Source of the DNA: Falsiroseomonas oleicola
Lineage (GTDB): Bacteria; Pseudomonadota; Alphaproteobacteria; Acetobacterales; Acetobacteraceae
Reading direction: 5' to 3'
DNA length: 64,000 nt
Assembly (NCBI RefSeq): GCF_019029495.1
Contig: NZ_JAERQM010000007.1
Coordinates: 1-64,000, forward strand
Shown piece by piece: positions 1-64,000 of this stretch; the stretch's first letter is position 1; the number at the start of each line of letters is the position of its first letter. A program made the position numbers and the translations under genes. The notes beneath the pieces were generated by a model that saw nothing but the letters and a program-made list of their open reading frames with translations, had not been told where the DNA came from and did no database searches.

Positions 1-113
1 CGATCCGTCCCGCGCATCGCCTCAACCCGCCGCCGCTTCCTACAACCGCAGCGAATCAGGTTGGAGCCGTTCTGAACAGCCGAATTTCCGCAGCCTGTTA
101 GGTCGTGACGGCC

Positions 114-137
114 GGTTGGCGCTCCCCAGCGCCGACC
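114..137 (-). terminator. Hairpin downstream of the cytochrome c2 gene, weak terminator candidate
   Basis: A 10-bp stem with a CCCC loop (GGTTGGCGCT / AGCGCCGACC, one imperfect pair) lies 14 bases beyond the stop codon of the cytochrome gene. No T-run follows on the minus strand, so it is at best a weak or Rho-assisted terminator. The rest of positions 1-150 holds no gene that I can recognise. Confidence 0.3.
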
Positions 138-150
138 GACCGCCGAGACC

Positions 151-528
151 TCAGTTGGCCTTGAGATAGGCGATCACGTCATTGATCTGGGTCGGGTTGC
201 GCAGGCCGGCGAAGGACATGCTGCCGCGCGGCAGGAGCGCCTTCGGATTGGCGAGATAGGTGCGCAGGTTTTCCTCGGTCCAGCTCTGGCCCGTGCGCCA
301 TTCCTGCATGTTCGCCGAATAGCGGAAGCCCTCGATCGAGCCGGCGGCGCGGCCGACGACGCCATGCAGGTTCGGGCCGACGCCGTTGCGGCCACCCTCA
401 TTGATCGTGTGGCACGCGCGGCACTGGTTGAACACGCGCTGGCCGGCGGCGGCGTCACCCTCCTGCGCCTTGGCGGCGAAAGGGGCGAGAGCGAGGGCCG
501 TGGTCAGGGTGAAAGTCAGAAATCGCAT
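151..528 (-). CDS. Soluble class I cytochrome c (cytochrome c2-like)
   Basis: Periplasmic electron carrier of 125 aa. In phototrophic purple bacteria such a protein re-reduces the reaction centre with electrons from cytochrome bc1, and it can also feed oxidases. Residues 1-21 form a signal peptide ending in AKA. The haem site CRACH is at 36-40 and the axial Met is probably M104 in RGSMSFAG. The stretch GVGPNLHGVVGR is typical of the family. The start at 528 is chosen because AAGGAGG sits 9 bases upstream; an ATG at 537 would abut that site. The gene sits next to crtDC, which fits a photosynthetic role, but a purely respiratory one cannot be excluded. Confidence 0.88.
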   Translation of the reverse strand: MRFLTFTLTTALALAPFAAKAQEGDAAAGQRVFNQCRACHTINEGGRNGVGPNLHGVVGRAAGSIEGFRYSANMQEWRTGQSWTEENLRTYLANPKALLPRGSMSFAGLRNPTQINDVIAYLKAN

Positions 529-620
529 TCGAAGCATCCTCCTTGGAAGTCCGCCCGAGCCAATCCGATAAGAACGAGACTGGCCTTTGGTTCCTGGACA
601 TGTGCCGGCTAGCGGCTTGT

Positions 621-636
621 TGTGGCCCGCCCCACA
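621..636. promoter_or_regulatory. Inverted repeat in the divergent promoter region of the cytochrome gene
   Basis: TGTGG-N6-CCACA is a perfect 5-bp inverted repeat between the divergent cytochrome gene and the small membrane-protein gene. It has TGT/ACA ends like a PpsR operator, but the spacing between TGT and ACA is 10 instead of 12. It is therefore recorded only as a possible operator for an unidentified regulator. Confidence 0.25.
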
Positions 637-721
637 CCGCCAAAGTGGCAGGCGAGTGTGGTAGCGCAAGGTGGCGGTTGATGAAACCTCGGTCAGTTTC
701 AGTTGTGTCAGGGGCTGCATG

Positions 722-988
722 ATGGCGGATTTCTTCGCCTCCGGCCGCGTCGCCGACCTCATCCTGCTGGTGCTGGCGGCGGAGGCGCTGCTGCTGCTGG
801 CCTGGCGCCGCCGCACGGGGCGCGGCCTGTCCCGGCTGGCATTGGCCGGGCTCGTGTTGCCCGGCGTGGCCCTGGTGCTGGCGCTGCGCGCGGCGCTGAC
901 CGGGGCCGGCTGGCCCTTCGTCGCCATGGCACTGGTCGCGGCTTTCGCCGCCCATCTGTTCGACCTGGCGCAGCGCCTGCGGCGCTGA
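722..988 (+). CDS. Small hypothetical membrane protein
   Basis: Protein of 88 aa, almost entirely hydrophobic, with about three membrane segments separated by short basic turns (WRRRTGR) and ending in QRLRR. The start at 722 has AGGGG 7 bases upstream; an adjacent ATG at 719 is equally possible. It is divergent from the cytochrome gene and convergent with crtC. I do not recognise the family. It is not TspO, which is about 160 aa and Trp-rich. The location at the edge of the carotenoid genes suggests, but does not show, a link to the photosynthetic membrane. Confidence 0.55.
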   Translation: MADFFASGRVADLILLVLAAEALLLLAWRRRTGRGLSRLALAGLVLPGVALVLALRAALTGAGWPFVAMALVAAFAAHLFDLAQRLRR

Positions 989-1045
989 GAACCCTCAAAC
1001 GCCGGGCGCGGCCTCCGGCCGCTGGGCTTCGCCACACATGTGGCG

Positions 1046-1060
1046 GCGGCCTTCGGCCGC
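1046..1060. terminator. GC hairpin between convergent genes
   Basis: GCGGCC-TTC-GGCCGC is a perfect 6-bp stem with a 3-base loop. It lies in the 113-base gap between the convergent small membrane-protein gene and crtC, and a second short stem (GCCACA-CA-TGTGGC, 1031-1044) is just before it. It could serve both genes as a terminator, although no T-tract is present. Confidence 0.3.
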
Positions 1061-1101
1061 TCGGCCGGCGGAAGATGCCGGCCGCGGATGGTGTCGCCAA
1101 C

Positions 1102-2040
1102 TCACCGCAGCGGCCGCGGCACCCGGAAGGGCAGCATGGCGTACATGGCGGGGGAGGCGAAGCGGTCCAGCGACAGGCTTTCATGGATCGCCGTCGCCTC
1201 CTGCCCCAGCAGCCGGGTGCGGATTTCGGAGCGGGAATAGAAGGGCGCATCCACCAGCGTCCGCACCAGCCGCGCCTGCCCCGCCTCCGCCCGCGTCGGC
1301 CTCGCGATGCGCCACAGGGTTCTGGGCAGTTCCACCGGGGGCGGCAGCTCGAAATCCGTCACCGCGCCGTCCCGCCCCACCCGCAGGGCCAGGGATTGGT
1401 CCGTGCCGTCGCGCCGCTGCGCGTTGTAGAGGATGGCGGTGGCGTCGGGCATTGGCGCCCGGCACCAGTCCCAACCAACAAAATCCTGTTCCAGCGGGGC
1501 GCTGCCCCAGTTCGTGTCGAAATAGGCGGCGCCGGACCAGCGCAGCGCCGGGCTCTCCAGCGTCACCTCCACCGAGGCCCGCGCCGCGATCGGGTGCCAA
1601 TGGTGGCGCCCCTCGGAGTCGAGCTGGAAGGCGCGGGTGGACAGCGCCTCCGGCCGCAGCACCACGCTGCCGCGCAGGGGGCGGGGCAGGGGGGCGGTGA
1701 TTTCTTCGATTCGGACGGTCAGGGCCTCGCCGTCCCAGTGCAGGGCGCTCGGGCCGATCTGCAGAACATCGGCGCTTTGGCGCAGCGCGCCGCGCCGGCG
1801 GTCGGTCATCGCCCAGCCGCCGGGCGCGCCATACAGCGCGACATGCAGGCAGCAGTGGTTCTCCGGGTCCGCCGCGGCGCCGCCGCGCTTGGCCAGGCTG
1901 TACCAGGGGGAGAAGACGGTGCCGATGAAGGCGATGATGGTCAGCCCATGCCGGCCATCGGCGCTCAGCGCGTCCAGATACCACCAGCCATAGCCGCGTG
2001 GCCCCGCCTTGCGGTCGAAGGCCCAGCCCGCTGCCGTCAT
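1102..2040 (-). CDS. crtC: Acyclic carotenoid 1,2-hydratase (hydroxyneurosporene synthase)
   Basis: Adds water across the C1-C2 double bond of acyclic carotenes such as neurosporene or lycopene, an early step towards the spheroidene and spirilloxanthin series. The 312-aa product has the family hallmarks: a YGWWYLDALS start, GTVFSPWYSLAKR, NHCCLHVALYG and the YFDTNWGSAPLEQDFVGWDW block near residue 175. No signal peptide is apparent. The start codon overlaps the crtD stop by 4 bases (ATGA), so the two are translationally coupled in the usual crtDC order. crtF (O-methyltransferase) is not in the window. Confidence 0.92.
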   Translation of the reverse strand: MTAAGWAFDRKAGPRGYGWWYLDALSADGRHGLTIIAFIGTVFSPWYSLAKRGGAAADPENHCCLHVALYGAPGGWAMTDRRRGALRQSADVLQIGPSALHWDGEALTVRIEEITAPLPRPLRGSVVLRPEALSTRAFQLDSEGRHHWHPIAARASVEVTLESPALRWSGAAYFDTNWGSAPLEQDFVGWDWCRAPMPDATAILYNAQRRDGTDQSLALRVGRDGAVTDFELPPPVELPRTLWRIARPTRAEAGQARLVRTLVDAPFYSRSEIRTRLLGQEATAIHESLSLDRFASPAMYAMLPFRVPRPLR

Positions 2041-3509
2041 CCGCGATCCCCCATCACCGCTTGTGCCGCCAGCCGCCCCGACAGCGCCGCCATGGCCAGC
2101 CCCGCCCCCGGATGGGTGGTGCCGCCGGCCAGATAAAGGCCTGGCAAGGCGGTGCGCGCCGCCGGCCGGCTGAAAATCGATTGCCAGCCATGCACCGCCT
2201 GGCCGTAGAGCGCGCCACCGCTGCCTGGCGCCTCCGCCTCATAGTCCCGCGGCGTCACCGCCAGCACGGCGTCCCGGCGCAGTGTGACCCCCGCGCGCGC
2301 CATGGCGGCCAGGCTGGCCGCCTCCACTGGGGCCGGGTCGGCCGGTCGCGCATCGGCGCGGGCCGGGGCGGCGACCAGGGTCATCAGCGGTTCCGCGCCA
2401 CCGGGGGCGCCGTCTGGGGCGGGGGCGGGGTCGTGCCGCGCCTGGGCCCAGAGCGTCACGGTCGGCACCTCCGGCATCTGGCCCCGGGCCAGGGCAGCAT
2501 ATTCGGCGACCGGGTCCGCCGGGTGGAACACCGTCTGGCGCGGCAGGTCCGGCCCCTCGGCCCGCCCCGCCATGGCCCAGCCGAAGGCGGAAAAGGACCG
2601 GCGCGCGGCCGGCAGGCGCGGCACCGCCTTGGCCGCCGCCGCGCCGAAATGCCCGGCGGCCAGGCTCGCCGCATCGGCGGCCAGCACCACCCGCCGCGCC
2701 GCGATGCGCGTGTCGTCGGCCAGGCGCAGCCCGGCGATGCGGCCGCCCTGCACCAGCAGCTCCGCCACCGTCGCGCCGTGACGGATTTCCACCCCCTGCG
2801 CCACCGCCACCGCCGCCAACGCCTCCGCCAGCCGTCCCATGCCGCCTTCGATGCCGTGCAGGCCGGACATCTCGACATGCGCCACCAGCATCAGCGTGGC
2901 CGGGGCGAGCAGCGGGGAGGAGCCGACATAGGCCGCCATCCGGCCGAACACCTGGCGCAGCCGGGGATTGTCGAAATCCCGCCCCAGCGCATCCCACAGC
3001 GTGCCGAAGGGGGAGGTGCCGAGCTTCCCCGCCAGCGCACCCAGCGCCAGCATCCCGGGCCGCTGCGCGGTCAGGAAGGGCGCTTCCAGCGCGTCGTGGC
3101 AGCGGGTGGCGCGGGCCATGAAGTCGCGAAAGCCGCGCGCGGCCGCCGGGCCGGCGAAATCGCCGATCGCGTCCTCCGCCGCCCGCCGGTCCGCCAGCAG
3201 GTCGAGTTGCTGGCCATCGGGCCAGATATGGCGGCCAAGCACGGCAAGCGGGCGGAGCATCAGATGATCCTCCAGCCGCGCCCCGCCGGCGGCGAACAGC
3301 GCCTGGAACACCGGCAGCAGGGTCAGCACCGCCGGCCCGGCATCCACCGCCAGGCCGCCCGGATGCAGCCGTCGGATCCGCCCGCCCGGCGCCGCGGCGC
3401 GTTCCAGCACCAGAACGGGGCGGCCGGCGGCGGCCAGATGGATGGCCGCCGCCAACCCGCCAACCCCGGCCCCGACCACCAGGACGGGTGAATCTCCGCG
3501 CGATAGCAT
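2037..3509 (-). CDS. crtD: Methoxyneurosporene/hydroxyneurosporene 3,4-desaturase
   Basis: FAD-dependent desaturase that introduces the C3-C4 double bond into hydroxylated or methoxylated acyclic carotenoids. The 490-aa protein opens with a dinucleotide-binding fold (VLVVGAGVGGLAAAIHLA, about 9-26, then VLVLERAAAPGGR). It ends with the phytoene-desaturase-type FAD motif GLYLAGGTTHPGAGLAMA. Other CrtI-family desaturases are alternatives, but the coupling to crtC and the neighbouring ppsR favour CrtD. No Shine-Dalgarno is evident before the start. On the same strand a TTGACA hexamer (3544-3539) lies about 30 bases upstream, inside a PpsR-like palindrome, so repression by PpsR is likely. Confidence 0.9.
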   Translation of the reverse strand: MLSRGDSPVLVVGAGVGGLAAAIHLAAAGRPVLVLERAAAPGGRIRRLHPGGLAVDAGPAVLTLLPVFQALFAAGGARLEDHLMLRPLAVLGRHIWPDGQQLDLLADRRAAEDAIGDFAGPAAARGFRDFMARATRCHDALEAPFLTAQRPGMLALGALAGKLGTSPFGTLWDALGRDFDNPRLRQVFGRMAAYVGSSPLLAPATLMLVAHVEMSGLHGIEGGMGRLAEALAAVAVAQGVEIRHGATVAELLVQGGRIAGLRLADDTRIAARRVVLAADAASLAAGHFGAAAAKAVPRLPAARRSFSAFGWAMAGRAEGPDLPRQTVFHPADPVAEYAALARGQMPEVPTVTLWAQARHDPAPAPDGAPGGAEPLMTLVAAPARADARPADPAPVEAASLAAMARAGVTLRRDAVLAVTPRDYEAEAPGSGGALYGQAVHGWQSIFSRPAARTALPGLYLAGGTTHPGAGLAMAALSGRLAAQAVMGDRG

Positions 3510-3538
3510 GGGCGGATTGGGCGGCAGGCCTCGCCCTA

Positions 3539-3556
3539 TGTCAAGTTGAGTGGACG
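3539..3556. promoter_or_regulatory. Degenerate PpsR/CrtJ-like operator, crtD-proximal
   Basis: TGTCA-N8-GGACG spans 18 bases, the same length as the PpsR consensus TGTCA-N8-TGACA. The left half is perfect and the right half matches at 3 of 5 positions. It starts 30 bases upstream of crtD, and its left half read on the minus strand is a TTGACA hexamer, so a bound repressor would cover a crtD promoter element. Confidence 0.4.
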
Positions 3557-3582
3557 GAATCAGCCAAAATCGGTCGAATTGT

Positions 3583-3600
3583 CGTCAATATAACTTGACG
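3583..3600. promoter_or_regulatory. PpsR/CrtJ-like operator, central
   Basis: CGTCAA-N6-TTGACG is a perfect 6-bp inverted repeat spanning 18 bases. It differs from the PpsR consensus TGTCA-N8-TGACA only at the two outermost bases, and symmetrically. It lies 74 bases upstream of crtD and 131 bases upstream of the chosen ppsR start. CrtJ/PpsR tetramers are known to bind pairs of such palindromes cooperatively. Confidence 0.55.
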
Positions 3601-3651
3601 TTCAGGTCGCGTTTCCCCAGTTAGGAGACAAGGTGGTTTATCCATATGGAC

Positions 3652-3673
3652 TGTGTCGTCATATGGGTACACA
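3652..3673. promoter_or_regulatory. PpsR/CrtJ operator upstream of ppsR
   Basis: The palindrome is TGTGT-N3-CATATG-N3-ACACA, and it contains a canonical TGT-N12-ACA PpsR box at 3654-3671. It ends 57 bases before the chosen ppsR start and lies 142 bases from crtD. This suggests autoregulation of the ppsR operon. A GTG at 3653, which would give a longer reading frame, falls inside the palindrome, and this argues for the later start. Confidence 0.6.
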
Positions 3674-3730
3674 TCTCGTCGTGCCGTGTCCCGTCGCCTC
3701 ACCGATGCGCCAGCCGTACCGGTGGCCGTC

Positions 3731-5116
3731 ATGGGGCCGGCCGATCAATCGGATTCCCGCATGACCCGTGTCGCCGTCATCCAGCCCGATATCACCCTGA
3801 ACCTGGATTGGGAGGGGGTCATTCGCGACGCCAGCCTCTCCGACGCCATTCCATCGGAGCGGGTGCAGGACTGGCTCGGGCGGCCCTGGATGGAAACGGT
3901 GGGGGAGATCGCGGGCCTCCAGGTGCGGCGGATGGTGGAGGATGCGCGCGCCAGCGGCGTCTCCGCCTATCTCCAGATCACCCAGCGCTTTCCCTCCGGC
4001 CTCGAACTGCCGATCGAATACACCACCGTCCGGCTTGGCGGTCAGGCCGGGCTGATCGCCGTCGGCAAGAACCTGCAGGCGGTGGCGGAGCTGCAATCGC
4101 GCCTGGTCGCGGCGCAGCAGGCGCGCGAACAGGACTACTGGAAGCTGCGCGAGATCGAGACCCGGTCCCGCCTGCTGTTCGATGCCTCCTCCGAGGCCGT
4201 GCTGGTCATCGCCGCCTCCACGCTCCGCATCGTCGAGGCCAATCCGGCGGCGATCCGCGAACTCGGCATGGCGCCGGGCTGGAATTTCTCCGACGAGGTC
4301 GCGCCGCGCGACCGCGCCGCGCTGCGCGATGTGCTGCTGCGCGCCCGCGAACAGGGGCGCGCGCCCGGCATCATGGTGCATCTGGGCGCGGAGGCGACGC
4401 CCTGGCTGCTGCGCGCCTCGCTGATGGCGCGCACGCCGGGACCGGTCTTCCTGATCCAGCTCAGCCCCGCCGCGACCGCCGCGGCCACCACGCTGCCCCG
4501 CGCCCAGAAGCTGCGCGGGGATGAGTTGCTGGAGGATCTGCCGGACGGCTTCGTGGCCCTGGACGAGGATGGCACGATCCGTCGCGCCAACCGCACCTTC
4601 CTCGACCTGGCCCAGGCCGGCACCGAGGCCTCCATCATCGGCGAACGCCTGGACCGCTGGCTGGCCCAGCCGGGCATGGATGCCGGCGTGCTGCTGACCA
4701 CCATCGCCCAGCATGGGGAAGCCCGGCTGTTCACCACCCAGCTCACCGGCAATCTCGGCTCGGAGGTCGAGGTGGAGATCTCCGGCTGCGCCGTCAGCCG
4801 CGACGGGCTGCGCATGACCGGCCTCATCATCCGCGATGTCGGCCGCCGCGTGCTGCCTTCGGGGGAGGCGGCCGCGCTCCGCGCCGCGCTCGGCACGCTG
4901 GCCAATGATGTCGGCCGGGTGCCGCTGCCGATGATGGTGCGCAACACCGCGGCGCTGGTGGAACGCGCCTGCATCGAGCAGGCGCTGCGGCTGGCCAATG
5001 GCAACCGCACCGCGGCCGCCGATGCGCTCGGGCTGAGCCGCCAGAGCCTCTATGCCAAGCTGGAGCGCTACGAGATTGGCGAATCGCGCGAGGCCAGCGA
5101 GGACGGCGCGCGGTGA
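3731..5116 (+). CDS. ppsR: PpsR/CrtJ-type repressor of photosynthesis genes
   Basis: Redox- and light-dependent DNA-binding repressor of bacteriochlorophyll, carotenoid and light-harvesting genes. From 3731 the protein is 461 aa, close to CrtJ. The order is an N-terminal PAS-like region (LNLDWEGVIRD ... LGRPWMETV), a coiled segment (LQSRLVAAQQAREQDYWKLREIETR), two PAS domains (about 140-250 and 265-385) and a C-terminal Fis-type helix-turn-helix (NRTAAADALGLSRQSLYAKL). Two cysteines are visible: one in VEISGCAV, and one in RACIEQAL at the start of the HTH, the place of the redox-active CrtJ cysteine. The later start brings the operator at 3652-3673 into the promoter. The stop overlaps the bphP GTG start by 4 bases. 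Confidence 0.9.
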   Translation: MGPADQSDSRMTRVAVIQPDITLNLDWEGVIRDASLSDAIPSERVQDWLGRPWMETVGEIAGLQVRRMVEDARASGVSAYLQITQRFPSGLELPIEYTTVRLGGQAGLIAVGKNLQAVAELQSRLVAAQQAREQDYWKLREIETRSRLLFDASSEAVLVIAASTLRIVEANPAAIRELGMAPGWNFSDEVAPRDRAALRDVLLRAREQGRAPGIMVHLGAEATPWLLRASLMARTPGPVFLIQLSPAATAAATTLPRAQKLRGDELLEDLPDGFVALDEDGTIRRANRTFLDLAQAGTEASIIGERLDRWLAQPGMDAGVLLTTIAQHGEARLFTTQLTGNLGSEVEVEISGCAVSRDGLRMTGLIIRDVGRRVLPSGEAAALRAALGTLANDVGRVPLPMMVRNTAALVERACIEQALRLANGNRTAAADALGLSRQSLYAKLERYEIGESREASEDGAR

Positions 5117-7317
5117 CCATCGACCTGCCCGGCGGATCCGCCGGATCCCCGGCCTTCGGCACCGCCGACCTGTCGAATTGCGAGCGGGAGCAGATTCATC
5201 TCGCCGCCTCGATCCAGCCGCATGGCGCACTGCTGCTGCTGCGGGAGCCTGACCTCACGGTGCTCCAGGCCAGCGCCAATGCCGCCGCCTTCCTCGGCCT
5301 GTCCACCCCGGCCCAGGGCCAGCGCCTCGGCGCCATCGCGCCCGACATCGCCGCGGCCATCGCGCCGCTGCTGGCCGATGCGCTGGATGTGGTGCCGGCC
5401 GCCGCGCGCATTCCGCCGGGCCAGGTGGGCGTGCCGCTGGATGCGCAGATCCACCGCCCGGCCGGCGGCGGGCTGGTGCTGGAACTCGAACGTGCCGCGC
5501 CGGATGACGACGCGACGCAGCGCCTGGAACCCGCTTTGCAGGCGATCCTCGGCAGCTATGCCCTGCGCCCGCTTTGCGAGGAGGTGTGTCGCATCTTCCG
5601 CCGCCTGACCGGCTATGACCGCGTCATGGTCTATCGCTTCGACGAGGACGGCCATGGCGAGGTCCTGGCCGAGGAACATGCGGCGGGGATGGAGCCCTAT
5701 CTCGGCAACCGCTACCCGGCCTCCGACATCCCGGCCATCGCGCGGCGGCTCTATATCCGCAGCCGCGTCCGGGTGGTGACCGATATCCACTATGCGCCGG
5801 TGCCGCTGGAGCCCCGCCTGTCGCCGCTGACCGGGCAGGACCTGGACATGTCGCTGTGCATCCTGCGCAGCACCTCGCCCATGCATGTGCAGTATGTGAA
5901 GAACATGGGCGTGGGCGCGACGCTGGTCGCCTCCATCCTGGTGGGCGGGCGGCTCTGGGGGCTGATTTCCTGCCATCACCAGACCCCGCGCCGCACCCCC
6001 TTCGCGATGCGCGCCGTCACCGAATTGCTGGCGGAGGCCGTCGGCACCCGCATCGCCGCGCTGGAATCCTTCGTCCAGTCCCAGGCGGAACTCGCCGTGC
6101 GCCGCCTGGAACAGCGGATGATCGAGGCGATCACCCGCGATGGCGACTGGCGCACCGCGCTGTTCGACAATGCCCAGACCCTGCTGCTGCCGATGGGCGC
6201 CAGCGGCGCCGCCCTGCTGTTCGAGGGCCAGATCCAGACCGCCGGCGAGGTGCCCGGCACCGCCGGGCTGCGCGACCTCGGCACCTGGCTGGACAGCCGG
6301 CCGCGCGCCCCGGTCATCGCGACCTGTGCCCTGTCGGGGGAGGCGCTGCATCTGGCCGGGCTGACGCGGGTGGCCAGCGGTGTGCTGGCCGCGCCGATCT
6401 CCACGGCGCTCGGCGAGTATCTGATCTGGTTCCGGCCGGAGCAGGTCTCCACCGTGACCTGGGGCGGCGATCCGACCAAGCCGGTGATGGTGGGCGACGA
6501 TCCGCGCGACCTGTCGCCGCGCCGGTCCTTCGCCAAATGGAACCAGGTGGTGGAGGGGCGGGCGGAGCCCTGGTCGCCCAAGGACCTCGCCACCGCGCGG
6601 CTGATCGGCGACACCGTCACCGATGTGGTGCTGCAGTTCCGCTCCGTCCGCATGCTGATCGCGGAGGACCAGCTGGCCCAGGTGCGCCGGCAGGTCGGGC
6701 TTTCCGCCCAGCCGGTGGTGATCTGCGACCCGGCCGGCAATATCAACCTGCGCAACGAGGCCTTCGACCGGCTGCTGCCCGGCCTGCGCGGCGCCGCGCC
6801 GCGCCGCATCGACCATCTGCTGCCCTATTTCGCCGATTCCGCCGAGGTGGGCCGGCGGCTGCGCGACGTGCTGGAGAATCGCCGGTCCTGGCGCGGGGAG
6901 ATCCGGCTGGCCGATGGCCAGGGCGCCGGCCAGACCGGGGGCCGCCCGGTGCTGGTGCGCGCCGATCCGGTGTTCTCCGCCCCCGATCGCGTGCTCGGCT
7001 TCGTCTTCCTGTTCAACGACCTGGCCGAGCGCAAGGCGGCGGAGGCGGCGCGCCGCCGCTTCCAGGCCGGGATCGAGGCCGGCAGCCGCCGCCCCGCCGG
7101 CCGCTTCGACCGCCAGGCGGACCTCGCCTACCAGGCGATCCTGGCCTCGGTGGTGGAGAATGCGCAGCTCGCGGCGCTGGAGATCGCCGATGGCGTGGAT
7201 GTGGCGCAGATGCCGGACCTGCTCGAATCGGTCCGCGCCTCCGTCGCCCGCACCGCCACGGTGCTGGAGACGCTGATCCGCCACGCCAGCACACCGCCGC
7301 CCGCCGGGGATGGCTGA
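5113..7317 (+). CDS. bphP: Bacteriophytochrome with PAS output domain and no kinase
   Basis: Red/far-red photoreceptor of 734 aa that binds biliverdin. The order is PAS (about 15-125, with the candidate chromophore-binding C23), GAF (about 140-320), PHY (about 325-510, with PRRSF at 469-473 in the tongue) and an extra PAS domain (about 520-650). The GAF domain carries PASDIP at 202-207, SPMHVQYVKNMG around H258, and CHH at 287-289. The last 80 residues are helical, and there is no H-box or ATP-binding domain. This PAS-GAF-PHY-PAS layout matches RpBphP1 and Bradyrhizobium BrBphP, which act by binding PpsR. The start is a GTG overlapping the ppsR stop. Direct control of the adjacent PpsR is inferred from layout and position. 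Confidence 0.92.
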   Translation: MTIDLPGGSAGSPAFGTADLSNCEREQIHLAASIQPHGALLLLREPDLTVLQASANAAAFLGLSTPAQGQRLGAIAPDIAAAIAPLLADALDVVPAAARIPPGQVGVPLDAQIHRPAGGGLVLELERAAPDDDATQRLEPALQAILGSYALRPLCEEVCRIFRRLTGYDRVMVYRFDEDGHGEVLAEEHAAGMEPYLGNRYPASDIPAIARRLYIRSRVRVVTDIHYAPVPLEPRLSPLTGQDLDMSLCILRSTSPMHVQYVKNMGVGATLVASILVGGRLWGLISCHHQTPRRTPFAMRAVTELLAEAVGTRIAALESFVQSQAELAVRRLEQRMIEAITRDGDWRTALFDNAQTLLLPMGASGAALLFEGQIQTAGEVPGTAGLRDLGTWLDSRPRAPVIATCALSGEALHLAGLTRVASGVLAAPISTALGEYLIWFRPEQVSTVTWGGDPTKPVMVGDDPRDLSPRRSFAKWNQVVEGRAEPWSPKDLATARLIGDTVTDVVLQFRSVRMLIAEDQLAQVRRQVGLSAQPVVICDPAGNINLRNEAFDRLLPGLRGAAPRRIDHLLPYFADSAEVGRRLRDVLENRRSWRGEIRLADGQGAGQTGGRPVLVRADPVFSAPDRVLGFVFLFNDLAERKAAEAARRRFQAGIEAGSRRPAGRFDRQADLAYQAILASVVENAQLAALEIADGVDVAQMPDLLESVRASVARTATVLETLIRHASTPPPAGDG

Positions 7318-7909
7318 GACCATGCCGGGGGATGCCGCCAGGCAGGCGCTGCGGCAGGCCACCGGGGCCGTGCATGAACGGCTGCATGGCGTGCCAGTCT
7401 TCGCGCGGCTGGCCTCGGGCCGCATCGACACCGGCGAATATGTGCTGCTGCTGCGGCGGCTGCTGGGCTTCCACCTGGGGGTGGAGGCGGCGCTGGGTGG
7501 CGGACCCTCCCTGCTGCCCTATGGCATCACGCTCGAACAGCGGCGGCGGTCGCCGATGCTGGTGGCCGATCTGGTCGCGCTGCGGGCGCCGCCGCTCGCC
7601 GCCGTCGCCGACCTGCCCGCCCCATCCTGCGCCGGCTTCGCCATGGGCTGCCTCTATGTGATGGAGGGTTCGACCCTGGGCGGCCAGCATCTGGCGCGGG
7701 CGCTGGACGGGGTTCTGCCGGGCGAGGATGGGCGCAGCTTCCTGCGCGGCTATGGCGCCCGGCATGGTGCGATGTGGCGCGAATGCTGCACGGCGATCGA
7801 GGCCTGCGGCGCGGAATCCGGCCGGCTCGCCGGGATGATCGCCGGGGCCGAGGCCACCTTCGCCCGATTCGAGAGCTGGTTCGCGCCGCCTGGAGCGCGA
7901 TGCATTTAG
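7310..7909 (+). CDS. bphO: Biliverdin-producing heme oxygenase
   Basis: Opens haem to biliverdin IX-alpha, the chromophore of BphP, releasing CO and iron. The 199-aa cytoplasmic protein shows the family start LRQATGAVHERLHG, with H22 the likely proximal haem ligand, and the distal-helix block MEGSTLGGQHLAR near residue 122. It overlaps the end of bphP by 8 bases, so chromophore and apoprotein should be made together. Confidence 0.9.
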   Translation: MAETMPGDAARQALRQATGAVHERLHGVPVFARLASGRIDTGEYVLLLRRLLGFHLGVEAALGGGPSLLPYGITLEQRRRSPMLVADLVALRAPPLAAVADLPAPSCAGFAMGCLYVMEGSTLGGQHLARALDGVLPGEDGRSFLRGYGARHGAMWRECCTAIEACGAESGRLAGMIAGAEATFARFESWFAPPGARCI

Positions 7910-7947
7910 TCACCGCGCCTTAAGTCCTCACGGCGCAGGATGGGGCG

Positions 7948-8781
7948 ATGGAGTACCCCTTCGCCCTGGGCCGTCGCGGCCTGCTCGCGCTGCTGCCGCT
8001 GTCGCCTGTGCTGGCCGGGGCGGAGGCCCCGCTGCGGATCGGCGGCACCGGCATGGCGCTGGTCATCACCCGGCGCCTGCTCGACCTGTATCGTGGAGCG
8101 GAGAATGGGCCGGGTGTCGTCGTGCTCGACAGTCTCGGCACCTCCGGCGGGCTGGCGGCGCTGCGCAGCGGGCTGGTCGATATCGCGCTGTCCTCCCGCA
8201 TGCCGCGGCCGGAGGAGCAGGCCATGGGGCTGGTGGCCCAGCCGCTCGCACGCACCCCTGTCGCCTTTGCCACGCGTCATGACACGCCGGTCGAGGGGCT
8301 GAGCCAGGCGGAGGCGGTCGCCATTCTGTCGGGCGATACAGCCGACTGGCCGCGCGGTGGACAGGTCCGGCTGGTGCTGCGCGACCGCAGCGAGACGGAT
8401 TGGGCCGTGATGGCCACCGCCAGCCCGGCCATGGCCGAGGTGATGCAGCGGGCGCTGAACCGACCTGGCCTCGCCTTGGCCGTGTCGGACCAGGAGAATG
8501 CCGAGCTGCTGGAACAGCTTCCCGGTTCTTTCGGCCTGACCACGCTGGGCCAGACACGCGCCGAGCACCGCCAGCTGCGTCTGCTGGCGCTGGATGGCGT
8601 CCCCCCGGGGTTGGAGGCCATGGCCGCAGGCAGCTATCGCTTCGCGCGTGGCATCTTCGCCGTGACCCGCAGCGATGCACCACCCCTCGTGCAGGCCGTG
8701 CTGCGCTTCCTCGGCACGCCGCAGGCCCAGCGCAGGCTGCGCGATTCCGGCTTCCTGCCCGTGACGGAGCATGCGGCATGA
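7948..8781 (+). CDS. PstS-like periplasmic ligand-binding protein
   Basis: Protein of 277 aa with a probable export signal (residues 1-25, GRRGLLALLPLSPVLAGAEA). A phosphate-binding-protein-like fold follows: LRIGGTGMAL near the start, the GTSGGLAALRSGLVDIALSSR segment that resembles the PstS ligand loop, and a C-terminal FLGTPQAQRRLRDSGFLP. No Pst permease or ATPase is nearby. It lies 38 bases after bphO, and its stop overlaps the start of the GGDEF/EAL gene by 4 bases. It therefore probably acts as a ligand sensor or partner for that membrane enzyme, not in import. The ligand (phosphate or another oxyanion) cannot be read from the sequence. Confidence 0.7.
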   Translation: MEYPFALGRRGLLALLPLSPVLAGAEAPLRIGGTGMALVITRRLLDLYRGAENGPGVVVLDSLGTSGGLAALRSGLVDIALSSRMPRPEEQAMGLVAQPLARTPVAFATRHDTPVEGLSQAEAVAILSGDTADWPRGGQVRLVLRDRSETDWAVMATASPAMAEVMQRALNRPGLALAVSDQENAELLEQLPGSFGLTTLGQTRAEHRQLRLLALDGVPPGLEAMAAGSYRFARGIFAVTRSDAPPLVQAVLRFLGTPQAQRRLRDSGFLPVTEHAA

Positions 8782-10646
8782 GCAGGCTGGGGGAGAGGGC
8801 GATGCCGGACGCTCGGCCGGGCGAGGCCAGCGCGGCGGATGCCGAAGCGGCGCTGGCGCGGGTTGTCAGCGGCTTCGCCGCCACCATTGCCCTGCTGTTG
8901 GCGCTCGCGGTGCCCGCGATGCATGCCTGGTCCGCCTGGCGGGAGGAAAACGCGGCGATGCGGGCGGAAGTCCGCGTCATCGCGCATGGCATCACCCAGA
9001 TGGCCACCCGCATGCCCGATCTGTGGATCTATCAGGACGCCCGGCTGCGCGGCCTGCTGCATGCGGGCGATGGCACCGATTCCAGCCTCTGGGTGCAGGA
9101 CCTGGACGGGAAGGTCCGGGCGCAGGTGGTGATGGACCTGGCCTGGCCGCGGCAACAGCTGCGGGAGCCGGTCTATGACAGCGGCACGGTGGTGGGCGCC
9201 GCGGTGATCGAGCGCTCCCTCCGGCCAATGCTGTGGCGCACCGCCGTGGTGGCGGTGCTGGCGCTGCTGGCGGCGGCCGGCGCCTATGCCGCGCTGCGGA
9301 TGCTGCCCCTGCGCATGCTGCAACGGGCGATCGGCCGCGCCACCTATCTGGCGACGCATGACCAGCTCACCGGCCTGCCCAACCGCCGGCTGTTCCATGA
9401 CCGGCTGGCCCAGGCCGCGCTGCGCGCCAGCCGCTACGGCACCGGCTTCGCCGTGCTGGCGCTCGACCTCGATCGGTTCAAGGAGGTGAACGACACGCTG
9501 GGCCATGCGGCGGGCGACGAGCTGCTGCGCCAGGTGGCGAATGCGCTGGGCGCCACGCTGCGCGACAGCGACACGCTGGCGCGCCTCGGCGGCGACGAAT
9601 TCGCCATCATCCAAAGCAATGCCGAACAGCCGCGCTCGGCGGAGGCGCTGGCGGCGCGGCTGGTGGAACGGCTGTCGCTGCCTTTCGAACTGCATGGCAA
9701 CCTGGCGCATATCGGCACCAGCATCGGCATCGCGCTGAGCGGCCCGGTGGCGGAGGGTGCGGAGACGGTCGCCGGGGAACAGGTGCTGCACGACGCCGAC
9801 ACGGCGCTGTATCGCGCCAAGGCCGAGGGCCGCAGCACCTACCGCTTCTTCTCCGCCGAGATGAACCAGGCGCTTCAGGAACGGCGGGAGATGGAGCGCG
9901 ACCTGCGGGAGGCCGTGGCCGGCGGCCAGTTGCGTCTGCACTACCAGCCGCAGGTGGATCTGGCGACGCAGCGCGTGGTGGGGCTGGAGGCGCTGCTGCG
10001 CTGGGCGCATCCCCGGCGCGGCCTGGTGATGCCCGACCGCTTCATCGCCTTGGCGGATGAAGTCGGCCTGCTGAACCGCATCGGCGAATGGGTGCTGCTG
10101 GAAGCCTGTGCCACGGCCAAGCGCTGGCCGGGGCAGCGCATGGCGGTGAACATCTCCGCCAACCACTTCCAGAGCAACGACTTCCTGCGCGCGGTGCGCC
10201 ATGCGCTGGAGACGACGGGGCTGGATCCGGAGCGGCTGGAGATCGAGATCACCGAGGGCGTGCTGCTGACCGACACCGACCGCACCCTGGCGACGCTCGG
10301 CGCGCTGCGGGAGATGGGTGTCTCCGTCGCCATGGATGATTTCGGCACCGGCTATTCCTCGCTCGGCTATCTGCACAAGTTCCGCTTCGACAAGATCAAG
10401 ATCGACCGCAGCTTCGTGCACAGCCTGTCGAACGACCCGCAATCCATGGCCATCATCCGCGCCGTCATCGCCATCACCCAGGCGCTCGGCCTGCGCTGCA
10501 ATGCGGAGGGTGTGGAAAGCGCCGCACAGGCCGCGATGCTGCGGGCGGAAGGCTGCACGGAAGCGCAGGGCTGGCTCTATGGCCGGGCGGTGCCGGAATA
10601 TGAGCTGCATGTGCTGATCGGCGCCACCCAGGACCGCGCCGCCTGA
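8778..10646 (+). CDS. Membrane diguanylate cyclase/phosphodiesterase (GGDEF-EAL)
   Basis: Makes and/or breaks cyclic di-GMP. The 622-aa protein has a membrane segment at about 29-50, a periplasmic stretch of about 100 residues and a second segment at about 153-172. The GGDEF domain follows, with the intact signature GGDEF at 271-275 and an RDSD inhibitory site at 262-265. The EAL domain (EALLRW at 404-409, DDFGTGYSSLGYL at 520-532, KIDRSFV at 541-547) keeps its catalytic motifs, so both activities look possible. The start is fixed by the ATGA overlap with the PstS-like gene, which suggests that the two proteins work together across the inner membrane. Confidence 0.88.
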   Translation: MSRLGERAMPDARPGEASAADAEAALARVVSGFAATIALLLALAVPAMHAWSAWREENAAMRAEVRVIAHGITQMATRMPDLWIYQDARLRGLLHAGDGTDSSLWVQDLDGKVRAQVVMDLAWPRQQLREPVYDSGTVVGAAVIERSLRPMLWRTAVVAVLALLAAAGAYAALRMLPLRMLQRAIGRATYLATHDQLTGLPNRRLFHDRLAQAALRASRYGTGFAVLALDLDRFKEVNDTLGHAAGDELLRQVANALGATLRDSDTLARLGGDEFAIIQSNAEQPRSAEALAARLVERLSLPFELHGNLAHIGTSIGIALSGPVAEGAETVAGEQVLHDADTALYRAKAEGRSTYRFFSAEMNQALQERREMERDLREAVAGGQLRLHYQPQVDLATQRVVGLEALLRWAHPRRGLVMPDRFIALADEVGLLNRIGEWVLLEACATAKRWPGQRMAVNISANHFQSNDFLRAVRHALETTGLDPERLEIEITEGVLLTDTDRTLATLGALREMGVSVAMDDFGTGYSSLGYLHKFRFDKIKIDRSFVHSLSNDPQSMAIIRAVIAITQALGLRCNAEGVESAAQAAMLRAEGCTEAQGWLYGRAVPEYELHVLIGATQDRAA

Positions 10647-10673
10647 GCGCTGTGCCCAGGCGGCGGGCGGGCC

Positions 10674-11396
10674 TCAGATTCCGCCGTAGTTTGCCCGCGT
10701 GATCCAGTAGTCCCAGGCGCGGGCCAGCGGCATGTCGGAGAGCAGCATGGCTGCGGTCTTCTCCACCTCGCCCGGGGTCAGATAGTCCGGCGCGCCATGC
10801 GGGATGCTGGCCAGAACCATCTCCGCATTGTGCTTCATGTAGACGGCGGTGAAGACGGCGGCGCGCAGGTTCACCCCGACATTGCAGGCGCCATGGCCGC
10901 GCAGCATGACGCTGCGGTTGGCGCCCAGCGCGCGGGCCAGGGAATGGCCGCGTGGCAGGTCGTCGATCAGCATGTTGGTGTCGCCGAATTCCGGCTGGCT
11001 GTCCCAGAGCGGCACGTCGGAGCCCATGACGCTACCCATGTGGAAGATCGGCTTCAGGGTCAGCGTGCGGACCACGGTGAAGGGGATGACGCTGCGCGCA
11101 TGGTGGTGGACCACGGACATCACATCCGGCCGCGCCATGAAGATGGCGGAATGCAGCGCGCGTTCGGAATACATGCGCCGCCCGTTCTGCGCGACCGGCG
11201 TGCCGTCCAGCTCGAATTCCATGATGTCATCCGCCGTCACCGCCACCGGGCTGCGGCTGCGCGACAGGAAGTAGCGGTCGGCGCGTTCCGGATGGCGCAG
11301 CGAGACATGGCCGAAATCGTCGATCACATCCTCCCGCGCCAGAATCCGGTTGGCGAGCACCAGCTCGCGGATCGCATGCGCCACGGCGTCGCTCAT
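10674..11396 (-). CDS. Class II aldolase/adducin-family protein
   Basis: Metal-dependent lyase or decarboxylase of 240 aa. Family signs are FGHVSLRHP near the start, the metal-binding VVHHHARSVIPF block around residue 98, and MLRGHGACNVG around residue 165. Members include fuculose-phosphate aldolase, ribulose-phosphate epimerase and decarboxylases of dihydroxy-aromatic acids. The operon partner is an aromatic-ring hydroxylase, so an aromatic or gentisate-type substrate is more likely than a sugar phosphate, but this is inference. The start at 11396 gives a 4-base overlap with the hydroxylase; an in-frame ATG at 11447 would run deep into that gene. Confidence 0.78.
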   Translation of the reverse strand: MSDAVAHAIRELVLANRILAREDVIDDFGHVSLRHPERADRYFLSRSRSPVAVTADDIMEFELDGTPVAQNGRRMYSERALHSAIFMARPDVMSVVHHHARSVIPFTVVRTLTLKPIFHMGSVMGSDVPLWDSQPEFGDTNMLIDDLPRGHSLARALGANRSVMLRGHGACNVGVNLRAAVFTAVYMKHNAEMVLASIPHGAPDYLTPGEVEKTAAMLLSDMPLARAWDYWITRANYGGI

Positions 11397-12577
11397 CTCG
11401 TTTCCTCCTGTGACCCGCCATAGAGCCAGGCGAGCATGTCCTGCCAATCGGTCTGCGTCTTCGCGGCCATGATGCTGTTGCGCAGCGCCGCATGCGGCCC
11501 GGCCGGGTGGTAGATGTGGTCGCCCACGGCGCGGGACTGCAATTGCACCCGCGCCGTGCGCAGCAGCCGCGCATCGCGATAGGCGGCCAGCGCCGGCGCC
11601 ACATCGCCGTCATGCGCATGCATCATCTGGGCGAGGCACACCGCATCCTCCATCGCCATGCAGGCGCCCTGCGCCAGGTATTGCAGCGTGGGATGCGCGG
11701 CATCGCCGAGTAAAGCCACGCGATCCTGCACCCAGTTCGAGACCGGGTCGCGGTCGCAGAGCACCCAGAGCTTCCAGTCGCGGCCCTGATGGATGATCGA
11801 CCGGGCGAGGGGGTGCACATGCTCGAAGCCCGCAAAAACCTCCCCGGCGGAGACCGGCTTGCCCGCGACGGGCTCGGGCGCGTCGTTGTGGCAGGTGACG
11901 ACCAGGTTGAAGGAAGCCCAGCCCTGCAAGGGGTAATGCACGATATGGCACTTTGGGCCGGCCCAGAGCGTCGCCGCGTTCCAGCGCAGCGATTCCGGCA
12001 TCTGCTCGGTCGGGATCACGCTGCGATAGGTGGTGTGGCCGGAAACGCGCGGCGCGCCATCCCCCACCAATTGCCGGCGCACCTTGGACCATAGCCCATC
12101 CGCGCCGATCAGCGCCCGCCCGCGCAGCCTTTCGCCATTGGCAAGATGCGCGGTGACGCCGCCGCCATCCTGCTCATACCCGACAACCTCCGCCGAGGTG
12201 CGCAGCGTGATGGAATCGCTGCCGCGGCAGCCTGCCAAAAAAACGGCGTGCAGGTCGCCGCGGTGGATGACGGCATAGGGGGCGCCGAAGCGACTGCGAA
12301 AGGCCTCGCCGAGGTCGATATGGCAGATCTCCTCCGCCGTCAGCGCATCCATCAGCCGCAGCTTGTCCACATGGATCGCCATGGCCCGCGCGGTCTCGCC
12401 GATGCCGAGCCAGTCGAAGGCGTGGAAGGCATTGGGGCCGAGCTGGATGCCGGCGCCGACCTCCCCCATCGCCACCGCCTTCTCCAGCACCGTCACGCCA
12501 AAACCCTGCCGGGCCAAAGCAAGCGCGGTGGCCAGCCCGCCGATGCCGCCGCCGGCGACCAGGATCGGCTCGCTCAT
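11393..12577 (-). CDS. FAD-dependent aromatic hydroxylase, 3-hydroxybenzoate 6-hydroxylase-like
   Basis: Flavoprotein monooxygenase of 394 aa that uses NAD(P)H and oxygen to hydroxylate an aromatic acid. It shows the FAD fold ILVAGGGIGGLATALALA at the start, the middle GADGLWSKVRRQL (DG motif) and the C-terminal VALLGDAAHPTLQYLAQGACMAMEDA. The strings EVGAGIQLGPNAFHAF and RWNAATLWAGPKCHIVHYPL are those I associate with 3-hydroxybenzoate 6-hydroxylase, which makes gentisate. Salicylate hydroxylase is the main alternative. It overlaps the genes on both sides by 4 bases. No gentisate dioxygenase lies in the window. Confidence 0.8.
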   Translation of the reverse strand: MSEPILVAGGGIGGLATALALARQGFGVTVLEKAVAMGEVGAGIQLGPNAFHAFDWLGIGETARAMAIHVDKLRLMDALTAEEICHIDLGEAFRSRFGAPYAVIHRGDLHAVFLAGCRGSDSITLRTSAEVVGYEQDGGGVTAHLANGERLRGRALIGADGLWSKVRRQLVGDGAPRVSGHTTYRSVIPTEQMPESLRWNAATLWAGPKCHIVHYPLQGWASFNLVVTCHNDAPEPVAGKPVSAGEVFAGFEHVHPLARSIIHQGRDWKLWVLCDRDPVSNWVQDRVALLGDAAHPTLQYLAQGACMAMEDAVCLAQMMHAHDGDVAPALAAYRDARLLRTARVQLQSRAVGDHIYHPAGPHAALRNSIMAAKTQTDWQDMLAWLYGGSQEETR

Positions 12578-13536
12578 TCAGGCTTGATTCCGGCGGCCTC
12601 GGCGATGCGCGCGTTCTTCGCATCCTCCGTCGCGATGAAGGCGGCGAAGTTCTGGGGGGTGTCGGTGGTGAAGGCCTCGGCGCCCATCGCCGTCAGCCGC
12701 TGCGCGATCTCCGTCTCCCGCCCGATGGCGTTGAGGTGTTGTGCCAGGGTTGCCGCCGCATCGGGCGAGAAGCCGCGCGGCCCCCAGACAGCGTACCAGA
12801 GAAGAAAATGCAGGCCCGGCAGCCCGGCTTCGTCGACGCTCGGCACATCGGGCATGGCGGCGCTGCGGGTGGGGGAGACGACGGCGAAGGCGCGCAGCCG
12901 GCCGGCCTGGACCAGCGGCTGGGCGGAGAGCAGGGGCGCCACCATCAAGGCCACATTGCCGGCGACCACATCGTTGATGGCCGGCGCGGTGCCCCGGTAA
13001 TGCGCCACCACGGCTTCATCGGCCCCGACGCGGCGCTTCAACCCCTCCGCCGCCAGATGCGCCATGGACCCGGCGCCGGAGGTGGAGATGGTGTAGTCGC
13101 GCGGCGCCGCCTTCATCCGTTCGGCAAGCTGGGCCAGGGTGGTGGCGCGGCTGGCCTCCGGATGGCCGACGATGACCAGGGGCGCGGTGGCCAGCCGGGC
13201 GATGGGCGTGAAATCGGCGATCGGGTCGTAGGTCAGGCCGGGGACGACGCGGCGGCCCATCAGGTGGATATCGGCATTGACCAGGAAGGTGGCGCCATCC
13301 GGCGTGCTGCGGGCGACCTCCGCCGCGCCGATGGTGTTGTTGCCGCCGGCGCGGTTCTCCACCACCCAGCCCGCCCCGCCGCGCGCCGTCAGGCGCTGGG
13401 CGTAGAGCCGGCCGATGACGTCGATGGCACCCCCCGGTGGCGCCGGCACCACCAGCCGCACGGGGCGGCCCTGGGCGCGCGAAGGTCGCGCCAGCCCTGC
13501 CATGGCGGCGGCAGCCAGTATCGTCCTGCGATTCAT
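12574..13536 (-). CDS. Bug/TctC-family periplasmic solute-binding protein
   Basis: Receptor of 320 aa for a carboxylate, of the tripartite tricarboxylate transporter class. A signal peptide with a twin-arginine-like start (NRRTILAAAAMAG) ends in SRAQG. It is followed by VRLVVPAPPGGAIDVIGR and VVENRAGGNNTIGAAEVARSTPDG, both diagnostic of Bug proteins. It heads the operon with the aromatic hydroxylase and aldolase, which suggests an aromatic or hydroxy-acid ligand. No tctA/tctB accompanies it, so it would have to share a membrane component or act in sensing. Confidence 0.88.
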   Translation of the reverse strand: MNRRTILAAAAMAGLARPSRAQGRPVRLVVPAPPGGAIDVIGRLYAQRLTARGGAGWVVENRAGGNNTIGAAEVARSTPDGATFLVNADIHLMGRRVVPGLTYDPIADFTPIARLATAPLVIVGHPEASRATTLAQLAERMKAAPRDYTISTSGAGSMAHLAAEGLKRRVGADEAVVAHYRGTAPAINDVVAGNVALMVAPLLSAQPLVQAGRLRAFAVVSPTRSAAMPDVPSVDEAGLPGLHFLLWYAVWGPRGFSPDAAATLAQHLNAIGRETEIAQRLTAMGAEAFTTDTPQNFAAFIATEDAKNARIAEAAGIKPE

Positions 13537-13587
13537 GGTGTTTGTTTCCTGCCCTGTGGCGGCAGGATCGCGCGCTGGCTGGCGCTG

Positions 13588-13878
13588 TCAATCGTCCCTG
13601 ACGGCAGCCTCCCGCAGCCAGGCCGCCAGCTCCGCCCGCCGGTCGCCGGGCAGGGCGCGTTCCAGATGCAGCGTCACATGGCCGGGGCGGCGGTCGGGCG
13701 GTACGCGGCAGGCATGGGTCCAGACCTCCCCGCCCCGCCGGTGCAGCACGACATACAGAAGGCAGGGCCGACACCGCCCGGCGCGGTCGCGCCACTGCGC
13801 GGTGCCGACGAATTCCGCCTGGTCGTCAGGCCCGAGAAACAGGGAAAAATCCGGGCGGTCGCCCGTGCTGTCCAGCAT
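13588..13878 (-). CDS. Small hypothetical cytoplasmic protein
   Basis: Protein of 96 aa starting MLDSTGDRPDFSLFLGPDDQ. The start at 13878 is supported by GGAGG 5 bases upstream; the frame stays open further upstream, but that part is unlike coding sequence. It contains GTAQWRDRAGRCRPCLLYVVLHRRG and an acidic/basic C-terminal helix. There is no signal peptide or membrane segment. I do not recognise a family. The 263 bases upstream (13879-14141) hold no other gene that I can support. Confidence 0.5.
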   Translation of the reverse strand: MLDSTGDRPDFSLFLGPDDQAEFVGTAQWRDRAGRCRPCLLYVVLHRRGGEVWTHACRVPPDRRPGHVTLHLERALPGDRRAELAAWLREAAVRDD

Positions 13879-14141
13879 GCCGTCCTCCACAAACCACGGA
13901 CCGACGGCGGCGCTGCCCGAATAATTGCCGGAACGGCCGCATCCCTCCGGAATGGAGGCGCCACCTTGCCCGGGAAGGCAGGTTGGCGTTGGGCGTCGGC
14001 CCAACTCTTGATGCAGATGCGAAGATAGCAAACCGATGTGGATGCAGGCAAGGCGCTCAGGACCGGCCACATGCCCAGCGCCAATTCCCAAAAATAGATG
14101 AGGGGTCCGGGGAGAATACCTTCTCCCCGGCCTTGCCTCGG

Positions 14142-14486
14142 TCAGCCGACTTCCAGCAGCTCCACGTCAAAAACCAGCGTGGCATTCGGCGGAATCACGC
14201 CCCCGGCGCCGCGCGCCCCATAGCCGAATTCCGGCGGGATGGTCAGGGTGCGGTGGCCGCCCACCTTCATGCCCTGCACGCCGCGGTCCCAGCCCGCGAT
14301 CACCTGGCCGGCACCCAGCTTGAAGCGGAAGGCCTCGCCCCGGTCGCGGGAGCTGTCGAACTTCCGGCCCTTCTTGTCCGCCGCCGAGGCGTCGAACAGC
14401 CAGCCCGTGTAGTGCACCGCGACCGGCTTGCCGGAGACGGCGAGCGCCCCTTCGCCAACGGTCGAATCAATCATGGCCACGCCCAT
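14142..14486 (-). CDS. FKBP-type peptidyl-prolyl cis-trans isomerase
   Basis: Folding helper of 114 aa that isomerises X-Pro bonds. The single FKBP domain is complete: [59 protein letters not shown] and [16 protein letters not shown]. Binding-pocket residues (Y, F, D, V-I, W, Y, F) are in their usual places. There is no signal peptide, so it acts in the cytoplasm. It begins 3 bases after the DUF3830 gene ends and forms a two-gene operon with it. Confidence 0.92.
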
Positions 14487-14489
14487 GGT

Positions 14490-14903
14490 TCAGCCTTTCC
14501 TGAAGGTGATGTTCTTGGCGCCGTCCCAGAGGACGGACCGCCCGATCTTCGCCAGACGGTCGAGCCCGTCGGTGATGGTGAGGAAGTGGTTGCCCGCCAA
14601 CTGCCCGGCCTTGGAGGAGAAGCAGCAGGGGCCGTAGGCCAGCAGAATCTCGGTCTCGCTGACCCCGCCCGGATAGACGATGACATGGCCCGGCGCCGGG
14701 TGGCTGGTGGCATTCTCATGCCCGATGCCCAGGTCGCGCTCTCCCATCGGGATCCAGCAGGCCTCGCCGGACCAGCGCACATGGATGATGCGGTCGCTGA
14801 AGGGCAGCAGTTCCCGGAACCGGGCGACGGTCTTCGGCGCGTCCTGCGCCTCGAAGCGGGCCGGGAAGACGTCCCCCGCGATCTCGATCTCGATGTCCGT
14901 CAC
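14490..14903 (-). CDS. DUF3830 (cyclophilin-like fold) protein
   Basis: Protein of 137 aa of the DUF3830 family, recognised from FRELLPFSDRIIHVRWSGEACWIPMG, HPAPGHVIVYPGG and SETEILLAYGPCCFSSKAG. The fold is reported as cyclophilin-like, but no enzymatic activity is established. It is cytoplasmic and is followed after 3 bases by an FKBP isomerase. DUF3830 genes often sit near hydantoin/allophanate or small-molecule hydrolase genes, but none is adjacent here. Confidence 0.78.
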   Translation of the reverse strand: MTDIEIEIAGDVFPARFEAQDAPKTVARFRELLPFSDRIIHVRWSGEACWIPMGERDLGIGHENATSHPAPGHVIVYPGGVSETEILLAYGPCCFSSKAGQLAGNHFLTITDGLDRLAKIGRSVLWDGAKNITFRKG

Positions 14904-15032
14904 GTTCCGCTGCCTCCGTGCTGCCCGCCCCGCCTACGCGAGCGGCCGGCTCTTGCCAAGCCGGGCGGTGCGAAGGGCGCGCAACCGTCGCGGGTGCCAA
15001 CCGTTCTGATGCCTGAGTGACAGGAGACGCCC

Positions 15033-15953
15033 ATGCTGCTGGCCCGGACCCGCGCCCTGCTTGCCGATACGATCCGGGGCTATATCGCCGACGAGGCGAT
15101 GACCCGCGGCGCGGCGATCGCCTGCTACACCATGTTCTCCCTGGTGCCGCTGCTGGTGGTGGCGGTCGGCATCGCCAGCGTCTTCTTCGGCGAGGCCATC
15201 GTGCAGGGCGCGGTGGATGAGCAACTGGTCGCGCTGGTCGGCCGCCAGGGCGCCACCGCGGTGCAGTCCATGGTGCGCGATGCCGGGGGGCTGGAGGGCA
15301 CCGGCGTGCCGGCCATTGTCGGCCTGGCGGTGCTGATGATCACCGCGAGCGGGGTCTTCGCCGAATTGCAGGGCGCGCTGAACGCCATCTGGAAAACCAC
15401 CGAGCCGTCGATGTCGGTGTCCTATCTGCTGCGCGCCCGGCTGCTCAGCATGGGGCTGGTGGGCGCCACCGGCTTCCTGCTGCTGGTCTCGCTGATCGCC
15501 AGTGCGCTGCTGGCGGCGCTGGGCGCCTGGACCGACATGATGTTCCCCGAATTCGCCCCGGTGCTGCGGGCGATCAACATGGGCGTGTCCTTCCTGCTGA
15601 CCGCGCTGCTGTTCGCCGCGATCTACAAGGTGCTGCCGGACCGGCGCCTGCGCTGGCGCGACGTGGCGGTGGGCGCGCTGGTCACGGCCTTCCTGTTCAC
15701 CATCGGGCGAGTGCTGATTGGCTGGTATCTGGGCGGCAGCGGCGTGGCGGCCCGATACGGTGCGGCCGGGGCGCTGATCGTGGTGCTGCTCTGGGTGTAT
15801 TATTCGGCGCAGGTCTTCCTGCTGGGCGCTGAATTCACCCGGGCCTGGACCGGCCGCATCGGCAGCCGGCGCAAGGCGCCCGTGGGCGGCGTGGTGGAAC
15901 CGCCACCCTCGATCGGCGATGGGCGGGACGAGGTTCCGGTGGCGGAGCGCTGA
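15033..15953 (+). CDS. YihY/BrkB-family inner-membrane protein
   Basis: Polytopic membrane protein of 306 aa with six predicted segments. The family block GAAIACYTMFSLVPLLVVAVGIAS is near residue 30, and LRWRDVAVGALVTAFLFTIGRVLIGWYLG and YGAAGALIVVLLWVYYSAQVFLLGAEFTRAW are in the second half. It was once annotated as ribonuclease BN, which is not supported; its function is unknown. The C-terminal tail is polar. It is monocistronic, with a 129-base gap to the divergent DUF3830 operon. Confidence 0.88.
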   Translation: MLLARTRALLADTIRGYIADEAMTRGAAIACYTMFSLVPLLVVAVGIASVFFGEAIVQGAVDEQLVALVGRQGATAVQSMVRDAGGLEGTGVPAIVGLAVLMITASGVFAELQGALNAIWKTTEPSMSVSYLLRARLLSMGLVGATGFLLLVSLIASALLAALGAWTDMMFPEFAPVLRAINMGVSFLLTALLFAAIYKVLPDRRLRWRDVAVGALVTAFLFTIGRVLIGWYLGGSGVAARYGAAGALIVVLLWVYYSAQVFLLGAEFTRAWTGRIGSRRKAPVGGVVEPPPSIGDGRDEVPVAER

Positions 15954-15968
15954 ACGTCGCTGGCCGCG

Positions 15969-16562
15969 TCACGCAGCTTCCAGGTAGCGCGCCAGCCTCG
16001 CCCGATCGTCGTAGCTGGCCGATTCGCCGAGGAAGACGGAAAAGCGGGGCGTACAGGCGATGCCGTTCTCATCCACCCTGGCGGCCACCAGGAAGCGGCA
16101 TGGGCGGATCAGCGTCCATTGCAGCCCGCCGCCGCCCATCGGGTAATCCACATCGGGTCGCGTATCGGCCCGCGCGATACGGGTCACCGGGACGACCTTC
16201 ACAAGGCGATCCGGCCCGCTGAGCGAGACGCTGGCGAGGCTCCGGACCTTGCATTCGCGAAGATTCGCGGCGCCCATCTCGCGCAGCATCACGTCCTGGA
16301 CATGGGGCCGCTGTTCGTCGAGGTCGGGGGAGGCGGCGGGCAGGCCTTCCCGGCCGCCGGAGCGCAAGGTGAGGCCGGCGAAGATGAAGTCGTCCGGCTG
16401 GAGCTGCTGCTTCAGAAGCAGGATCCACCAGCCGGCCGCGAGGCGCCCGCGGCCAAAGCCGAGGCTGTCTTCCAGCGCCCGGGCGGAGCGGGCACCCACC
16501 CAGCGGTTGGTGGTGATATCGCCCTGGATATGGGCCGGTTCGCCGAGCACCAGATCGGCCAT
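15969..16562 (-). CDS. Hypothetical protein
   Basis: Protein of 197 aa with no signal peptide or membrane segment. It starts MADLVLGEPAHIQGDITTNRWVGARSAR, and the middle contains RSLASVSLSGPDRLVKVVPVTRIARADTRPDVDYPMGGGG. The start at 16562 follows a G-rich stretch; the open frame continues upstream into recR-antisense sequence that does not look coding. I do not recognise a family. It is convergent with the YihY gene and lies downstream of recR on the same strand, so it may be the last gene of the dnaX-ybaB-recR run. Confidence 0.55.
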   Translation of the reverse strand: MADLVLGEPAHIQGDITTNRWVGARSARALEDSLGFGRGRLAAGWWILLLKQQLQPDDFIFAGLTLRSGGREGLPAASPDLDEQRPHVQDVMLREMGAANLRECKVRSLASVSLSGPDRLVKVVPVTRIARADTRPDVDYPMGGGGLQWTLIRPCRFLVAARVDENGIACTPRFSVFLGESASYDDRARLARYLEAA

Positions 16563-16629
16563 GATAGGTCCCCCCCGATGGCCTGACGCTATCGGAGGCC
16601 TGATGGCGGTGCAATCGCAACAGTCCGGC

Positions 16630-17226
16630 TCAAACCGGCCTCCGCGACCGCAGCGCCGCCGCCAGGGTGCCCTCATCCAGCACATCCAGCGCACCGCCCA
16701 TCGGCACGCCCTGGGCGAGGCGGGTGACCTTCACGCCGGTGGGCGCCAGGCGGTCGGTGACGTAATGGGCGGTGGCCATGCCATCGACGGTGGCGGGCAG
16801 GGCCAGGATCACCTCCTCCATCCCCTCCGCCGCGATGCGGGCCATCAGGGGGGCGATGGACAGATCCTCCGGCCCCACCCCGGCCAGCGGGGAGAGCGTG
16901 CCGCCGAGCACATGATACAGCCCCTGATGCGCATGGGCGCGCTCCAACGCCCAGAGATCGGCCACGCCTTCCACCACGCAGACCAGTTGCCGGTCGCGGC
17001 GGGGGTCGCGGCAGATGCCGCAAGGGGATCGCGCGTCCAGATTGCCGCAGCTCTCGCAGGGGCGCACGGCGGCGGCGGCGGCGGACAGCGCCTCGGCCAG
17101 CGGCAGCATCGTCTCCTGCGGCCGCATCAGCATGCGCAAGGCCGCCCGCCTTGCGCTGCGCCGGCCGAGGCCGGGGATGCGCGACAACAGCGAGATCAGG
17201 TGCTCGATCGGGTCGCGGTCAGACAT
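16630..17226 (-). CDS. recR: Recombination mediator RecR
   Basis: Works with RecO and RecF to load RecA at gaps in single-stranded DNA. The 198-aa length is the family norm. The helix-hairpin-helix is [21 protein letters not shown], the zinc finger is [16 protein letters not shown], and the Toprim domain includes [14 protein letters not shown] and [17 protein letters not shown]. The start at 17226 fits this length. It lies downstream of dnaX and ybaB in the conserved order, after a 176-base gap with hairpins. Confidence 0.93.
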
Positions 17227-17289
17227 CCTCAGACCCATTCCTAGACCGCAGAATCGGGACGACCGTGCCGCTCCGCCACCGCCCGAAAC

Positions 17290-17312
17290 CTGCCGTGGCT
17301 TTGCCACGGCAG
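17290..17312. repeat. Perfect hairpin between ybaB and recR
   Basis: CTGCCGTGGC-TTT-GCCACGGCAG is a perfect 10-bp stem with a 3-base loop. A second stem-loop (CGTTGC-GAA-GCAACG) lies at about 17357-17371. Together they fill much of the 176-base ybaB-recR gap and could attenuate or protect the transcript reaching recR. Confidence 0.5.
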
Positions 17313-17402
17313 GGCGGCAAACATCAAAGGATCAGCACTCATCCGGGGCCCCCGCCGCGTTGCGAAGCAACGTGGTGGGGAAATCAGCAAGTGGTGGGGA
17401 TT

Positions 17403-17744
17403 CTAGAAGGGCAGCTTGAGGCCACCCAGGCCGCCCAATCCGCCGGGGATATTCATGCCGGCGGTGGCCTTCTGCATCTCCTCCGCCATCGCCGCCTCCA
17501 CCTTCTGCTTGGCGTCGGCATGGGCGGCGACCAGCAGGTCCTCCAGCACCTCCCGGTCCTCCGCCACCATCAGCGACGGGTCGATGGAGACGCGGCGCAG
17601 GTCGCCCTTGCCGGAGAGCAGCACCTTCACCATGCCGCCGCCGGCGCCGCCCTCGACCTCCGTCTGCTCCAGCTTCGCCTGCATCTCCTGCATGCGGGTC
17701 TGCATCTGCTGCGCCTGCTTCAGCATGTTGCCGAGGTTCTTCAT
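17403..17744 (-). CDS. YbaB/EbfC nucleoid-associated protein
   Basis: DNA-binding protein of 113 aa. The N-terminal coiled helix (MLKQAQQMQTRMQEMQAKLEQ) leads to the family core VEGGAGGGMVKVLLSGKGDLRRVSIDPSL and then a second long helix. The tail is glycine-rich (IPGGLGGLGGLKLPF). It starts 6 bases after dnaX ends, in the near-universal dnaX-ybaB-recR arrangement. Confidence 0.93.
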   Translation of the reverse strand: MKNLGNMLKQAQQMQTRMQEMQAKLEQTEVEGGAGGGMVKVLLSGKGDLRRVSIDPSLMVAEDREVLEDLLVAAHADAKQKVEAAMAEEMQKATAGMNIPGGLGGLGGLKLPF

Positions 17745-17750
17745 GGCGTC

Positions 17751-19652
17751 TCAGTCCTCCTGCGTAAGGTCATCATCCAGCCCGGCCGCTTCCGCGTCGG
17801 GTGGGGCGAAGTCACGGCCCTCGACCAGATCGGCCACCATGGCCGGGGCCAGGCCATAGGCATCGACCGAGGCATCGCGCACCGCCTCGATCTTCGCGCC
17901 GGGGAAGGCGGCCAGCACGGCCTGCACCAGCGGGTGGCTTTCCGCCAGGGTCAGGCGGTCGGCCTCCGCCGTGCGGCCCTGTTCGGCCAAGGTCGGCTCG
18001 CCGCCTTCGTTCACCAGGGTGACGGTCCAGCGCGCGCCGGTCGCCTCCTGCAGAAAGGCGGTGAGCTGCTGCGCCAGGTCGCGCGGCGCCTCGGGGCGGG
18101 GGCGGATTTCGATGCGGCCGGGGCTGACCCGCACCGGATGCACATTGAGCCGCAGATGCGCGTGCAGGCTGGGCTTCCGGCCGGAGGCGAGCGCCACGAT
18201 CTCCCGGTAGCTGGAAGGCTGCGGCATCGGCGCCACGGCCGGGGCGGGGGCCGGCGCCGCCATGGCGAGCGCGGTGCCGCCGCCGCCGGCAATGGCGCGC
18301 AGCCCGCCGCCATCGCCCGGAGGTGGCGCGGCGGGCGCGGGGCTGGCGGCGGCATTCGGGTCGGTCAGGCGCCGCACCAGGTCGCCCGGCGTCGGCAGGT
18401 CGGCGACATGGGCCAGGCGGATCAGCACCATCTCGGCGGCGGCGCGGCGGTTCACGCCGTCCTGCGCCACCTCCTGCAACCCCTTCAGCAGGATCTGCCA
18501 GGCCCGTGCCAGCACGGGGATGGAGAGCGATTCGGCGAGCGCCGCGCCACGGCTGCGCTCGGCCTCCGGCAAGGCCGGGTCGTCCTTCAGCGCCGGCACG
18601 GTCTTCATGCGCGACAGAAGATGCACCAGCTCCAGCAGGTCGGAGAGCATCACCGCCGGGTCGGTGCCGCCGGCATGGGCCGATTCGGTCAGCGCCAGGG
18701 CGGCGGCGGTATCCCCGGCCATCAGCGCCTGCATCAGTTCCAGCGCCAGGCCGCGATCGGCGAGGCCCAGCATTTCCGTCACCAGCGCGGCGGTGACCGT
18801 GCCGCCGCCGGCCAGGGCAATGGCCTGGTCAAGAATCGAAAGCCCGTCGCGCACCGAACCATCGGCGGCGCGCGCCACCATGGCCAGCGCCTCGGCCTCG
18901 GCGGGCACCGCTTCCAGGTCGCAGATGCGGGAAAAATGGCCGCGCAACGCGTCCTGCGGCACGCGGGCCAGCCGAAAGGTCTGGCAGCGGGAGAGGATGG
19001 TGGTGGGCACCTTCCGCAGCTCCGTCGTCGCCAGCATGAACTTCACATCCGGCGGCGGCTCCTCCAGCGTCTTCAGCAGCGCGTTGAAGGCGGCGTTGGA
19101 CATCATATGGACCTCGTCCAGGATGATGACCTTGAAGCGGCCCTGGGCGGGGCGGAAGCGCAGGCGTTCCCGCAGCTCCCGCACATCGTCGATGCCGTTG
19201 TTGCTGGCGGCGTCCAGCTCCTGCACGTCCGGATGGCGGTCGGCCAGGATGGCGCGGCATTCGGAACAGACGCCGCAGGGCTCCGGCGTCGGCCCGCCCT
19301 TGCCGTCCGGGCCGATGCAGTTCAGGGCGCGGGCGATGATGCGGGCGGTGGTCGTCTTGCCCACGCCGCGGACGCCGGTGAGCATGAAGGCGTGGTGCAC
19401 CCGCCCCTGGGCGAAGGCGTTCTTCAACGTGCGCACCAGCGCGTCCTGGCCGATCAGGTCGGCGAAGGTGGCGGGGCGGTATTTGCGGGCGAGGACGCGA
19501 TAGGGCGTGGTGGCGGGCGCCGTCACGGCCGGTGCCGGGGCCGTGGGTGCCGGCGGGGCGGCGGGGGCCGGATCACCGAACAGGCCAGGGCCGTCCTGCG
19601 GCGGTTCGGGAAGCTCGGGGGCGATCGGGTCGCCGAAGATGTCGCTGGTCAT
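17751..19652 (-). CDS. dnaX: DNA polymerase III subunits gamma and tau
   Basis: Clamp-loader ATPase and replisome organiser, 633 aa. After a proline-rich N-terminal extension of about 50 residues comes YRVLARKYRPATFADLIGQ. The Walker A motif GVRGVGKT is at 93-100, a zinc module CGVCSEC follows, then LDAASNNGIDDVRELRERL and the DExx-type EVHMMSNAAFNALLKTLEEPP. The C-terminal tau region is long and alanine/proline-rich. No obvious A-rich slippery site for a gamma frameshift is present. ffs lies 50 bases upstream on the same strand. Confidence 0.94.
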   Translation of the reverse strand: MTSDIFGDPIAPELPEPPQDGPGLFGDPAPAAPPAPTAPAPAVTAPATTPYRVLARKYRPATFADLIGQDALVRTLKNAFAQGRVHHAFMLTGVRGVGKTTTARIIARALNCIGPDGKGGPTPEPCGVCSECRAILADRHPDVQELDAASNNGIDDVRELRERLRFRPAQGRFKVIILDEVHMMSNAAFNALLKTLEEPPPDVKFMLATTELRKVPTTILSRCQTFRLARVPQDALRGHFSRICDLEAVPAEAEALAMVARAADGSVRDGLSILDQAIALAGGGTVTAALVTEMLGLADRGLALELMQALMAGDTAAALALTESAHAGGTDPAVMLSDLLELVHLLSRMKTVPALKDDPALPEAERSRGAALAESLSIPVLARAWQILLKGLQEVAQDGVNRRAAAEMVLIRLAHVADLPTPGDLVRRLTDPNAAASPAPAAPPPGDGGGLRAIAGGGGTALAMAAPAPAPAVAPMPQPSSYREIVALASGRKPSLHAHLRLNVHPVRVSPGRIEIRPRPEAPRDLAQQLTAFLQEATGARWTVTLVNEGGEPTLAEQGRTAEADRLTLAESHPLVQAVLAAFPGAKIEAVRDASVDAYGLAPAMVADLVEGRDFAPPDAEAAGLDDDLTQED

Positions 19653-19702
19653 CGGGCGCTGTCCGGGAAGCGGGGGCCCGGATGCCAGGGCCGCGGGAAA
19701 GG

Positions 19703-19802
19703 TGGAAGATCGGCGGGCGACCCGCGCGAGAACTCGTTACGGCTGCTTCCTTCCGGACCTGACCGGGTTGGCGAGGGGCACGTCCGTCGCCGACCTTCCG
19801 CC
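19703..19802 (-). ncRNA. ffs: Signal recognition particle RNA (4.5S-type)
   Basis: The RNA scaffold of the SRP, bound by Ffh. On the minus strand the invariant apical loop GGTCAGGTCCGGAAGGAAGC is at 19764-19745, followed by AGCC and flanked by the pairing CTCGCCAACC / GTAACGAG. The outer stem pairs GGAAGGTCGGCGAC at the 5' side with a complementary GC-rich stretch ending in GATCTTCC. Ends are estimated from pairing, to within a few bases. It sits upstream of dnaX, a common position in alphaproteobacteria, and overlaps the last 60-odd bases of the Ada-like gene on the same strand. Confidence 0.9.
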
Positions 19803-20411
19803 CCCAATATCGGGCTTCCGGGCGCCTGGGGCAATGCCCCCGGGCGGATTGCGCCGGATCGCACCGGGCGGGCGGCGATAGACCTCGGCAAAGACCGCGT
19901 TGAAGCGGCGCAGGCTGCCGAATCCGGACTGCATGGCGATTTCGGTCATGCCGAGCTCCGTGCCGCTCAGCAGGCGCTTGGCCCTCTGCACCCGCGCCGT
20001 GCGCGCCACGGCCATGGGCGTGGCGCCCAGGTGGCGCAGGAAAAGCCGTCGCATATGCCGTTCCGTCATCCCCAGCCGGTCGGCCAGGTGCGCGACGCGG
20101 GCATCTTCCCCGTCGAGCGCGCCCTCCTCGACGATCAACCTGAAGGCCCGCTCCACCGTCGCCAGGGTGCCCTTCCAGGCCGGGGAGAAGGGGGCGGATT
20201 CGGGGCGGCAGCGCAGGCAGGGCCGGAAGCCCGCCGCCTCGGCGGCGGCGGCGCTCCGCAGGAATGTCACGTTGCGGCGGAAGGGAAGCCGCACCGGGCA
20301 GACGCAGCGGCAATACACTCCCGTGGTCCGGACACAGACGAAGAAGCGCCCGTCAAAGGCGGGGTCGCGCTGGGTCCACGCCCTTTCCCATAGCATCGCT
20401 TCGCCGGTCAT
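19737..20411 (-). CDS. Ada-like regulator: methyl-phosphotriester domain plus AraC HTH
   Basis: Senses DNA methylation damage and activates transcription, like AdaA. The N-terminal zinc domain has the four expected cysteines (VYCRCVC with the metal pair, and CLRC later) within TTGVYCRCVCPVRLPFRRNVTF and GFRPCLRCRPE. An AraC-type HTH follows (LADRLGMTERHMRRLFLRHLG and MTEIAMQSGFGSLRRFNAVFAEVY). The C-terminal methyltransferase domain of E. coli Ada is absent. The 224-aa frame runs about 35 residues past the HTH, and its stop codon lies inside ffs, so the tail is probably an accidental extension. Alternative start: 20396. Confidence 0.85.
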   Translation of the reverse strand: MTGEAMLWERAWTQRDPAFDGRFFVCVRTTGVYCRCVCPVRLPFRRNVTFLRSAAAAEAAGFRPCLRCRPESAPFSPAWKGTLATVERAFRLIVEEGALDGEDARVAHLADRLGMTERHMRRLFLRHLGATPMAVARTARVQRAKRLLSGTELGMTEIAMQSGFGSLRRFNAVFAEVYRRPPGAIRRNPPGGIAPGARKPDIGGGRSATDVPLANPVRSGRKQP

Positions 20412-20483
20412 GCCGGCATCCTACCCCATGCGGAGGGCGCCAGAGAGGATGAGGTCCGATTCCGGCGAGGCAGGGCCGGGCCG

Positions 20484-21449
20484 ATGCGCGATGCAGGGCG
20501 CATCACCGCCACAAGGTTCCGCCAGGTGTCCGAGACCCGCAGGATGCGCGCCGCCGAATGGGGGCTGCTCGGCCTTCTCTCGTTGCTCTGGGGCGGTTCG
20601 TTCTTCTTCTCCAAGCTCGCTTTGGCCGAGATGCCACCCCTGACCGTGGTGCTGGCGCGGGTCGGCATCGCCGCCCTGGCCCTCTGGCTCTACCTTCGGC
20701 TGCGCGGGATCGCCGTGCCGATGGCGGTGGAGTCCTGGCGGGCCTTTCTCGGCATGGGGCTGCTGAACAGCCTGGTGCCCTTTTCGCTGATCTTCTGGGG
20801 GCAGACCTTCATCGGCAGCGGGCTCGCCTCCATCCTGAACGCCACGACCCCGATCTTCTCCATCCTGGTCGCCCATTTCCTGGCCGGGGATGAGCGGCTT
20901 TCGCGCAGCAGGCTGGCGGGCATCGCGCTGGGCCTCGCTGGCGTCGCCGTGCTGCTGGGTGGGCAGGCTTCGCTGCGATCGGACGGCGCCTTCTGGGGCG
21001 TGCTGGGCTGCCTGGGGGCCGCATTGTCCTATGGCTTCGCCAATACCTATGGTCGCCGCTTCAAGCGGATGGGCATCGAGCCGGCCGTCGCGGCCTTTGG
21101 GCAGATTGCTGCGACCACCCTCATGGCGCTGCCGCTCGTGCTGCTGATCGACCGGCCATGGACCGCCGGGATGCCTGGCCTCGGCATCTGGGGTGCCCTG
21201 GCCGCCCTGGCGCTGCTGTCCACCGCCTTTGCCTATATCGTCTTCTTTCACCTGGTCGCGACGGCGGGCGCGACGAACACCTCGCTGGTCACGCTGCTCA
21301 TCCCGGTCAGCGCCATCCTGCTGGGGGCGGTCTTTCTGGGAGAGCGGCTTTCGGCGGCGCAGTTCGGCGGCATGGCCTTGATCGGGCTTGGGCTGCTGGC
21401 ACTGGATGGACGCGTTCTGCACATCATCCTGCACCGCGGTCGCCAATGA
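20484..21449 (+). CDS. DMT-superfamily (EamA) transporter
   Basis: Probable metabolite exporter with ten predicted membrane helices in two EamA halves. The first half begins WGLLGLLSLLWGGSFFFSKLALAEMPPLTVVLAR, and the second half begins GAFWGVLGCLGAALSYGFANTYGRR. The pattern LNATTPIFSILVAHFLAGDERLS is characteristic. It is 321 aa from 20484; an ATG at 20544 would give 301 aa, nearer the family norm. The substrate is not readable. It is divergent from the Ada-like gene. Confidence 0.85.
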   Translation: MRDAGRITATRFRQVSETRRMRAAEWGLLGLLSLLWGGSFFFSKLALAEMPPLTVVLARVGIAALALWLYLRLRGIAVPMAVESWRAFLGMGLLNSLVPFSLIFWGQTFIGSGLASILNATTPIFSILVAHFLAGDERLSRSRLAGIALGLAGVAVLLGGQASLRSDGAFWGVLGCLGAALSYGFANTYGRRFKRMGIEPAVAAFGQIAATTLMALPLVLLIDRPWTAGMPGLGIWGALAALALLSTAFAYIVFFHLVATAGATNTSLVTLLIPVSAILLGAVFLGERLSAAQFGGMALIGLGLLALDGRVLHIILHRGRQ

Positions 21450-21504
21450 GATGCAACTTGCGCTCGGTTGCTCCCATCACGGCCGCGTGGCAGGGTCCGC
21501 GCGC

Positions 21505-22434
21505 ATGCTCTCAGTCCCCGCCAGCCGCCCCAACGCCTATACAGGCAGCCCGATCGACCGCGCGGACACCCGCCGGAACGACGCCGAGTGGATCGCCGCC
21601 GCTTTGGCGCATCCCGAAACCCTGTTCACCCCCGTCTGGCGCAGCCGCAGCCTGATGAAGGGTGTGGAGGACGGCCACCCCGAGGCCGTGCTGCTGACAG
21701 GTGCCGCCGCCGAGGCGGTGCGCATGGCCGGCGGCCCCTGGGCCTTCCTCGGGATGTGGGAGCAGCGCCCGGTCTTCGCCGTGGATTGCTCGGCGGCCGA
21801 GGACCCGCTGCCGCTGCTGCCGGAAGGCATGGGCGGCTTCACCGACCTGCGCCAGGTGGCCGGCCTGCTGCCGCCGGGGGAGGCTTCCGTCCTCGCCCAT
21901 GCGCGCGGGCTGATGCACTGGCGCACGCGGCACCGCTTCTGCGGCGTCTGCGGCCATGAATGCGCGCCGCGCAGCGCCGGCAATGCGATGCAATGCACCA
22001 ACTGCAACGCCCAGCATTTCCCGCGCACCGACCCGGCCGTCATCATGCTGGTGGTGCGCGATGGGCGCTGCCTGCTCGGCCATTCCCACCGCTTCCCGAA
22101 CACCGCCATGTTCTCGACCCTCGCCGGCTTCGTCGAGCCGGGCGAGAGCCTGGAGGAGGCGGTGCGGCGGGAGGTTATGGAGGAAGCGGGCATTGAGGTG
22201 GGGGATGTGCTGTATCATTCCTCCCAGCCCTGGCCCTTCCCTTCCAGCATCATGCTGGGCTTCCATGCCGAGGGCCTGTCGGACGATATCCGCATCGACC
22301 CGGAGGAGTTGCAGGATGCCCGCTGGTTCACCCGCGATCAGTTGCGGGACCCGGCGGCCCATGGATTTTCCCTGCCGCGGGTCGATTCCATCGCCCGCCG
22401 GCTGATCGAGGACTGGCTGGAGCAGACTCCATGA
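21505..22434 (+). CDS. nudC: NADH pyrophosphatase / NAD-RNA decapping enzyme
   Basis: Nudix hydrolase of 309 aa that cleaves NADH and NAD-capped RNA. It has the zinc ribbon CGVCG ... CTNC near residues 150-170, the full Nudix box GFVEPGESLEEAVRREVMEE AG with the E-rich metal site, and the NudC-specific SQPWPFPSSIMLGF. The start at 21505 gives the family length; an upstream in-frame extension overlaps the DMT gene and is unlikely. Its stop overlaps the next gene by 4 bases. Confidence 0.93.
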   Translation: MLSVPASRPNAYTGSPIDRADTRRNDAEWIAAALAHPETLFTPVWRSRSLMKGVEDGHPEAVLLTGAAAEAVRMAGGPWAFLGMWEQRPVFAVDCSAAEDPLPLLPEGMGGFTDLRQVAGLLPPGEASVLAHARGLMHWRTRHRFCGVCGHECAPRSAGNAMQCTNCNAQHFPRTDPAVIMLVVRDGRCLLGHSHRFPNTAMFSTLAGFVEPGESLEEAVRREVMEEAGIEVGDVLYHSSQPWPFPSSIMLGFHAEGLSDDIRIDPEELQDARWFTRDQLRDPAAHGFSLPRVDSIARRLIEDWLEQTP

Positions 22435-22742
22435 AGCTTTTGGCCCCCTGCCTGGTCCCCTGCCTCGCCACGCTGCTGCTGCTGGGCGGCTGCGGCACGC
22501 GCGCGCCGGCCCCCGCCGCCACCGCCGAAAGCCCGGCCCATGCCGCGTGCCGGGAGGAGGCGCGGCAATCCCCTGCGCTGGCCGAGGAGTCGCGCCGCGT
22601 GGTGATCGGCCTGCCGACCAGCGAGGAACGCTTCCGCCAGGCCCGCGCCGAGGCCGAGTCCCGCGCCTTCACCGACTGCCTGCGGCGACGCGGCCTGGCG
22701 CGGGGCGGCGGAGTCGAGCCGCTGCGCCAGCCCGGCTTCTAG
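22431..22742 (+). CDS. Small lipoprotein
   Basis: Protein of 103 aa with a lipoprotein signal. The hydrophobic segment CLVPCLATLLLLGGC ends in a lipobox with C21 as the likely lipidated residue. The mature part is charged (EEARQSPALAEESRRVVIG, QARAEAESRAFTDCLRRRGLARGG) and has two cysteines. It is translationally coupled to nudC by a 4-base overlap. I do not recognise a function. Confidence 0.7.
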   Translation: MKLLAPCLVPCLATLLLLGGCGTRAPAPAATAESPAHAACREEARQSPALAEESRRVVIGLPTSEERFRQARAEAESRAFTDCLRRRGLARGGGVEPLRQPGF

Positions 22743-22814
22743 CCATGGCCCTGCCATCCCCCATCCCCTCCGCCGGGGCGTGTCCCCGGCACGAAACGCG
22801 CTGAGGGCGACCCC

Positions 22815-24308
22815 ATGTCCGGCGCATCCCCCCCGCCGCCGCGCGGCCTGATCGGTTTCCTCGACGGGCTGCGGGAGGGGCAGGTCGTTGTGGGATGGGC
22901 CGCCGACCCGCAGGACCGCGCGGCGCGGCCCATCCTGCGCCTGATGCGGGGGCTGGAGGTGCTGGCGGAATGCCGCGCGGATGTGGCGCGGGATGACGGC
23001 AATCCCGGCTTCCACCTGCGCGCGCCGGCACCGCTGACACCGCAGGATATCCTGGAAGGCCGGGTGCGGGTACGCGCGCTGCTGCCCGGCCGGCAGGCGG
23101 CGACCACCCTGGCCATGACCCGAAGGATGCGGGAGATGCTGGAGGCCGCGGCGGGCTGGGAGCCGACCACCCTCGACCCGGCCCCCGCCCCACCGCCACC
23201 CGCCGCACCGAAGGTCGCCACCCCGCCTGCGCCAAGGGTTTCCGAGGTCGCTCCGCCGCCAGAAGCCGAGGCGCCGCCGCCGCGGGCTCCGGCACAGCCG
23301 CCGGCGCCGGCACAGCAGGACCCGGTGCGGTCTGATCCGCCTCCCCCCGCCATCCGGCCAGCGCCGGAGCCGACGCGGCACTGGACCCCAGCGCCTGCCG
23401 CGCCGGGCTGGACCCCGGCCCCGGCCGCCCCGGCGGCGGCGATGCCATCATCCGGACCCGCCGGCTCCGCGACCCCCCTCCCAGCTGCCGCGACGGCGGC
23501 ACCCGCAGCCCCGAAGTCGTCACCCCCGATGTCGAGCAGGCCGGCAGTGCCGGTTCCGGAGGCGGCGCCACCACCACCACCACCACCCCTCGACGCCTTC
23601 CTGGCCCTGGCACGCGTGGCCACGGCGGCGGGCGTGCCGGCCCTGCATCTGCTGGTGCCGCGCCGGGCGACGGTGCTGGCGGACGAGGCGTCGCCGGCCT
23701 GGGAACAGGCGGCGGCCGCGCGCCCGCTGCTGGCGGCGGATTGGGTGCCGCTGCGCCAGGCCTTCGCCCAGCAGCCCAATGCCGGCGGCTATTGGCGTGA
23801 GGATGGCCGCAGCCTGTCGATCGACGGCTGCCACGCGCTGCTGCTGACCCTGCTCAAGGTGCTTCAGGCGCGGGTGCCGGAGGCATCTGGCGCTCTGGGC
23901 CGTGCCGCCAGCCTCGCCCGGCGCGCCGACCTTGCCGCCCTGCCGCGCCGCGACATCCCGCCCGAGCCGGGTGCGTCTGCCCGCCCCAGCTTCCTGGGCG
24001 TCGCAATGCGGGAAACCGAGCCGGATCTGTCCGAGGCGATCTTCGCCGACCGGCCCGCGCCCCGCCTGATCGGCGAGGTGATGCCCGGGCTGGAGGCCTG
24101 GTCCGCCCCATCGGCGCCATTGCCCTGGCGGGTGGTGGTGCTGGCCGCGCCGGGGCTCGGCGGCAGCGCCGGGCCGGCGCGCCTCGGCTGGTGGCTGCGC
24201 TGGCTGGTGGCGGAATGCGTGCTCAGCGAGGCGCTGCACATCGCCGCCCCGGAAGCGGCGCTGGGGCCGCAGCCGGACCTGGTTCTGACGCTGGCGCCGG
24301 AACCGTAG
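22815..24308 (+). CDS. Proline-rich protein with GWA-type and possible SGNH-like domains
   Basis: Protein of 497 aa in three parts. Residues 1-100 resemble the beta-sandwich module often found with glycosyltransferases in Acetobacteraceae (LIGFLDGLREGQVVVGWAADP ... NPGFHLRAPAP). Residues about 115-255 are low-complexity Pro/Ala. The C-terminal 240 residues (LHLLVPRRATVLADEAS ... WREDGRSLSIDGCHALLLTLLKVL) faintly recall the SGNH/AlgX family, but without a clear Ser-Gly-Asn-His set. There is no signal peptide. A cell-surface polysaccharide role is a guess. Confidence 0.5.
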   Translation: MSGASPPPPRGLIGFLDGLREGQVVVGWAADPQDRAARPILRLMRGLEVLAECRADVARDDGNPGFHLRAPAPLTPQDILEGRVRVRALLPGRQAATTLAMTRRMREMLEAAAGWEPTTLDPAPAPPPPAAPKVATPPAPRVSEVAPPPEAEAPPPRAPAQPPAPAQQDPVRSDPPPPAIRPAPEPTRHWTPAPAAPGWTPAPAAPAAAMPSSGPAGSATPLPAAATAAPAAPKSSPPMSSRPAVPVPEAAPPPPPPPLDAFLALARVATAAGVPALHLLVPRRATVLADEASPAWEQAAAARPLLAADWVPLRQAFAQQPNAGGYWREDGRSLSIDGCHALLLTLLKVLQARVPEASGALGRAASLARRADLAALPRRDIPPEPGASARPSFLGVAMRETEPDLSEAIFADRPAPRLIGEVMPGLEAWSAPSAPLPWRVVVLAAPGLGGSAGPARLGWWLRWLVAECVLSEALHIAAPEAALGPQPDLVLTLAPEP

Positions 24309-24323
24309 CGGTCGCCTTCGCGG

Positions 24324-26015
24324 TCAGGCGGCCGCGCGCAGCCGCTCCACCAGGGCGCTCAATTCGCGCCGCAGCGAAGTGCCGTGGCCGGCGAGTTCCA
24401 TGCCGGCGCCACGCAGCCCTTCCACCGCCTTGCGCGTCTGCTGCGCCGAGTCGGTCACCCGCGTGACGCTCTCGGACACCTCATGCGTGCCCCGGGAGGT
24501 CTCGGCGACGTTCCGGGCGATTTCCTGGGTGGTGGCGGATTGCTGTTCCACGGCGGCGGCGATGGCGGCGGCGATCTCATTGGTGCGGGACACGGTCGTG
24601 CCCACGGTGGTGATCGCTTCCACGGCTGCCCCGGTGGCGCCCTGCATCTCCGAAATCTGCCGGCCGATCTCCTCCGTCGCCTTGGCGGTCTGGCCGGCCA
24701 GCGCCTTCACCTCGCTGGCCACCACGGCGAAGCCCTTGCCGGCCTCCCCCGCACGGGCCGCCTCGATGGTGGCGTTCAGCGCCAGCAGGTTGGTCTGGCC
24801 GGCGATGTCGGCGATCAGCTTCACCACATCGCCGATGCGCTGCGCCCCTTCCGCCAGGTTGCGCACGGTGGCATCGGTCGCCTGGGCCTCGGTGGCGGCC
24901 TTGCGCGCGACGCTGGCGGCCTCCGCCACCTGGCGGGTGATCTCGCCGACGGTGGCCGCCATTTCCTCGGAGGCAACCGCGAGGCTCTGCACATTGCTGC
25001 TGGCCTGCGCGGCGCCGGCGGCAGCGGCCGAGGCCTCCGTCGCGGTCGAATCCGCCACGCCGCCGAGATCGTCCGCGGTGTCGCGCAGGGCGCCGGAGGC
25101 CTGGCCCAGCGCCGCCGCGATGCCGCCCAGGGATTGCTCCACCTCATTCGCCAGCCTGCGCTGGGCTTCCACCCGCGCTTCCTCGGCGCGCAGCCGCGCG
25201 GTCTCGGCCTCGGTCTCCAGCGTCCGGGCCCTGGCGGCCGTGGTCTTCAGGATGTCCAGCGCCCTGGCGAGGCTGCCCACCTCGTCGCCACGCCCGGCGC
25301 CCTCGATGGTGATGCTGTAGTCGCCCTTCGACAGGGTCTCGACCTGCGCGGCGAGCCTTGCCATCGGCTGGGCGACGCCACGGCGCATGACCCATGCGGC
25401 CAGGATGGAGGCGACCAGCGCGGCGAGGCCGCCCAGCAGCAGCGACCAGGTCGCCGCGGTGAAGGCCTTCTCCTGCTCCGCGAGCCGCTGGGTCAGCAGG
25501 TCGCGCTCGACGCCGATGATCTCCGCGGCGATGCGACGGACGGCATCCATGGAGGTCTTGCCGGCTCCCGATGCTTCCATGCGCCGCGCCTCCGGCAGCG
25601 TCGCGGCATTGGCGGCCAGGGTGATCTGCCGGTCGGCGATCTGCGTCATCCAGTTCTGCGCGGCGCGATCGAGATCCGCGAGGCGGGCCTGCTGCGCCGG
25701 ATTGTCGCTGGTCAGCCGCCGGGCCTCGGCCAGGGATTCGGCCAGGACGGCGCGGCCATTGTGCAGCGGTTCGAGGAAGGCTGGCGCGCCTTCCAGCAGA
25801 TGGCCGCGCAGGCCGGTCTCCTGGTCCACCATGGCGCTGACCGAGGCCTCGACCCGGGCGATCACGTTGCGCGTATGCGCGTTCCAGCCGACGGATTGCT
25901 GAACCTGGTTCAGAAAGTAGGCATTCACCCCACCCGCGCCGGCCGCGATCACCAGCACCACCGCGAAGGCCGCGATCAGCTTGGCCCCCACACCCATCGA
26001 CTTCACCCACGCCAT
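24324..26015 (-). CDS. Methyl-accepting chemotaxis protein with CHASE3 sensor
   Basis: Chemoreceptor of 563 aa. TM1 is at about 8-32 ([22 protein letters not shown]). A periplasmic CHASE3 domain follows ([22 protein letters not shown]), then TM2 at about 190-212 and HAMP. The signalling coiled coil has the conserved hairpin tip [20 protein letters not shown]. The start at 26015 has GAGGAG 9 bases upstream; an upstream in-frame ATG at 26057 has no ribosome site. No che genes are nearby. The 221-base gap to pheA holds its promoter region and nothing else that I recognise. Confidence 0.9.
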
Positions 26016-26236
26016 CCCGCAACGCTCCTCGGCCGACCTGGCCGCGCGCACATTCACGCGAAGAGTGCAAATGCGGCGTGAATCGGCGGGAAAGCTGTCG
26101 AAAGCGTCACCCTGGCATGGGGCCGGCCGTCAGGATCGGGAGACCGTGATGGGGCGGGAAGCCATTGGCATGGCGTCCAAAACCCGAACTCATCCAATTA
26201 TGGGAGACCTTGCCCGGTAGACAGCCGGCCGGCGCC

Positions 26237-27100
26237 TCAGTTCCCCTCGCGCTGCGCCAGCCGCAGCGGATGGGCGCGGTAGGTGCCGAGCACGCGCAGA
26301 TCGGCGGAGAAGTAGGAAAGCTCCTCCAGCGCCCGCGCCAGCCCGGGCTCGTCCGGCCGGCCGTCGACATCGGCCAGGAATTGCGTGGCGGTGAAGGCGC
26401 CGCCGACCATGTAGCTTTCCAGCTTGGTCATGTTCACGCCATTGGTCGCGAAGCCACCCAGCGCCTTGTAGAGCGCGGCGGGGATGTTGCGGACGCGGAA
26501 GACGAAGCTGGTCACCCAGTCCCCGGCCTCGAAGGGCGGCGCCAGGGGCGTGGTGGCGCAGACATAGAAGCGCGTGGTGTTGTGCGCCGCGTCCTCCACA
26601 TTCTTCCGCAGGATTTCCAGGCCGTAGATCTCGGCGGCCAACTCGCTGGCAATCGCCGCATCCTCCACCCCGCCGCGCTCCGCGATCAGGCTGGCGGCGC
26701 CGGCGGTGTCCGCTTCGATCACCGGCTGAAGCTTCAGGTCACGCAGCAGGTTCAGGATCTGGCCGAGCGCCACCGGATGGCTGTGGGCGCGCTTCAGGGT
26801 CGCGATCGAAGCGCCCTTCGGGGCCAGCAGGCAGTGCTCGACCCGTTCGAAATGCTCTCCCACCACATGCAGCCCACTGTCGGGCAGCAGGCGGTGGATG
26901 TCCGGCACCCGGCCGGCGAGCGAATTCTCGCAGGGCAGCATGGCCAGCCCCGCCCGGCCATCCCGCACCGCCGCAATCGCCGCCTCGAAGGAGGCGCAGG
27001 GCAGGGTGGTCCAGCCCGGATAGGCCTGCCGGCAGGCCAGGTCGGAATAGGCGCCCGGCAGGCCCTGGAAGGCGATGATGCCGGTTGTGCTATGGGGCAT
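26237..27100 (-). CDS. pheA: Prephenate dehydratase
   Basis: Converts prephenate to phenylpyruvate in phenylalanine synthesis. The 287-aa protein has the catalytic domain (IAFQGLPGAYSDLACRQAYPG, LPCENSLAGRVPDIHRLL, the key NTTRFYV motif) and a C-terminal ACT domain for feedback by phenylalanine (NMTKLESYMVGGAFTATQFLADVDG). There is no chorismate mutase part. It is divergent from the membrane cytochrome gene, the common alphaproteobacterial cycM-pheA pairing. Confidence 0.92.
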   Translation of the reverse strand: MPHSTTGIIAFQGLPGAYSDLACRQAYPGWTTLPCASFEAAIAAVRDGRAGLAMLPCENSLAGRVPDIHRLLPDSGLHVVGEHFERVEHCLLAPKGASIATLKRAHSHPVALGQILNLLRDLKLQPVIEADTAGAASLIAERGGVEDAAIASELAAEIYGLEILRKNVEDAAHNTTRFYVCATTPLAPPFEAGDWVTSFVFRVRNIPAALYKALGGFATNGVNMTKLESYMVGGAFTATQFLADVDGRPDEPGLARALEELSYFSADLRVLGTYRAHPLRLAQREGN

Positions 27101-27283
27101 GATGTCCTGGCGTCCTGCGCGCGGCCGGGTTGTGGTTCCCCGGCGGCGCCTATATTGTCCGGTGGGTTTTACGGCAGGCCGGGGCCGGCGCAAGCCCGTC
27201 GCCTCGGCCTGCTTTTCATGCTGGCCGTGCGGCGGTCGAATACCGGCGGTCCTCAGCGGCGCTTCGGAAGGGTACACTCCAGG

Positions 27284-27814
27284 ATGAGTCTGGAAGCCAA
27301 CAAGGTGTTCGCGGCGGTACTGACCGCCGGCATCGCATTCATGGTGTCCGGTGTGATCGGCAATGCCATCGTGCATCCGAAGCGGCTGGAGACCAGTGCG
27401 CTGGCCGTGGCCGCACCACCCCCCGCCGCGGCACCCGCCGCGCCGGTGGAGGCTGTGCCGATCGGCCCGCTGCTGGCCGCGGCCAATCCGGATACCGGCC
27501 GCCAGATCGCCCAGCGTGCCTGCGCCTCCTGCCACAACTTCGTACAGGGTGGGCCGAGCGGCGTGGGTCCGAACCTCTGGAACGTGGTGAACGGTCCGCA
27601 TGCGCATGTGGAAGGCTTCAACTACTCCGCCGCGATGCGCGCGAAGCATGACCAGCCCTGGGATTATGAGGCGCTGAACGCCTTCATCACCCGGCCCTCC
27701 GCCGCCATCCCGGGCACCCGCATGGCCTATGCCGGCATGTCCAGCATCAACCAGCGCGCCGACCTGATCGCCTTCCTGCGCACGCTGTCCGCCGAACCGG
27801 CGCCGCTGCCCTGA
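27284..27814 (+). CDS. cycM: Membrane-anchored cytochrome c (CycM type)
   Basis: Electron carrier of 176 aa, probably between cytochrome bc1 and the aa3 oxidase. An uncleaved N-terminal anchor (VFAAVLTAGIAFMVSGVIG, 8-26) and a Pro/Ala linker precede the haem domain, which has CASCH at 80-84 and the axial M148 in GTRMAYAG. The pattern GPSGVGPNLWNVV is typical. AGG lies just before the ATG. The TGA stop is shared with the presumed CTG start of the next gene. Confidence 0.88.
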   Translation: MSLEANKVFAAVLTAGIAFMVSGVIGNAIVHPKRLETSALAVAAPPPAAAPAAPVEAVPIGPLLAAANPDTGRQIAQRACASCHNFVQGGPSGVGPNLWNVVNGPHAHVEGFNYSAAMRAKHDQPWDYEALNAFITRPSAAIPGTRMAYAGMSSINQRADLIAFLRTLSAEPAPLP

Positions 27815-28593
27815 GCCAGGCGGCGGAGTTCCTGCCCGCGGCGGAAGCGGCGGCGGAGGCGGCGGGTGCCGTCATCCGCCCGCTGTTCCGCTCCGCCTTG
27901 CTGGTGGAAGCCAAGGGCGATGCCAGCCCGGTCACCGAGGCTGATCGCGGCGCCGAACGTGCGATTCGCGCCCTGCTGGCGGAGCGCCACCCCGATCACG
28001 GGGTGATCGGCGAGGAATATGGCGAGACCAATGCCGACGCCGAATGGGTCTGGGTGCTGGACCCGATCGACGGCACCCGCGCCTTCGTCACCGGCCGCCC
28101 GCTGTTCGGCACGCTGATCGGGCTGCTGCATCGCGGCGTGCCGGTCCTCGGGCTGATCGACCAGCCGACCACCGGGGAACGCTGGATCGGCGTTGCTGGC
28201 CAGCCCACCCGCTTCCGCTCCGCCTTCGGCGGCACGCCGCGCTGCCGGCCCTGCGCCAGCCTGGCGGAGGCCGAGCTTTCCTGCACCTCGCCCGACATGT
28301 TCGACGCGGAGACGGCGCCGCGCTTCGGCGCGGTGAAGGCCGCCGCCCGCCGCACCACCTGGGGTGGCGATTGCTACGCCTATGGCCTGCTGGCGCTCGG
28401 GCTGGTGGATGCTGTGGTGGACGCCACCATGAAGCCCTGGGACTGGGCCGCGCTGGTGCCGGTCATCGAGGGCGCCGGCGGCAGTTGCACCGACTGGGCC
28501 GGCCGCCCGCTGCGGCTGGATGGCGACGGCACCGTGCTGGCGCTCGGCGACCCCGCGATGCTGGCGGAGGTTTCAGGGCTTCTCGCCGGCTGA
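27811..28593 (+). CDS. Histidinol-phosphatase / inositol-monophosphatase family
   Basis: Mg-dependent phosphatase, most like the HisN type that dephosphorylates histidinol phosphate. Catalytic motifs are DASPVTEADRGAE, IGEEYG, WVLDPIDGTRAFVTG and the C-terminal MKPWDWAALVPVIEGAGG. Homology starts well before the first standard in-frame start (a TTG at 27898): the frame reads QAAEFLPAAEAAAEAAGAVIRPLFR from about 27817. The only candidate covering it is a CTG at 27811 that overlaps the cytochrome stop (CTGA), giving 260 aa, the family length. The start is therefore uncertain, but the function call is firm at the family level. Confidence 0.82.
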   Translation: MSQAAEFLPAAEAAAEAAGAVIRPLFRSALLVEAKGDASPVTEADRGAERAIRALLAERHPDHGVIGEEYGETNADAEWVWVLDPIDGTRAFVTGRPLFGTLIGLLHRGVPVLGLIDQPTTGERWIGVAGQPTRFRSAFGGTPRCRPCASLAEAELSCTSPDMFDAETAPRFGAVKAAARRTTWGGDCYAYGLLALGLVDAVVDATMKPWDWAALVPVIEGAGGSCTDWAGRPLRLDGDGTVLALGDPAMLAEVSGLLAG

Positions 28594-28643
28594 AGCCGGC
28601 CGCGCCCGTTGCGGCGCGGCGGGGGAACCCCCAGACTAACGCC

Positions 28644-30515
28644 ATGCAGACCTATCCCATGCGCCGGCGCGACCTTTTTGCCCTCTCCGCCGCCCTCGGC
28701 CTCGCGCCCGGGGCCCTGCATGCCGCGACACCCGCCGGCGGGTCCGCCGCGCCGGGCCAGGCCATCCGCACCCATTCCCTGTCGCTGCTGGGCGAGCCCG
28801 CGCTGCCCGTCGATTTCCCGAACTTCCCCTGGGTGAATCCGGACGCCCCCAAGGGCGGGGAGATCACCCTGACCGCGCTGGGGTCCTTCGACAGCTTCAA
28901 CCCCTACACCCTGCGCGGCACGCCGGCCGTGGGCGTCAGCCTGATCTACGACACGCTGCTGGCCAACAGCAGCGACGAGGCGAGCAGCGAATACCCCTAT
29001 CTCGCGCAATGGATCGACCTGCCCGCCGACCGCCTGGCCGTCAGCTTCGAACTGAACCCCGCCGCCCGCTGGCATGACGGCCGCCCTGTCACCGCCGCCG
29101 ACGTGGTCTTCACCTTCAACGCGCTGCGCACCCATGGCCGGCCCTTCTACCGGTCCTACTGGGGCGATGTGACGGAGGCGGTCGCCGAATCCGAACGCCG
29201 CGTTACCTTCCGCTTCCGCAGCAACGAGAACCGCGAACTCGCTTTGATCCTCGGCCAGATGCCGGTGCTGCCCGCCCATTGGTGGGAAGGCCGCGACTTC
29301 ACCCGGCCCTTGCTGGATATCCCCCTCGGCTCCGGCGCCTATCGCCTGGAACGCTTCGACGCCGGGCGCAGCCTGGTCTACCGCCGTGTGACGGACTGGT
29401 GGGCGCAGGACATCCCCAGCCAGAAGGGGACCAACAACTTCGACGTCTATCGCTACGAATATTTCCGCGACACCACCGTGGCGCTGGAAGCTTTCAAGGC
29501 CGGCCAGATCGACTTCCGCACGGAAAACAGCGCCCGCGACTGGGCCACCGGCTACGACTTCCCCGCCATGCGCCGCGGCCTGGCCAAGAAGGACGAGCTG
29601 CGCCACGAACTGCCGACCGGCATGCAGGCCTTCGCCATGAACCTGCGCCGGCCCCTGTTCCAGGACGCCCGCGTGCGCCGCGCGCTGATCGAGCTGTTCG
29701 ACTTCGAATGGATGAACGCCAACCTGTTCTTCGGCAGCTACGCCCGCACCCAGTCCTACTTCTCCAATTCCGAGCTTGCTTCCTCCGGCCTGCCGACCGG
29801 CGCCGAGCTCGCGATCCTGGAACCCTTCCGCGGCCGCATCCCGCCGGAAGTCTTCACCGCCGAATACAAGCTTCCGGTCACCGATGGCTCCGGCAACAAC
29901 CGCGAGGGCCTGCGCACCGCGCTCCGCCTGCTTCAGGAAGCCGGCTGGCGGGTGCAGAACCGCCGCCTGGTCGGGCCGCAAGGCCAGCCCTTCGAATTCG
30001 AGATCCTGCTGCAAGGCGCCACCTTCGAACGCGTCGCCTTACCCTATGTCCAGGCGCTGGAACGCATCGGCATGGTGGTCCGCGTCCGCACCGTGGACCC
30101 GGCCCAGTACCAGACCCGCACCGACGCCTTCGACTTCGACATGACCATCGACGTCATCGGCCAGTCCCTGTCCCCCGGCAACGAACAGCGCGACTTCTTC
30201 TCCTCCGCCAAGGCCCGCGAAAACGGCAGCCGGAACATGGCCGGCATCAGCGACCCGGTGATCGACGAACTCGTCGAACTCGTGGTCAACGCCCCCGACC
30301 GCGAACAACTCATCGCCCGCACCCGGGCGCTGGACCGCGTGCTGCTGTGGAACAACTTCATGATCCCCAACTGGCACAGCCGCACCTTCCGCATCGCCTT
30401 CTGGGACAAATTCGGCCGCCCCGAACGCAACCCCCGCTACGGCCTCGGCCTCGATACCTGGTGGGTCGACCCCACCAAGGACCGCGCCCTGACCGACGCA
30501 CGGCGGAGCCTGTAG
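28644..30515 (+). CDS. yejA: Peptide ABC transporter substrate-binding protein, YejA type
   Basis: Periplasmic receptor of 623 aa that feeds the YejBEF transporter, known in E. coli for peptide and microcin C uptake. A twin-arginine-type signal (MRRRDLFALSAALG) ends near ALHAA. The mature part has FPWVNPDAPKGGEITLTALGSFDSFNPYTLRG and DDVVFTFNAL-type segments of the SBP_bac_5 family. It is separated from yejB by 266 bases filled with a palindromic element. Confidence 0.9.
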   Translation: MQTYPMRRRDLFALSAALGLAPGALHAATPAGGSAAPGQAIRTHSLSLLGEPALPVDFPNFPWVNPDAPKGGEITLTALGSFDSFNPYTLRGTPAVGVSLIYDTLLANSSDEASSEYPYLAQWIDLPADRLAVSFELNPAARWHDGRPVTAADVVFTFNALRTHGRPFYRSYWGDVTEAVAESERRVTFRFRSNENRELALILGQMPVLPAHWWEGRDFTRPLLDIPLGSGAYRLERFDAGRSLVYRRVTDWWAQDIPSQKGTNNFDVYRYEYFRDTTVALEAFKAGQIDFRTENSARDWATGYDFPAMRRGLAKKDELRHELPTGMQAFAMNLRRPLFQDARVRRALIELFDFEWMNANLFFGSYARTQSYFSNSELASSGLPTGAELAILEPFRGRIPPEVFTAEYKLPVTDGSGNNREGLRTALRLLQEAGWRVQNRRLVGPQGQPFEFEILLQGATFERVALPYVQALERIGMVVRVRTVDPAQYQTRTDAFDFDMTIDVIGQSLSPGNEQRDFFSSAKARENGSRNMAGISDPVIDELVELVVNAPDREQLIARTRALDRVLLWNNFMIPNWHSRTFRIAFWDKFGRPERNPRYGLGLDTWWVDPTKDRALTDARRSL

Positions 30516-30548
30516 GTGGCAATGGGGGTGTTGCGCTTGTGGTTCGCA

Positions 30549-30757
30549 GGGAGGGCGCTGCCCTCCCCGCACCCCACCCGCCAAGGGGCAGTGGCCCCTT
30601 GGAACCCGTTGATTCATGAAGGGGAATGGAGAGGGGCCGACGCGACCGCTTGTTCAACGGCACCGCTGGCCCCTCTCCATTCCCCTTCAAGGTCCCGAGG
30701 TCCAGGAGGCCACTGCCTCCTGGCAGGGGGGTGCAGGGGGGACAGCGTCCCCCCTGC
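30549..30757. repeat. Composite palindromic element A, between yejA and yejB
   Basis: Five perfect inverted repeats lie in series: an 8-bp stem (30549-30567, loop GCT), a 9-bp stem (30581-30602, loop AGTG), a 22-bp stem (arms 30617-30638 and 30668-30689), a 9-bp stem (30702-30723, CCAGGAGGC-CACT-GCCTCCTGG) and an 11-bp stem (30733-30757, loop AGC). The order is roughly mirror-symmetric around the long central stem. The 9-bp stem at 30702 recurs exactly in element B. It fills the yejA-yejB gap with no gene, so it probably shapes mRNA processing between receptor and permease. Confidence 0.8.
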
Positions 30758-30781
30758 GACCGCATAGGCGCAAGAACTCCC

Positions 30782-31897
30782 ATGGCCGCCTACATTTTCC
30801 GTCGTTTGTTGCTCGTGGTGCCGACCTTGCTCGGGATCATTCTGATCAATTTCGCTGTTGTGCAGTTCGCGCCGGGTGGGCCGGTGGAGCAGATGTTGGC
30901 GGAGTTGCGGGGGGAGGGTCAGACGCTGGGGCGTTTGACGGGTGAGGGGGGTGGCGAGGTTCGGGCGCCGGGGGGTGCGGGGGCTGGGGGCGGGACGTCC
31001 GGGGAGGGGCCGGTGGGCACCTATCGGGGTGCGCGGGGTCTGGATCCGGCGATTGTCGCGGAGATCGAGCGCATTTTCGGCTTCGACAAGCCGGCGCATG
31101 TCCGCTTCCTGGAGATGATGCGGGGTTACCTGACCTTCGATTTCGGGCGGAGTCTGTTTCGCGATCGCCCGGTGGTGGATCTGGTGTTGGAGAAGATGCC
31201 GGTTTCGATTTCGCTGGGGCTGTGGTCGACGCTGATCATCTATCTGGTGTCGATTCCGCTGGGGATTCGGAAGGCGGTGCGGGACGGGTCGCGCTTCGAC
31301 ATCTGGACGAGTGGCGTGGTGCTGGTGGGTTATGCGATTCCCGGGTTTCTGTTCGCGATCCTGCTGGTGGTGTTGTTCGCGGGCGGGTCGTTTCTGCAGT
31401 GGTTTCCGCTGCGTGGCCTGTCGAGTTCGGGCAGCGAGTTCTGGCCCTGGTGGCAGCAGGCGCTGGACTATGCCTGGCACATGGCCCTGCCGACCTTGGC
31501 GCTGGTGATCGGCGGCTTCGCGGGCCTGACCATGCTGACGAAGAATGCGTTTCTGGATGAGATCGGCAAGCAGTACGTGGTCACCGCGCGGGCCAAGGGC
31601 AATTCGGAAACGCGCATCCTCTATGGCCATGTCTTCCGCAACGCGATGCTGCTGATCATCGCGGGTTTTCCGGCGGCCTTCATCGGCATCCTGTTCACCG
31701 GCGCGCTGCTGGTGGAGATCGTCTTCTCGCTGGATGGGCTGGGCCTGCTGGGCTTCGAGGCGGCGATCCGGCGCGATTATCCGATCATGTTCGGCACCCT
31801 CTACATCTTCACCCTGATGGGACTGATCCTGCAGATCATCGGCGACGTCATGTACACCGTGGTCGACCCCCGCATCGACTTCGAGGCGCGGCGGTGA
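30782..31897 (+). CDS. yejB: Peptide ABC transporter permease, YejB type
   Basis: Inner-membrane subunit of 371 aa. It starts [34 protein letters not shown] and has the long glycine-rich periplasmic loop that E. coli YejB also has. The permease core includes [29 protein letters not shown] and the EAA-type loop [26 protein letters not shown]. Codons here use noticeably more T-ending and TTG forms than the neighbours. Both flanking gaps carry composite palindromes. Confidence 0.92.
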
Positions 31898-31920
31898 GGG
31901 GGGCTGGCGCGGGTGGTTTC

Positions 31921-32097
31921 GCGGGGGCGCTGCCCCCGCACCCCCGCCGGGGGGCGTGGCGCCCCCCGGTCCCCGCGGGGACTTCAGTATCCGAAGGATG
32001 GGGGACACTTCGGCCCCCCATCCTTCGGATACTGAATGAATCGTGGTCCAGGAGGCCACTGCCTCCTGGTGGGGGTGCGGGGGGCAAAGCCCCCTGC
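31921..32097. repeat. Composite palindromic element B, between yejB and yejE
   Basis: It has the same five-stem architecture as element A: an 8-bp stem (31921-31939, loop GCT), a 10-bp stem (31947-31969), a perfect 22-bp stem (arms 31983-32004 and 32015-32036), the exact CCAGGAGGC-CACT-GCCTCCTGG unit (32048-32069) and a 9-bp stem with loop AAA (32077-32097). Apart from the shared 22-base unit the stem sequences differ while pairing is kept, which points to conserved structure. It fills the 214-base gap. Confidence 0.8.
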
Positions 32098-32111
32098 GGA
32101 GCACCTCGCCC

Positions 32112-33149
32112 ATGACCCCCATCACCCGCAGGCGCCTCGCCAATTTCCGGGCCAATCGGCGTGGTTATTGGTCGATGTGGATTTTCCTCGTCTTGTTCGT
32201 GCTGACGCTGTTCGCGGAGCTGTTGGCGAACGACAAGCCGCTGGTGGCGCGGATCGATGATCGCTGGTTGTTTCCGGCGATTGTCGGCGGCTATGCGGAG
32301 AGTGATGTGCTGCCGGATGGCTTGCCGATCACCATGGATTGGCATGATCCGGAATTGGCGAAGGAATTCGCGGAGCGGGGCGGCTGGACGGTCTGGCCGT
32401 TGATTCCCTATCGTCACAATTCCGTGGTGCGCGACATCGGCCAGCCTTCTCCGGCGCCGCCTTCGTGGAAAAACTGGCTGGGCACGGATGACCAGAGCCG
32501 GGATGTGCTGGCGCGGGTGATCTACGGCTTCCGGCTGTCGGTGCTGTTCGGCTTTTCGCTGACCATTGTCAGCTCATTGGTCGGCATCGCGGCGGGGGCG
32601 GTGCAGGGGTATTACGGGGGCTGGGTCGATCTCGGATTCCAGAGGTTCATCGAGATCTGGTCGGGCATGCCGCAGCTCTATCTGCTGATTATTCTGGCCA
32701 GCGTGCTGGAGCCCACCTTCTTCACCCTGCTGATTTTCCTGCTGCTGTTCTCCTGGATGTCGCTGACGGGCGTGGTGCGGGCGGAGTTTCTGCGCGGGCG
32801 GAACCTGGACTATGTGCGGGCGGCGCGGGCGTTGGGGGTCAGCGATGTGGCGCTGATGACGCGGCACATCCTGCCGAATGCCATGGTCGCCACGCTGACC
32901 TTTCTGCCGTTCATCCTGTCGGGGTCGGTGACAGTGCTGGCCAGCCTGGATTTTCTCGGCTTCGGGCTGCCGCCGGGGTCGCCCTCGCTGGGGGAACTGG
33001 TCAATCAGGGCAAGAACAACCTCCAGGCGCCCTGGCTGGCGATGACGGGGTTCTTCGTATTGGGCGGCATGCTGACGCTGCTGATCTTCGTGGGGGAGGC
33101 AGTGCGCGATGCCTTCGATCCGCGCAAGCTGCCGGGGGGCGGGACATGA
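32112..33149 (+). CDS. yejE: Peptide ABC transporter permease, YejE type
   Basis: Second permease subunit, 345 aa. Landmarks are [31 protein letters not shown] at the N-terminus, [27 protein letters not shown], the EAA loop [25 protein letters not shown] and [26 protein letters not shown]. Its stop overlaps the yejF start by 4 bases. Confidence 0.92.
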
Positions 33150-34759
33150 CGCAGCCCTTGCTGAAGGTCGAGAATCTCTCCGTCGCCTTCGGGTCGAAGG
33201 TCGTGGTGCAGGACGTCTCCTTCACCGTTTCGCGGGGGGAGACGGTGGCGCTGGTGGGGGAGAGTGGCAGCGGCAAGTCGGTCACGGCGCTGTCCTGTCT
33301 GCGCCTGCTGGCCGGCGCCGGACACAACCCGCAGGGCCGCATCACGCTGGACGGCACGGATGTGCTGACCGCCCAGGGCGAGGATCTGCGCCGGCTGCGC
33401 GGCGGCATCGCCGGCATGGTGTTCCAGGAGCCCATGACCTCGCTCAACCCGCTGCACACGGTGGGCCGCCAGGTGTCGGAGGCGGTGACCCTGCACCGGA
33501 ACCTGTCCGGCGAGGCGCTGCGCGTGCGGGTGGTGGAACTGCTGACCCGCGCCGGTTTTCCGCAGGCGGAGGCGCGGCTGAACGCCTATCCGCACCAGCT
33601 CTCGGGCGGCCAGCGGCAGCGGGTGATGATCGCGGTGGCGCTGGCGAATGATCCCGCGCTGCTGATCGCGGATGAGCCGACCACGGCGCTGGATGTGACC
33701 ATCCAGGCGCAGATCCTGGAACTGCTGGCGGACCTCAAGCGGCGGCTGTCGATGGCCGTGCTGCTCATCACCCACGACCTGGCGATCGTCCGCCGCCATG
33801 CCGACCGCGTGGTGGTGATGCGGCATGGGGAGGCGGTGGAGGCCGGCCCCGTGGCCGAGGTTTTTGGCAATCCGCAGCACGACTACACGAAGATGCTGCT
33901 GGCCACCGAGCCGCGCGGCCGGCCTGAGCCAGTGGCGCCGGACGCCCCCGAACTGCTCCGCGGCAGCGAGGTGAAGGTGCATTTCCCGATCCGGCGGGGG
34001 GTGCTGCGGCGCGTCGTGGGCCTGGTGAAGGCGGTCGATGGCGTCAGCGTCGCGATCCGGGAAGGCGAGACGGTCGGGCTGGTGGGCGAATCCGGCAGCG
34101 GCAAGACCACGCTGGGCCTGGCCCTGCTGCGGCTGGAGACCAGCGAGGGACCGATTAGCTTCGAGGGTCGCGACATCCAGGGCTTGTCGCGCGCCGCGCT
34201 GCGGCCGCTGCGCCGGCGCATGCAGATCGTCTTCCAGGACCCCTATGGCAGCCTCTCGCCGCGCATGACGGTGGCGGAAATTGTCGGCGAGGGTCTGCGG
34301 GTCCACGAGAACCTGACCACCGCCGAATCGGAAAAGCGGGTCGCGGAGGTGCTGGAGGAGGTGGGGCTGGATGGCACCATGCTCGACCGCTACCCGCATG
34401 AATTCAGCGGCGGTCAGCGCCAGCGCATCGCCATCGCCCGCGCCTTGGTGCTGAAGCCGCGGCTGGTGGTGCTGGACGAGCCGACGAGTGCGCTGGATGT
34501 CTCCGTCCAGGCGCAGGTGGTGGACCTGCTGCGCGACCTCCAGGCGCGCCACCGCTTGGCCTATCTGTTCATCTCCCACGACCTGCGCGTGGTCCGCGCC
34601 CTGGCGCACCGCATCATCGTGCTGAAGGACGGCCGTGTGGTGGAGGAAGGGGAAGCCGGGACGATTGTCGGCGCACCAAAAGAACCCTACACGCGCGCCC
34701 TGATGGCGGCGGCCTTCGACCTCGCCACTGCCGGGTCTGGGGGTGTGGTGCGGGAATGA
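33146..34759 (+). CDS. yejF: Peptide ABC transporter ATPase, YejF type (two nucleotide-binding domains)
   Basis: Tandem ATPase of 537 aa that powers YejBE. Each half has a Walker A (GESGSGKS near 36 and GESGSGKT near 316), an ABC signature ([18 protein letters not shown]) and a Walker B ([24 protein letters not shown]), so both sites look active. Oligopeptide-transporter C-terminal linkers ([30 protein letters not shown]) follow each. It overlaps the next gene by 4 bases. Confidence 0.93.
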
Positions 34760-35223
34760 GCGAGTCGGAGGAAGATGCGGTGCGGCCGCCGCTGGAGCGG
34801 CTGAAGGCTTTGCTCGACGCGCAGCAGGTCAAGATGGGCGTGCATATCCGCAAGATGAATTCGCCGGGCAGCCCGGTCTATCGCTATGGCGAGAACATCT
34901 GGCCGGCGGCGACCATCCTCGTCACCTCCTTCGCCGGCACCGCTCTGGTGCATTACTACCTGGGCGGCGCCATCCTGGCAGTGGGCTGCTGGTGGTGGCT
35001 GGCCAAGGTGCAGCCGAAGATCCGGGAGGGGGTGTTCGAGCGCGCGAGCTTCTGGGCGTTGCAATCTGAAACACATTTCGACGGGCTCTGGGCCAAGGGC
35101 GTGCTGAGCCTCTATGCCGAATTGCCGGATGGCCGGAAATTCGCCGCCGCGCGCCGTGACGACTGGCGCGCCTTTGCCCGGCTGGTCTACCGGGAGACCA
35201 TGACCGACCGGGATGCCGCCTGA
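34756..35223 (+). CDS. Hypothetical membrane protein in the yej operon
   Basis: Protein of 155 aa with two close membrane segments in the middle ([35 protein letters not shown], about 50-85) between soluble charged ends. The overlap with yejF (4 bases) indicates co-transcription. The C-terminal half ([44 protein letters not shown]) looks folded. I do not recognise the family. Confidence 0.6.
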
Positions 35224-35224
35224 C

Positions 35225-36157
35225 ATGGCCGTTTTGCTCTCCACCAAACCCGCCGCCATGGCGCTGTGGCGCGATGCCCTGCTGGCGGTCGATCCCGCCC
35301 TCGAGATCCGCATGTTCCCGGAAGCCGGCGATCCGGCGGAGATCGAGGCGGCGGTGGTCTGGACCGCGCATGACATGGCGGAACTGCGGCGCTACCCGAA
35401 TCTCAAGCTGATCGTCTCCATGGGCGCCGGTGTCGACCATCTGCTGCGCCCGCCGGGGCCGCCGCCGGGCATTCCGGTGGCGCGGCTGGTGGACCGGATG
35501 CTGACCAGCCAGATGGGCGAGTGGGTGCTGCTGAACGTGCTGCGTTTTCATCGGCAGGATGCCGAATACCGCGCGCAGCAGCGTGACCGGATCTGGCTGG
35601 AACTGCCGGCGCCGGTCACGGGGGAAACGCCGGTCGGTTTTCTCGGACTCGGCGAGTTGGGCCTGCATGCGGCCGGGCTGCTGCGCAGCCTTGGTTTTCC
35701 CGTACTCGGCTGGTCGCGGCGGCCGAAGCAGGTGGAAGGCGTGGAAACCTTCCATGGCGCGGAGGGGCTGATGGCCATGGCGGCGCGCAGCCGCATGCTG
35801 GTCTGCCTGCTGCCGCTGACGCCGGAAACCCGCGGCATCGTCGATGCGCGGCTGCTCGGCGCGCTGCCGCGCGGCGCGTGGCTCATCAATGGCGCCCGTG
35901 GCGGCCATGTGGTCGATGCGGACCTGCTGGCGGCCTTGGAATCGGGTCAGCTTGCCGGCGCCGCGCTGGACGTTTTCCAGCCGGAGCCCCTGCCGCCGGA
36001 GCATCCCTACTGGGCGCATCCGGCCGTGGTCATGACGCCGCATGCGGCCAGCATCACCATCCCCGCCAGTGCCGCGCCCCAGGTGGTGGCGAATCTCCAC
36101 CGTGCCCGCGCCGGCCAGCCCTTGCTGAATCTCGTGGACTTCAGCGCGGGCTACTGA
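35225..36157 (+). CDS. D-2-hydroxyacid dehydrogenase, glyoxylate/hydroxypyruvate reductase A-like
   Basis: NAD(P)H-dependent reductase of 2-oxo acids, 310 aa, like GhrA (about 312 aa). It has a nucleotide-binding motif (VGFLGLGELGLHAAGLLRSLGF) and the catalytic Arg in NGARGGHVVDADLL. The Glu is in FQPEPLPPEHPYW and the His in TPHAASIT. The start at 35225 just follows the previous stop; an ATG at 35213 would overlap it by 11 bases. It is probably the last gene of the yej run. Confidence 0.85.
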   Translation: MAVLLSTKPAAMALWRDALLAVDPALEIRMFPEAGDPAEIEAAVVWTAHDMAELRRYPNLKLIVSMGAGVDHLLRPPGPPPGIPVARLVDRMLTSQMGEWVLLNVLRFHRQDAEYRAQQRDRIWLELPAPVTGETPVGFLGLGELGLHAAGLLRSLGFPVLGWSRRPKQVEGVETFHGAEGLMAMAARSRMLVCLLPLTPETRGIVDARLLGALPRGAWLINGARGGHVVDADLLAALESGQLAGAALDVFQPEPLPPEHPYWAHPAVVMTPHAASITIPASAAPQVVANLHRARAGQPLLNLVDFSAGY

Positions 36158-36163
36158 GCTCGT

Positions 36164-36547
36164 TCAGCCCGCCTTGCGGACGTCCTCGGGCACTTCGGTC
36201 TCGCGGGCGGTCTGCTCGGCCTCGGTCATGATGCCGCGCATGTCGCGCAGGAAGGCAGCGCCCTTCAGGGTGCGCTGCACGAGCACGGAGCGGCGATCCA
36301 TCGGGTCCACCTTGCGGCGCGCCAGGTCGAGCTCGCCCAGCCGGTCGAGCGCGCGGGTGATCGCGGGCTTGGAGACGTTCAGCTCCGCCGCCAGGCCGCG
36401 CACCGTATGCGGCCCGTCCGTCAGATAGACCGTCAGGAAGACGCCGAGCTGGCGGGCCGAAAGGTCGGGTCCGTCGCGTCGCACCAGCGCCACCACTGTG
36501 TCGCGGAGGATCCCGACGAGCTGGTCGGCATTTGCTTGGTTGGCCAT
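36164..36547 (-). CDS. MarR-family winged-helix regulator
   Basis: DNA-binding protein of 127 aa. The recognition region RGLAAELNVSKPAITRALDRLGELDLARRKVDPMDRRSVLVQRT is a typical MarR winged helix. The start at 36547 has AAGGAA 8 bases upstream. The frame is open to an ATG at 36709, which would add 54 basic, low-complexity residues (SASRRSQKSTSGRH) and has no clear ribosome site. It is downstream of the aminopeptidase gene on the same strand and convergent with the dehydrogenase. The 172-base gap (36548-36719) holds nothing else I can identify. Confidence 0.8.
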   Translation of the reverse strand: MANQANADQLVGILRDTVVALVRRDGPDLSARQLGVFLTVYLTDGPHTVRGLAAELNVSKPAITRALDRLGELDLARRKVDPMDRRSVLVQRTLKGAAFLRDMRGIMTEAEQTARETEVPEDVRKAG

Positions 36548-36719
36548 GTCATCGATTCCTTCATCAGCGCGTTTGCGGCCGGGCGTTGCCGCCTTGGCGG
36601 CGGCACCGGTCTTGCCTCGGACGCGCCGTTCCGTGGTCTCGCCGTCGGAAGGGTGCCGCCCGCTTGTGCTCTTCTGAGAGCGCCGCGAGGCCGAAAGTTC
36701 CCTTTTCATCTCGAATTCG

Positions 36720-38114
36720 TTACCGTCCTGTTGCTGGTTTGCGAGAAACCAAAGTGGTGACAGCGTGCGCGATGGCGCGCGCTGCCTGGATTTCGCCGCC
36801 TTCCGGCCTTCCCGGCCGGGTCTGGTCGTTCCAGGCATACACATCGAAATGCGCCCATCGGACGTTTTCCGTGACGAAGTGTTGCAAGAACAAGGCGGCG
36901 ACCACGGCACCGGCCATGGGCTTTGTACTGACGTTGTTGAGGTCGGCGACCGCACTGTCCAGCCAAGAAACGTAATTTTTCATGAGCGGAAGTTGCCACG
37001 CCGTATCATGCGTTGCGGTGCCGGCCGAGAGAAGGACCTGCGCCAACTCCGCGTCATCCGAGAACAAAGCTGGCAGATCCGGCCCCAGCGCGACACGTGC
37101 TGCTCCGGTCAGCGTGGCCGCATCGAAGACGAAATCAGGCGATGCTTCGCAGGCATAGGCCAGAAGATCGGCCAGAACCAACCTGCCCTCGGCATCGGTA
37201 TTGCCGATCTCCACCGTCAGCCCCTTGCGGGTCCGGATGACGTCCAGCGGCCGGAAAGCGTTGCCGGAGACGCTGTTCTCCACCGCGCCGACCAGCAGCA
37301 GCAGGCGGATCGGTGCCTTGGCGCGCATCAGCATCTCGGCGGTCGCGATCATCGTTGCGGCGCCGCCCATGTCCTTCTTCATGCGCAGCATGCCGGCCGC
37401 CGGCTTCAGGTCGAGCCCGCCGGTGTCGAAGCACACGCCCTTGCCGCAGAGCGCCACCAGCGGGCCATCCGCGGCACCTTCCCAGCGCAGGATGGCGACG
37501 CGGGGGCCGCGCGGGCTGCCCTGGCCGACGGCGGCCACCGCCGGGAAGCCGGCCTCCAGCGCCGCGCCGGATACCTCCTCATAGGTCGCGCCATGGGCCT
37601 GGGCGAGGCGGGCCACGGCGGCGGCGAGTTCGGCCGGGCCAAGCAGGTTGGCGGGCTGGTTCACCAGGTCGCGCCCGGCCCGGATGGCCTCCGCCTGCTG
37701 CTGCGCCGCCTCGGTGCCGGGCTCCGCCACCAGTTGCGCGGCGCGGCGTGGCGGGCGGGATTTCAGCCCGGCGAAGCGGTAGGCGCCGAGGCACCAGCCC
37801 AGTGTCGCGGCTGCCATATCCGGCGCATCCTCGATCCGCCAGGCGGTGCCTTCCGGCAGGGCATGGGGCAGGGCGCCGAAGGCCCAGGGGCTGGCGGCGG
37901 CGGCGGCATCCTCCCCCAGGCCCAGGATCGCGCCTTCCAGCCCGGTGGGGCCGGGCAGCAGGCGGATCTCCTGCGCCCGGGCGGTGAAGCCGCTGGCCTC
38001 CAGGAACCGGGCGGTGGCGGTGGGAAGACGCGCCAGCAGCGCGGGCAGCCCCGCCGGTGTCACCGCATGCAGGGGCAGGGCGGTGGCGGCGGTATCGGTC
38101 AGGCAATCCAGCAT
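36720..38114 (-). CDS. Leucyl aminopeptidase (M17 family)
   Basis: Cytosolic di-metal aminopeptidase of 464 aa. The catalytic C-terminal domain has VALCGKGVCFDTGGLDLKP, MKKDMGGAATM (metal ligands K and D) and the signature NTDAEGRLVLADLLAYA, followed by DAATLTGAARVALGPDLPALFSDD. The N-terminal domain is short, as in the PepB-like alphaproteobacterial forms. The start at 38114 has AGGAT upstream. It is divergent from the glycosyltransferase gene. Confidence 0.92.
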   Translation of the reverse strand: MLDCLTDTAATALPLHAVTPAGLPALLARLPTATARFLEASGFTARAQEIRLLPGPTGLEGAILGLGEDAAAAASPWAFGALPHALPEGTAWRIEDAPDMAAATLGWCLGAYRFAGLKSRPPRRAAQLVAEPGTEAAQQQAEAIRAGRDLVNQPANLLGPAELAAAVARLAQAHGATYEEVSGAALEAGFPAVAAVGQGSPRGPRVAILRWEGAADGPLVALCGKGVCFDTGGLDLKPAAGMLRMKKDMGGAATMIATAEMLMRAKAPIRLLLLVGAVENSVSGNAFRPLDVIRTRKGLTVEIGNTDAEGRLVLADLLAYACEASPDFVFDAATLTGAARVALGPDLPALFSDDAELAQVLLSAGTATHDTAWQLPLMKNYVSWLDSAVADLNNVSTKPMAGAVVAALFLQHFVTENVRWAHFDVYAWNDQTRPGRPEGGEIQAARAIAHAVTTLVSRKPATGR

Positions 38115-38222
38115 GAAGGATCCTCGACGGAGATGGCGTGGCCAGGCTGGCGGCGGAAAGCAGGTGGGCGCCTTGCGGGGGATGATTCCCCTGCCAGCGG
38201 CATTGCTGTAGGGCCAGCCCCC

Positions 38223-39323
38223 ATGCGCATCCTGCTCTGGTACTGGGGCCGCCGCGGCGGCGGCGCCCAATTCACCCTCGGACTGGCCCAAAGCCTGGCC
38301 ACAAGGCCGGGCGTGACTCTGGCCTTGTCCGTTTCGGCACAGGGTGAATTATTGGACAGCTTTCGCAATTTGAGCGTATCGACCAACATCGTGGAGACCT
38401 ACCGCGATCTTCCGGGTTTCGCCACCGGGCTGTTGCGGATTCCGGCGCTGCGGCGGCAACTGCTGGCCAGTGCCCAGGGCGCGGATGTCGTCATCTCCGG
38501 CATGACCCATGTCTGGACCCCGCTGCTGGCGCCGGCCCTGGCCCGGGCCGGCATCCCCTTCGTGCCGGTGGTGCATGATGCGCTGCCGCATCCCGGCGAT
38601 TTCGGCTGGGCCTGGGATTGGCGGTTGGGGCGGGAACTGGGCGCGGCGCGGGCGGCCGTGGCTCTGTCCGACCAGGTGGCCTCCATCCTGGCCCAGCGGG
38701 TGCCGGCGCTGCCGCTGATCCGCATGCCGCTGCTCGCGATGCTGTCCCCCGCCACGGCCGGGGGCGAGGCCGTGGCGGCGTCGCGGGAGGGTGGGCTGCG
38801 CCTGCTCTTCTTCGGCCGCTTCCGCGGCTACAAGGGCCTCGACCTGCTGCGCGATGCCTTCCGCCGCCTGCGGCAGGCGCATCCGGGCGTGACCCTGCGC
38901 GTGGTAGGGGAGGGCGATGCGGAGGCCCTGGCCCCCGGCATCGGCACGCTGCCCGGGGTGCGGCTGGAGCGGCGATGGGTGCCGGAGGCGGAGATCCCCC
39001 GCCTGATCGCCGAGGCCGATGCGGTGGTGCTGCCGTATCGGGAGGCGAGCCAGTCCGGCATCGCCCCGCAGGCGCTGGCGATGGGCGTGCCGGTGGTCGC
39101 GACCCCGGTGGGGGGGCTGACCGAGCAGGTGCGCGAGGGTGCCGGCGGTGTCGTGGCGACGGCGGTGACCGAGGCGGCCTTCGCCGAGGCCCTGTCCAGC
39201 CTGTTCCTGCCAGGTCGGATGGCGGCCTTGCGGGCGGAGGCGCGCCGCGCCGGGGCGGCGCAGGCGGATTGGGGCGGCGCCACCGACGCGCTGCTGCGCG
39301 GCCTTGGCGCGGTGCTGCGTTGA
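38223..39323 (+). CDS. Family 4 glycosyltransferase
   Basis: GT-B fold transferase of 366 aa. The N-terminal GGGAQFTLGLAQSLA loop and the C-terminal LRLLFFGRFRGYKGLDLLRDAFRRLR belong to the Glycos_transf_1 group, as does the donor-site pattern YREASQSGIAPQALAMGVPVVATPVGGLTEQV with its E...E-like positions. There is no signal or membrane segment. The acceptor is unknown. A small membrane protein and a methyltransferase are downstream. Confidence 0.85.
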   Translation: MRILLWYWGRRGGGAQFTLGLAQSLATRPGVTLALSVSAQGELLDSFRNLSVSTNIVETYRDLPGFATGLLRIPALRRQLLASAQGADVVISGMTHVWTPLLAPALARAGIPFVPVVHDALPHPGDFGWAWDWRLGRELGAARAAVALSDQVASILAQRVPALPLIRMPLLAMLSPATAGGEAVAASREGGLRLLFFGRFRGYKGLDLLRDAFRRLRQAHPGVTLRVVGEGDAEALAPGIGTLPGVRLERRWVPEAEIPRLIAEADAVVLPYREASQSGIAPQALAMGVPVVATPVGGLTEQVREGAGGVVATAVTEAAFAEALSSLFLPGRMAALRAEARRAGAAQADWGGATDALLRGLGAVLR

Positions 39324-39333
39324 GGCGCTTCCC

Positions 39334-39543
39334 TCAGAACAGCAGTCCGGTGGCCCATTGCAGCAGGCCCAGGGCGAAGATGGTGGCGCCAAGGCCATAG
39401 ATGATCGGCGGCGGCACCGGGGTCAGTCGCAGCGCCAGCAGCGCCAGGGTGGCCAGCAGGGCGCGGCCGAAGCCCGCGCCCAGCAACAGCAGGCCGATCA
39501 GTGTGAAACCGGCGAACCAAACGGCCCGCATCGCCCGCAGCAT
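39334..39543 (-). CDS. Very small two-helix membrane protein
   Basis: Protein of 69 aa with two or three hydrophobic segments (FAGFTLIGLLLLGAGFGRALLATLALLALRL and IIYGLGATIFALGLLQWATGLLF). The start at 39543 has GGAAGG 8 bases upstream; a second ATG lies at 39531. It converges with the glycosyltransferase gene, only 10 bases apart. I do not recognise the family. Confidence 0.6.
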   Translation of the reverse strand: MLRAMRAVWFAGFTLIGLLLLGAGFGRALLATLALLALRLTPVPPPIIYGLGATIFALGLLQWATGLLF

Positions 39544-39747
39544 CCGTCCAGCCTTCCGCCTTCGAACCAGTCGCCGTTCTGGCGCAAGCCCGGGGGGACG
39601 GCAAGGGACCCGCTTCGGCTTGATCGGTGGAAAACCCCATGCCAAAGATCGCGCCAGGCGCGAGCCATGCCGCGCCTGGCCAAGCCATTCCGGCCGGGCC
39701 ACATCCCGCCGAGCGCCTGCGCCGGCCATCGAGGGAAACACGCCCGC

Positions 39748-40785
39748 TTGAGCCCCTCCCCGTTGCGCAAAATCGCGCTTGCCGTGCCGGCGTTGCGGCG
39801 CCTGGTCGAAAGCCGGGACGCCGCGCTGGCCGACCGCGCCTTGCTCGAACAGTCGTTGCGCGCGATGCGGGTGGAAATGGTGGAACAGGCCGCCGCGAAT
39901 CAGGCCGTGTTGATCCAGACCATGTCCACCGATGGCGATGCGCGCATCGAACGGACGCTCTCCATGGTGCGCGCCGAATACACGGTGCTGCCGCGCTTCG
40001 GCTTCCACCAGCCGCTGGACTACGACCAGGACAGCCTGCCCCCGCATTTCGACCCGCCGGTGATCCTGCCGGGCGAATCGCTGCCGCTGCCGGCGCCGGC
40101 CGACCGCTTCGGCTATCCGGCGGATGACGCGCTGTATCTGCATATGGGCGGGCTGGACGCGGCGGTGGTGCGCGCGGCCATCGCCCGCCATCTTGGCGCG
40201 CCGCGCGACCTGGCGCTGCTGGATTTCGGCTGTTCCTCCGGCCGCGTGCTGCGGCATTTCGAGGCGGAGCACCAGGCCCAGGGCTGGCGCCCGCATGGCG
40301 TGGATATCCAGGCGCGGCCGATCGAATGGCTGCGCCTGCATTTCCCGCAGCACTACATGGTGACCACCGGCACGGTGCAGCCGCACCTGCCCTTCGAGGA
40401 TAACAGCCTCGACGTCATCTACGGTTTCAGCGTCTTCACCCACATCAAGTATCTGTGGGACATGTGGCTGCTGGAATTGCGGCGGGTGCTGAAACCGGGC
40501 GGGCTGCTGGTGCAGACCATCCACACCGAGAATGCCTGGGAGTTCTACCATCGCAACCGCGATGAGGCCTGGGTGAGGCGGGCCCATGCCGCGCGCATGA
40601 CCGATGCCCCGAAGATGGATGTGGACTGGTTCCACCATGGCGACATCGCCGTCAGCCAGGCCTTCTGGAAGGCCGATGTCGCGCGCCGCAACTGGGGCCG
40701 CTACCTGGAGGTGCTGGAGCTGCTGCCACCCCAGCACGAGATGTCCTTCCAGGACGTCATGGTCTGCCGCAAGCCGCTTCGGTGA
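39748..40785 (+). CDS. SAM-dependent methyltransferase (class I)
   Basis: Protein of 345 aa from a TTG at 39748 with GAGGGAA about 9 bases upstream; an ATG at 39667 is an alternative. A basic N-terminal helix and a coiled stretch precede the fold. Motif I is LLDFGCSSGRVLRHFEAEH, the acidic motif II is HGVDIQARP, and motif IV/post-I is LDVIYGFSVFTHIKYLWDMWLLELRRVLKPGGLLVQTIH. The location after a glycosyltransferase suggests glycan modification, which is an inference. Confidence 0.78.
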   Translation: MSPSPLRKIALAVPALRRLVESRDAALADRALLEQSLRAMRVEMVEQAAANQAVLIQTMSTDGDARIERTLSMVRAEYTVLPRFGFHQPLDYDQDSLPPHFDPPVILPGESLPLPAPADRFGYPADDALYLHMGGLDAAVVRAAIARHLGAPRDLALLDFGCSSGRVLRHFEAEHQAQGWRPHGVDIQARPIEWLRLHFPQHYMVTTGTVQPHLPFEDNSLDVIYGFSVFTHIKYLWDMWLLELRRVLKPGGLLVQTIHTENAWEFYHRNRDEAWVRRAHAARMTDAPKMDVDWFHHGDIAVSQAFWKADVARRNWGRYLEVLELLPPQHEMSFQDVMVCRKPLR

Positions 40786-40794
40786 CCTGACGCG

Positions 40795-42663
40795 TCACAG
40801 GACAAACGGCTCCGGCGGGTTGTTGGCGGCAAGCGGTTCCACATCCAGCTCGTGGATGCCGCCGACGCCGAAGCCGACCCATTCGGTGCCGGTCCAGGCA
40901 TATTCGTATTCGTTGCCGATGCCCCATTCACTGGCCGACTGCCCGTTCTGGCCCCAGGAACGGGTCGGCAGCCAGCGATCGCTGTGGCCGTCATAATAGT
41001 CGGTGATCCACAGCGTCCCGTCGCGGATGTTGGTGGGGTTCGGATGGTCCCACTTGTTGTAGATTTCGTAATAGCCGTTGGCGCCCTGAAGCCGGTCGCC
41101 GATATTGAAGCGCGCGAAATCCTCGGACAGCCAGCCGGCATAGAGGTCGCCGGAATTGCTGTAGAAGGCCCAGGCGTAATAGCCATCCGGCCCGACATCG
41201 ACCTGGTAGATGCCGCCCTGGCCGAAGTCATCCCATTCCCGGCCGTCCCAGACATAGTCGTATTCCTGGCCGAGCCCGGCCTGGGTCGTCGCCTGGCCCT
41301 GCTGCCAGGCGCGCGGCTGCATCCAGATGCCGGATTGTGCGTCGCGGTAGTCCGTCACCCAGACCGTGCCCTCCGGCGCGGCATTCAGGGACCAGGCAAC
41401 CTTTTCGTAGATGGTATAGGTGCCGCGGGCGCCGGCGAAGTTCTGGCCGACCTGATACAGGCCGGCATCGGCCACGACATAGCCGGCATAGAGATCGCCG
41501 CTGGTGCCATGGGTGAAATACCAGGAAAAGCGCGCCGGCTGTTCGACGCTGGCCTGCACGGTGCCGGCAAGGCCGAAATCATCCCATTCGTCGCCATCCC
41601 AGGCATAGTCGAATTCCGAGCCGAGGCCGCCATAGCCCGTGGGCGCGCCGCCCTGCACATAGGCCGAATAGGTGGTGAGCAGTTGGCGCGCGCTTCCGTC
41701 GTAATAGCCGCCGGTGGTCCAGACCGTGCCATTGGCGATCACCTGCCCGCCGAGGGAGGCGGCGGCGGTGATGATGTAGGTGCCATTGGCGGCGGCCAGC
41801 GTGTCACCCACCTGCCAGGCCGTGCTGTGGCTGGCCAGGCGGCCGAAATAGCTGTCGCCATTGGGCAGCTCGAATCGCCAGTCGAACAGCATGTCCGGCT
41901 GCCGGTCCGCCTCCAGCGCCCCGCCCTGGCCCACCTGTGCCCAGCGCGTGCCGGTCCAGGCGCGGTCCATCTCGCTGCCCAGGCCGGCATAGCCGGTGGG
42001 CGCGCTGCCGCCGCTTTCCAGGGCGAAGTCGATCCGCGCGGCGCTGTCGTAATAGCGGGTGGTATAGACCGTGCCGTCCAGCTCCACCTCCGACGGGCTC
42101 TGGCCGAAGGGGGTCTCGGTGACGATGCGATACAGGCCATGCGCGGTGCGCCAGGTGTCGCCCGCGTTCCAGTCCAGGCTGTCGGCCAGCAGCGTGCCGT
42201 AGAGGATGTCGCCGCTGTTGAAGGTGAAGGTCCAGGTGAACAGGCTGTTGGCGAGGGAGGAGGGGTCGGCCTGGTCGGCGCCGCCGCGGCCGAAACTGTC
42301 CCAGGCGCTGCCATTCCAGGCGGCATCCACCTCCGACCCCAGCCCCGCCAGCCCGGCGGGCGCGGCCTCCCCCAGCCGGGTCACCATCCAGCTTCCGCGG
42401 CTGTCGCGGTACCAGCCCACGGAGATCCAGCCCTCCTCCATCCCCAGCGCGCCGAGGTCCATGCCCTGCGGCTCGGCGGCAACGATGCTGTAGGTGCCAT
42501 GCGCGGTGGCCAGGGTGCTGCCGACGACGTAGCGCGCGGTGTCGTCCACCAGCAGCCCGCCCCAGCTGTCGCCGCTGGTCGCGCGGAAGGTCCAGGTGAA
42601 GATGCTGTCGCTCACCGCCGCGCGGCTTTCGAGGTCACCGGAAGAATCATTTTGAGGCTCCAC
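40795..42663 (-). CDS. Protein of five tandem ~118-residue repeats, unknown function
   Basis: Protein of 622 aa made almost entirely of five homologous units (about 20-140, 141-258, 259-378, 379-495 and 496-622). Each unit runs: an aromatic FxWxF opening, SGD-x3-G, a VGDT/NxGD strand, A-x-GTYxI, GTVWxTxYYD, GLGSExDYAWxGxxWDDFGxGG. Cysteine is absent and Trp, Tyr, Gly and Asp are abundant, which suggests beta-rich modules. There is no signal peptide, so export, if any, would be by a signal-less route. I do not recognise the repeat. Confidence 0.72.
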   Translation of the reverse strand: MEPQNDSSGDLESRAAVSDSIFTWTFRATSGDSWGGLLVDDTARYVVGSTLATAHGTYSIVAAEPQGMDLGALGMEEGWISVGWYRDSRGSWMVTRLGEAAPAGLAGLGSEVDAAWNGSAWDSFGRGGADQADPSSLANSLFTWTFTFNSGDILYGTLLADSLDWNAGDTWRTAHGLYRIVTETPFGQSPSEVELDGTVYTTRYYDSAARIDFALESGGSAPTGYAGLGSEMDRAWTGTRWAQVGQGGALEADRQPDMLFDWRFELPNGDSYFGRLASHSTAWQVGDTLAAANGTYIITAAASLGGQVIANGTVWTTGGYYDGSARQLLTTYSAYVQGGAPTGYGGLGSEFDYAWDGDEWDDFGLAGTVQASVEQPARFSWYFTHGTSGDLYAGYVVADAGLYQVGQNFAGARGTYTIYEKVAWSLNAAPEGTVWVTDYRDAQSGIWMQPRAWQQGQATTQAGLGQEYDYVWDGREWDDFGQGGIYQVDVGPDGYYAWAFYSNSGDLYAGWLSEDFARFNIGDRLQGANGYYEIYNKWDHPNPTNIRDGTLWITDYYDGHSDRWLPTRSWGQNGQSASEWGIGNEYEYAWTGTEWVGFGVGGIHELDVEPLAANNPPEPFVL

Positions 42664-42725
42664 CTCCGGCCCTGGGTCGCGGGCCGGTGCGCGCGGGAGT
42701 GTGCCGCAGCGCGGTGAAACCCCGG

Positions 42726-45140
42726 TTAACCGGGCGGCGGGGTATCCTGCGGCAGCAGCCGGCAGATGCGGTCGAGCAGCGCCACGGCGGTATAGGGCTT
42801 GCCCAGGAAGTTCACCCCCTCATCCAGCCGGCCCTGATGGATGATGGCGTTGCGGGTATAGCCGGTGGTGAACAGCACCGGCAGGCGCGGCCGGCGGGCC
42901 AGCGCGGCGGCGGCCAGTTCGCGGCCATTCATCGGCCCCACCAGCACCACATCGGTGAACAGCAGCGACACTTCCGGATGCTGGGCCAGCAGCGCCAGGG
43001 CCGCGGGGCCATCGGCGGCGGCGATCGGGCGGCAGCCGGCCTCCTCCAGCGCTGCCACGGCGAAGTCGCGCACCATGTCCTCATCCTCCACCACCAGCAC
43101 CACGGCGCCGGGGCTGGGGCTCGGCAGGGTCACCTGGCTTGGCACGATGGGCGTGGCGGACGTGTCGGCATCGCGCAGGCGCGGCAGATAGAGCTTCACC
43201 GTGGTGCCCTGGCCGGCCTCGCTGTAGATCGCCGCATGGCCGCCCGACTGCCGGGCGAAGCCGTAGAGCTGGCTGAGGCCCAGGCCGGTGCCCTTGCCGG
43301 TGGGCTTGGTGGTGAAGAAGGGTTCGAAGGCGCGGGTCAGCACCTCCGCCGACATGCCGCTGCCGGTATCGGTGACGCAGATCGCCACATACTGGCCCGG
43401 AGTCACCTCCTCCCGCGTCGCGGCATAGGCCTCGTCCAGATGGGCGTTGGCCGTCTCGATGGTCAGCTTGCCGCCCTCCGGCATCGCGTCGCGCGCATTC
43501 ACAGCCAGGTTCAGCAGCGAGGATTCGAGCTGGTTCGGATCGGCATGGGCGCGCCACAGCCCGCCGGCCAGCACGGTCTCGATCTCGATATCCTCGCCGA
43601 GGGTCCGGCGCAGCAGGTCGGACATGCCGGCCACCAGCCGGTTGGCATCCACCGGCTCCGGCGCCAGGGGCTGCTGGCGGGAGAAGGCGAGCAGCCGCTG
43701 GGTCAGCGTGGCGGCGCGATTGGCGCCTTCCACCGCATTGTCGATGCCGCGGCGAATCCGCTCCCGTGTCGCATCGCCGAGGCTGGCGCCGGCCTCGCCC
43801 GGCAATTCGTCCAGCCGCCGCCGGGCGAGGGCCAGGTTGCCGAGCACCACGGTCAGCAGGTTGTTGAAGTCATGCGCCACGCCGCCGGTCAGCCGGCCCA
43901 CCGCTTCCATCTTCTGCGCCTGGCGGAGCTGCGCCTCCGCCCTTTCGCGGCCGGTGGCGGCGGCGATCAGGCGGGCATTGGCCTCGGCCAGGTCGCGCGT
44001 GCGTTCGCCGACGCGGGCTTCCAGCATGTCGTTCAGGCGGCGCAACTCCTCCTCCCGCCCCCGGATGGTCTGGGCGGCCTCTGCCAGGGCGGCGGCGGTC
44101 TCGGAAACCTCCCGGATCCCGCTTGGCACCGGGGTCACCGGCTGCCCATGGCCGAGGGCCGCCGCCTCCGCCGCCAGCCGGCGCAGGGGATGGGCGATGC
44201 GGTGGCCCAGCAGCAGCGCCATGGCCAGCGACAGCGCCGCCAGCGCGGCCCCGAAGGCGCCCAGCAGCAGCAGGCTGCGGTGCAGCGGCTGGTTCAGCGT
44301 GGTCAGCGGCACGCCCACCGCCACGCGCCAATCCGACAGGGCGGAGCGGGCATAGGTGCCGAGCACCGGCGTGCCATCGGCGGTGAAGCCGCGCCACCTT
44401 CCCTCCCGCCCCGTGGCCGCGGCGCGCAGGTCGGCGGTGGCGGTGCGGCCGACGAAATCCTCATGCTGGCGGTTGCGGGCCAGGATGGTCCCGGCGGCAT
44501 CGACCACGGCGATGGTCCAGCCTTCCGGCGCCTGCCGGTCCTCCAGCACCCGCCGGAGGCGATCCGCCGGCGCGCTGAGGCTGAGGAACAGCGGCTCCGC
44601 CTCCCCCGGCACGGCGATGCCGGCCGGCAGTTCCACGGCGAACATGGGCACGCGGTTCACAATGCCCTGGAACAGGCCGGTGACCGTCAGGATTTCGCGC
44701 CGCGCCTGGGGCGGCGGCAGGGGCGAGGTTTCCGGTACCGGATCGCCCGGCGCCAGCCAGGCGTTCATCCGTGGCCTGCCGCTGGAATCGCGCAGCACCG
44801 CCGCCATGCCGAGTCGCAACCGCGCTTCCAGCGCCTGTTCCTGGAATCCCGGGATGTCGCCAGCACGAAGTTGCGGCGACAGGGCCAGCAGGTTCAGCGT
44901 GGCGGACAGCCCCGTCAGATCCCGGTCCACCGCCAGGGCGACGGCGCGGGCGGTGTTCAGCGCCTCATCCTCCAGCCGGTCGCGCTGCGCCTCGGTGAAG
45001 CGCCAGGACAGGGTGGCGGCGAAGACGAGAATGGGCAGCACCAGCGCGCCCGCGAACAGTACGAGTTGCCGCCGCACCGGCTGCCCCTTCGCGGTGGGCG
45101 GCGGGTCCGGCGCGGGAAGGTGGGGCGCGGCGAGGTCCAA
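42726..45140 (-). CDS. Membrane hybrid histidine kinase with receiver domain
   Basis: Sensor kinase of 804 aa. TM1 is near residues 22-44, followed by a periplasmic sensor of about 240 residues (CHASE/dCache-like), TM2 (LLLLGAFGAALAALSLAMALLL) and HAMP. The HisKA box is AVGRLTGGVAHDFNNLLTVV, the HATPase boxes are NLAVNARDAMPEGG and VTDTGSGM with GKGTGLGLSQLYGF, and a C-terminal receiver follows (VLVVEDEDMVRDFAV, LLFTDVVLV, VLFTTGY, FLGKPY). The start is a TTG at 45140 with AGGAGA about 10 bases upstream; the longer frame to 45371 is basic and unlikely. The signal is unknown. Confidence 0.85.
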   Translation of the reverse strand: MDLAAPHLPAPDPPPTAKGQPVRRQLVLFAGALVLPILVFAATLSWRFTEAQRDRLEDEALNTARAVALAVDRDLTGLSATLNLLALSPQLRAGDIPGFQEQALEARLRLGMAAVLRDSSGRPRMNAWLAPGDPVPETSPLPPPQARREILTVTGLFQGIVNRVPMFAVELPAGIAVPGEAEPLFLSLSAPADRLRRVLEDRQAPEGWTIAVVDAAGTILARNRQHEDFVGRTATADLRAAATGREGRWRGFTADGTPVLGTYARSALSDWRVAVGVPLTTLNQPLHRSLLLLGAFGAALAALSLAMALLLGHRIAHPLRRLAAEAAALGHGQPVTPVPSGIREVSETAAALAEAAQTIRGREEELRRLNDMLEARVGERTRDLAEANARLIAAATGRERAEAQLRQAQKMEAVGRLTGGVAHDFNNLLTVVLGNLALARRRLDELPGEAGASLGDATRERIRRGIDNAVEGANRAATLTQRLLAFSRQQPLAPEPVDANRLVAGMSDLLRRTLGEDIEIETVLAGGLWRAHADPNQLESSLLNLAVNARDAMPEGGKLTIETANAHLDEAYAATREEVTPGQYVAICVTDTGSGMSAEVLTRAFEPFFTTKPTGKGTGLGLSQLYGFARQSGGHAAIYSEAGQGTTVKLYLPRLRDADTSATPIVPSQVTLPSPSPGAVVLVVEDEDMVRDFAVAALEEAGCRPIAAADGPAALALLAQHPEVSLLFTDVVLVGPMNGRELAAAALARRPRLPVLFTTGYTRNAIIHQGRLDEGVNFLGKPYTAVALLDRICRLLPQDTPPPG

Positions 45141-45364
45141 CAGGCGAGGCTCTCCTGGCCGGGCGCGTCTGCGACGGGGGCAGGCTTGCCGGGACGCATC
45201 CCATGCCCCGGGCCCGGGGCCACGGCAAGGGCGGCGTCGCGCGATATGGCGCAGATTAGCGCGAGCCGGCGGGCGGCTGGTATCGGGGTCACCGGATCGC
45301 CATATCCTTGAAACATCCCGGTGACGCCGCCGCCGTGCCCGCCCCCGCCGATGAGGATCGCCCC

Positions 45365-45685
45365 ATGTCACCCCCCATGCCGCCCTTCCCCACGGTTCCC
45401 GCGCCGCGCTGGGATGGGCGCCGCGTGCTGTTCGAGGTGGTGGAGGATGCGCGGCTGATCCCCTGCGCCATCTCGATGAACGCGCTGCAGGACCTCAGCG
45501 AGATGCGCCGCTTCAAGCCGGCCGAGCTGATGAAGTGCTTCGCCGCGGCACGGCCGCGGATCGAGGCAATCGCGCTGGACAAGCATCGCGCGCGGGCCGA
45601 AGGGTCGGTCGGGCTGCTGAACATCTGGTCCGACGATGTCGAGGACGCGGCCGTGCCCCCCGCCAAAGCCGTGCCGACCGCCTGA
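45365..45685 (+). CDS. DUF1488-family small protein
   Basis: Protein of 106 aa with VLFEVVEDARLIPCAISMNALQDLSEMR and the IEAIALDKHR segment that mark DUF1488. Its function is unknown. The start at 45365 is about 7 bases after GAGGAT. It is divergent from the histidine kinase and 21 bases upstream of a tiny basic protein. Confidence 0.7.
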   Translation: MSPPMPPFPTVPAPRWDGRRVLFEVVEDARLIPCAISMNALQDLSEMRRFKPAELMKCFAAARPRIEAIALDKHRARAEGSVGLLNIWSDDVEDAAVPPAKAVPTA

Positions 45686-45706
45686 ACCCCAACGAGGACG
45701 ACGACC

Positions 45707-45844
45707 ATGGCCAAGGGCCAGATGCGATCCAACCGCGAGACCAAGAAGCCCAAGGCCGCGAAGAAGCCGGAGGCCGCCGCGGCATCCCCTTTCACGCGGG
45801 AGCCGACGAAGAAGGCGCCACCCGCCAAGCCCGACAAGGGCTGA
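45707..45844 (+). CDS. Small basic conserved protein
   Basis: Protein of 45 aa beginning MAKGQMRSNRETKKPKAAKK and rich in Lys, Ala and Pro. GAGGA lies 8 bases upstream of the ATG. Short proteins with this MAKGQ-RSN start are common as hypothetical genes in alphaproteobacteria. The Lys-rich composition suggests nucleic-acid or ribosome contact, but no function is known. Confidence 0.65.
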   Translation: MAKGQMRSNRETKKPKAAKKPEAAAASPFTREPTKKAPPAKPDKG

Positions 45845-45880
45845 TTTTTCCCCACTGCCGCCTGTGCCCCCTTCTGGGTC

Positions 45881-47296
45881 ATGATCGACCGGCACAGTGC
45901 GGAGGGCGCCTTGGACACGCTGATCTTCGAACCCGGCTGGATCTGGGACGCGCAGGACGGGCTGCGCAGCGGGCGCTTCGTGGTGGTGCGGGATGGCCGC
46001 ATCGCCGATGTGACGACGCAGCGCCCGACGATGGATGCGCAGCGCATCAGCCTGCCCGACAGCCTGCTGCTGCCGGGCTTCGTCAACCTGCACAACCACG
46101 CCTTCAGCGCGCCGCTGTTCCGCGGCCTGGCGGATGACATCGGCGATGGCGAGCTGCCGGGCGACATCGTCTATTCCCTGTTGATGCCGCTGGGCGACAT
46201 CGCGGCGGAGGTGCTGGACGAGGACGCGATCGGCGATGTCGCGGAGATGGCGCTGCTGGAGACGCTGAAGGGCGGATCGACCACCATCATGGATGTGTGG
46301 CGATTGCAGCAGGCGCCCTTCATCGCGCGCGGCCGCCGGCTCGGCCTGCGGACCTATTCCTGCCCCTACCTGTTCTCCACGCCGAAGATGGACATGGGGC
46401 CGGATGGCAGGCCGGTGACGGCGCCGGAGGCGGCGGATACCGGCTTCGACCGGGTGATGGCGCTGTTCGCCGAATACGACGAAGGCCCGCGTGGGCGAAC
46501 CCGGGTCGGCTTCGGGCCGCATGGCCTCGATACCTGCACGCCCGAATTGCTGACCCGCATCCGCGACGCGGTGGACGCGATGGGCTGCCCGCTGACCATC
46601 CATGCGGCGCAGAGCCAGGTGGAGCTCGACATCGTCCGCGCCCGCTACGGCAAGTCACCCATCGAACACATCCGCGACCTCGGCCTGCTGCGGCCCGGCA
46701 CGGTGCTGGCGCATTGCGTGATGGCGACCGATGACGAGCTGGCGATGATCCGCGACCACGGCGCCGCCGTCGCCTCCTGCCCCTACGCCTTCTCCCGCTT
46801 CGGCGTCGCGGTGCCTTTTGCGAGGTTCCTGGATGCCGGGATCCATCTTGGCGTCGGCACGGATGGCGTCGGGCTCGACATGGTCGCGGAGCTGCGCGCG
46901 GCGGCGCTGCTGGCAAAAGTGCAGGCTGGGCGGGGCGGCATTGCGAGCGGGGAGGCGATGCTGCGCGCCGCCACGGCTTCGGGCGCCGCCGCCATCGGGC
47001 GCGACGACCTCGGCACGCTGGCGGTCGGCGCCACGGCGGACCTGCTGCTGTTCGACCTGTCCGGCGCCCGCTACCAGCCGGTGTGGAATCCCCTGCAGGC
47101 GTTGCTGACCAATGGCGTGGCGGCCGACCTGCATACGATGCTGGTCGATGGCGTGCCGCTGATCCGCGACCGCATGGTGCAGGGTGTGGATGAGGCGGCG
47201 GTGGTGCGTCGCGGCGCCGCCGCGATCCGCCGCGTCTGGGACGAGGCGCGGCGGCTGGGCCGCGTGCCCGCCGGCATTGCCGCGCGGCGGGCGTAG
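45881..47296 (+). CDS. Amidohydrolase (TrzA/AtzA-like superfamily)
   Basis: Metal-dependent hydrolase of 471 aa, deaminase or ring-opening type. Metal ligands are HNH in FVNLHNHAFS, the His in IHAAQS, the His in VLAHCVMATDDE and the Asp in GVGTDG. The C-terminal GTLAVGATADLLLFDLS is typical. The usual HxSE is HAAQ here, so substrate or chemistry may differ from triazine and guanine hydrolases. A TTG at 45911 with GGAGGG just upstream could be the true start, removing 10 residues. Confidence 0.82.
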   Translation: MIDRHSAEGALDTLIFEPGWIWDAQDGLRSGRFVVVRDGRIADVTTQRPTMDAQRISLPDSLLLPGFVNLHNHAFSAPLFRGLADDIGDGELPGDIVYSLLMPLGDIAAEVLDEDAIGDVAEMALLETLKGGSTTIMDVWRLQQAPFIARGRRLGLRTYSCPYLFSTPKMDMGPDGRPVTAPEAADTGFDRVMALFAEYDEGPRGRTRVGFGPHGLDTCTPELLTRIRDAVDAMGCPLTIHAAQSQVELDIVRARYGKSPIEHIRDLGLLRPGTVLAHCVMATDDELAMIRDHGAAVASCPYAFSRFGVAVPFARFLDAGIHLGVGTDGVGLDMVAELRAAALLAKVQAGRGGIASGEAMLRAATASGAAAIGRDDLGTLAVGATADLLLFDLSGARYQPVWNPLQALLTNGVAADLHTMLVDGVPLIRDRMVQGVDEAAVVRRGAAAIRRVWDEARRLGRVPAGIAARRA

Positions 47297-47302
47297 CGCC
47301 CC

Positions 47303-48325
47303 TTAAACGATCTTGCGATCGTCCGGCAGGAAGCGGTCGGTGTAGGTGAAGTCCATGCTCGGCGGGGCGGGGATGCCGAAGGCTTCCGCCACCTGGCGGG
47401 CGGAGGTCTCGAAGCGGGCCTTCACCACGCTGGACACGCCATTGGCGCGCACATGCGGCGTCAGCAGCGCGACCTCGTTGATCAGCTCGTTGCGCGCGAT
47501 CTCCACCGCCGTGTCGATCAGCGGTTCCCGCCGCTTCAGCGATTCCATGGCGGCGGCGGGCTCGGCCAGCATGGCGCGCAGGCCGCGGATGGTGGCCTGG
47601 TTGAAGCCGCGCACCACATCGGGGTTCTGCTCGGCAAAGGCCTTCCGCACCACCAGGCCCGAGGAATAGAGCTGCACGCCCCACTGGTTGTACTGCAGCC
47701 AGCCGATGTCGCGCAGCGGCACGCCGGTGCCCACCATGTTCAGCGCCGTGGTGGTCAGGAAGCCGAGCGTCGCATCGGCGCGGCGCTGGATCACCATGGT
47801 GTCGCGCAGTTGCGCCGTGACCGACAGCAGGTTGATCTTCGACACATCAAGCTGGTTGGCGCGGGCGAAGATCGGGAACAGCAGATGCGTGCCCTCGCCC
47901 GGGGAGACGGAGACGCTGCGCCCCTCCAGGTCCTTCGGCTTGGTGATGCCGGAGGATTTCAGGAAGATCGCCGCATTGGGGGAGGCGTCGTACAGCACGA
48001 AGACCGAGGTGACCTGGCTGCCCGGATTCTCGGTGTTGAACTTCAGCGCCAGGTTGGTGTCGGCGAAGCCGATGTCATAGGTGCCGGCGGCGACCTTGGT
48101 CAGCGTGTCGCCGGAGCCGAAGCCACGGTCGATCTGCACATCGAGGCCGGCTTCCGCGAAGTAGCCGCGATCCGCCGCCAGGGTCCAGGCCGAATGGGCG
48201 GATTGCCAGGCCCAGTCCAGGCAGAATTTCACCGGGCGCCGCGCGCCCTGGGCGAGGGCGGGCGCGGCCAGTGTGGGCAGCAACAGGGCAGATGTCAGGA
48301 CATTTCGGCGTGTGAATGCGTGCAT
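47303..48325 (-). CDS. NMT1/ThiY-SsuA-type ABC solute-binding protein
   Basis: Periplasmic receptor of 340 aa. A twin-arginine signal (FTRRNVLTSALLLPTLAAPALA) precedes PVKFCLDWAWQSAHSAWTLAADRGYFAEAGLDVQID and the GSGDTLTKVAAGTYDIGFADTN block that define the family, whose members bind thiamin precursors, sulfonates, riboflavin or taurine. GGAGG lies 9 bases before the start. No permease or ATPase is adjacent, so it is an orphan here. It converges with the amidohydrolase gene 6 bases away. Confidence 0.85.
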   Translation of the reverse strand: MHAFTRRNVLTSALLLPTLAAPALAQGARRPVKFCLDWAWQSAHSAWTLAADRGYFAEAGLDVQIDRGFGSGDTLTKVAAGTYDIGFADTNLALKFNTENPGSQVTSVFVLYDASPNAAIFLKSSGITKPKDLEGRSVSVSPGEGTHLLFPIFARANQLDVSKINLLSVTAQLRDTMVIQRRADATLGFLTTTALNMVGTGVPLRDIGWLQYNQWGVQLYSSGLVVRKAFAEQNPDVVRGFNQATIRGLRAMLAEPAAAMESLKRREPLIDTAVEIARNELINEVALLTPHVRANGVSSVVKARFETSARQVAEAFGIPAPPSMDFTYTDRFLPDDRKIV

Positions 48326-48471
48326 CTTGGGCAGCCTCCGGTCAGGGCTCGCGCGGCGCGCGGCGCGGCCGATGTTCAGCAATTGCCGTGCCGTGAAGTG
48401 GCATCGCCGGAACGCTGGACAGGGTTGGCCTCGCGCCCGATCCTGCGCGGGAGGCAGAAAGGACAGGACAA

Positions 48472-49419
48472 ATGCGAGCGATGCGATTCCTCGGAGTGAT
48501 GCTTGCCGCGATTGCGGCACTCGCCAGCCCGGCCATGGCACAGCCCTGGCAACCGACGCGACCCATCGAGATCGTCGTGCCCTTCACCGCCGGGTCGCTC
48601 GCCGACCGCAACATGCGCACGGTGGCGCCGCTGCTGTCGGCGGAGCTTGGCGTGCCCGTCGCGGTGCAGAACATCCCCGGCGCCAATGGCTACAACCGCA
48701 TCTACCGCGCCGCGCCGGATGGCCAGACCATCGGCTATGGCGACCCGGTGGCGCAGATGGCGCTGGCCATCGTGCAGCCGCAGCCCTTCGACGTGATGCG
48801 CTTCACCTGGCTCGGCCATTTCTCCGCTGGGGTGCAGACCATGGTGGCCTCCGCCCGCGGCCGGGTGGCGAGCCTGGAGGCCTTGCGCGGCCTGCGCCAG
48901 CCGGTGCGCTGCGGCACCTTCGGCGGCATCTCCACCGGCGCCGCGCAATGCGCGCTGCTGGGCGCACAATTCGGCTTCCCCGTCGCCTTCGTCTCGGTCC
49001 AGGGGCCGCCGGAGCTGGTGCTGGCGGCGGTGCGCGGCGATGTGGACATCGCCTCGCTCGGCCCGACGCTTTGGCGCGACCACATCGCCGCCAATGCGGT
49101 GCGGCCGCTGCTGTCCTGGTCCGGCCAGCGTGACCCGCGCCTGCCGGAACTGCCGGCGCTGAACGACATCAACCTGGCGAACCTGTCCGATGTCACGGTG
49201 ATCCGCGGCGTCGCCGCCCCGCCCGCCTTGCCGGCGGCGATCCGGGACCGGCTGATCGCCGCGCTGAACGCCGCCATGGCCAAGCCGGAATGGGAGGCCT
49301 TCGTGACCCAGGCGCGGCTGGAACGCGACTGGACCTTCTCGGCCAGCTATCCCGAGAGCCTGGCCCGCGCCCAGGCGCTGCTGCAGCAGAACGCCGCCAC
49401 GCTGCGCGGCGCCTTCTGA
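48472..49419 (+). CDS. Bug/TctC-family solute-binding protein
   Basis: Receptor of 315 aa for a carboxylate. The signal peptide MRAMRFLGVMLAAIAALASPAMA is followed by RPIEIVVPFTAGSLADRNMR and VAVQNIPGANGYNRIYRAAPDGQTIGY, which are Bug motifs. It is the first gene of a three-gene unit with 1-base overlaps: receptor, racemase-fold protein and fused TctA-TctB permease. The ligand is probably a dicarboxylate related to the racemase-fold substrate. Confidence 0.85.
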   Translation: MRAMRFLGVMLAAIAALASPAMAQPWQPTRPIEIVVPFTAGSLADRNMRTVAPLLSAELGVPVAVQNIPGANGYNRIYRAAPDGQTIGYGDPVAQMALAIVQPQPFDVMRFTWLGHFSAGVQTMVASARGRVASLEALRGLRQPVRCGTFGGISTGAAQCALLGAQFGFPVAFVSVQGPPELVLAAVRGDVDIASLGPTLWRDHIAANAVRPLLSWSGQRDPRLPELPALNDINLANLSDVTVIRGVAAPPALPAAIRDRLIAALNAAMAKPEWEAFVTQARLERDWTFSASYPESLARAQALLQQNAATLRGAF

Positions 49420-50159
49420 TGCACAGCCTGCTGCTGCCCGGTTGGCGGGCGCGGATCGGCGTCATCAGCCCGACCGTGCTGGAACGCATCCCGCTGGATT
49501 TCCAACGCGTCGCCCCGGAAGGGGCGATGCTGTGCGGCATCACCACGGGCATGGGCGGCTGGGCCGGTAACCAGTACGGGCAGGCGCTGGCGCAGTTGAA
49601 GGAATCGGTCCGCTACCTGGCGGCGCGCAAGGTGGATTTCATCCTGCATGTCGCCTCCCCCATCGTGGTGGCGCAGGGGCCGGGCTATGACCGCGTGCTG
49701 CTGGCGGAGATGGCGGAAATGGCCAACGGCATCCCCTGCGGCACCACCATCCGCTGCGCGCTGGACGCTTTTGCCGCGTTGGGCGCCCGGCGCATCCTGG
49801 CCGTCACCCCGTTTCATGAGGTGCTGAACGGCCAGATGCGCGCCTTCGTCGAGGCCGAGGGCTACAGCTTTTCGCGTATCGCCAGCGTGCCCGCGCATTT
49901 CGATTTCCTCCAGGACATCCCACCGGATCTGCTGTTCCGCGCCGCGCTGGATGCAGCTGCCGAAAATCCGGATTTCGACGCCATCTGGCTGCCCTCCGGC
50001 CAGGTGCCGGCGGTGGAGGTGGTCCGCGCGCTGGAAGCGCGGCTCGGCAAGCCGGTGGTGGCCCAGAACCACGCCGACTTCCTGGCCGCCTTCCGCGCGC
50101 TCGGCGTCACCGGCATCGCGCGGGGCCATGGCATGCTGCTCGACCGGTTCGCCGGCTGA
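49419..50159 (+). CDS. Asp/Glu racemase-fold protein, arylmalonate decarboxylase/maleate isomerase-like
   Basis: Protein of 246 aa of the superfamily that includes arylmalonate decarboxylase and maleate isomerase. Sequence marks are ARIGVISPTVLERIPLDF, IPCGTTIRCALDAFAALGARRILAVTPF and ALEARLGKPVVAQNHADFLAAF. The catalytic cysteine loop (LLSCGG in arylmalonate decarboxylase) reads WLPSGQ here, so Ser replaces Cys. The N-terminal loop VASPIV lacks the maleate-isomerase Cys too. It therefore may not be a classical enzyme of either type. ATG and stops overlap both neighbours by one base (TGATG). Confidence 0.72.
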   Translation: MHSLLLPGWRARIGVISPTVLERIPLDFQRVAPEGAMLCGITTGMGGWAGNQYGQALAQLKESVRYLAARKVDFILHVASPIVVAQGPGYDRVLLAEMAEMANGIPCGTTIRCALDAFAALGARRILAVTPFHEVLNGQMRAFVEAEGYSFSRIASVPAHFDFLQDIPPDLLFRAALDAAAENPDFDAIWLPSGQVPAVEVVRALEARLGKPVVAQNHADFLAAFRALGVTGIARGHGMLLDRFAG

Positions 50160-52162
50160 TGGACAATCTTGCGACCGCGCTGCTGGAGGGCCTGGCCCAG
50201 GCCACCACCTTCGACGCGCTGCTGTTCATGATCTTCGGCACCGTCATCGGCTACGTCTTCGGCATCCTGCCGGGACTGCAATCCATCACGGCGATGTCGG
50301 TGTTCCTGCCGCTGACCTATTGGTGGACGCCGGCCCAGGCGATGTATTTCTTCGCCGGCATCATCGGCGCCGCCGGCAATGGCGGCGCGGTGACGGCGAT
50401 CGTGCTGAACATGCCGGGCACGGCGCAGAATGCGGCGACGACGCTGGAAGGCTATCCGATGACGCGCGCCGGCCGCGCCGTCTTCGCGCTGAACCTCTCG
50501 GCCGCGTCCAGTTGGCTCGGCGCGGTCTTCGGCGTGGTCGTGCTGATCGCGCTGGTGCCGCTGTTCCTGCCCTTCCTGCTGTCCTTCGGCCCGGCCGAGA
50601 CCTTCTGGGTCGCGGTGTTCGGGCTGGTGACCATGGTGCTGGCCGTGGCCGGGTCGCCGGCCAAGGGGCTGATCGCCATCGCCATCGGCGTCTTCCTCGC
50701 CATCATCGGCATGGGCGGGCCACGCCTGCCGGTGCCGCGCTTCACCTTCGGCAGCGGCTACCTGCTCGATGGGCTGGAGATCGTCGTCGTCATCATCGGC
50801 TTCCTCGTCGTCTCCGAATGCCTGTTGCAGGTGGCCGGCGTCTGGGCGCGGGGGCGCGCTTCCGGCGTCGCGACCAATGCGGTCACCCGGATCAGCGGCG
50901 ACTGGAAGCAGCAGATGATCGATGGCTGGAAGGCGCCCTTCCGTCATCCCGGCATCTTCCTGCGCTCCTCCGCCCTGGGCACCGCCGTGGGCGCACTCCC
51001 CGGCGTGGGCGGCACCGTCGCGCAATTCCTGTCCTACAACCTCGCCGTCGCCACCACGAAGGATGCCAGCCAGATCGGCAAGGGGGCGGAGGACGCGCTG
51101 GTGGCGACGGAGGCCGCGACCAATTCCAAGGAAGGCGGCGCGCTGTTCCCGACGCTGCTCTTCGGCATTCCCGGCAATGCCGAGATGGCGCTGGTGCTGG
51201 CCGCCTGGCAGATCCACGGGCTGGAGCCGGGGCCGAGCTTCATGACCACGCATGGCGCACTCGCCTGGGCGCTGGTCTTCGGGCTGCTGTTCTCCAACCT
51301 GGTCGCCAGCATCGGCACGGCGGCGGCCAGCCCCTGGCTGGCGCGGCTGCCGGGCTTCGACATGGGCATCCTGGCGCCGGCCGTTCTCGTCGCCTCGCTG
51401 ATGTCGGCCTATACCGTGCGCTCCAATTTCCTCGACCTTGGCCTGCTGCTGGCCATCGGCGTGTTTGGCGCCTTCCTGCGGCTGTATGGCTATTCTGTGA
51501 TCGGCGTGGTCATCGGCTTCGTGCTGGGCGATGTGATCGAGCGGAATTTCTACACCGCGCTGCAAAGCTCCCTCGGCGATTATTCCGTCTTTGTCGGCTC
51601 GCCGGTCGCGGCCGTGCTGGCGGCGATCACCGCCATCGCCGCGCTGGTCTGCGGCGTGAAGGTGGCGCGCGGGCGGCGGGAGGCTGCGGATGCGGCGGGC
51701 TTCTCCACCGGCGCCATCCTTTTCGCCGGGCTGATGCTGGCGGCAACGCTGGCGCTGCTCTGGCAGGCGATGGCGCCGGGCTGGCGCGGCGGCAGCGTGG
51801 CGCCGGGCGTGCTGGGCCTCGCCAGCCTGCTGCTGGCGCTGGTGCTGCTGCAAGGCTGGCGGGGGCGGGAGGCCACGGCGGTGCCGGAGGCCAAGGCCAC
51901 CTTGCGGCTTGCCTTGCTGCTGCTGGCGGCCCTGGCGGTGGCGCTGTGGCTCGGCTTCCTCGCCGGCATGGCGGCCTTCCTCGCGGCCTTCTGGATCGGC
52001 GTGCAGCGCCGGCCGCTGGGGCGCGCGCTGGCGCTGGTGGCGATCTTCGCCCTGGCCCTGCCGGCGGGCTTTTCCTGGCTGGTCGAAAGCCAGCTCTGGC
52101 GCGGCGTGGTGGCGCCGCTGGTGCCGGGGCTGCTGGGTGGCGAGGTGATGCCCTCGCCCTGA
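50159..52162 (+). CDS. Tripartite tricarboxylate transporter, fused TctA-TctB
   Basis: Membrane protein of 667 aa. Residues 1-505 are TctA-like (FGTVIGYVFGILPGLQSITAMSVFLPLTYW, GNGGAVTAIVLNMPGTAQNAATTLEGYPM, GGALFPTLLFGIPGNAEMALVLAAW). The remaining 150 residues contain four further membrane segments (GAILFAGLMLAATLALLW, VLGLASLLLALVLL, LALLLLAALAVALWLGFLAG, ALALVAIFALALPAGFSWLV), which fit TctB. A single-chain permease is unusual. It overlaps the racemase-fold gene by one base. Confidence 0.82.
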   Translation: MDNLATALLEGLAQATTFDALLFMIFGTVIGYVFGILPGLQSITAMSVFLPLTYWWTPAQAMYFFAGIIGAAGNGGAVTAIVLNMPGTAQNAATTLEGYPMTRAGRAVFALNLSAASSWLGAVFGVVVLIALVPLFLPFLLSFGPAETFWVAVFGLVTMVLAVAGSPAKGLIAIAIGVFLAIIGMGGPRLPVPRFTFGSGYLLDGLEIVVVIIGFLVVSECLLQVAGVWARGRASGVATNAVTRISGDWKQQMIDGWKAPFRHPGIFLRSSALGTAVGALPGVGGTVAQFLSYNLAVATTKDASQIGKGAEDALVATEAATNSKEGGALFPTLLFGIPGNAEMALVLAAWQIHGLEPGPSFMTTHGALAWALVFGLLFSNLVASIGTAAASPWLARLPGFDMGILAPAVLVASLMSAYTVRSNFLDLGLLLAIGVFGAFLRLYGYSVIGVVIGFVLGDVIERNFYTALQSSLGDYSVFVGSPVAAVLAAITAIAALVCGVKVARGRREAADAAGFSTGAILFAGLMLAATLALLWQAMAPGWRGGSVAPGVLGLASLLLALVLLQGWRGREATAVPEAKATLRLALLLLAALAVALWLGFLAGMAAFLAAFWIGVQRRPLGRALALVAIFALALPAGFSWLVESQLWRGVVAPLVPGLLGGEVMPSP

Positions 52163-52184
52163 AGCCAGGCGTCGGGCGTTGGCG

Positions 52185-53099
52185 TCAGGCGGTCACCGAT
52201 GAACCGGCGGGTTCGGCGAGTTCGCCGGCCAGCCAGGCGGCGAACAGCCGGCCCTCGGTCTGCCGCAGGATGCCGGGTCGGGCGACCAGCCAGTACCAGG
52301 TGTCGATCTCGATCGGCGGGGCCAGGGCGACGACCCGCCCCTCCCGGAGGTCGGCCTCGCAGACCGGCAACCGGGCCAGTGCCACGCCGAGGCCCTGCGC
52401 CGCCGCATCCACCGCCATGTGCAGCGTATCCAGGCGCAGGCCACGCGCCGGGTCCGGCGCCGCCATGCCATGCCGCGCGCCCCAGCTCGCCCAATCCTCC
52501 CGCACCGTCACCACATGGATCGCCGGCAGCCGCCGCAGCAGTTGCGCCAAGGGCGTGCCGGCGCGCGACGGGGCGGCCACCGGCACCAGGCGCAGGCGGG
52601 ACAGGCGCAGCCATTCGCCGCCACCGACCGGGGCCGGCGCCATGCGGATGGCGAAGTCGAAGCGGCCATCGCCCAGCTCCACCCAGTCCCGCTCCGTGCT
52701 GATGGCGACTGACAGTGCCGGATGCGCACGGCGCAGCGCGCCCAGTCGCGGCAGCAGCCAGCGGCCGGCGAAGGTGGGCGCCGCGCTCACCCGCAGCCCG
52801 TCCTGGCCCCGCGCGCCGGAAATGCGGGCGACCGCCTGCGCCAGCCCGTCCAGCGCGCGACTGGCCTCGGCCAGCAGGCTCTCCCCGGCCGGGGTCAGGC
52901 TGGTGGCGTGGCGTTCGCGGTGGAACAGCGGCACGCCGAGCCGGTCCTCCAGCGTGCGGACGCCCTTGCTGACCGCGCTCGGCGTCATGCCGAGCTCGGC
53001 GGCGGCGGCGACGAAGCTGCCGAGCCGGCCGGCGGCCTCGAAGACCCGGAGCGCCGCCAGCGGCGGCAGCCTGCGCGCGGTCTGATTCATATCGGTCAT
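52185..53099 (-). CDS. LysR-family transcriptional regulator (GcvA-like)
   Basis: Regulator of 304 aa. The N-terminal winged helix is PPLAALRVFEAAGRLGSFVAAAAELGMTPSAVSKGVRTLEDRLGVPLFHRERHATSLTPAG. A substrate-binding domain follows (SVAISTERDWVELGDGRFDFAIRM). The start at 53099 has AAAGGT 8 bases upstream. Its start is one base from the stop of the isomerase gene upstream on the same strand, so they are co-transcribed. It may govern the adjacent transporter genes, but no operator is visible. Confidence 0.88.
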   Translation of the reverse strand: MTDMNQTARRLPPLAALRVFEAAGRLGSFVAAAAELGMTPSAVSKGVRTLEDRLGVPLFHRERHATSLTPAGESLLAEASRALDGLAQAVARISGARGQDGLRVSAAPTFAGRWLLPRLGALRRAHPALSVAISTERDWVELGDGRFDFAIRMAPAPVGGGEWLRLSRLRLVPVAAPSRAGTPLAQLLRRLPAIHVVTVREDWASWGARHGMAAPDPARGLRLDTLHMAVDAAAQGLGVALARLPVCEADLREGRVVALAPPIEIDTWYWLVARPGILRQTEGRLFAAWLAGELAEPAGSSVTA

Positions 53100-53100
53100 A

Positions 53101-53733
53101 TTAGCTGACCTTTCCGCGGGACGACCACCCACCCTCCCGCAGCCACGCCTCCAGCATCGGCAGGCGGTCCTGGCCCCAGAAGGGCTCGCCATCGGCGACG
53201 AAGAAGGGGGCGCCGAAGATGCCGCCCTGCGCGGCCGCCTGCGTCGTGGCGCGCAGCGCCTCGCGGGCCGGCGGCGCCATGGCCCCGGCGGCGGCGGCCG
53301 CCGCCTCGGGACCGAGGCGGGCGGCGAAGACCTGCGCGGCCGGCAGATCCGCCAGCACCGCGCCATGGCCGAAGGTGGCGGTCATCGCCGCCGCGGCGAA
53401 GCGGGCCGCGAGACTGGGCGATGCCAGGTCCAGGGCATGGAACACCCGCGCCAGCGCCAGGGAACAGCCGGGTGGCGCCACGGCGGTGGCGAAGGGCAGT
53501 TCGTGCCACCGCGCCAGCCGGGCCACGTCCCGCGCCGCATAGGCGCCGCGCAGGCGCTGTTCCGACAGGGGTGCCATGCCGGTCTCGCGGAACAGCACGC
53601 CGAGCAGGAAGGCGCGCCAGTGCAGCGGCCGGCCGCAACGGGCCGCGATATCCGCCACCTGCGTCGCGGCGATCCAGGAATAGGGCGAGCCGAAATCGAA
53701 CCAGAAGGCGATCGGGGCGGGAGTGCTGGTCAT
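53101..53733 (-). CDS. 2-hydroxychromene-2-carboxylate isomerase family (DsbA-like)
   Basis: Thioredoxin/DsbA-fold protein of 210 aa in the kappa-GST-like group. IAFWFDFGSPYSWIAATQV at the start has the SPYS motif in place of CxxC. GGIFGAPFFVADGEPFWGQDRLPMLEAWL at the end is the conserved cis-Pro and WG region. Family members isomerise aromatic-degradation intermediates with glutathione. It lies directly upstream of the LysR gene on the same strand. Confidence 0.85.
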   Translation of the reverse strand: MTSTPAPIAFWFDFGSPYSWIAATQVADIAARCGRPLHWRAFLLGVLFRETGMAPLSEQRLRGAYAARDVARLARWHELPFATAVAPPGCSLALARVFHALDLASPSLAARFAAAAMTATFGHGAVLADLPAAQVFAARLGPEAAAAAAGAMAPPAREALRATTQAAAQGGIFGAPFFVADGEPFWGQDRLPMLEAWLREGGWSSRGKVS

Positions 53734-53813
53734 CACCGGTGAGGATAGGTCGCGCCACCGCTTCGCCGCCATGGGGCAGGCTGCGTCCAGCAACCCAGAT
53801 GGACCGACCCGGC

Positions 53814-54302
53814 ATGCGCCAGGATGACTTGCCCGCCGCGCTGATGGCGATGGATGTGCCGGAACGACGGCGGCGCAGCAGCTACCCAGAGCCCTTCCGC
53901 TCCCGCACGGAGGGCCGTGCGAAGCAGCCGCTGGGCGATGCCTTCGGCCTGCGGAATTTCGGCGTGAACCTCACCACCCTGGCGCCCGGCGCCGTCTCCG
54001 CCCTGCATCACGCCCATTCGCGGCAGGACGAGTTCGTCTATGTGCTAGAAGGCAGCCCGACGCTGGTCACCGATGCCGGGGAGGTGGAGCTGCGCCCCGG
54101 CGCCATCGCCGGCTTCCGTGCCGGCGGGCCCGCGCATCACCTGGTCAATCGCGGCGACGTGCCGGCCCGCTACCTCGAGATCGGCGACCGCAGCGCGGGC
54201 GATGCCGTCACCTATCCGCGCGACGACCTGGCCGGCACGCAGGCGGCGGATGGAAGCTGGCGGTTCACGCGCAAGGACGGAACCCCGCATGACGCGGCCT
54301 GA
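53814..54302 (+). CDS. Cupin-domain protein
   Basis: Protein of 162 aa with one cupin core (TLAPGAVSALHHAHSRQDEFVYVLEGSPTLVTDAGEVELRPGAIAGFRAGGPAHHLVNRG). The motif-1 histidines and glutamate and the motif-2 histidine for a metal are present. There is no signal peptide. An ATG at 53799 would add five residues; neither start has a good ribosome site. It may be an isomerase or a small-molecule-binding protein. Confidence 0.78.
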   Translation: MRQDDLPAALMAMDVPERRRRSSYPEPFRSRTEGRAKQPLGDAFGLRNFGVNLTTLAPGAVSALHHAHSRQDEFVYVLEGSPTLVTDAGEVELRPGAIAGFRAGGPAHHLVNRGDVPARYLEIGDRSAGDAVTYPRDDLAGTQAADGSWRFTRKDGTPHDAA

Positions 54303-54307
54303 CCGCC

Positions 54308-54481
54308 ATGCCTCGCGTGACGCGGCTGGGCCGGGCGCTGCTGGACCTGCTGGCGCTGTGGCTGGGGCGTGCGGCGCAGCGCCGGCTTCTCGGTGGCCTG
54401 CCCGATGCGGCGCTGAAGGATCTCGGTCTCAGCCGTGCCGACGCCGTCCGGGAAGCCCGCAAGCCCTTCTGGCGCGGCTAG
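54308..54481 (+). CDS. DUF1127 (YjiS-like) small protein
   Basis: Protein of 57 aa ending in the DUF1127 signature (LPDAALKDLGLSRADAVREARKPFWRG). It has an amphipathic N-terminal helix (LGRALLDLLALWLGRAAQRR) and is basic. Proteins of this family are small, stress-associated and in some bacteria affect RNA or phosphate handling. It lies 5 bases after the cupin stop and 25 bases before a second DUF1127 segment. Confidence 0.8.
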   Translation: MPRVTRLGRALLDLLALWLGRAAQRRLLGGLPDAALKDLGLSRADAVREARKPFWRG

Positions 54482-54506
54482 CCCGGGCGGCCGGCATCGT
54501 GCCGGC

Positions 54507-54686
54507 ATGACCGGCCTGCTGCGCCGCGCCGCAGACCATCTCCGGCGGGTGCTGCGACGGATGCGGGAGGCGGAGGAGCTTGTGGCGCTGGACCACCGCC
54601 AGCTCCGCGACATTGGCCTCGACCGCTACGACCTCGCCATGGCGCTGCGCCGCCGCCACCCCAGGGACGCAAGACGAGGACCCGCC
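54507..54686 (+). other. Second DUF1127 segment, in frame with the enoyl-CoA hydratase
   Basis: A reading frame from an ATG at 54507 encodes MTGLLRRAADHLRRVLRRM and ALDHRQLRDIGLDRYDLAM, a clear DUF1127 head. It has no stop codon before the hydratase start at 54687, so the two form one 330-aa frame. Either a stop was lost, making a fusion, or the head is translated and the hydratase is re-initiated at 54687, where GAGGA lies 6 bases upstream. Confidence 0.55.
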
Positions 54687-55499
54687 ATGACCGACGCCGA
54701 AGCCGATCGTTCCCATGACCCTCTGCGGCGGGAGGATCGCGGGCCGGTCTGCCTGCTGACACTGCACCGTCCAGACCGACTCAACGCCATGGATGCGTCG
54801 CTGATCGCGGCGCTCGGCGCGGCGCTGGATGCGATCGAGCTGGATCCGCGCCTGCGCTGCGTGGTCATCACCGGCCAGGGCCGCGCCTTCAGCGCCGGGG
54901 CCGACATCGCCGGCTTCCAGCCGCATCTCCAGGCCGGCGCGGCGACGGCGCTCGCCCGCTTCCTGCGGCCCGGCCAGGACCTGCTGCGCCGGGTGGAGGC
55001 CTTTCCGAAGCCGGTGATCGCGGCGGTGAACGGCCTCGCCTTCGGTGGTGGCTGCGAATTGGTGGAGGCGACGCATCTGGCACTGGCCGGGCGTTCGGCG
55101 GTCTTCGCCAAGGCGGAGATCGACCTCGGCATCATCCCGACCTTCGGCGGCACCCAGCGCCTGCCGCGCCATGTCGGGCGCAAGGCGGGGCTGGAGCTGA
55201 TCCTGACCGGCCGCCGCTTCGGCGCGGAGGAGGCCTGGCGGCTGGGCCTGGTGAACCGGGTGGTGGCCGATGCCGACCTGATGGAGCAAGCGCTGCGGCT
55301 GGCGACCGAACTGGCCGCCAAGCCCCCCGCGGCCCTGGCCGCGGCGCTGTTGGCGGTGCATCGCGGAATGGATGCGGGGATCGATGCGGGGCTTGCCATC
55401 GAGGCCGCCGCCTTTGCCCCGCTGGTGCCGACGCGCGATGCGGCGGAAGGCGTGGCGGCCTTCCTGGAGAAGCGCCGCCCTGCCTTCATGGGGGAGTGA
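54687..55499 (+). CDS. Enoyl-CoA hydratase/isomerase family
   Basis: Crotonase-fold protein of 270 aa that hydrates enoyl-CoA thioesters or a related reaction. The oxyanion-hole segment is GQGRAFSAGADIAGFQ. The two catalytic glutamates are in AFGGGCELVEATHLALAG and FAKAEIDLGIIPTFGGTQRLPRHVG. The start at 54687 follows GAGGA by 6 bases. The upstream DUF1127 segment is in the same frame without a stop, so a longer fused product is possible. The substrate is unknown; a catabolic role near the transporters is likely. Confidence 0.85.
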   Translation: MTDAEADRSHDPLRREDRGPVCLLTLHRPDRLNAMDASLIAALGAALDAIELDPRLRCVVITGQGRAFSAGADIAGFQPHLQAGAATALARFLRPGQDLLRRVEAFPKPVIAAVNGLAFGGGCELVEATHLALAGRSAVFAKAEIDLGIIPTFGGTQRLPRHVGRKAGLELILTGRRFGAEEAWRLGLVNRVVADADLMEQALRLATELAAKPPAALAAALLAVHRGMDAGIDAGLAIEAAAFAPLVPTRDAAEGVAAFLEKRRPAFMGE

Positions 55500-55565
55500 T
55501 GCCAGCGGACCGGTCGCTTGACCGGTCCGGGCGCCCGGATGGGCGCCGCCGCTGATGAGGCGCCT

Positions 55566-57062
55566 CTACGCCAGGCGACGCAGCCAGGCGGCGTAGAGGC
55601 GCGGGCCGATCAGGGCGGTCACGGCGATCAGCAGGATCACCAGGCTGATCGGGCGCGTCACGAAGACGGTCCAGTCACCCTGGCTGATGGTCAGCGCCTG
55701 CCGCATCGCCTGTTCCGCCATCGGCCCCAGGATCATGCCGATGATGACCGGCGCTACGGGGAAGTCGAAGCGGCGCATGAACATGGCAATGATGCCGATG
55801 CCATACAGCAGCACCAGGTCGATGACGGAGTTGCTGATGCCGTAGGTGCCGATGGTCGCGAAGACCAGGATGCCGGCATAGAGCTGCGGCTGCGGAATCT
55901 TCAGGATGCGCGCCCAGAGGCCCACCAGCGGCAGGTTCAGCACCACCAGCATGACATTGGCGATGAAGAGCGAGGCGATCAGCGTCCAGACCAGATCGGC
56001 CTGGCTGGTGAACAGCATCGGCCCGGGCTGGATGCCATAGGACTGGAAGGCGGAGAGCATGATGGCGGCGGTGGCGCTGGTCGGCAGGCCGAGGGTCAGC
56101 ATCGGCACCAGCACGCCCGCGGCGGCGGCATTGTTCGCGGCCTCTGGCCCGGCCACGCCCTCGATGGCGCCGGTGGTGCCGAATTCCCTGGCGAATTCCG
56201 GCTTCACCATTTTGCGTTCCATGTAGTAGCTCAGCATGGTCGGCATCTCGCTGCCGCCGGTCGGCATCACGCCGAAGGGGAAGCCCACGCCGGCGCCGCG
56301 GATCCAGGGCCAGAAGGAGCGTTTCCAGTCGGACTTGCTCATCATGATGCGACCGACCTCGCGCACCTCCACCGGGCCTTCGATGTAGCGCCAGGCGAGG
56401 TAGAGCGTCTCCCCCACCGCGAACAGCGCGACGGCGACCAGCACCACATTCACGCCGTCCAGCAATTCGGGCACGCCGAAGGTCAGGCGGGGCTGGCCGG
56501 TCTGCAGATCCACGCCCACCAACCCCAGCAGCAGCCCGAAGCCCAGGCTGGTCAGCCCGCGCAGCGCGGAGCCACCGAGCACGGCGGAGACGGTGACGAA
56601 GCACAGCACCATCAGCATGAAGTACTCGGCCGGGCCGAGCTTCAGCGCGAGTTCCACCACGATCGGGCCGAGGAAGGCGATGCCGATGGTCCCCACCGTG
56701 CCGGCGATGAAGCTGCCGATGGCGGAGGTGGCGAGCGCCGGCCCCGCGCGGCCGTTCTTCGCCATCTTCGCCCCTTCGAGCGCGGTGATGATCGACCCCG
56801 ACTCGCCTGGGGTGTTCAACAGGATCGAGGTGGTCGATCCGCCATACATGGCGCCGTAGAAGATACCGCAGAACAGGATGAAGGCGCCGGTGGCGGAGAC
56901 GCTGAAGGTGATCGGCAGCAGCAGCGCGATGGTCAGCGCCGGGCCGATGCCGGGCAGCACGCCGATGGCGGTGCCGAGGAAGCAGCCGAGCAGCGCCCAG
57001 CCGAGATTGGACAGCGTCAGCGCATGGCCGAAGCCGAGCGTCAGGCCCTCGATCGCGCCCAT
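55566..57062 (-). CDS. tctA: Tripartite tricarboxylate transporter large permease, TctA
   Basis: Integral membrane subunit of 498 aa with about twelve segments. Family blocks are [67 protein letters not shown] and [18 protein letters not shown]. It is the last gene of the tctC-tctB-tctA run on this strand and overlaps tctB by one base. It is a different type from the fused permease at 50159. Confidence 0.92.
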
Positions 57063-57565
57063 CAGAAGGGGGCTCCGAAGATCAGGGATTCCACAACGCC
57101 CGCGCCGATGTTCACGCCGAGCCCCTTCACGAAAAGCCCGTAGGCGGACAGCGAGACGATGAAGGCGATGACCAGGTTGCGCAGGATGGCGCGCGACCCG
57201 AAGGCGGCCGCCACCAGCACGAATTGCGCGGAGGCGGCGATGGTGAAGCCGAGCGGTTCGATCAGCACCAGGTTCGCCAGCAGCCCGGCCAGCAGCAGGC
57301 CCAGCGCGCGCAGGTTCAGCGGCGCCGCATCCTGCAATTCCTCGATGTCCTGCGACCAGCCGCGGCGCAGCGCCACGATGGTGAGGCCGGCGCCAAGCAC
57401 GAGCAGCACCGCGGCGATGAGGGCGGGAACAAACTTCGGCCCGACCTGCGCATAGATCGGCGAGGGCGGGATGATGGCGGTCTGCCAGGCGGCGAGCAGG
57501 CCCACCGCCAGCACGAACAGCGCCGCGGCGAGATCGGGGCCGCGGCGGGCCGTGCCGTGCGGCAT
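57062..57565 (-). CDS. tctB: Tripartite tricarboxylate transporter small permease, TctB
   Basis: Small membrane subunit of 167 aa with four predicted helices. It opens [47 protein letters not shown] and later has [21 protein letters not shown]. It overlaps tctA by one base and starts one base after the tctC stop, so the three form one operon. Confidence 0.85.
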
Positions 57566-57566
57566 G

Positions 57567-58538
57567 CTAGCTGGCCAGCCCGATGTCGCGCAGCACCTGC
57601 TCCGTCTCGCTGTGGTCGCGGGTCAGGAACTGGGCGAAGGCGTCGCCCACCAGGAAGGCATCGTCCCAGCCGCGCGTCGTCACGATCTCCCGCCAGGCCG
57701 GCGTGGCGTGGACGGCGGTGACATAGTCCACCAGCGCGCGGGTCTGCGCCGGGTTGATGCCGGGCGCGCCGAACAGCCCGCGCCAATTGCCCATGACGAT
57801 GTCGATGCCGCTTTCCTTCAGCGTCGGCACGCCGTCCAGGCTGCGGGTCTCGCCGGTGGTGGCCAGCGCCCGCATGCGGCCCGCCTTCACCTGCTCGGCG
57901 AATTCGGAAACGCCGGAAATGCCGGCCTTCACCTGCGCGCCGAGGATCGCCGCCTGGGCCGGGCCGCCGCCGGCGAAGGCCACATAGCTGGCTTCCCGGG
58001 CGTTGCGGCCGAGCGACTTCAGCATCAGACCGAGGATGATGTGGTCGATGCCGCCGGCGCTGCCACCGGCCACGGCCACCCCGCCCGGATTGGCCTTCAG
58101 CGCATTGGTGAAGTCCGTCAGCGTGCGCATCTCGCTGTTGGCCGGCACCACGATGATCCCCGGCTCCGAGGTCATGCGCGCGATCGGCACCACGTCGCGG
58201 ATGCTGACCGGGGTGCGGTTGGTGATGCCGGCGCCGACCATCACGGCGCCGCCCACCAGCAGCGCATTGGGGCGGCCGCGGCGCTGGCTGATGAAGCGGG
58301 GCAGGCCCACCATGCCGCCGGCGCCGCCGACATTCTCGAACTGGAAGCTGCCGACCAGGCCGGCGGCGCGGGAGGCCTGTTCCAGCGCGCGGCCCAACCC
58401 GTCCCAGCCGCCGCCGGGGCCGGCGGGGATGAAGACGAACAGGCTCTCGAAGCGCTGCTGCGCCGAGGCGGGGCGGCCGAGCAGGCCGGCCGCGGCGAGG
58501 CCGGCGGTGGCGGCGATCAGGGTGCGACGGCTTGTCAT
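57567..58538 (-). CDS. tctC: Tripartite tricarboxylate transporter receptor, TctC (Bug family)
   Basis: Periplasmic binding protein of 323 aa. A twin-arginine-type signal (TSRRTLIAATAGLAAAGLLG) ends in SAQQ. Mature-region features are FIPAGPGGGWDGLGRALEQA and FENVGGAGGMVGL, as in TctC receptors for citrate-like acids. GGAGG lies 4 bases before the start at 58538. It is the first gene of the tctCBA operon. Confidence 0.9.
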   Translation of the reverse strand: MTSRRTLIAATAGLAAAGLLGRPASAQQRFESLFVFIPAGPGGGWDGLGRALEQASRAAGLVGSFQFENVGGAGGMVGLPRFISQRRGRPNALLVGGAVMVGAGITNRTPVSIRDVVPIARMTSEPGIIVVPANSEMRTLTDFTNALKANPGGVAVAGGSAGGIDHIILGLMLKSLGRNAREASYVAFAGGGPAQAAILGAQVKAGISGVSEFAEQVKAGRMRALATTGETRSLDGVPTLKESGIDIVMGNWRGLFGAPGINPAQTRALVDYVTAVHATPAWREIVTTRGWDDAFLVGDAFAQFLTRDHSETEQVLRDIGLAS

Positions 58539-58679
58539 GTTTCCTCCAGGAGCGTCGTATGAAGCCAAGCTGAATCAAGCTGCTGCCGCGTGCTTTGGCT
58601 GGCAAGTGGCGCCCCGCGATCAGGACGGAACCTTGCCTATTCGTCATGCGTCTGGCCTCAGGCGAAGGAGATGTTCGTC

Positions 58680-60032
58680 ATGAGCACGCCCGCGATCGCC
58701 GATGGCCCCGCCCCGCCCGGTGTCACGCCGACCCTGGCGCGCAGCATCGGTCCCTTCCAGCTCTTCGCCTATACGCTGGGCGGCATGCTCGGCGCCGGCA
58801 TCTATGGGCTGGTCGGCCGCGCCGCCGGGGAGCTGGGCGCGGCGCTGTGGCTTGGCTTCCTGGTGGCGATGGTCGCCGCCCTGCTGACGGGCCTGTCCTA
58901 TGCCTCGCTCGGCAGCCGCTACCCGCAGGCGGGCGGCGCGGCCACCATCACCCAGCGCGCCTTCGCCCGGCCGCTGCTGACCTGGGTGGTGGGGCTGGCC
59001 GTCATGGCCTCCGGCCTGTCTTCCGTCGCCACGCAGTCCCGGGTGGTGGCGGAGAACCTGCTGCGGCTGGCGGGGCTGGAGGCTGTGCCGGCAATCGTGA
59101 TCGCGCTCGGCTTCCTGCTGATCGTCTGCGGCATCGTGCTGCGTGGCATCCAGGAAAGCATGTGGGTGAACATCCTCTGCACCACGGTGGAGTCCGCCGG
59201 CCTGCTGCTGGTGATCGCCGTGGGCATCCCCCACTGGGGCAGCGCCGACCTGCTGGAGACCCCGGATGGGGAGGGTATCGGCCTCTCCTTCCTGATGACC
59301 GGCGCCATCCTGACCTTCTTCGCCTTCATCGGTTTCGAGGACACGATCAATGTGGCGGAGGAGGCGCGCGATCCGCGCCGGACCCTGCCCTTCGGCATCA
59401 TCGGCGCCATGCTGGTGGCCACCCTCCTCTATATCGCCATCGCCATCACCGCCGTCTCCGTCGTGCCCTGGCGCGAACTGGCGGCGGCGCCGGGACCGCT
59501 GGCGGAGGTGATGGCCCGCGCCGCGCCCTGGCTGCCGGGCTGGTTCTATGTCGCCATCACCGTCTTCGCCGTGGCGAATACCGCGCTGCTGAACTACGTC
59601 ACCGCATCGCGCCTGCTGTTCGGCATGGCGCGGCAGGGGCTGCTGCCGAAGGCGCTGGCGGCGGTGCATGCCCGGCGCCGCACGCCGCATGTGGCGACGC
59701 TGGCGCTGCTGCCGGTGCTGGTGGCGCTGATCCTGGCGGGCGATATCGGCCAGCTCGCCGCCGCGACCGTGCTGCTGCTGCTCGCGGTCTTCACGGTGGT
59801 GAATGTGGCGCTGCTGGTGCTCCAGCGCCGGCCTGGGGAGGCGAAGGGCGGTTTCGAGGTGCCCTGGCCGGTGCCCGCGGCCGGCGCGCTGGTCTGCGGC
59901 GCGCTGCTGCTGAACCGGCTGGCGACCGGGGATTGGCGCGCGCCCGCCCTGGCCGGCGCGCTGATCGCGCTGATCCTGCTGGGCTATGCGGTGCTGCGGC
60001 CGAAGGTGACGGCGGAGGCGATGCAGGGATGA
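58680..60032 (+). CDS. APC-family amino acid permease
   Basis: Transporter of 450 aa with 12 predicted helices. Family marks are FQLFAYTLGGMLGAGIYGLVGRAAGELG, the YPQAGGAATITQRAF segment, and FFAFIGFEDTINVAEEARDPRRTLP. The start at 58680 has GAAGGAG 9 bases upstream. The substrate is not readable from sequence. It is divergent from tctC, with a 141-base gap. Confidence 0.87.
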   Translation: MSTPAIADGPAPPGVTPTLARSIGPFQLFAYTLGGMLGAGIYGLVGRAAGELGAALWLGFLVAMVAALLTGLSYASLGSRYPQAGGAATITQRAFARPLLTWVVGLAVMASGLSSVATQSRVVAENLLRLAGLEAVPAIVIALGFLLIVCGIVLRGIQESMWVNILCTTVESAGLLLVIAVGIPHWGSADLLETPDGEGIGLSFLMTGAILTFFAFIGFEDTINVAEEARDPRRTLPFGIIGAMLVATLLYIAIAITAVSVVPWRELAAAPGPLAEVMARAAPWLPGWFYVAITVFAVANTALLNYVTASRLLFGMARQGLLPKALAAVHARRRTPHVATLALLPVLVALILAGDIGQLAAATVLLLLAVFTVVNVALLVLQRRPGEAKGGFEVPWPVPAAGALVCGALLLNRLATGDWRAPALAGALIALILLGYAVLRPKVTAEAMQG

Positions 60033-60099
60033 CGGGGCATCTTGCATGCGCGCCTGCCGCCCCGCATTCTTGTGCCTCCCAAAAAGGATTCCGGTTGCG

Positions 60100-61338
60100 A
60101 TGCGCGGTGTTCCGGCCCGGTTGCCGTTGCACGCCCTGGGCGTGACGCCGTTGTGCGCCGTGCGCGCGCGTCGCGCCCTGCGCGCCCTTGGCGCCCTGCG
60201 CGCCCTGGCGCTGATGCTGGCCCTGGCCTGCGGCCCGGCGCTGGCGCAGCCGGCGGCGCAGAACCGCCAGGTGATGGTGCAGAACGAGACCGATCTCGCC
60301 TTGCACGGCCTGTACCTGTTTCCCCCCGGCGCCGCGGAACGCGGGCCGGAGCGGCTGGGGGATGAGGTCGTGCCCCCGGCCACCACCCACCGCCTTCGCC
60401 TCGGCCGGCAATCCGTCTGCATCTTCGATGTCGTCGCCATCTGGCAGGATGGGCGGGAGGAGCTGCGCAGCGCCTTCAACATCTGCCGCAACCAGCGCCT
60501 GGTCTTCGGTGACCCCGCCATGCCGACGCTGGAAGCCGCCATCGCCAATCGCGCGACCGGGCCGATCCGCGCCCTCTACGCCGCGCCCGACAGCGCCGCG
60601 GGCTGGGGGCCGGACCGCCTGGGCGGCGAATCCCTGGAGCCCGGCGAAGGCTTCCGTCTGCGCATCCGCACCCGCGCCTGCGTCTTCGACCTGCGCGCCA
60701 TCCATGCCGATGACCGGGAGGAGGTGATGCTCGGCCTCGACCTTTGCGCCCAGCGCGGCGTGGCCTTCGACCGCAGCGGCCTCACCCAGCCGCGCCGGAG
60801 CTTCGTGCTGGCCAATCGCCACCTGGCGCCGGTGCAGGAGGTCTATGCCGCCGCCAGCAATGACGGCGACTGGGGGCCGGAGCGGCTGGATGACTCCGCG
60901 CCGCTGGCGGTGGGGGCGGAGGCGGCGCTGGCGCTGGACGGCGAATGCCTGGTCGATCTGCGCATCGTCTTCCCCAATGGCGGGGCGGAGGAACGGCGGG
61001 AGGTGGATATCTGCGCCGCCCCGCGCATCCAGCTTGCCCCCGGCTGGGTGCTGGGCGCGGAGGCGGTGGTGGAAGCGGCGCCGGCGGCGGCCAGCAAGCT
61101 GACGCTGCGCAATGCCGGCACGCTGCCCATCGTCGAACTCTACGCCGCCCCGCCCGGGGAGCCGCGTGGCGCCGACCGGCTGGGCGCCGATGTGCTGGGG
61201 GTGGGGGAGGTGCTGGAACTCGACCCTCCGGATGCCGATGCCTGCCGCGCCGATCTGGTGGCGGTGTTCCGCGACGGGCGGGAAGTGACGCGCCCCGGCG
61301 TCGATCTGTGCGAGGAACAGGAGATCGCGCTGCCATGA
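60100..61338 (+). CDS. Secreted protein of four ~85-residue repeats with paired cysteines
   Basis: Protein of 412 aa with a signal region (ALGALRALALMLALACGPALAQ) after a basic N-terminus. The mature part is four homologous units. Each has an N-terminal VxN strand, LYAAP, WGPDRLGxExLxPG, one cysteine before FDLRAI, DGREE and a second cysteine in xDLC. The two cysteines per unit suggest one disulfide each. It is coupled by a 4-base overlap to an EF-hand protein. The start at 60100 is chosen for the signal peptide; 60046 is an in-frame alternative. Family unknown. Confidence 0.7.
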   Translation: MRGVPARLPLHALGVTPLCAVRARRALRALGALRALALMLALACGPALAQPAAQNRQVMVQNETDLALHGLYLFPPGAAERGPERLGDEVVPPATTHRLRLGRQSVCIFDVVAIWQDGREELRSAFNICRNQRLVFGDPAMPTLEAAIANRATGPIRALYAAPDSAAGWGPDRLGGESLEPGEGFRLRIRTRACVFDLRAIHADDREEVMLGLDLCAQRGVAFDRSGLTQPRRSFVLANRHLAPVQEVYAAASNDGDWGPERLDDSAPLAVGAEAALALDGECLVDLRIVFPNGGAEERREVDICAAPRIQLAPGWVLGAEAVVEAAPAAASKLTLRNAGTLPIVELYAAPPGEPRGADRLGADVLGVGEVLELDPPDADACRADLVAVFRDGREVTRPGVDLCEEQEIALP

Positions 61339-62183
61339 CCCCCTTCCGCAAGCGGGCCTTGGCGATGGCCGCCGCCCTGCTGCTGGCCTGCGCGCCGATG
61401 GCGGCGCGGGCGCAGGGCCTCGCGGAGCCGCTGCGCGGCGCCTGGTTCCTTGGCGACTGCGCCGATCCCCAGGCGATGCTGCTGGTCACCCCGCGCGCCG
61501 CCGCCCGGCTGCAGCCGGACAGCTCCCGCCTGTTCCGCTTCCGCGCGATGCGCATGCTGGAGGGGTGGAGCCTCGGCACCGCCGGCGGCCCCATGGCGCC
61601 GCGCCTTCTGCTGCGCGGGGACGGGTCGCGGCTGGAGACGGCGGAGCCCGACCCGAAGCTGCGCGACGACCGCCTGCCCGGCGATACGGCGGTCGAGTCC
61701 TGGCAACGCTGCGCCGCGCCGCCCGCGGCGCTGGCCGCCCTGCATGGCGAGGGCGCGGCCTTCCTGGCGGCGCTGGAACATCTGGAGGCGGGCTGCGGTG
61801 GCGGCACGGCGGAAAGCTGCGCCGCCGCCATCCTGGCCCAGGGCGATGTCAGCGGCGACCGGCTGCTGTCCTCCGCCGAGATCGCCCGGCTGCTGCGCGG
61901 CGCCGCCTGGCTGGCCGCGGTGCAGGAAGGCGCGGGGCAGGAGGCCATGCTGGCGACGCTGGGCCTTGGCGGCTTGACGGGCCTCGCCGCCGCCCGGCTG
62001 CTGGTGGAAAGCCTGGATTATGACGGCGACGGCCGGATTTCCGCCGCCGAACTGGCGCAGGACCGCACCACCTTCGCCACCGCCCCCGGCACTGCGGAGG
62101 GCCGGCCGCTGCGGATGGACGGCGTGGCGGAAGGCGCCGGGATGCTGCGCGGGTTGATGGAGAGTCTGGCCAACTGGCGCTGA
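61335..62183 (+). CDS. Secreted EF-hand protein
   Basis: Protein of 282 aa with a signal peptide (RALAMAAALLLACAPMAARAQG). A clear calcium-binding loop DYDGDGRISAAEL lies near residue 232, and a degenerate one (QGDVSGDRLLSSAEI) lies near residue 175. Four cysteines are in the N-terminal half of the mature protein. It overlaps the four-repeat gene by 4 bases, so the pair is likely a secreted complex. Family unknown. Confidence 0.72.
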   Translation: MTPFRKRALAMAAALLLACAPMAARAQGLAEPLRGAWFLGDCADPQAMLLVTPRAAARLQPDSSRLFRFRAMRMLEGWSLGTAGGPMAPRLLLRGDGSRLETAEPDPKLRDDRLPGDTAVESWQRCAAPPAALAALHGEGAAFLAALEHLEAGCGGGTAESCAAAILAQGDVSGDRLLSSAEIARLLRGAAWLAAVQEGAGQEAMLATLGLGGLTGLAAARLLVESLDYDGDGRISAAELAQDRTTFATAPGTAEGRPLRMDGVAEGAGMLRGLMESLANWR

Positions 62184-62192
62184 GGCCGGCGG

Positions 62193-64000
62193 CTACTCCT
62201 CCTCCTCATCCTCCCGCCGTTGCGGCAGCAACAGGCTGGGCACGCCACGGCGCAGATCCCATTCCACCAGTCGGGGCGCCGCATCCGCCGCCGGCAAGGC
62301 GAGGCCGAGCGCCACCAGGACCGGCGGCGTCACCACCGGCGGTTCGACCGGGATTTCCACCACGGGCGGCTCGACCACGGGCGGCGTGACGACCGGCGGA
62401 TCGACCGGCAGTTCCGGCTGCACCGGCGGCGCGCCGGAGCAGAAGGCGGAGCCCATGACGCAGCTGTTGAACTGGTAGCTGTTGCCCGAGGCCGGCACCG
62501 AGACAAGCTGCGCCGCCGCCTCGCCCCCCACCCCGCCGAGCACGCCGAGGATGAAGGCGGAACCGCCCTGGGCCAGCAGGCCGAGCCGCCCGGCCTCCAA
62601 TGTGCCCAGCGCCGAACCGCCGTCGAGCAGCAGGAAAACGGGCGCCGTCCCGGCATTCAGGTCGAACACCGCCGAGCCACCCGCCGCCGCCTGCACCGGG
62701 CCGAAGCTGGCGAGCTGCGTTGCCTGCTGCGCCGGGGCCAGGCCCGGCTGGTCGGGTTGCAGCCCGGCGGGGATCGCCGCCAGACCATTGGCCCGGCTGT
62801 CCAGCAGCAGCAGCGGCAGTTGCGCCGCATCGCGCGCCACCAGCCGGCTGGCGCTGCCGGCGGTGAAGCCCTGGGGGCTGGCCAGCAGGACGGCGCGATC
62901 AGCCTCCAGCACCGCGCCATCCAGCCGCAGCGGCCCGGCGGCGCGCAGCACCACATCGCTGCCGCTGGCGGTGCCGCCCAGGGTCATCGCGCTCTCGGCC
63001 AGCACGCCGACCGTGCCGGCGGCGCTGACGGCGCGCAGCAAAGGCAGGTTGTTGCCGCCGCCTTCCAGCATGACGGAGCCGGCGGCGGACAGGCTCAGCC
63101 CCGCCGCGCCGATCTGGAGGCCGGCGCCGCTCGCCGCCTGGGTGATGTCACCTTCCCGCGCCGCCAGCGTCGCGGTGCCGGCGCGCAGCGGGGCGGCGAG
63201 GTGCAGCGTGGTGGCGGAGAGGTCGAGCACCCCGGCGACATCCAGCGCCTCCTCCAGCGCCAGGGCGCCGGCGCTGGCCAGGCGCAGCGCGCCCACCTGC
63301 CCACCGAGGCGCTCCACCGCGTGGCTGTTGGAAAAATCCACCGCGCCCGGCGTGTCCATCCGCAGCAGCCCGGCCGAGAGGGTGATGCCCGGGCTGTCCA
63401 GGATGCCCGCCCCGGCCCGCAGATACAGGGTATTGGCGGTCAGGTCGCCGGTCAGGCGCAGCGGCGCGCTGCCTTCCTGCGCCAGGGCGAAGGCCCCCGC
63501 CGCCGCGCCCTGGCCGAGGGCGGCCACCTGGTTGCCCTGCCCATCCAGCAGCACCTGCCCGTTCAGCGCCCGGGCGGAGAGCAGGCTGGCGGACAGGCCC
63601 GCGCCGCGCAGCGTCTGGGTGATGTCCCCCGCCGTCGCCTCCAACTGCGCCGTGCCGGCCGAGACCGGGGCGAGGATATCGAGGTTGCTGGCCGAGAGGG
63701 TCAGCGCCCCCGGCGCGGCCAGGGCGGCGGTGACCTGAAGGGGTCCCTCCACCGCCAGGGCCAGGCTGCCCGCCTGCCCACCCACCGCGCTGATGCTGTG
63801 CCGCCCCACCGCATCCAGCCGCACCGGCCCATTCGTCTCCAGCATCAGGGCCGCGCCGCGCAGCGATCCGCCGCCGAGGTCCGACAGCCCGCTTTCGGTG
63901 CGGAAGGCGAGGCTCGGCGCCGCGACCGGCCCGGCCAGGGCCAGGGCGAAGATCCCCTCCTGCGCCAGGGCGAAATCGCCTGCCGCGCCGCTGGCGCCCA
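62193..64000 (-). CDS. Large filamentous-haemagglutinin-like surface protein, C-terminal part
   Basis: The frame is open through the window end, so only about 600 C-terminal residues are seen; the true start is beyond 64000. The sequence is a long run of beta-helix-like repeats with the recurring patterns ITQTLRGAGL and ITQAASGAGL, FALAQEG and LTLSASNLDI. A proline/valine-rich stretch (VDPPVVTPPVVEPPVVEIP) and an acidic tail (REDEEEE) end it. It resembles filamentous haemagglutinin/two-partner-secretion exoproteins. No partner transporter is seen. Confidence 0.65.
   Translation of the reverse strand, partial: GASGAAGDFALAQEGIFALALAGPVAAPSLAFRTESGLSDLGGGSLRGAALMLETNGPVRLDAVGRHSISAVGGQAGSLALAVEGPLQVTAALAAPGALTLSASNLDILAPVSAGTAQLEATAGDITQTLRGAGLSASLLSARALNGQVLLDGQGNQVAALGQGAAAGAFALAQEGSAPLRLTGDLTANTLYLRAGAGILDSPGITLSAGLLRMDTPGAVDFSNSHAVERLGGQVGALRLASAGALALEEALDVAGVLDLSATTLHLAAPLRAGTATLAAREGDITQAASGAGLQIGAAGLSLSAAGSVMLEGGGNNLPLLRAVSAAGTVGVLAESAMTLGGTASGSDVVLRAAGPLRLDGAVLEADRAVLLASPQGFTAGSASRLVARDAAQLPLLLLDSRANGLAAIPAGLQPDQPGLAPAQQATQLASFGPVQAAAGGSAVFDLNAGTAPVFLLLDGGSALGTLEAGRLGLLAQGGSAFILGVLGGVGGEAAAQLVSVPASGNSYQFNSCVMGSAFCSGAPPVQPELPVDPPVVTPPVVEPPVVEIPVEPPVVTPPVLVALGLALPAADAAPRLVEWDLRRGVPSLLLPQRREDEEEE

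Follow-up and report, generated by a model that had tools for sequence, protein, structure and literature searches.

The ppsR, bphP and bphO genes of Falsiroseomonas oleicola are followed by genes for a periplasmic binding protein and a membrane GGDEF-EAL receptor. Our analysis of the 64,000-nucleotide stretch that carries them (the window) favors, on balance, a two-part operon: a light cassette with a solute-gated c-di-GMP module attached behind bphO, which is probably read through. The ppsR-bphP-bphO far-red switch for pigment genes is known; what has been added in some photosynthetic Falsiroseomonas is probably a separate c-di-GMP pair with a chemical trigger.

Organization of the gene run

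All five ORFs are intact and on the same strand (Table 1). ppsR and bphP overlap by the 4 bases GTGA (5113-5116), bphP and bphO by 8 bases (7310-7317), and the binding-protein and GGDEF-EAL genes by ATGA (8778-8781). The first-pass annotation had described a five-gene run with these overlaps and a 38-base gap, and the ORF coordinates agree with it throughout. The start of ppsR is uncertain, with candidates at 3653 (GTG), 3731 (ATG) and 3761 (ATG). In genome G195, the stop of the aldolase-like gene abuts bphO.

Table 1. Features of the run and its flanks
Feature	Position	Strand	Evidence and remarks
crtC-like gene (carotenoid 1,2-hydratase), divergent neighbor	1102..2040	-	NF045922 312 bits, under cut-off 400; kept across genus
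crtD-like gene (1-hydroxycarotenoid 3,4-desaturase), divergent neighbor	2037..3509	-	NF045637 518 bits, under cut-off 580
Predicted PpsR-like palindrome near crtD, degenerate in window (TGTCAAGTTGAGTGGACG)	3539..3556	.	exact TGTN12ACA in genus relatives
Predicted PpsR-like palindrome CGTCA-N8-TGACG, crtD/ppsR intergenic	3583..3600	.	palindrome in 10 of 14 genus sequences
ppsR, PAS-HTH_8 repressor	3731..5116	+	TIGR02040 443 bits (cut-off 275)
bphP, type 3 bacteriophytochrome without kinase domain	5113..7317	+	4gw9 (RpBphP1) 774 bits; chromophore Cys and PRRSF kept
bphO, heme oxygenase for biliverdin	7310..7909	+	PF01126 37 bits (cut-off 23)
Junction of bphO and binding-protein gene	7910..7947	+	38 bases; no terminator or PpsR box seen
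Periplasmic binding protein, PBP_like_2/PstS fold	7948..8781	+	PF12849 64 bits; AlphaFold pLDDT 89.6
Membrane GGDEF-EAL receptor	8778..10646	+	small periplasmic domain (about residues 55-150) between two TM helices; GGDEF and EAL matches
Class II aldolase-like gene, convergent neighbor, marks the run's end	10674..11447	-	PF00596

The photoreceptor cassette and its predicted operators

Judged by sequence, the first three genes are a known repressor-photoreceptor cassette of the RpBphP1/PpsR2 type. Pfam gives BphP the domains PAS_2-GAF-PHY-PAS and no HATPase, in keeping with its earlier description as kinase-less, and the best structural-database match is RpBphP1 (4gw9), to which the C-terminal PAS domain aligns. 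About 90 residues follow this domain; the solved 4gw9 structure stops before the two-helix output (HOS). The PAS-GAF-PHY core carries the chromophore Cys and PRxSF that the RpBphP1 type requires; the Cys is present in 10 of 10 BphP rows and the DIP motif in 9 of 10, with G201 lacking it. A ppsR match lies directly ahead of bphP at all 34 bphP loci examined, and passages of a published study place it there also in Bradyrhizobium ORS278 and Thiocapsa roseopersicina (PMC5362033). bphP and pufLM are each found in 14 of 15 genomes of the genus, and G208 is without both. BphO would make the biliverdin that BphP binds, and light-activated BphP would then take PpsR off pigment-gene operators, as shown in print for relatives and expected here from homology.

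A palindrome of the type YGTCA-N8-TGACR lies between crtD and ppsR in 10 of 14 genus sequences, and in the same genome also upstream of bchC and of a crtE-like gene; the pattern had no match in 460,871 bases of control loci. When four bphP loci of other genera were scanned, one matched. Of 14 genus sequences, 12 carry an exact TGTN12ACA some 30 bases away from where crtD starts, the exceptions being the window and L090. The predicted palindromes at 3539 and 3583 are better candidates for PpsR sites than the TGTN12ACA at 3654, which we rejected since its position is not conserved and the 5 matches in the window, versus 2.7 expected, are unremarkable. The earlier reading of the run as light regulated gains from these predicted operators ahead of the five genes. 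The predicted sites between crtD and ppsR could serve crtCD alone, and the scan of the bphO/binding-protein junction saw no PpsR-like operator.

The junction behind bphO

A scan of positions 3000-11500 detected no sigma-70-like site, GC-rich promoters being easily missed, and one terminator-like site, on the minus strand inside the GGDEF-EAL gene. The first-pass annotation had held that a strong terminator or separate promoter between bphO and 7948 would speak against its reading; the scan saw neither. The junction folds no better than shuffled sequences (z -0.24). Its conservation in relatives extends to gene order but not to the gap, which measures 34, 35, 38, 52, 69 and 134 nt in six genomes and contains a strong hairpin array in G209 (z -2.76); the length of the gap is not constrained. 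In G200, G203, G209 and G205, some 30 bases just before the first ATG are alike by eye, and the rest of the gap differs.

The binding protein-receptor pair

The structural search with the binding protein gave its best E-value for 4n13 (TMq 0.56) and a TMq of 0.75-0.76 to the phosphate-binding proteins 4q8r and 4gd5. The earlier label PstS-like stands as far as the fold and PF12849 are concerned, but the protein misses the TIGR02136 (PstS) cut-off, at 47.6 versus 206.6 bits. In a profile alignment, 1twy has a Ser-Gly-Thr stretch where the protein of the window reads RDRSETDW. In the receptor, the GGDEF and tested EAL motifs, which had been called intact, and the RxxD inhibitory site are present in 6 of 6 orthologues. 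Its catalytic half is 43-46% identical to proteins of the MorA/MucR/BifA type over the aligned parts, and the structure comparison covered mostly residues 190-621.

The pair is found well beyond this operon. Of 39 loci taken from named records, 36 have, after the binding-protein gene, a receptor whose sensory half is similar and whose output is GGDEF-EAL or a kinase, and at all 37 loci examined of the 39, an ORF of >250 aa starts within -60 to +120 bases of the binding protein's end. These 39 loci came from an alignment query of contigs, some of which are also in the alignment itself; a search of genome contigs with the single binding protein as the query returned no match. Over 15 genome pairs, mean divergence was 0.38 for the binding protein, 0.40 for the receptor's sensory half and 0.16 for its GGDEF-EAL half. 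bphP lies near the binding-protein gene at 5 of the 39 loci, all in Falsiroseomonas, and is absent from the other 34 within up to 8 kb on each side (less at contig ends). The two genes are a separate, autonomous module, and since they occur elsewhere without a nearby photoreceptor, a periplasmic solute is a more likely primary input for them than light.

The binding-protein gene is coupled to a membrane receptor with a periplasmic domain, as an NspS-MbaA-like receptor requires. By analogy with that system, the periplasmic protein would bind a small ligand and dock on the receptor's periplasmic domain, and the docked protein would switch the receptor between c-di-GMP synthesis and degradation. 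With its PBP_like_2 domain, the protein may belong to a type that is new among the binding proteins serving c-di-GMP receptors. Proximity of a binding-protein gene to a sensor gene does not guarantee that the two act together: for three such proteins encoded close to AgtS and AruS, a published study saw no sign that they activate these sensors (PMC11113362).

Distribution and history of the five-gene order

The first-pass annotation had proposed looking for the order in related genomes, and it recurs: 6 of 15 Falsiroseomonas genomes have it, the window's own and those of F. tokyonensis (L105) and F. stagni (L107) included, which argues against chance. In the family sample it occurs at 0 of 14 loci outside the genus, and bphP is absent from the available flanking DNA at 13 of these 14 binding-protein loci. 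Across genomes with the order, which has been kept over deep divergence, the binding protein is 49-59% identical to that of the window and BphP 77-89%. Among the four closest species, G195 and G207 keep the photoreceptor genes (BphP 88-89% identical) and lack the pair, and 8 of the 14 genus genomes with bphP have no GGDEF-EAL enzyme behind it. Eleven binding-protein matches were found in the genus: six have a GGDEF-EAL partner, all behind bphO, four have a kinase partner, and one has no recognized partner. The flanking crtC, crtD and d1-d3 are likewise kept, so the conserved order is weak evidence for joint function.

On a ppsR+bphP tree, the pair requires three changes: a single gain with two losses fits, and so do two gains with a single loss. 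In the tree of the binding protein, as in that of the photoreceptor, the window and F. tokyonensis stand apart from the other four. The GGDEF-EAL halves of these two differ by 0.20 from each other and by 0.20-0.24 from the other four, whereas their BphP proteins differ by 0.11 from each other and by 0.22-0.25 from those of the other four; simple vertical descent of the pair fits this pattern poorly. (dN/dS followed Nei-Gojobori, rough at high GC, for six genome pairs and selected genes.) The best reading of these sequences is that the pair joined the photoreceptor operon at its end long ago, within Falsiroseomonas and most simply before an eight-species group split. We considered independent recurrence as strong support and rejected it: G143, of another genus, is a single case, 1 of 14 family loci outside the genus, in which a related module with a kinase receptor lies convergent with bphO, and 1 of 3 bphP genomes of that genus has it.

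Does light reach c-di-GMP?

What suggests a link from light to c-di-GMP is gene position only. The pair would probably be read through from the ppsR transcript, and if PpsR also acts as a repressor at its own promoter, the amount of the solute-gated switch would rise in light along with the pigment genes; a light input could be shared through transcript level. A stronger form is tentative and somewhat unlikely: a genus-specific two-input gate on one PpsR-controlled transcript, in which c-di-GMP signaling would take its dose from light, by way of BphP and PpsR, and its direction from a periplasmic ligand. Such a gate, if true, would let an aerobic phototroph coordinate the making of pigment with a surface-bound or motile way of life. 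The shared light input for pigment and c-di-GMP proposed earlier is partly supported: the single run, the junction with no terminator seen, the kept order and the predicted operators speak for it; the pair's autonomy elsewhere, its absence from G195 and G207, the variable gap with the G209 hairpins, and a BphP type that binds PpsR weigh against it.

The genes may instead be mere neighbors, a plausible if less than probable case in which an autonomous solute-sensing pair has its own promoter behind bphO, light plays no part, and synteny reflects a general stability of the region. The likewise conserved flanks, the module's autonomy at other loci, its absence from two close relatives and the G209 hairpins fit this account, and the similar bases before the ATG in four genomes could be a promoter or leader. 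It is harder to reconcile with a gap of 34-52 nt in 4 of 6 genomes, which leaves little room, with the lack of a sigma-70-like site in a scan that can easily miss GC-rich promoters, and with the position behind bphO of all six genus binding proteins that have a GGDEF-EAL partner.

Direct signaling, in which BphP or PpsR contacts the GGDEF-EAL protein so that light switches c-di-GMP synthesis without a change in transcription, seems very unlikely. Phytochromes drive c-di-GMP domains when fused in the same protein, according to two sources (PMC8846402, PMC6899989), and BphP is the sole PHY match in the genome; however, ORF and domain analysis of the window places the two in separate chains, the receptor comes with a periplasmic sensory domain and a partner of its own, and the enzyme is missing behind most bphP genes of the genus. 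A BphP like RpBphP1 works through PpsR, to which it binds (PMC6899989), so that no direct route to the c-di-GMP enzyme is known; direct control of the GGDEF-EAL protein by BphP is unsupported. The binding protein could also be a diverged PstS relative that ties c-di-GMP to phosphate supply, which would be compatible with the two-part operon. Its nearest solved structures are phosphate-binding proteins, but the TIGR02136 shortfall and the replaced 1twy stretch make this improbable.

Comparison with known systems

The two-part operon would offer a testable case in which a known light-released repressor was possibly extended to second-messenger control by operon growth and not by domain fusion, and species that carry the pair can be set, as a natural comparison, against those that lack it at that site. 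The analysis further brings out a combination of binding protein and receptor in which the sensory half is linked to c-di-GMP enzymes in some cases and to kinases in others. Among the matches listed from the open-licence literature, from which subscription journals are mostly missing, we recognized no report of the five-gene order, or of a PstS-like protein paired with GGDEF-EAL. One review names SBP_bac_3 as the sole family, among 27 of the PBP clan, to have been investigated in c-di-GMP networks (PMC8846402); that count concerns domains within enzymes. Separate binding proteins such as NspS are known.

The cassette resembles RpBphP1-RpPpsR2 of Rhodopseudomonas palustris, a type 3 BphP with PAS-GAF-PHY-PAS, no kinase, the chromophore Cys and ppsR just upstream, and differs in having bphO and then the binding protein/GGDEF-EAL pair downstream. 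As in NspS-MbaA of Vibrio cholerae, a periplasmic binding protein accompanies a membrane GGDEF-EAL receptor, here read from genes alone; unlike that system, the binding protein is PBP_like_2 (PstS fold) by Pfam and lies behind a photoreceptor operon, and sister modules of the Falsiroseomonas pair carry histidine kinases. The PstS-type proteins 4q8r and 4gd5 share its fold (the TMq values given above), but at 16% identity, with the Ser-Gly-Thr stretch lost and a receptor as partner gene. The comparison with MorA/MucR/BifA-type GGDEF-EAL proteins, and with it the likeness, concerns the catalytic half. Phytochrome-GGDEF fusions such as IsPadC and BphG link red/near-infrared light with c-di-GMP, a link for which gene order suggests a candidate here; in this operon, unlike the fusions, photoreceptor and enzyme are separate proteins and a repressor gene stands ahead of both.

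Photoreceptor cassette and its downstream pair

The first-pass annotation had described five genes in tandem on one strand, linked by short overlaps except for 38 bases after bphO, and the sequence bears this out. The ppsR product exceeds the TIGR02040 cut-off (443 versus 275 bits). BphP comprises PAS_2, GAF, PHY and one more PAS domain but no HATPase, retains the chromophore cysteine and PRRSF, and has RpBphP1 (4gw9; 774 bits) as its best solved relative; bphO encodes a haem oxygenase by domain match. In the 5.6-Mb source genome, bphP is the sole PHY-domain match, and there are two BLUF matches. In G017, bphO lies before ppsR rather than after bphP, and G004 has a second ppsR-like match ~5 kb from the first.

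The fourth gene product is assigned to PBP_like_2. Its predicted fold (pLDDT 89.6) resembles phosphate-binding proteins in structure comparison, with 4n13 ranking first by E-value (TMq 0.56) and 4q8r and 4gd5 by TM-score (0.75-0.76; 16% identity); at 47.6 bits, it does not reach the PstS family cut-off of 206.6 bits. In the receptor, two transmembrane helices enclose a small mixed periplasmic domain and are followed by GGDEF and EAL domains, in which the motifs tested are present.

Features of the run and of related loci
Feature	Locus	Coordinates	Strand
Five-gene run	window	3731-10646	+
ppsR	window	3731-5116	+
bphP	window	5113-7317	+
bphO	window	7310-7909	+
bphO/binding-protein junction	window	7910-7947	
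Binding-protein gene	window	7948-8781	+
GGDEF-EAL receptor gene	window	8778-10646	+
Degenerate palindrome near crtD	window	3539	
Second palindrome, CGTCA-N8-TGACG	window	3583-3600	
PpsR-like palindrome TGTCAATCGTCCCTGACG	window	13586-13603	
ORF with TctC-like match	L078 (G207)	9211-10350	
Tandem hairpins	L083 (F. stagni, G209)	8514-8647	
Tandem hairpins	L107 (F. stagni, G209)	7815-7960	
bphO before ppsR	L061 (G017)	12311-12868	
Second ppsR-like match	L062 (G004)	61-732	
Kinase-type module convergent with ppsR-bphP-bphO	L091 (G143)	5488-13279	

Distribution of the five-gene order

The order was followed through 15 genomes of the genus, the source genome included, among them Falsiroseomonas tokyonensis, Roseomonas ponticola, F. 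stagni, F. algicola and an Acetobacteraceae MAG. The genus is phototrophic: pufLM and an RpBphP1-like bphP are each found in 14 of the 15, G208 having neither. Six genomes encode the binding protein, always with one copy directly behind bphO and with the GGDEF-EAL gene next, overlapping by ATGA or GTGA. The flanks of the run in these genomes are those of the window, with crtD-crtC divergent and the aldolase, FAD-enzyme and TctC genes convergent. From bphO to the first ATG, the gaps are 38 (window), 52, 34, 35, 134 and 69 nt, the relatives' start codons being uncertain.

Six more distant members lack the pair; in five of them, little or nothing separates bphO from the FAD-enzyme gene facing it, and the sixth (G095) gave no downstream flank match. 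The pair is also missing from two close relatives: bphO adjoins the aldolase gene in G195 (BphP 88% identical), and in G207 (BphP 89% identical) it is followed by different genes, of which the nearest gives a TctC-like match. This G207 ORF and the end of bphO overlap, as might be expected if genes get attached at the 3' end of the photoreceptor operon. The first-pass annotation had asked whether the gene order recurs in relatives; it does, though in a single genus, where its history involves losses or else repeated gains. Presence and absence require three changes on the ppsR+bphP tree, and either one gain before the eight-species split with two losses or two gains with one loss would fit. The window and F. 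tokyonensis pairs cluster together, yet the divergence between them exceeds what their BphP would predict.

Binding protein and receptor as a separate module

The binding protein and receptor form an independent module. A scan of named records returned 39 binding-protein loci from Acetobacteraceae, other alpha- and betaproteobacteria, and Nitrospirota. A match to a receptor sensory half follows in 36 (exceptions L132, L136 and L143), and recognised outputs resemble GGDEF-EAL or histidine kinase; by Pfam, ten receptors divide into two GGDEF-EAL, three PAS-GGDEF-EAL and five kinase types. bphP is present in five of the 39, all from Falsiroseomonas. In the family sample (397 genomes, with contig ends limiting some loci), 12 genomes outside the genus carry the binding protein at 14 loci, one of them, in G143, near bphP. 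There, a related binding protein and a PAS-kinase-receiver receptor converge with ppsR-bphP-bphO, and the upstream DNA is AT-rich. Within the genus, four genomes hold an extra kinase-type copy elsewhere, with no bphP in the flanking DNA examined; this sister module (L098-L101) is GTGA-coupled and has a histidine kinase fused to a similar sensory half. A third binding-protein copy in G200 has no recognised partner.

Averaged across the 15 pairwise comparisons among the six genomes with the five-gene order, differences are 0.38 for the binding protein, 0.40 for the sensory half, 0.16 for the GGDEF-EAL half and 0.17 for BphP; bphO is also fast-diverging (0.31). The matched divergence would fit partners in contact, and also shared relaxed selection.

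Operators, junction and light input

The published PpsR/CrtJ site is given as TGTN12ACA (PMC5362033, PMC6899989). YGTCA-N8-TGACR palindromes, a form of this site, lie between crtD and ppsR; the one near crtD matches TGTN12ACA exactly in 12 of the 14 sequences from the genus and is degenerate in the window, and the second occurs in 10 of 14. The same genome has five more matches, three before bchC and two near a crtE-like gene, and control loci totalling 460,871 bases hold none. DNA upstream of the run thus very likely binds PpsR, which might act there on crtCD, on ppsR or on the two together. A further PpsR-like palindrome lies 50 bases upstream of the operon TctC-FAD enzyme-aldolase, which is convergent with the GGDEF-EAL gene; the relatives covered at this place have no exact match near that gene.

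TGTN12ACA is absent from the junction in all six genomes. A terminator there had been named as an objection to a single operon; the window junction has no terminator-like site, and its folding is unremarkable (z -0.24). F. stagni is the sole one of the five relatives with strong hairpins at this place (z -2.76), a strong GC hairpin being repeated there three times in tandem; the other four are ordinary. We lean toward a two-part, probably co-transcribed operon. That the pair are simple neighbours of the photoreceptor genes with their own promoter is a credible, less favored reading. If transcription is shared, transcripts running on from ppsR into the pair would place the amount of the c-di-GMP switch under light control. 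A single shared light input, via transcription, is possible; that light really sets this dose we hold as tentative, somewhat doubtful. Direct action of BphP on the GGDEF-EAL enzyme is very improbable. The main text of a study of Acetobacteraceae photosynthesis (PMC10715153) does not contain the words phytochrome, PpsR or c-di-GMP.

By homology, ppsR-bphP-bphO would act as in R. palustris, where RpBphP1 is described as binding RpPpsR2 under far-red light (PMC6899989). The binding protein and receptor most likely work, by analogy, like NspS-MbaA, in which polyamines are signalled to a bifunctional GGDEF-EAL receptor by way of a periplasmic protein (PMC8967002).
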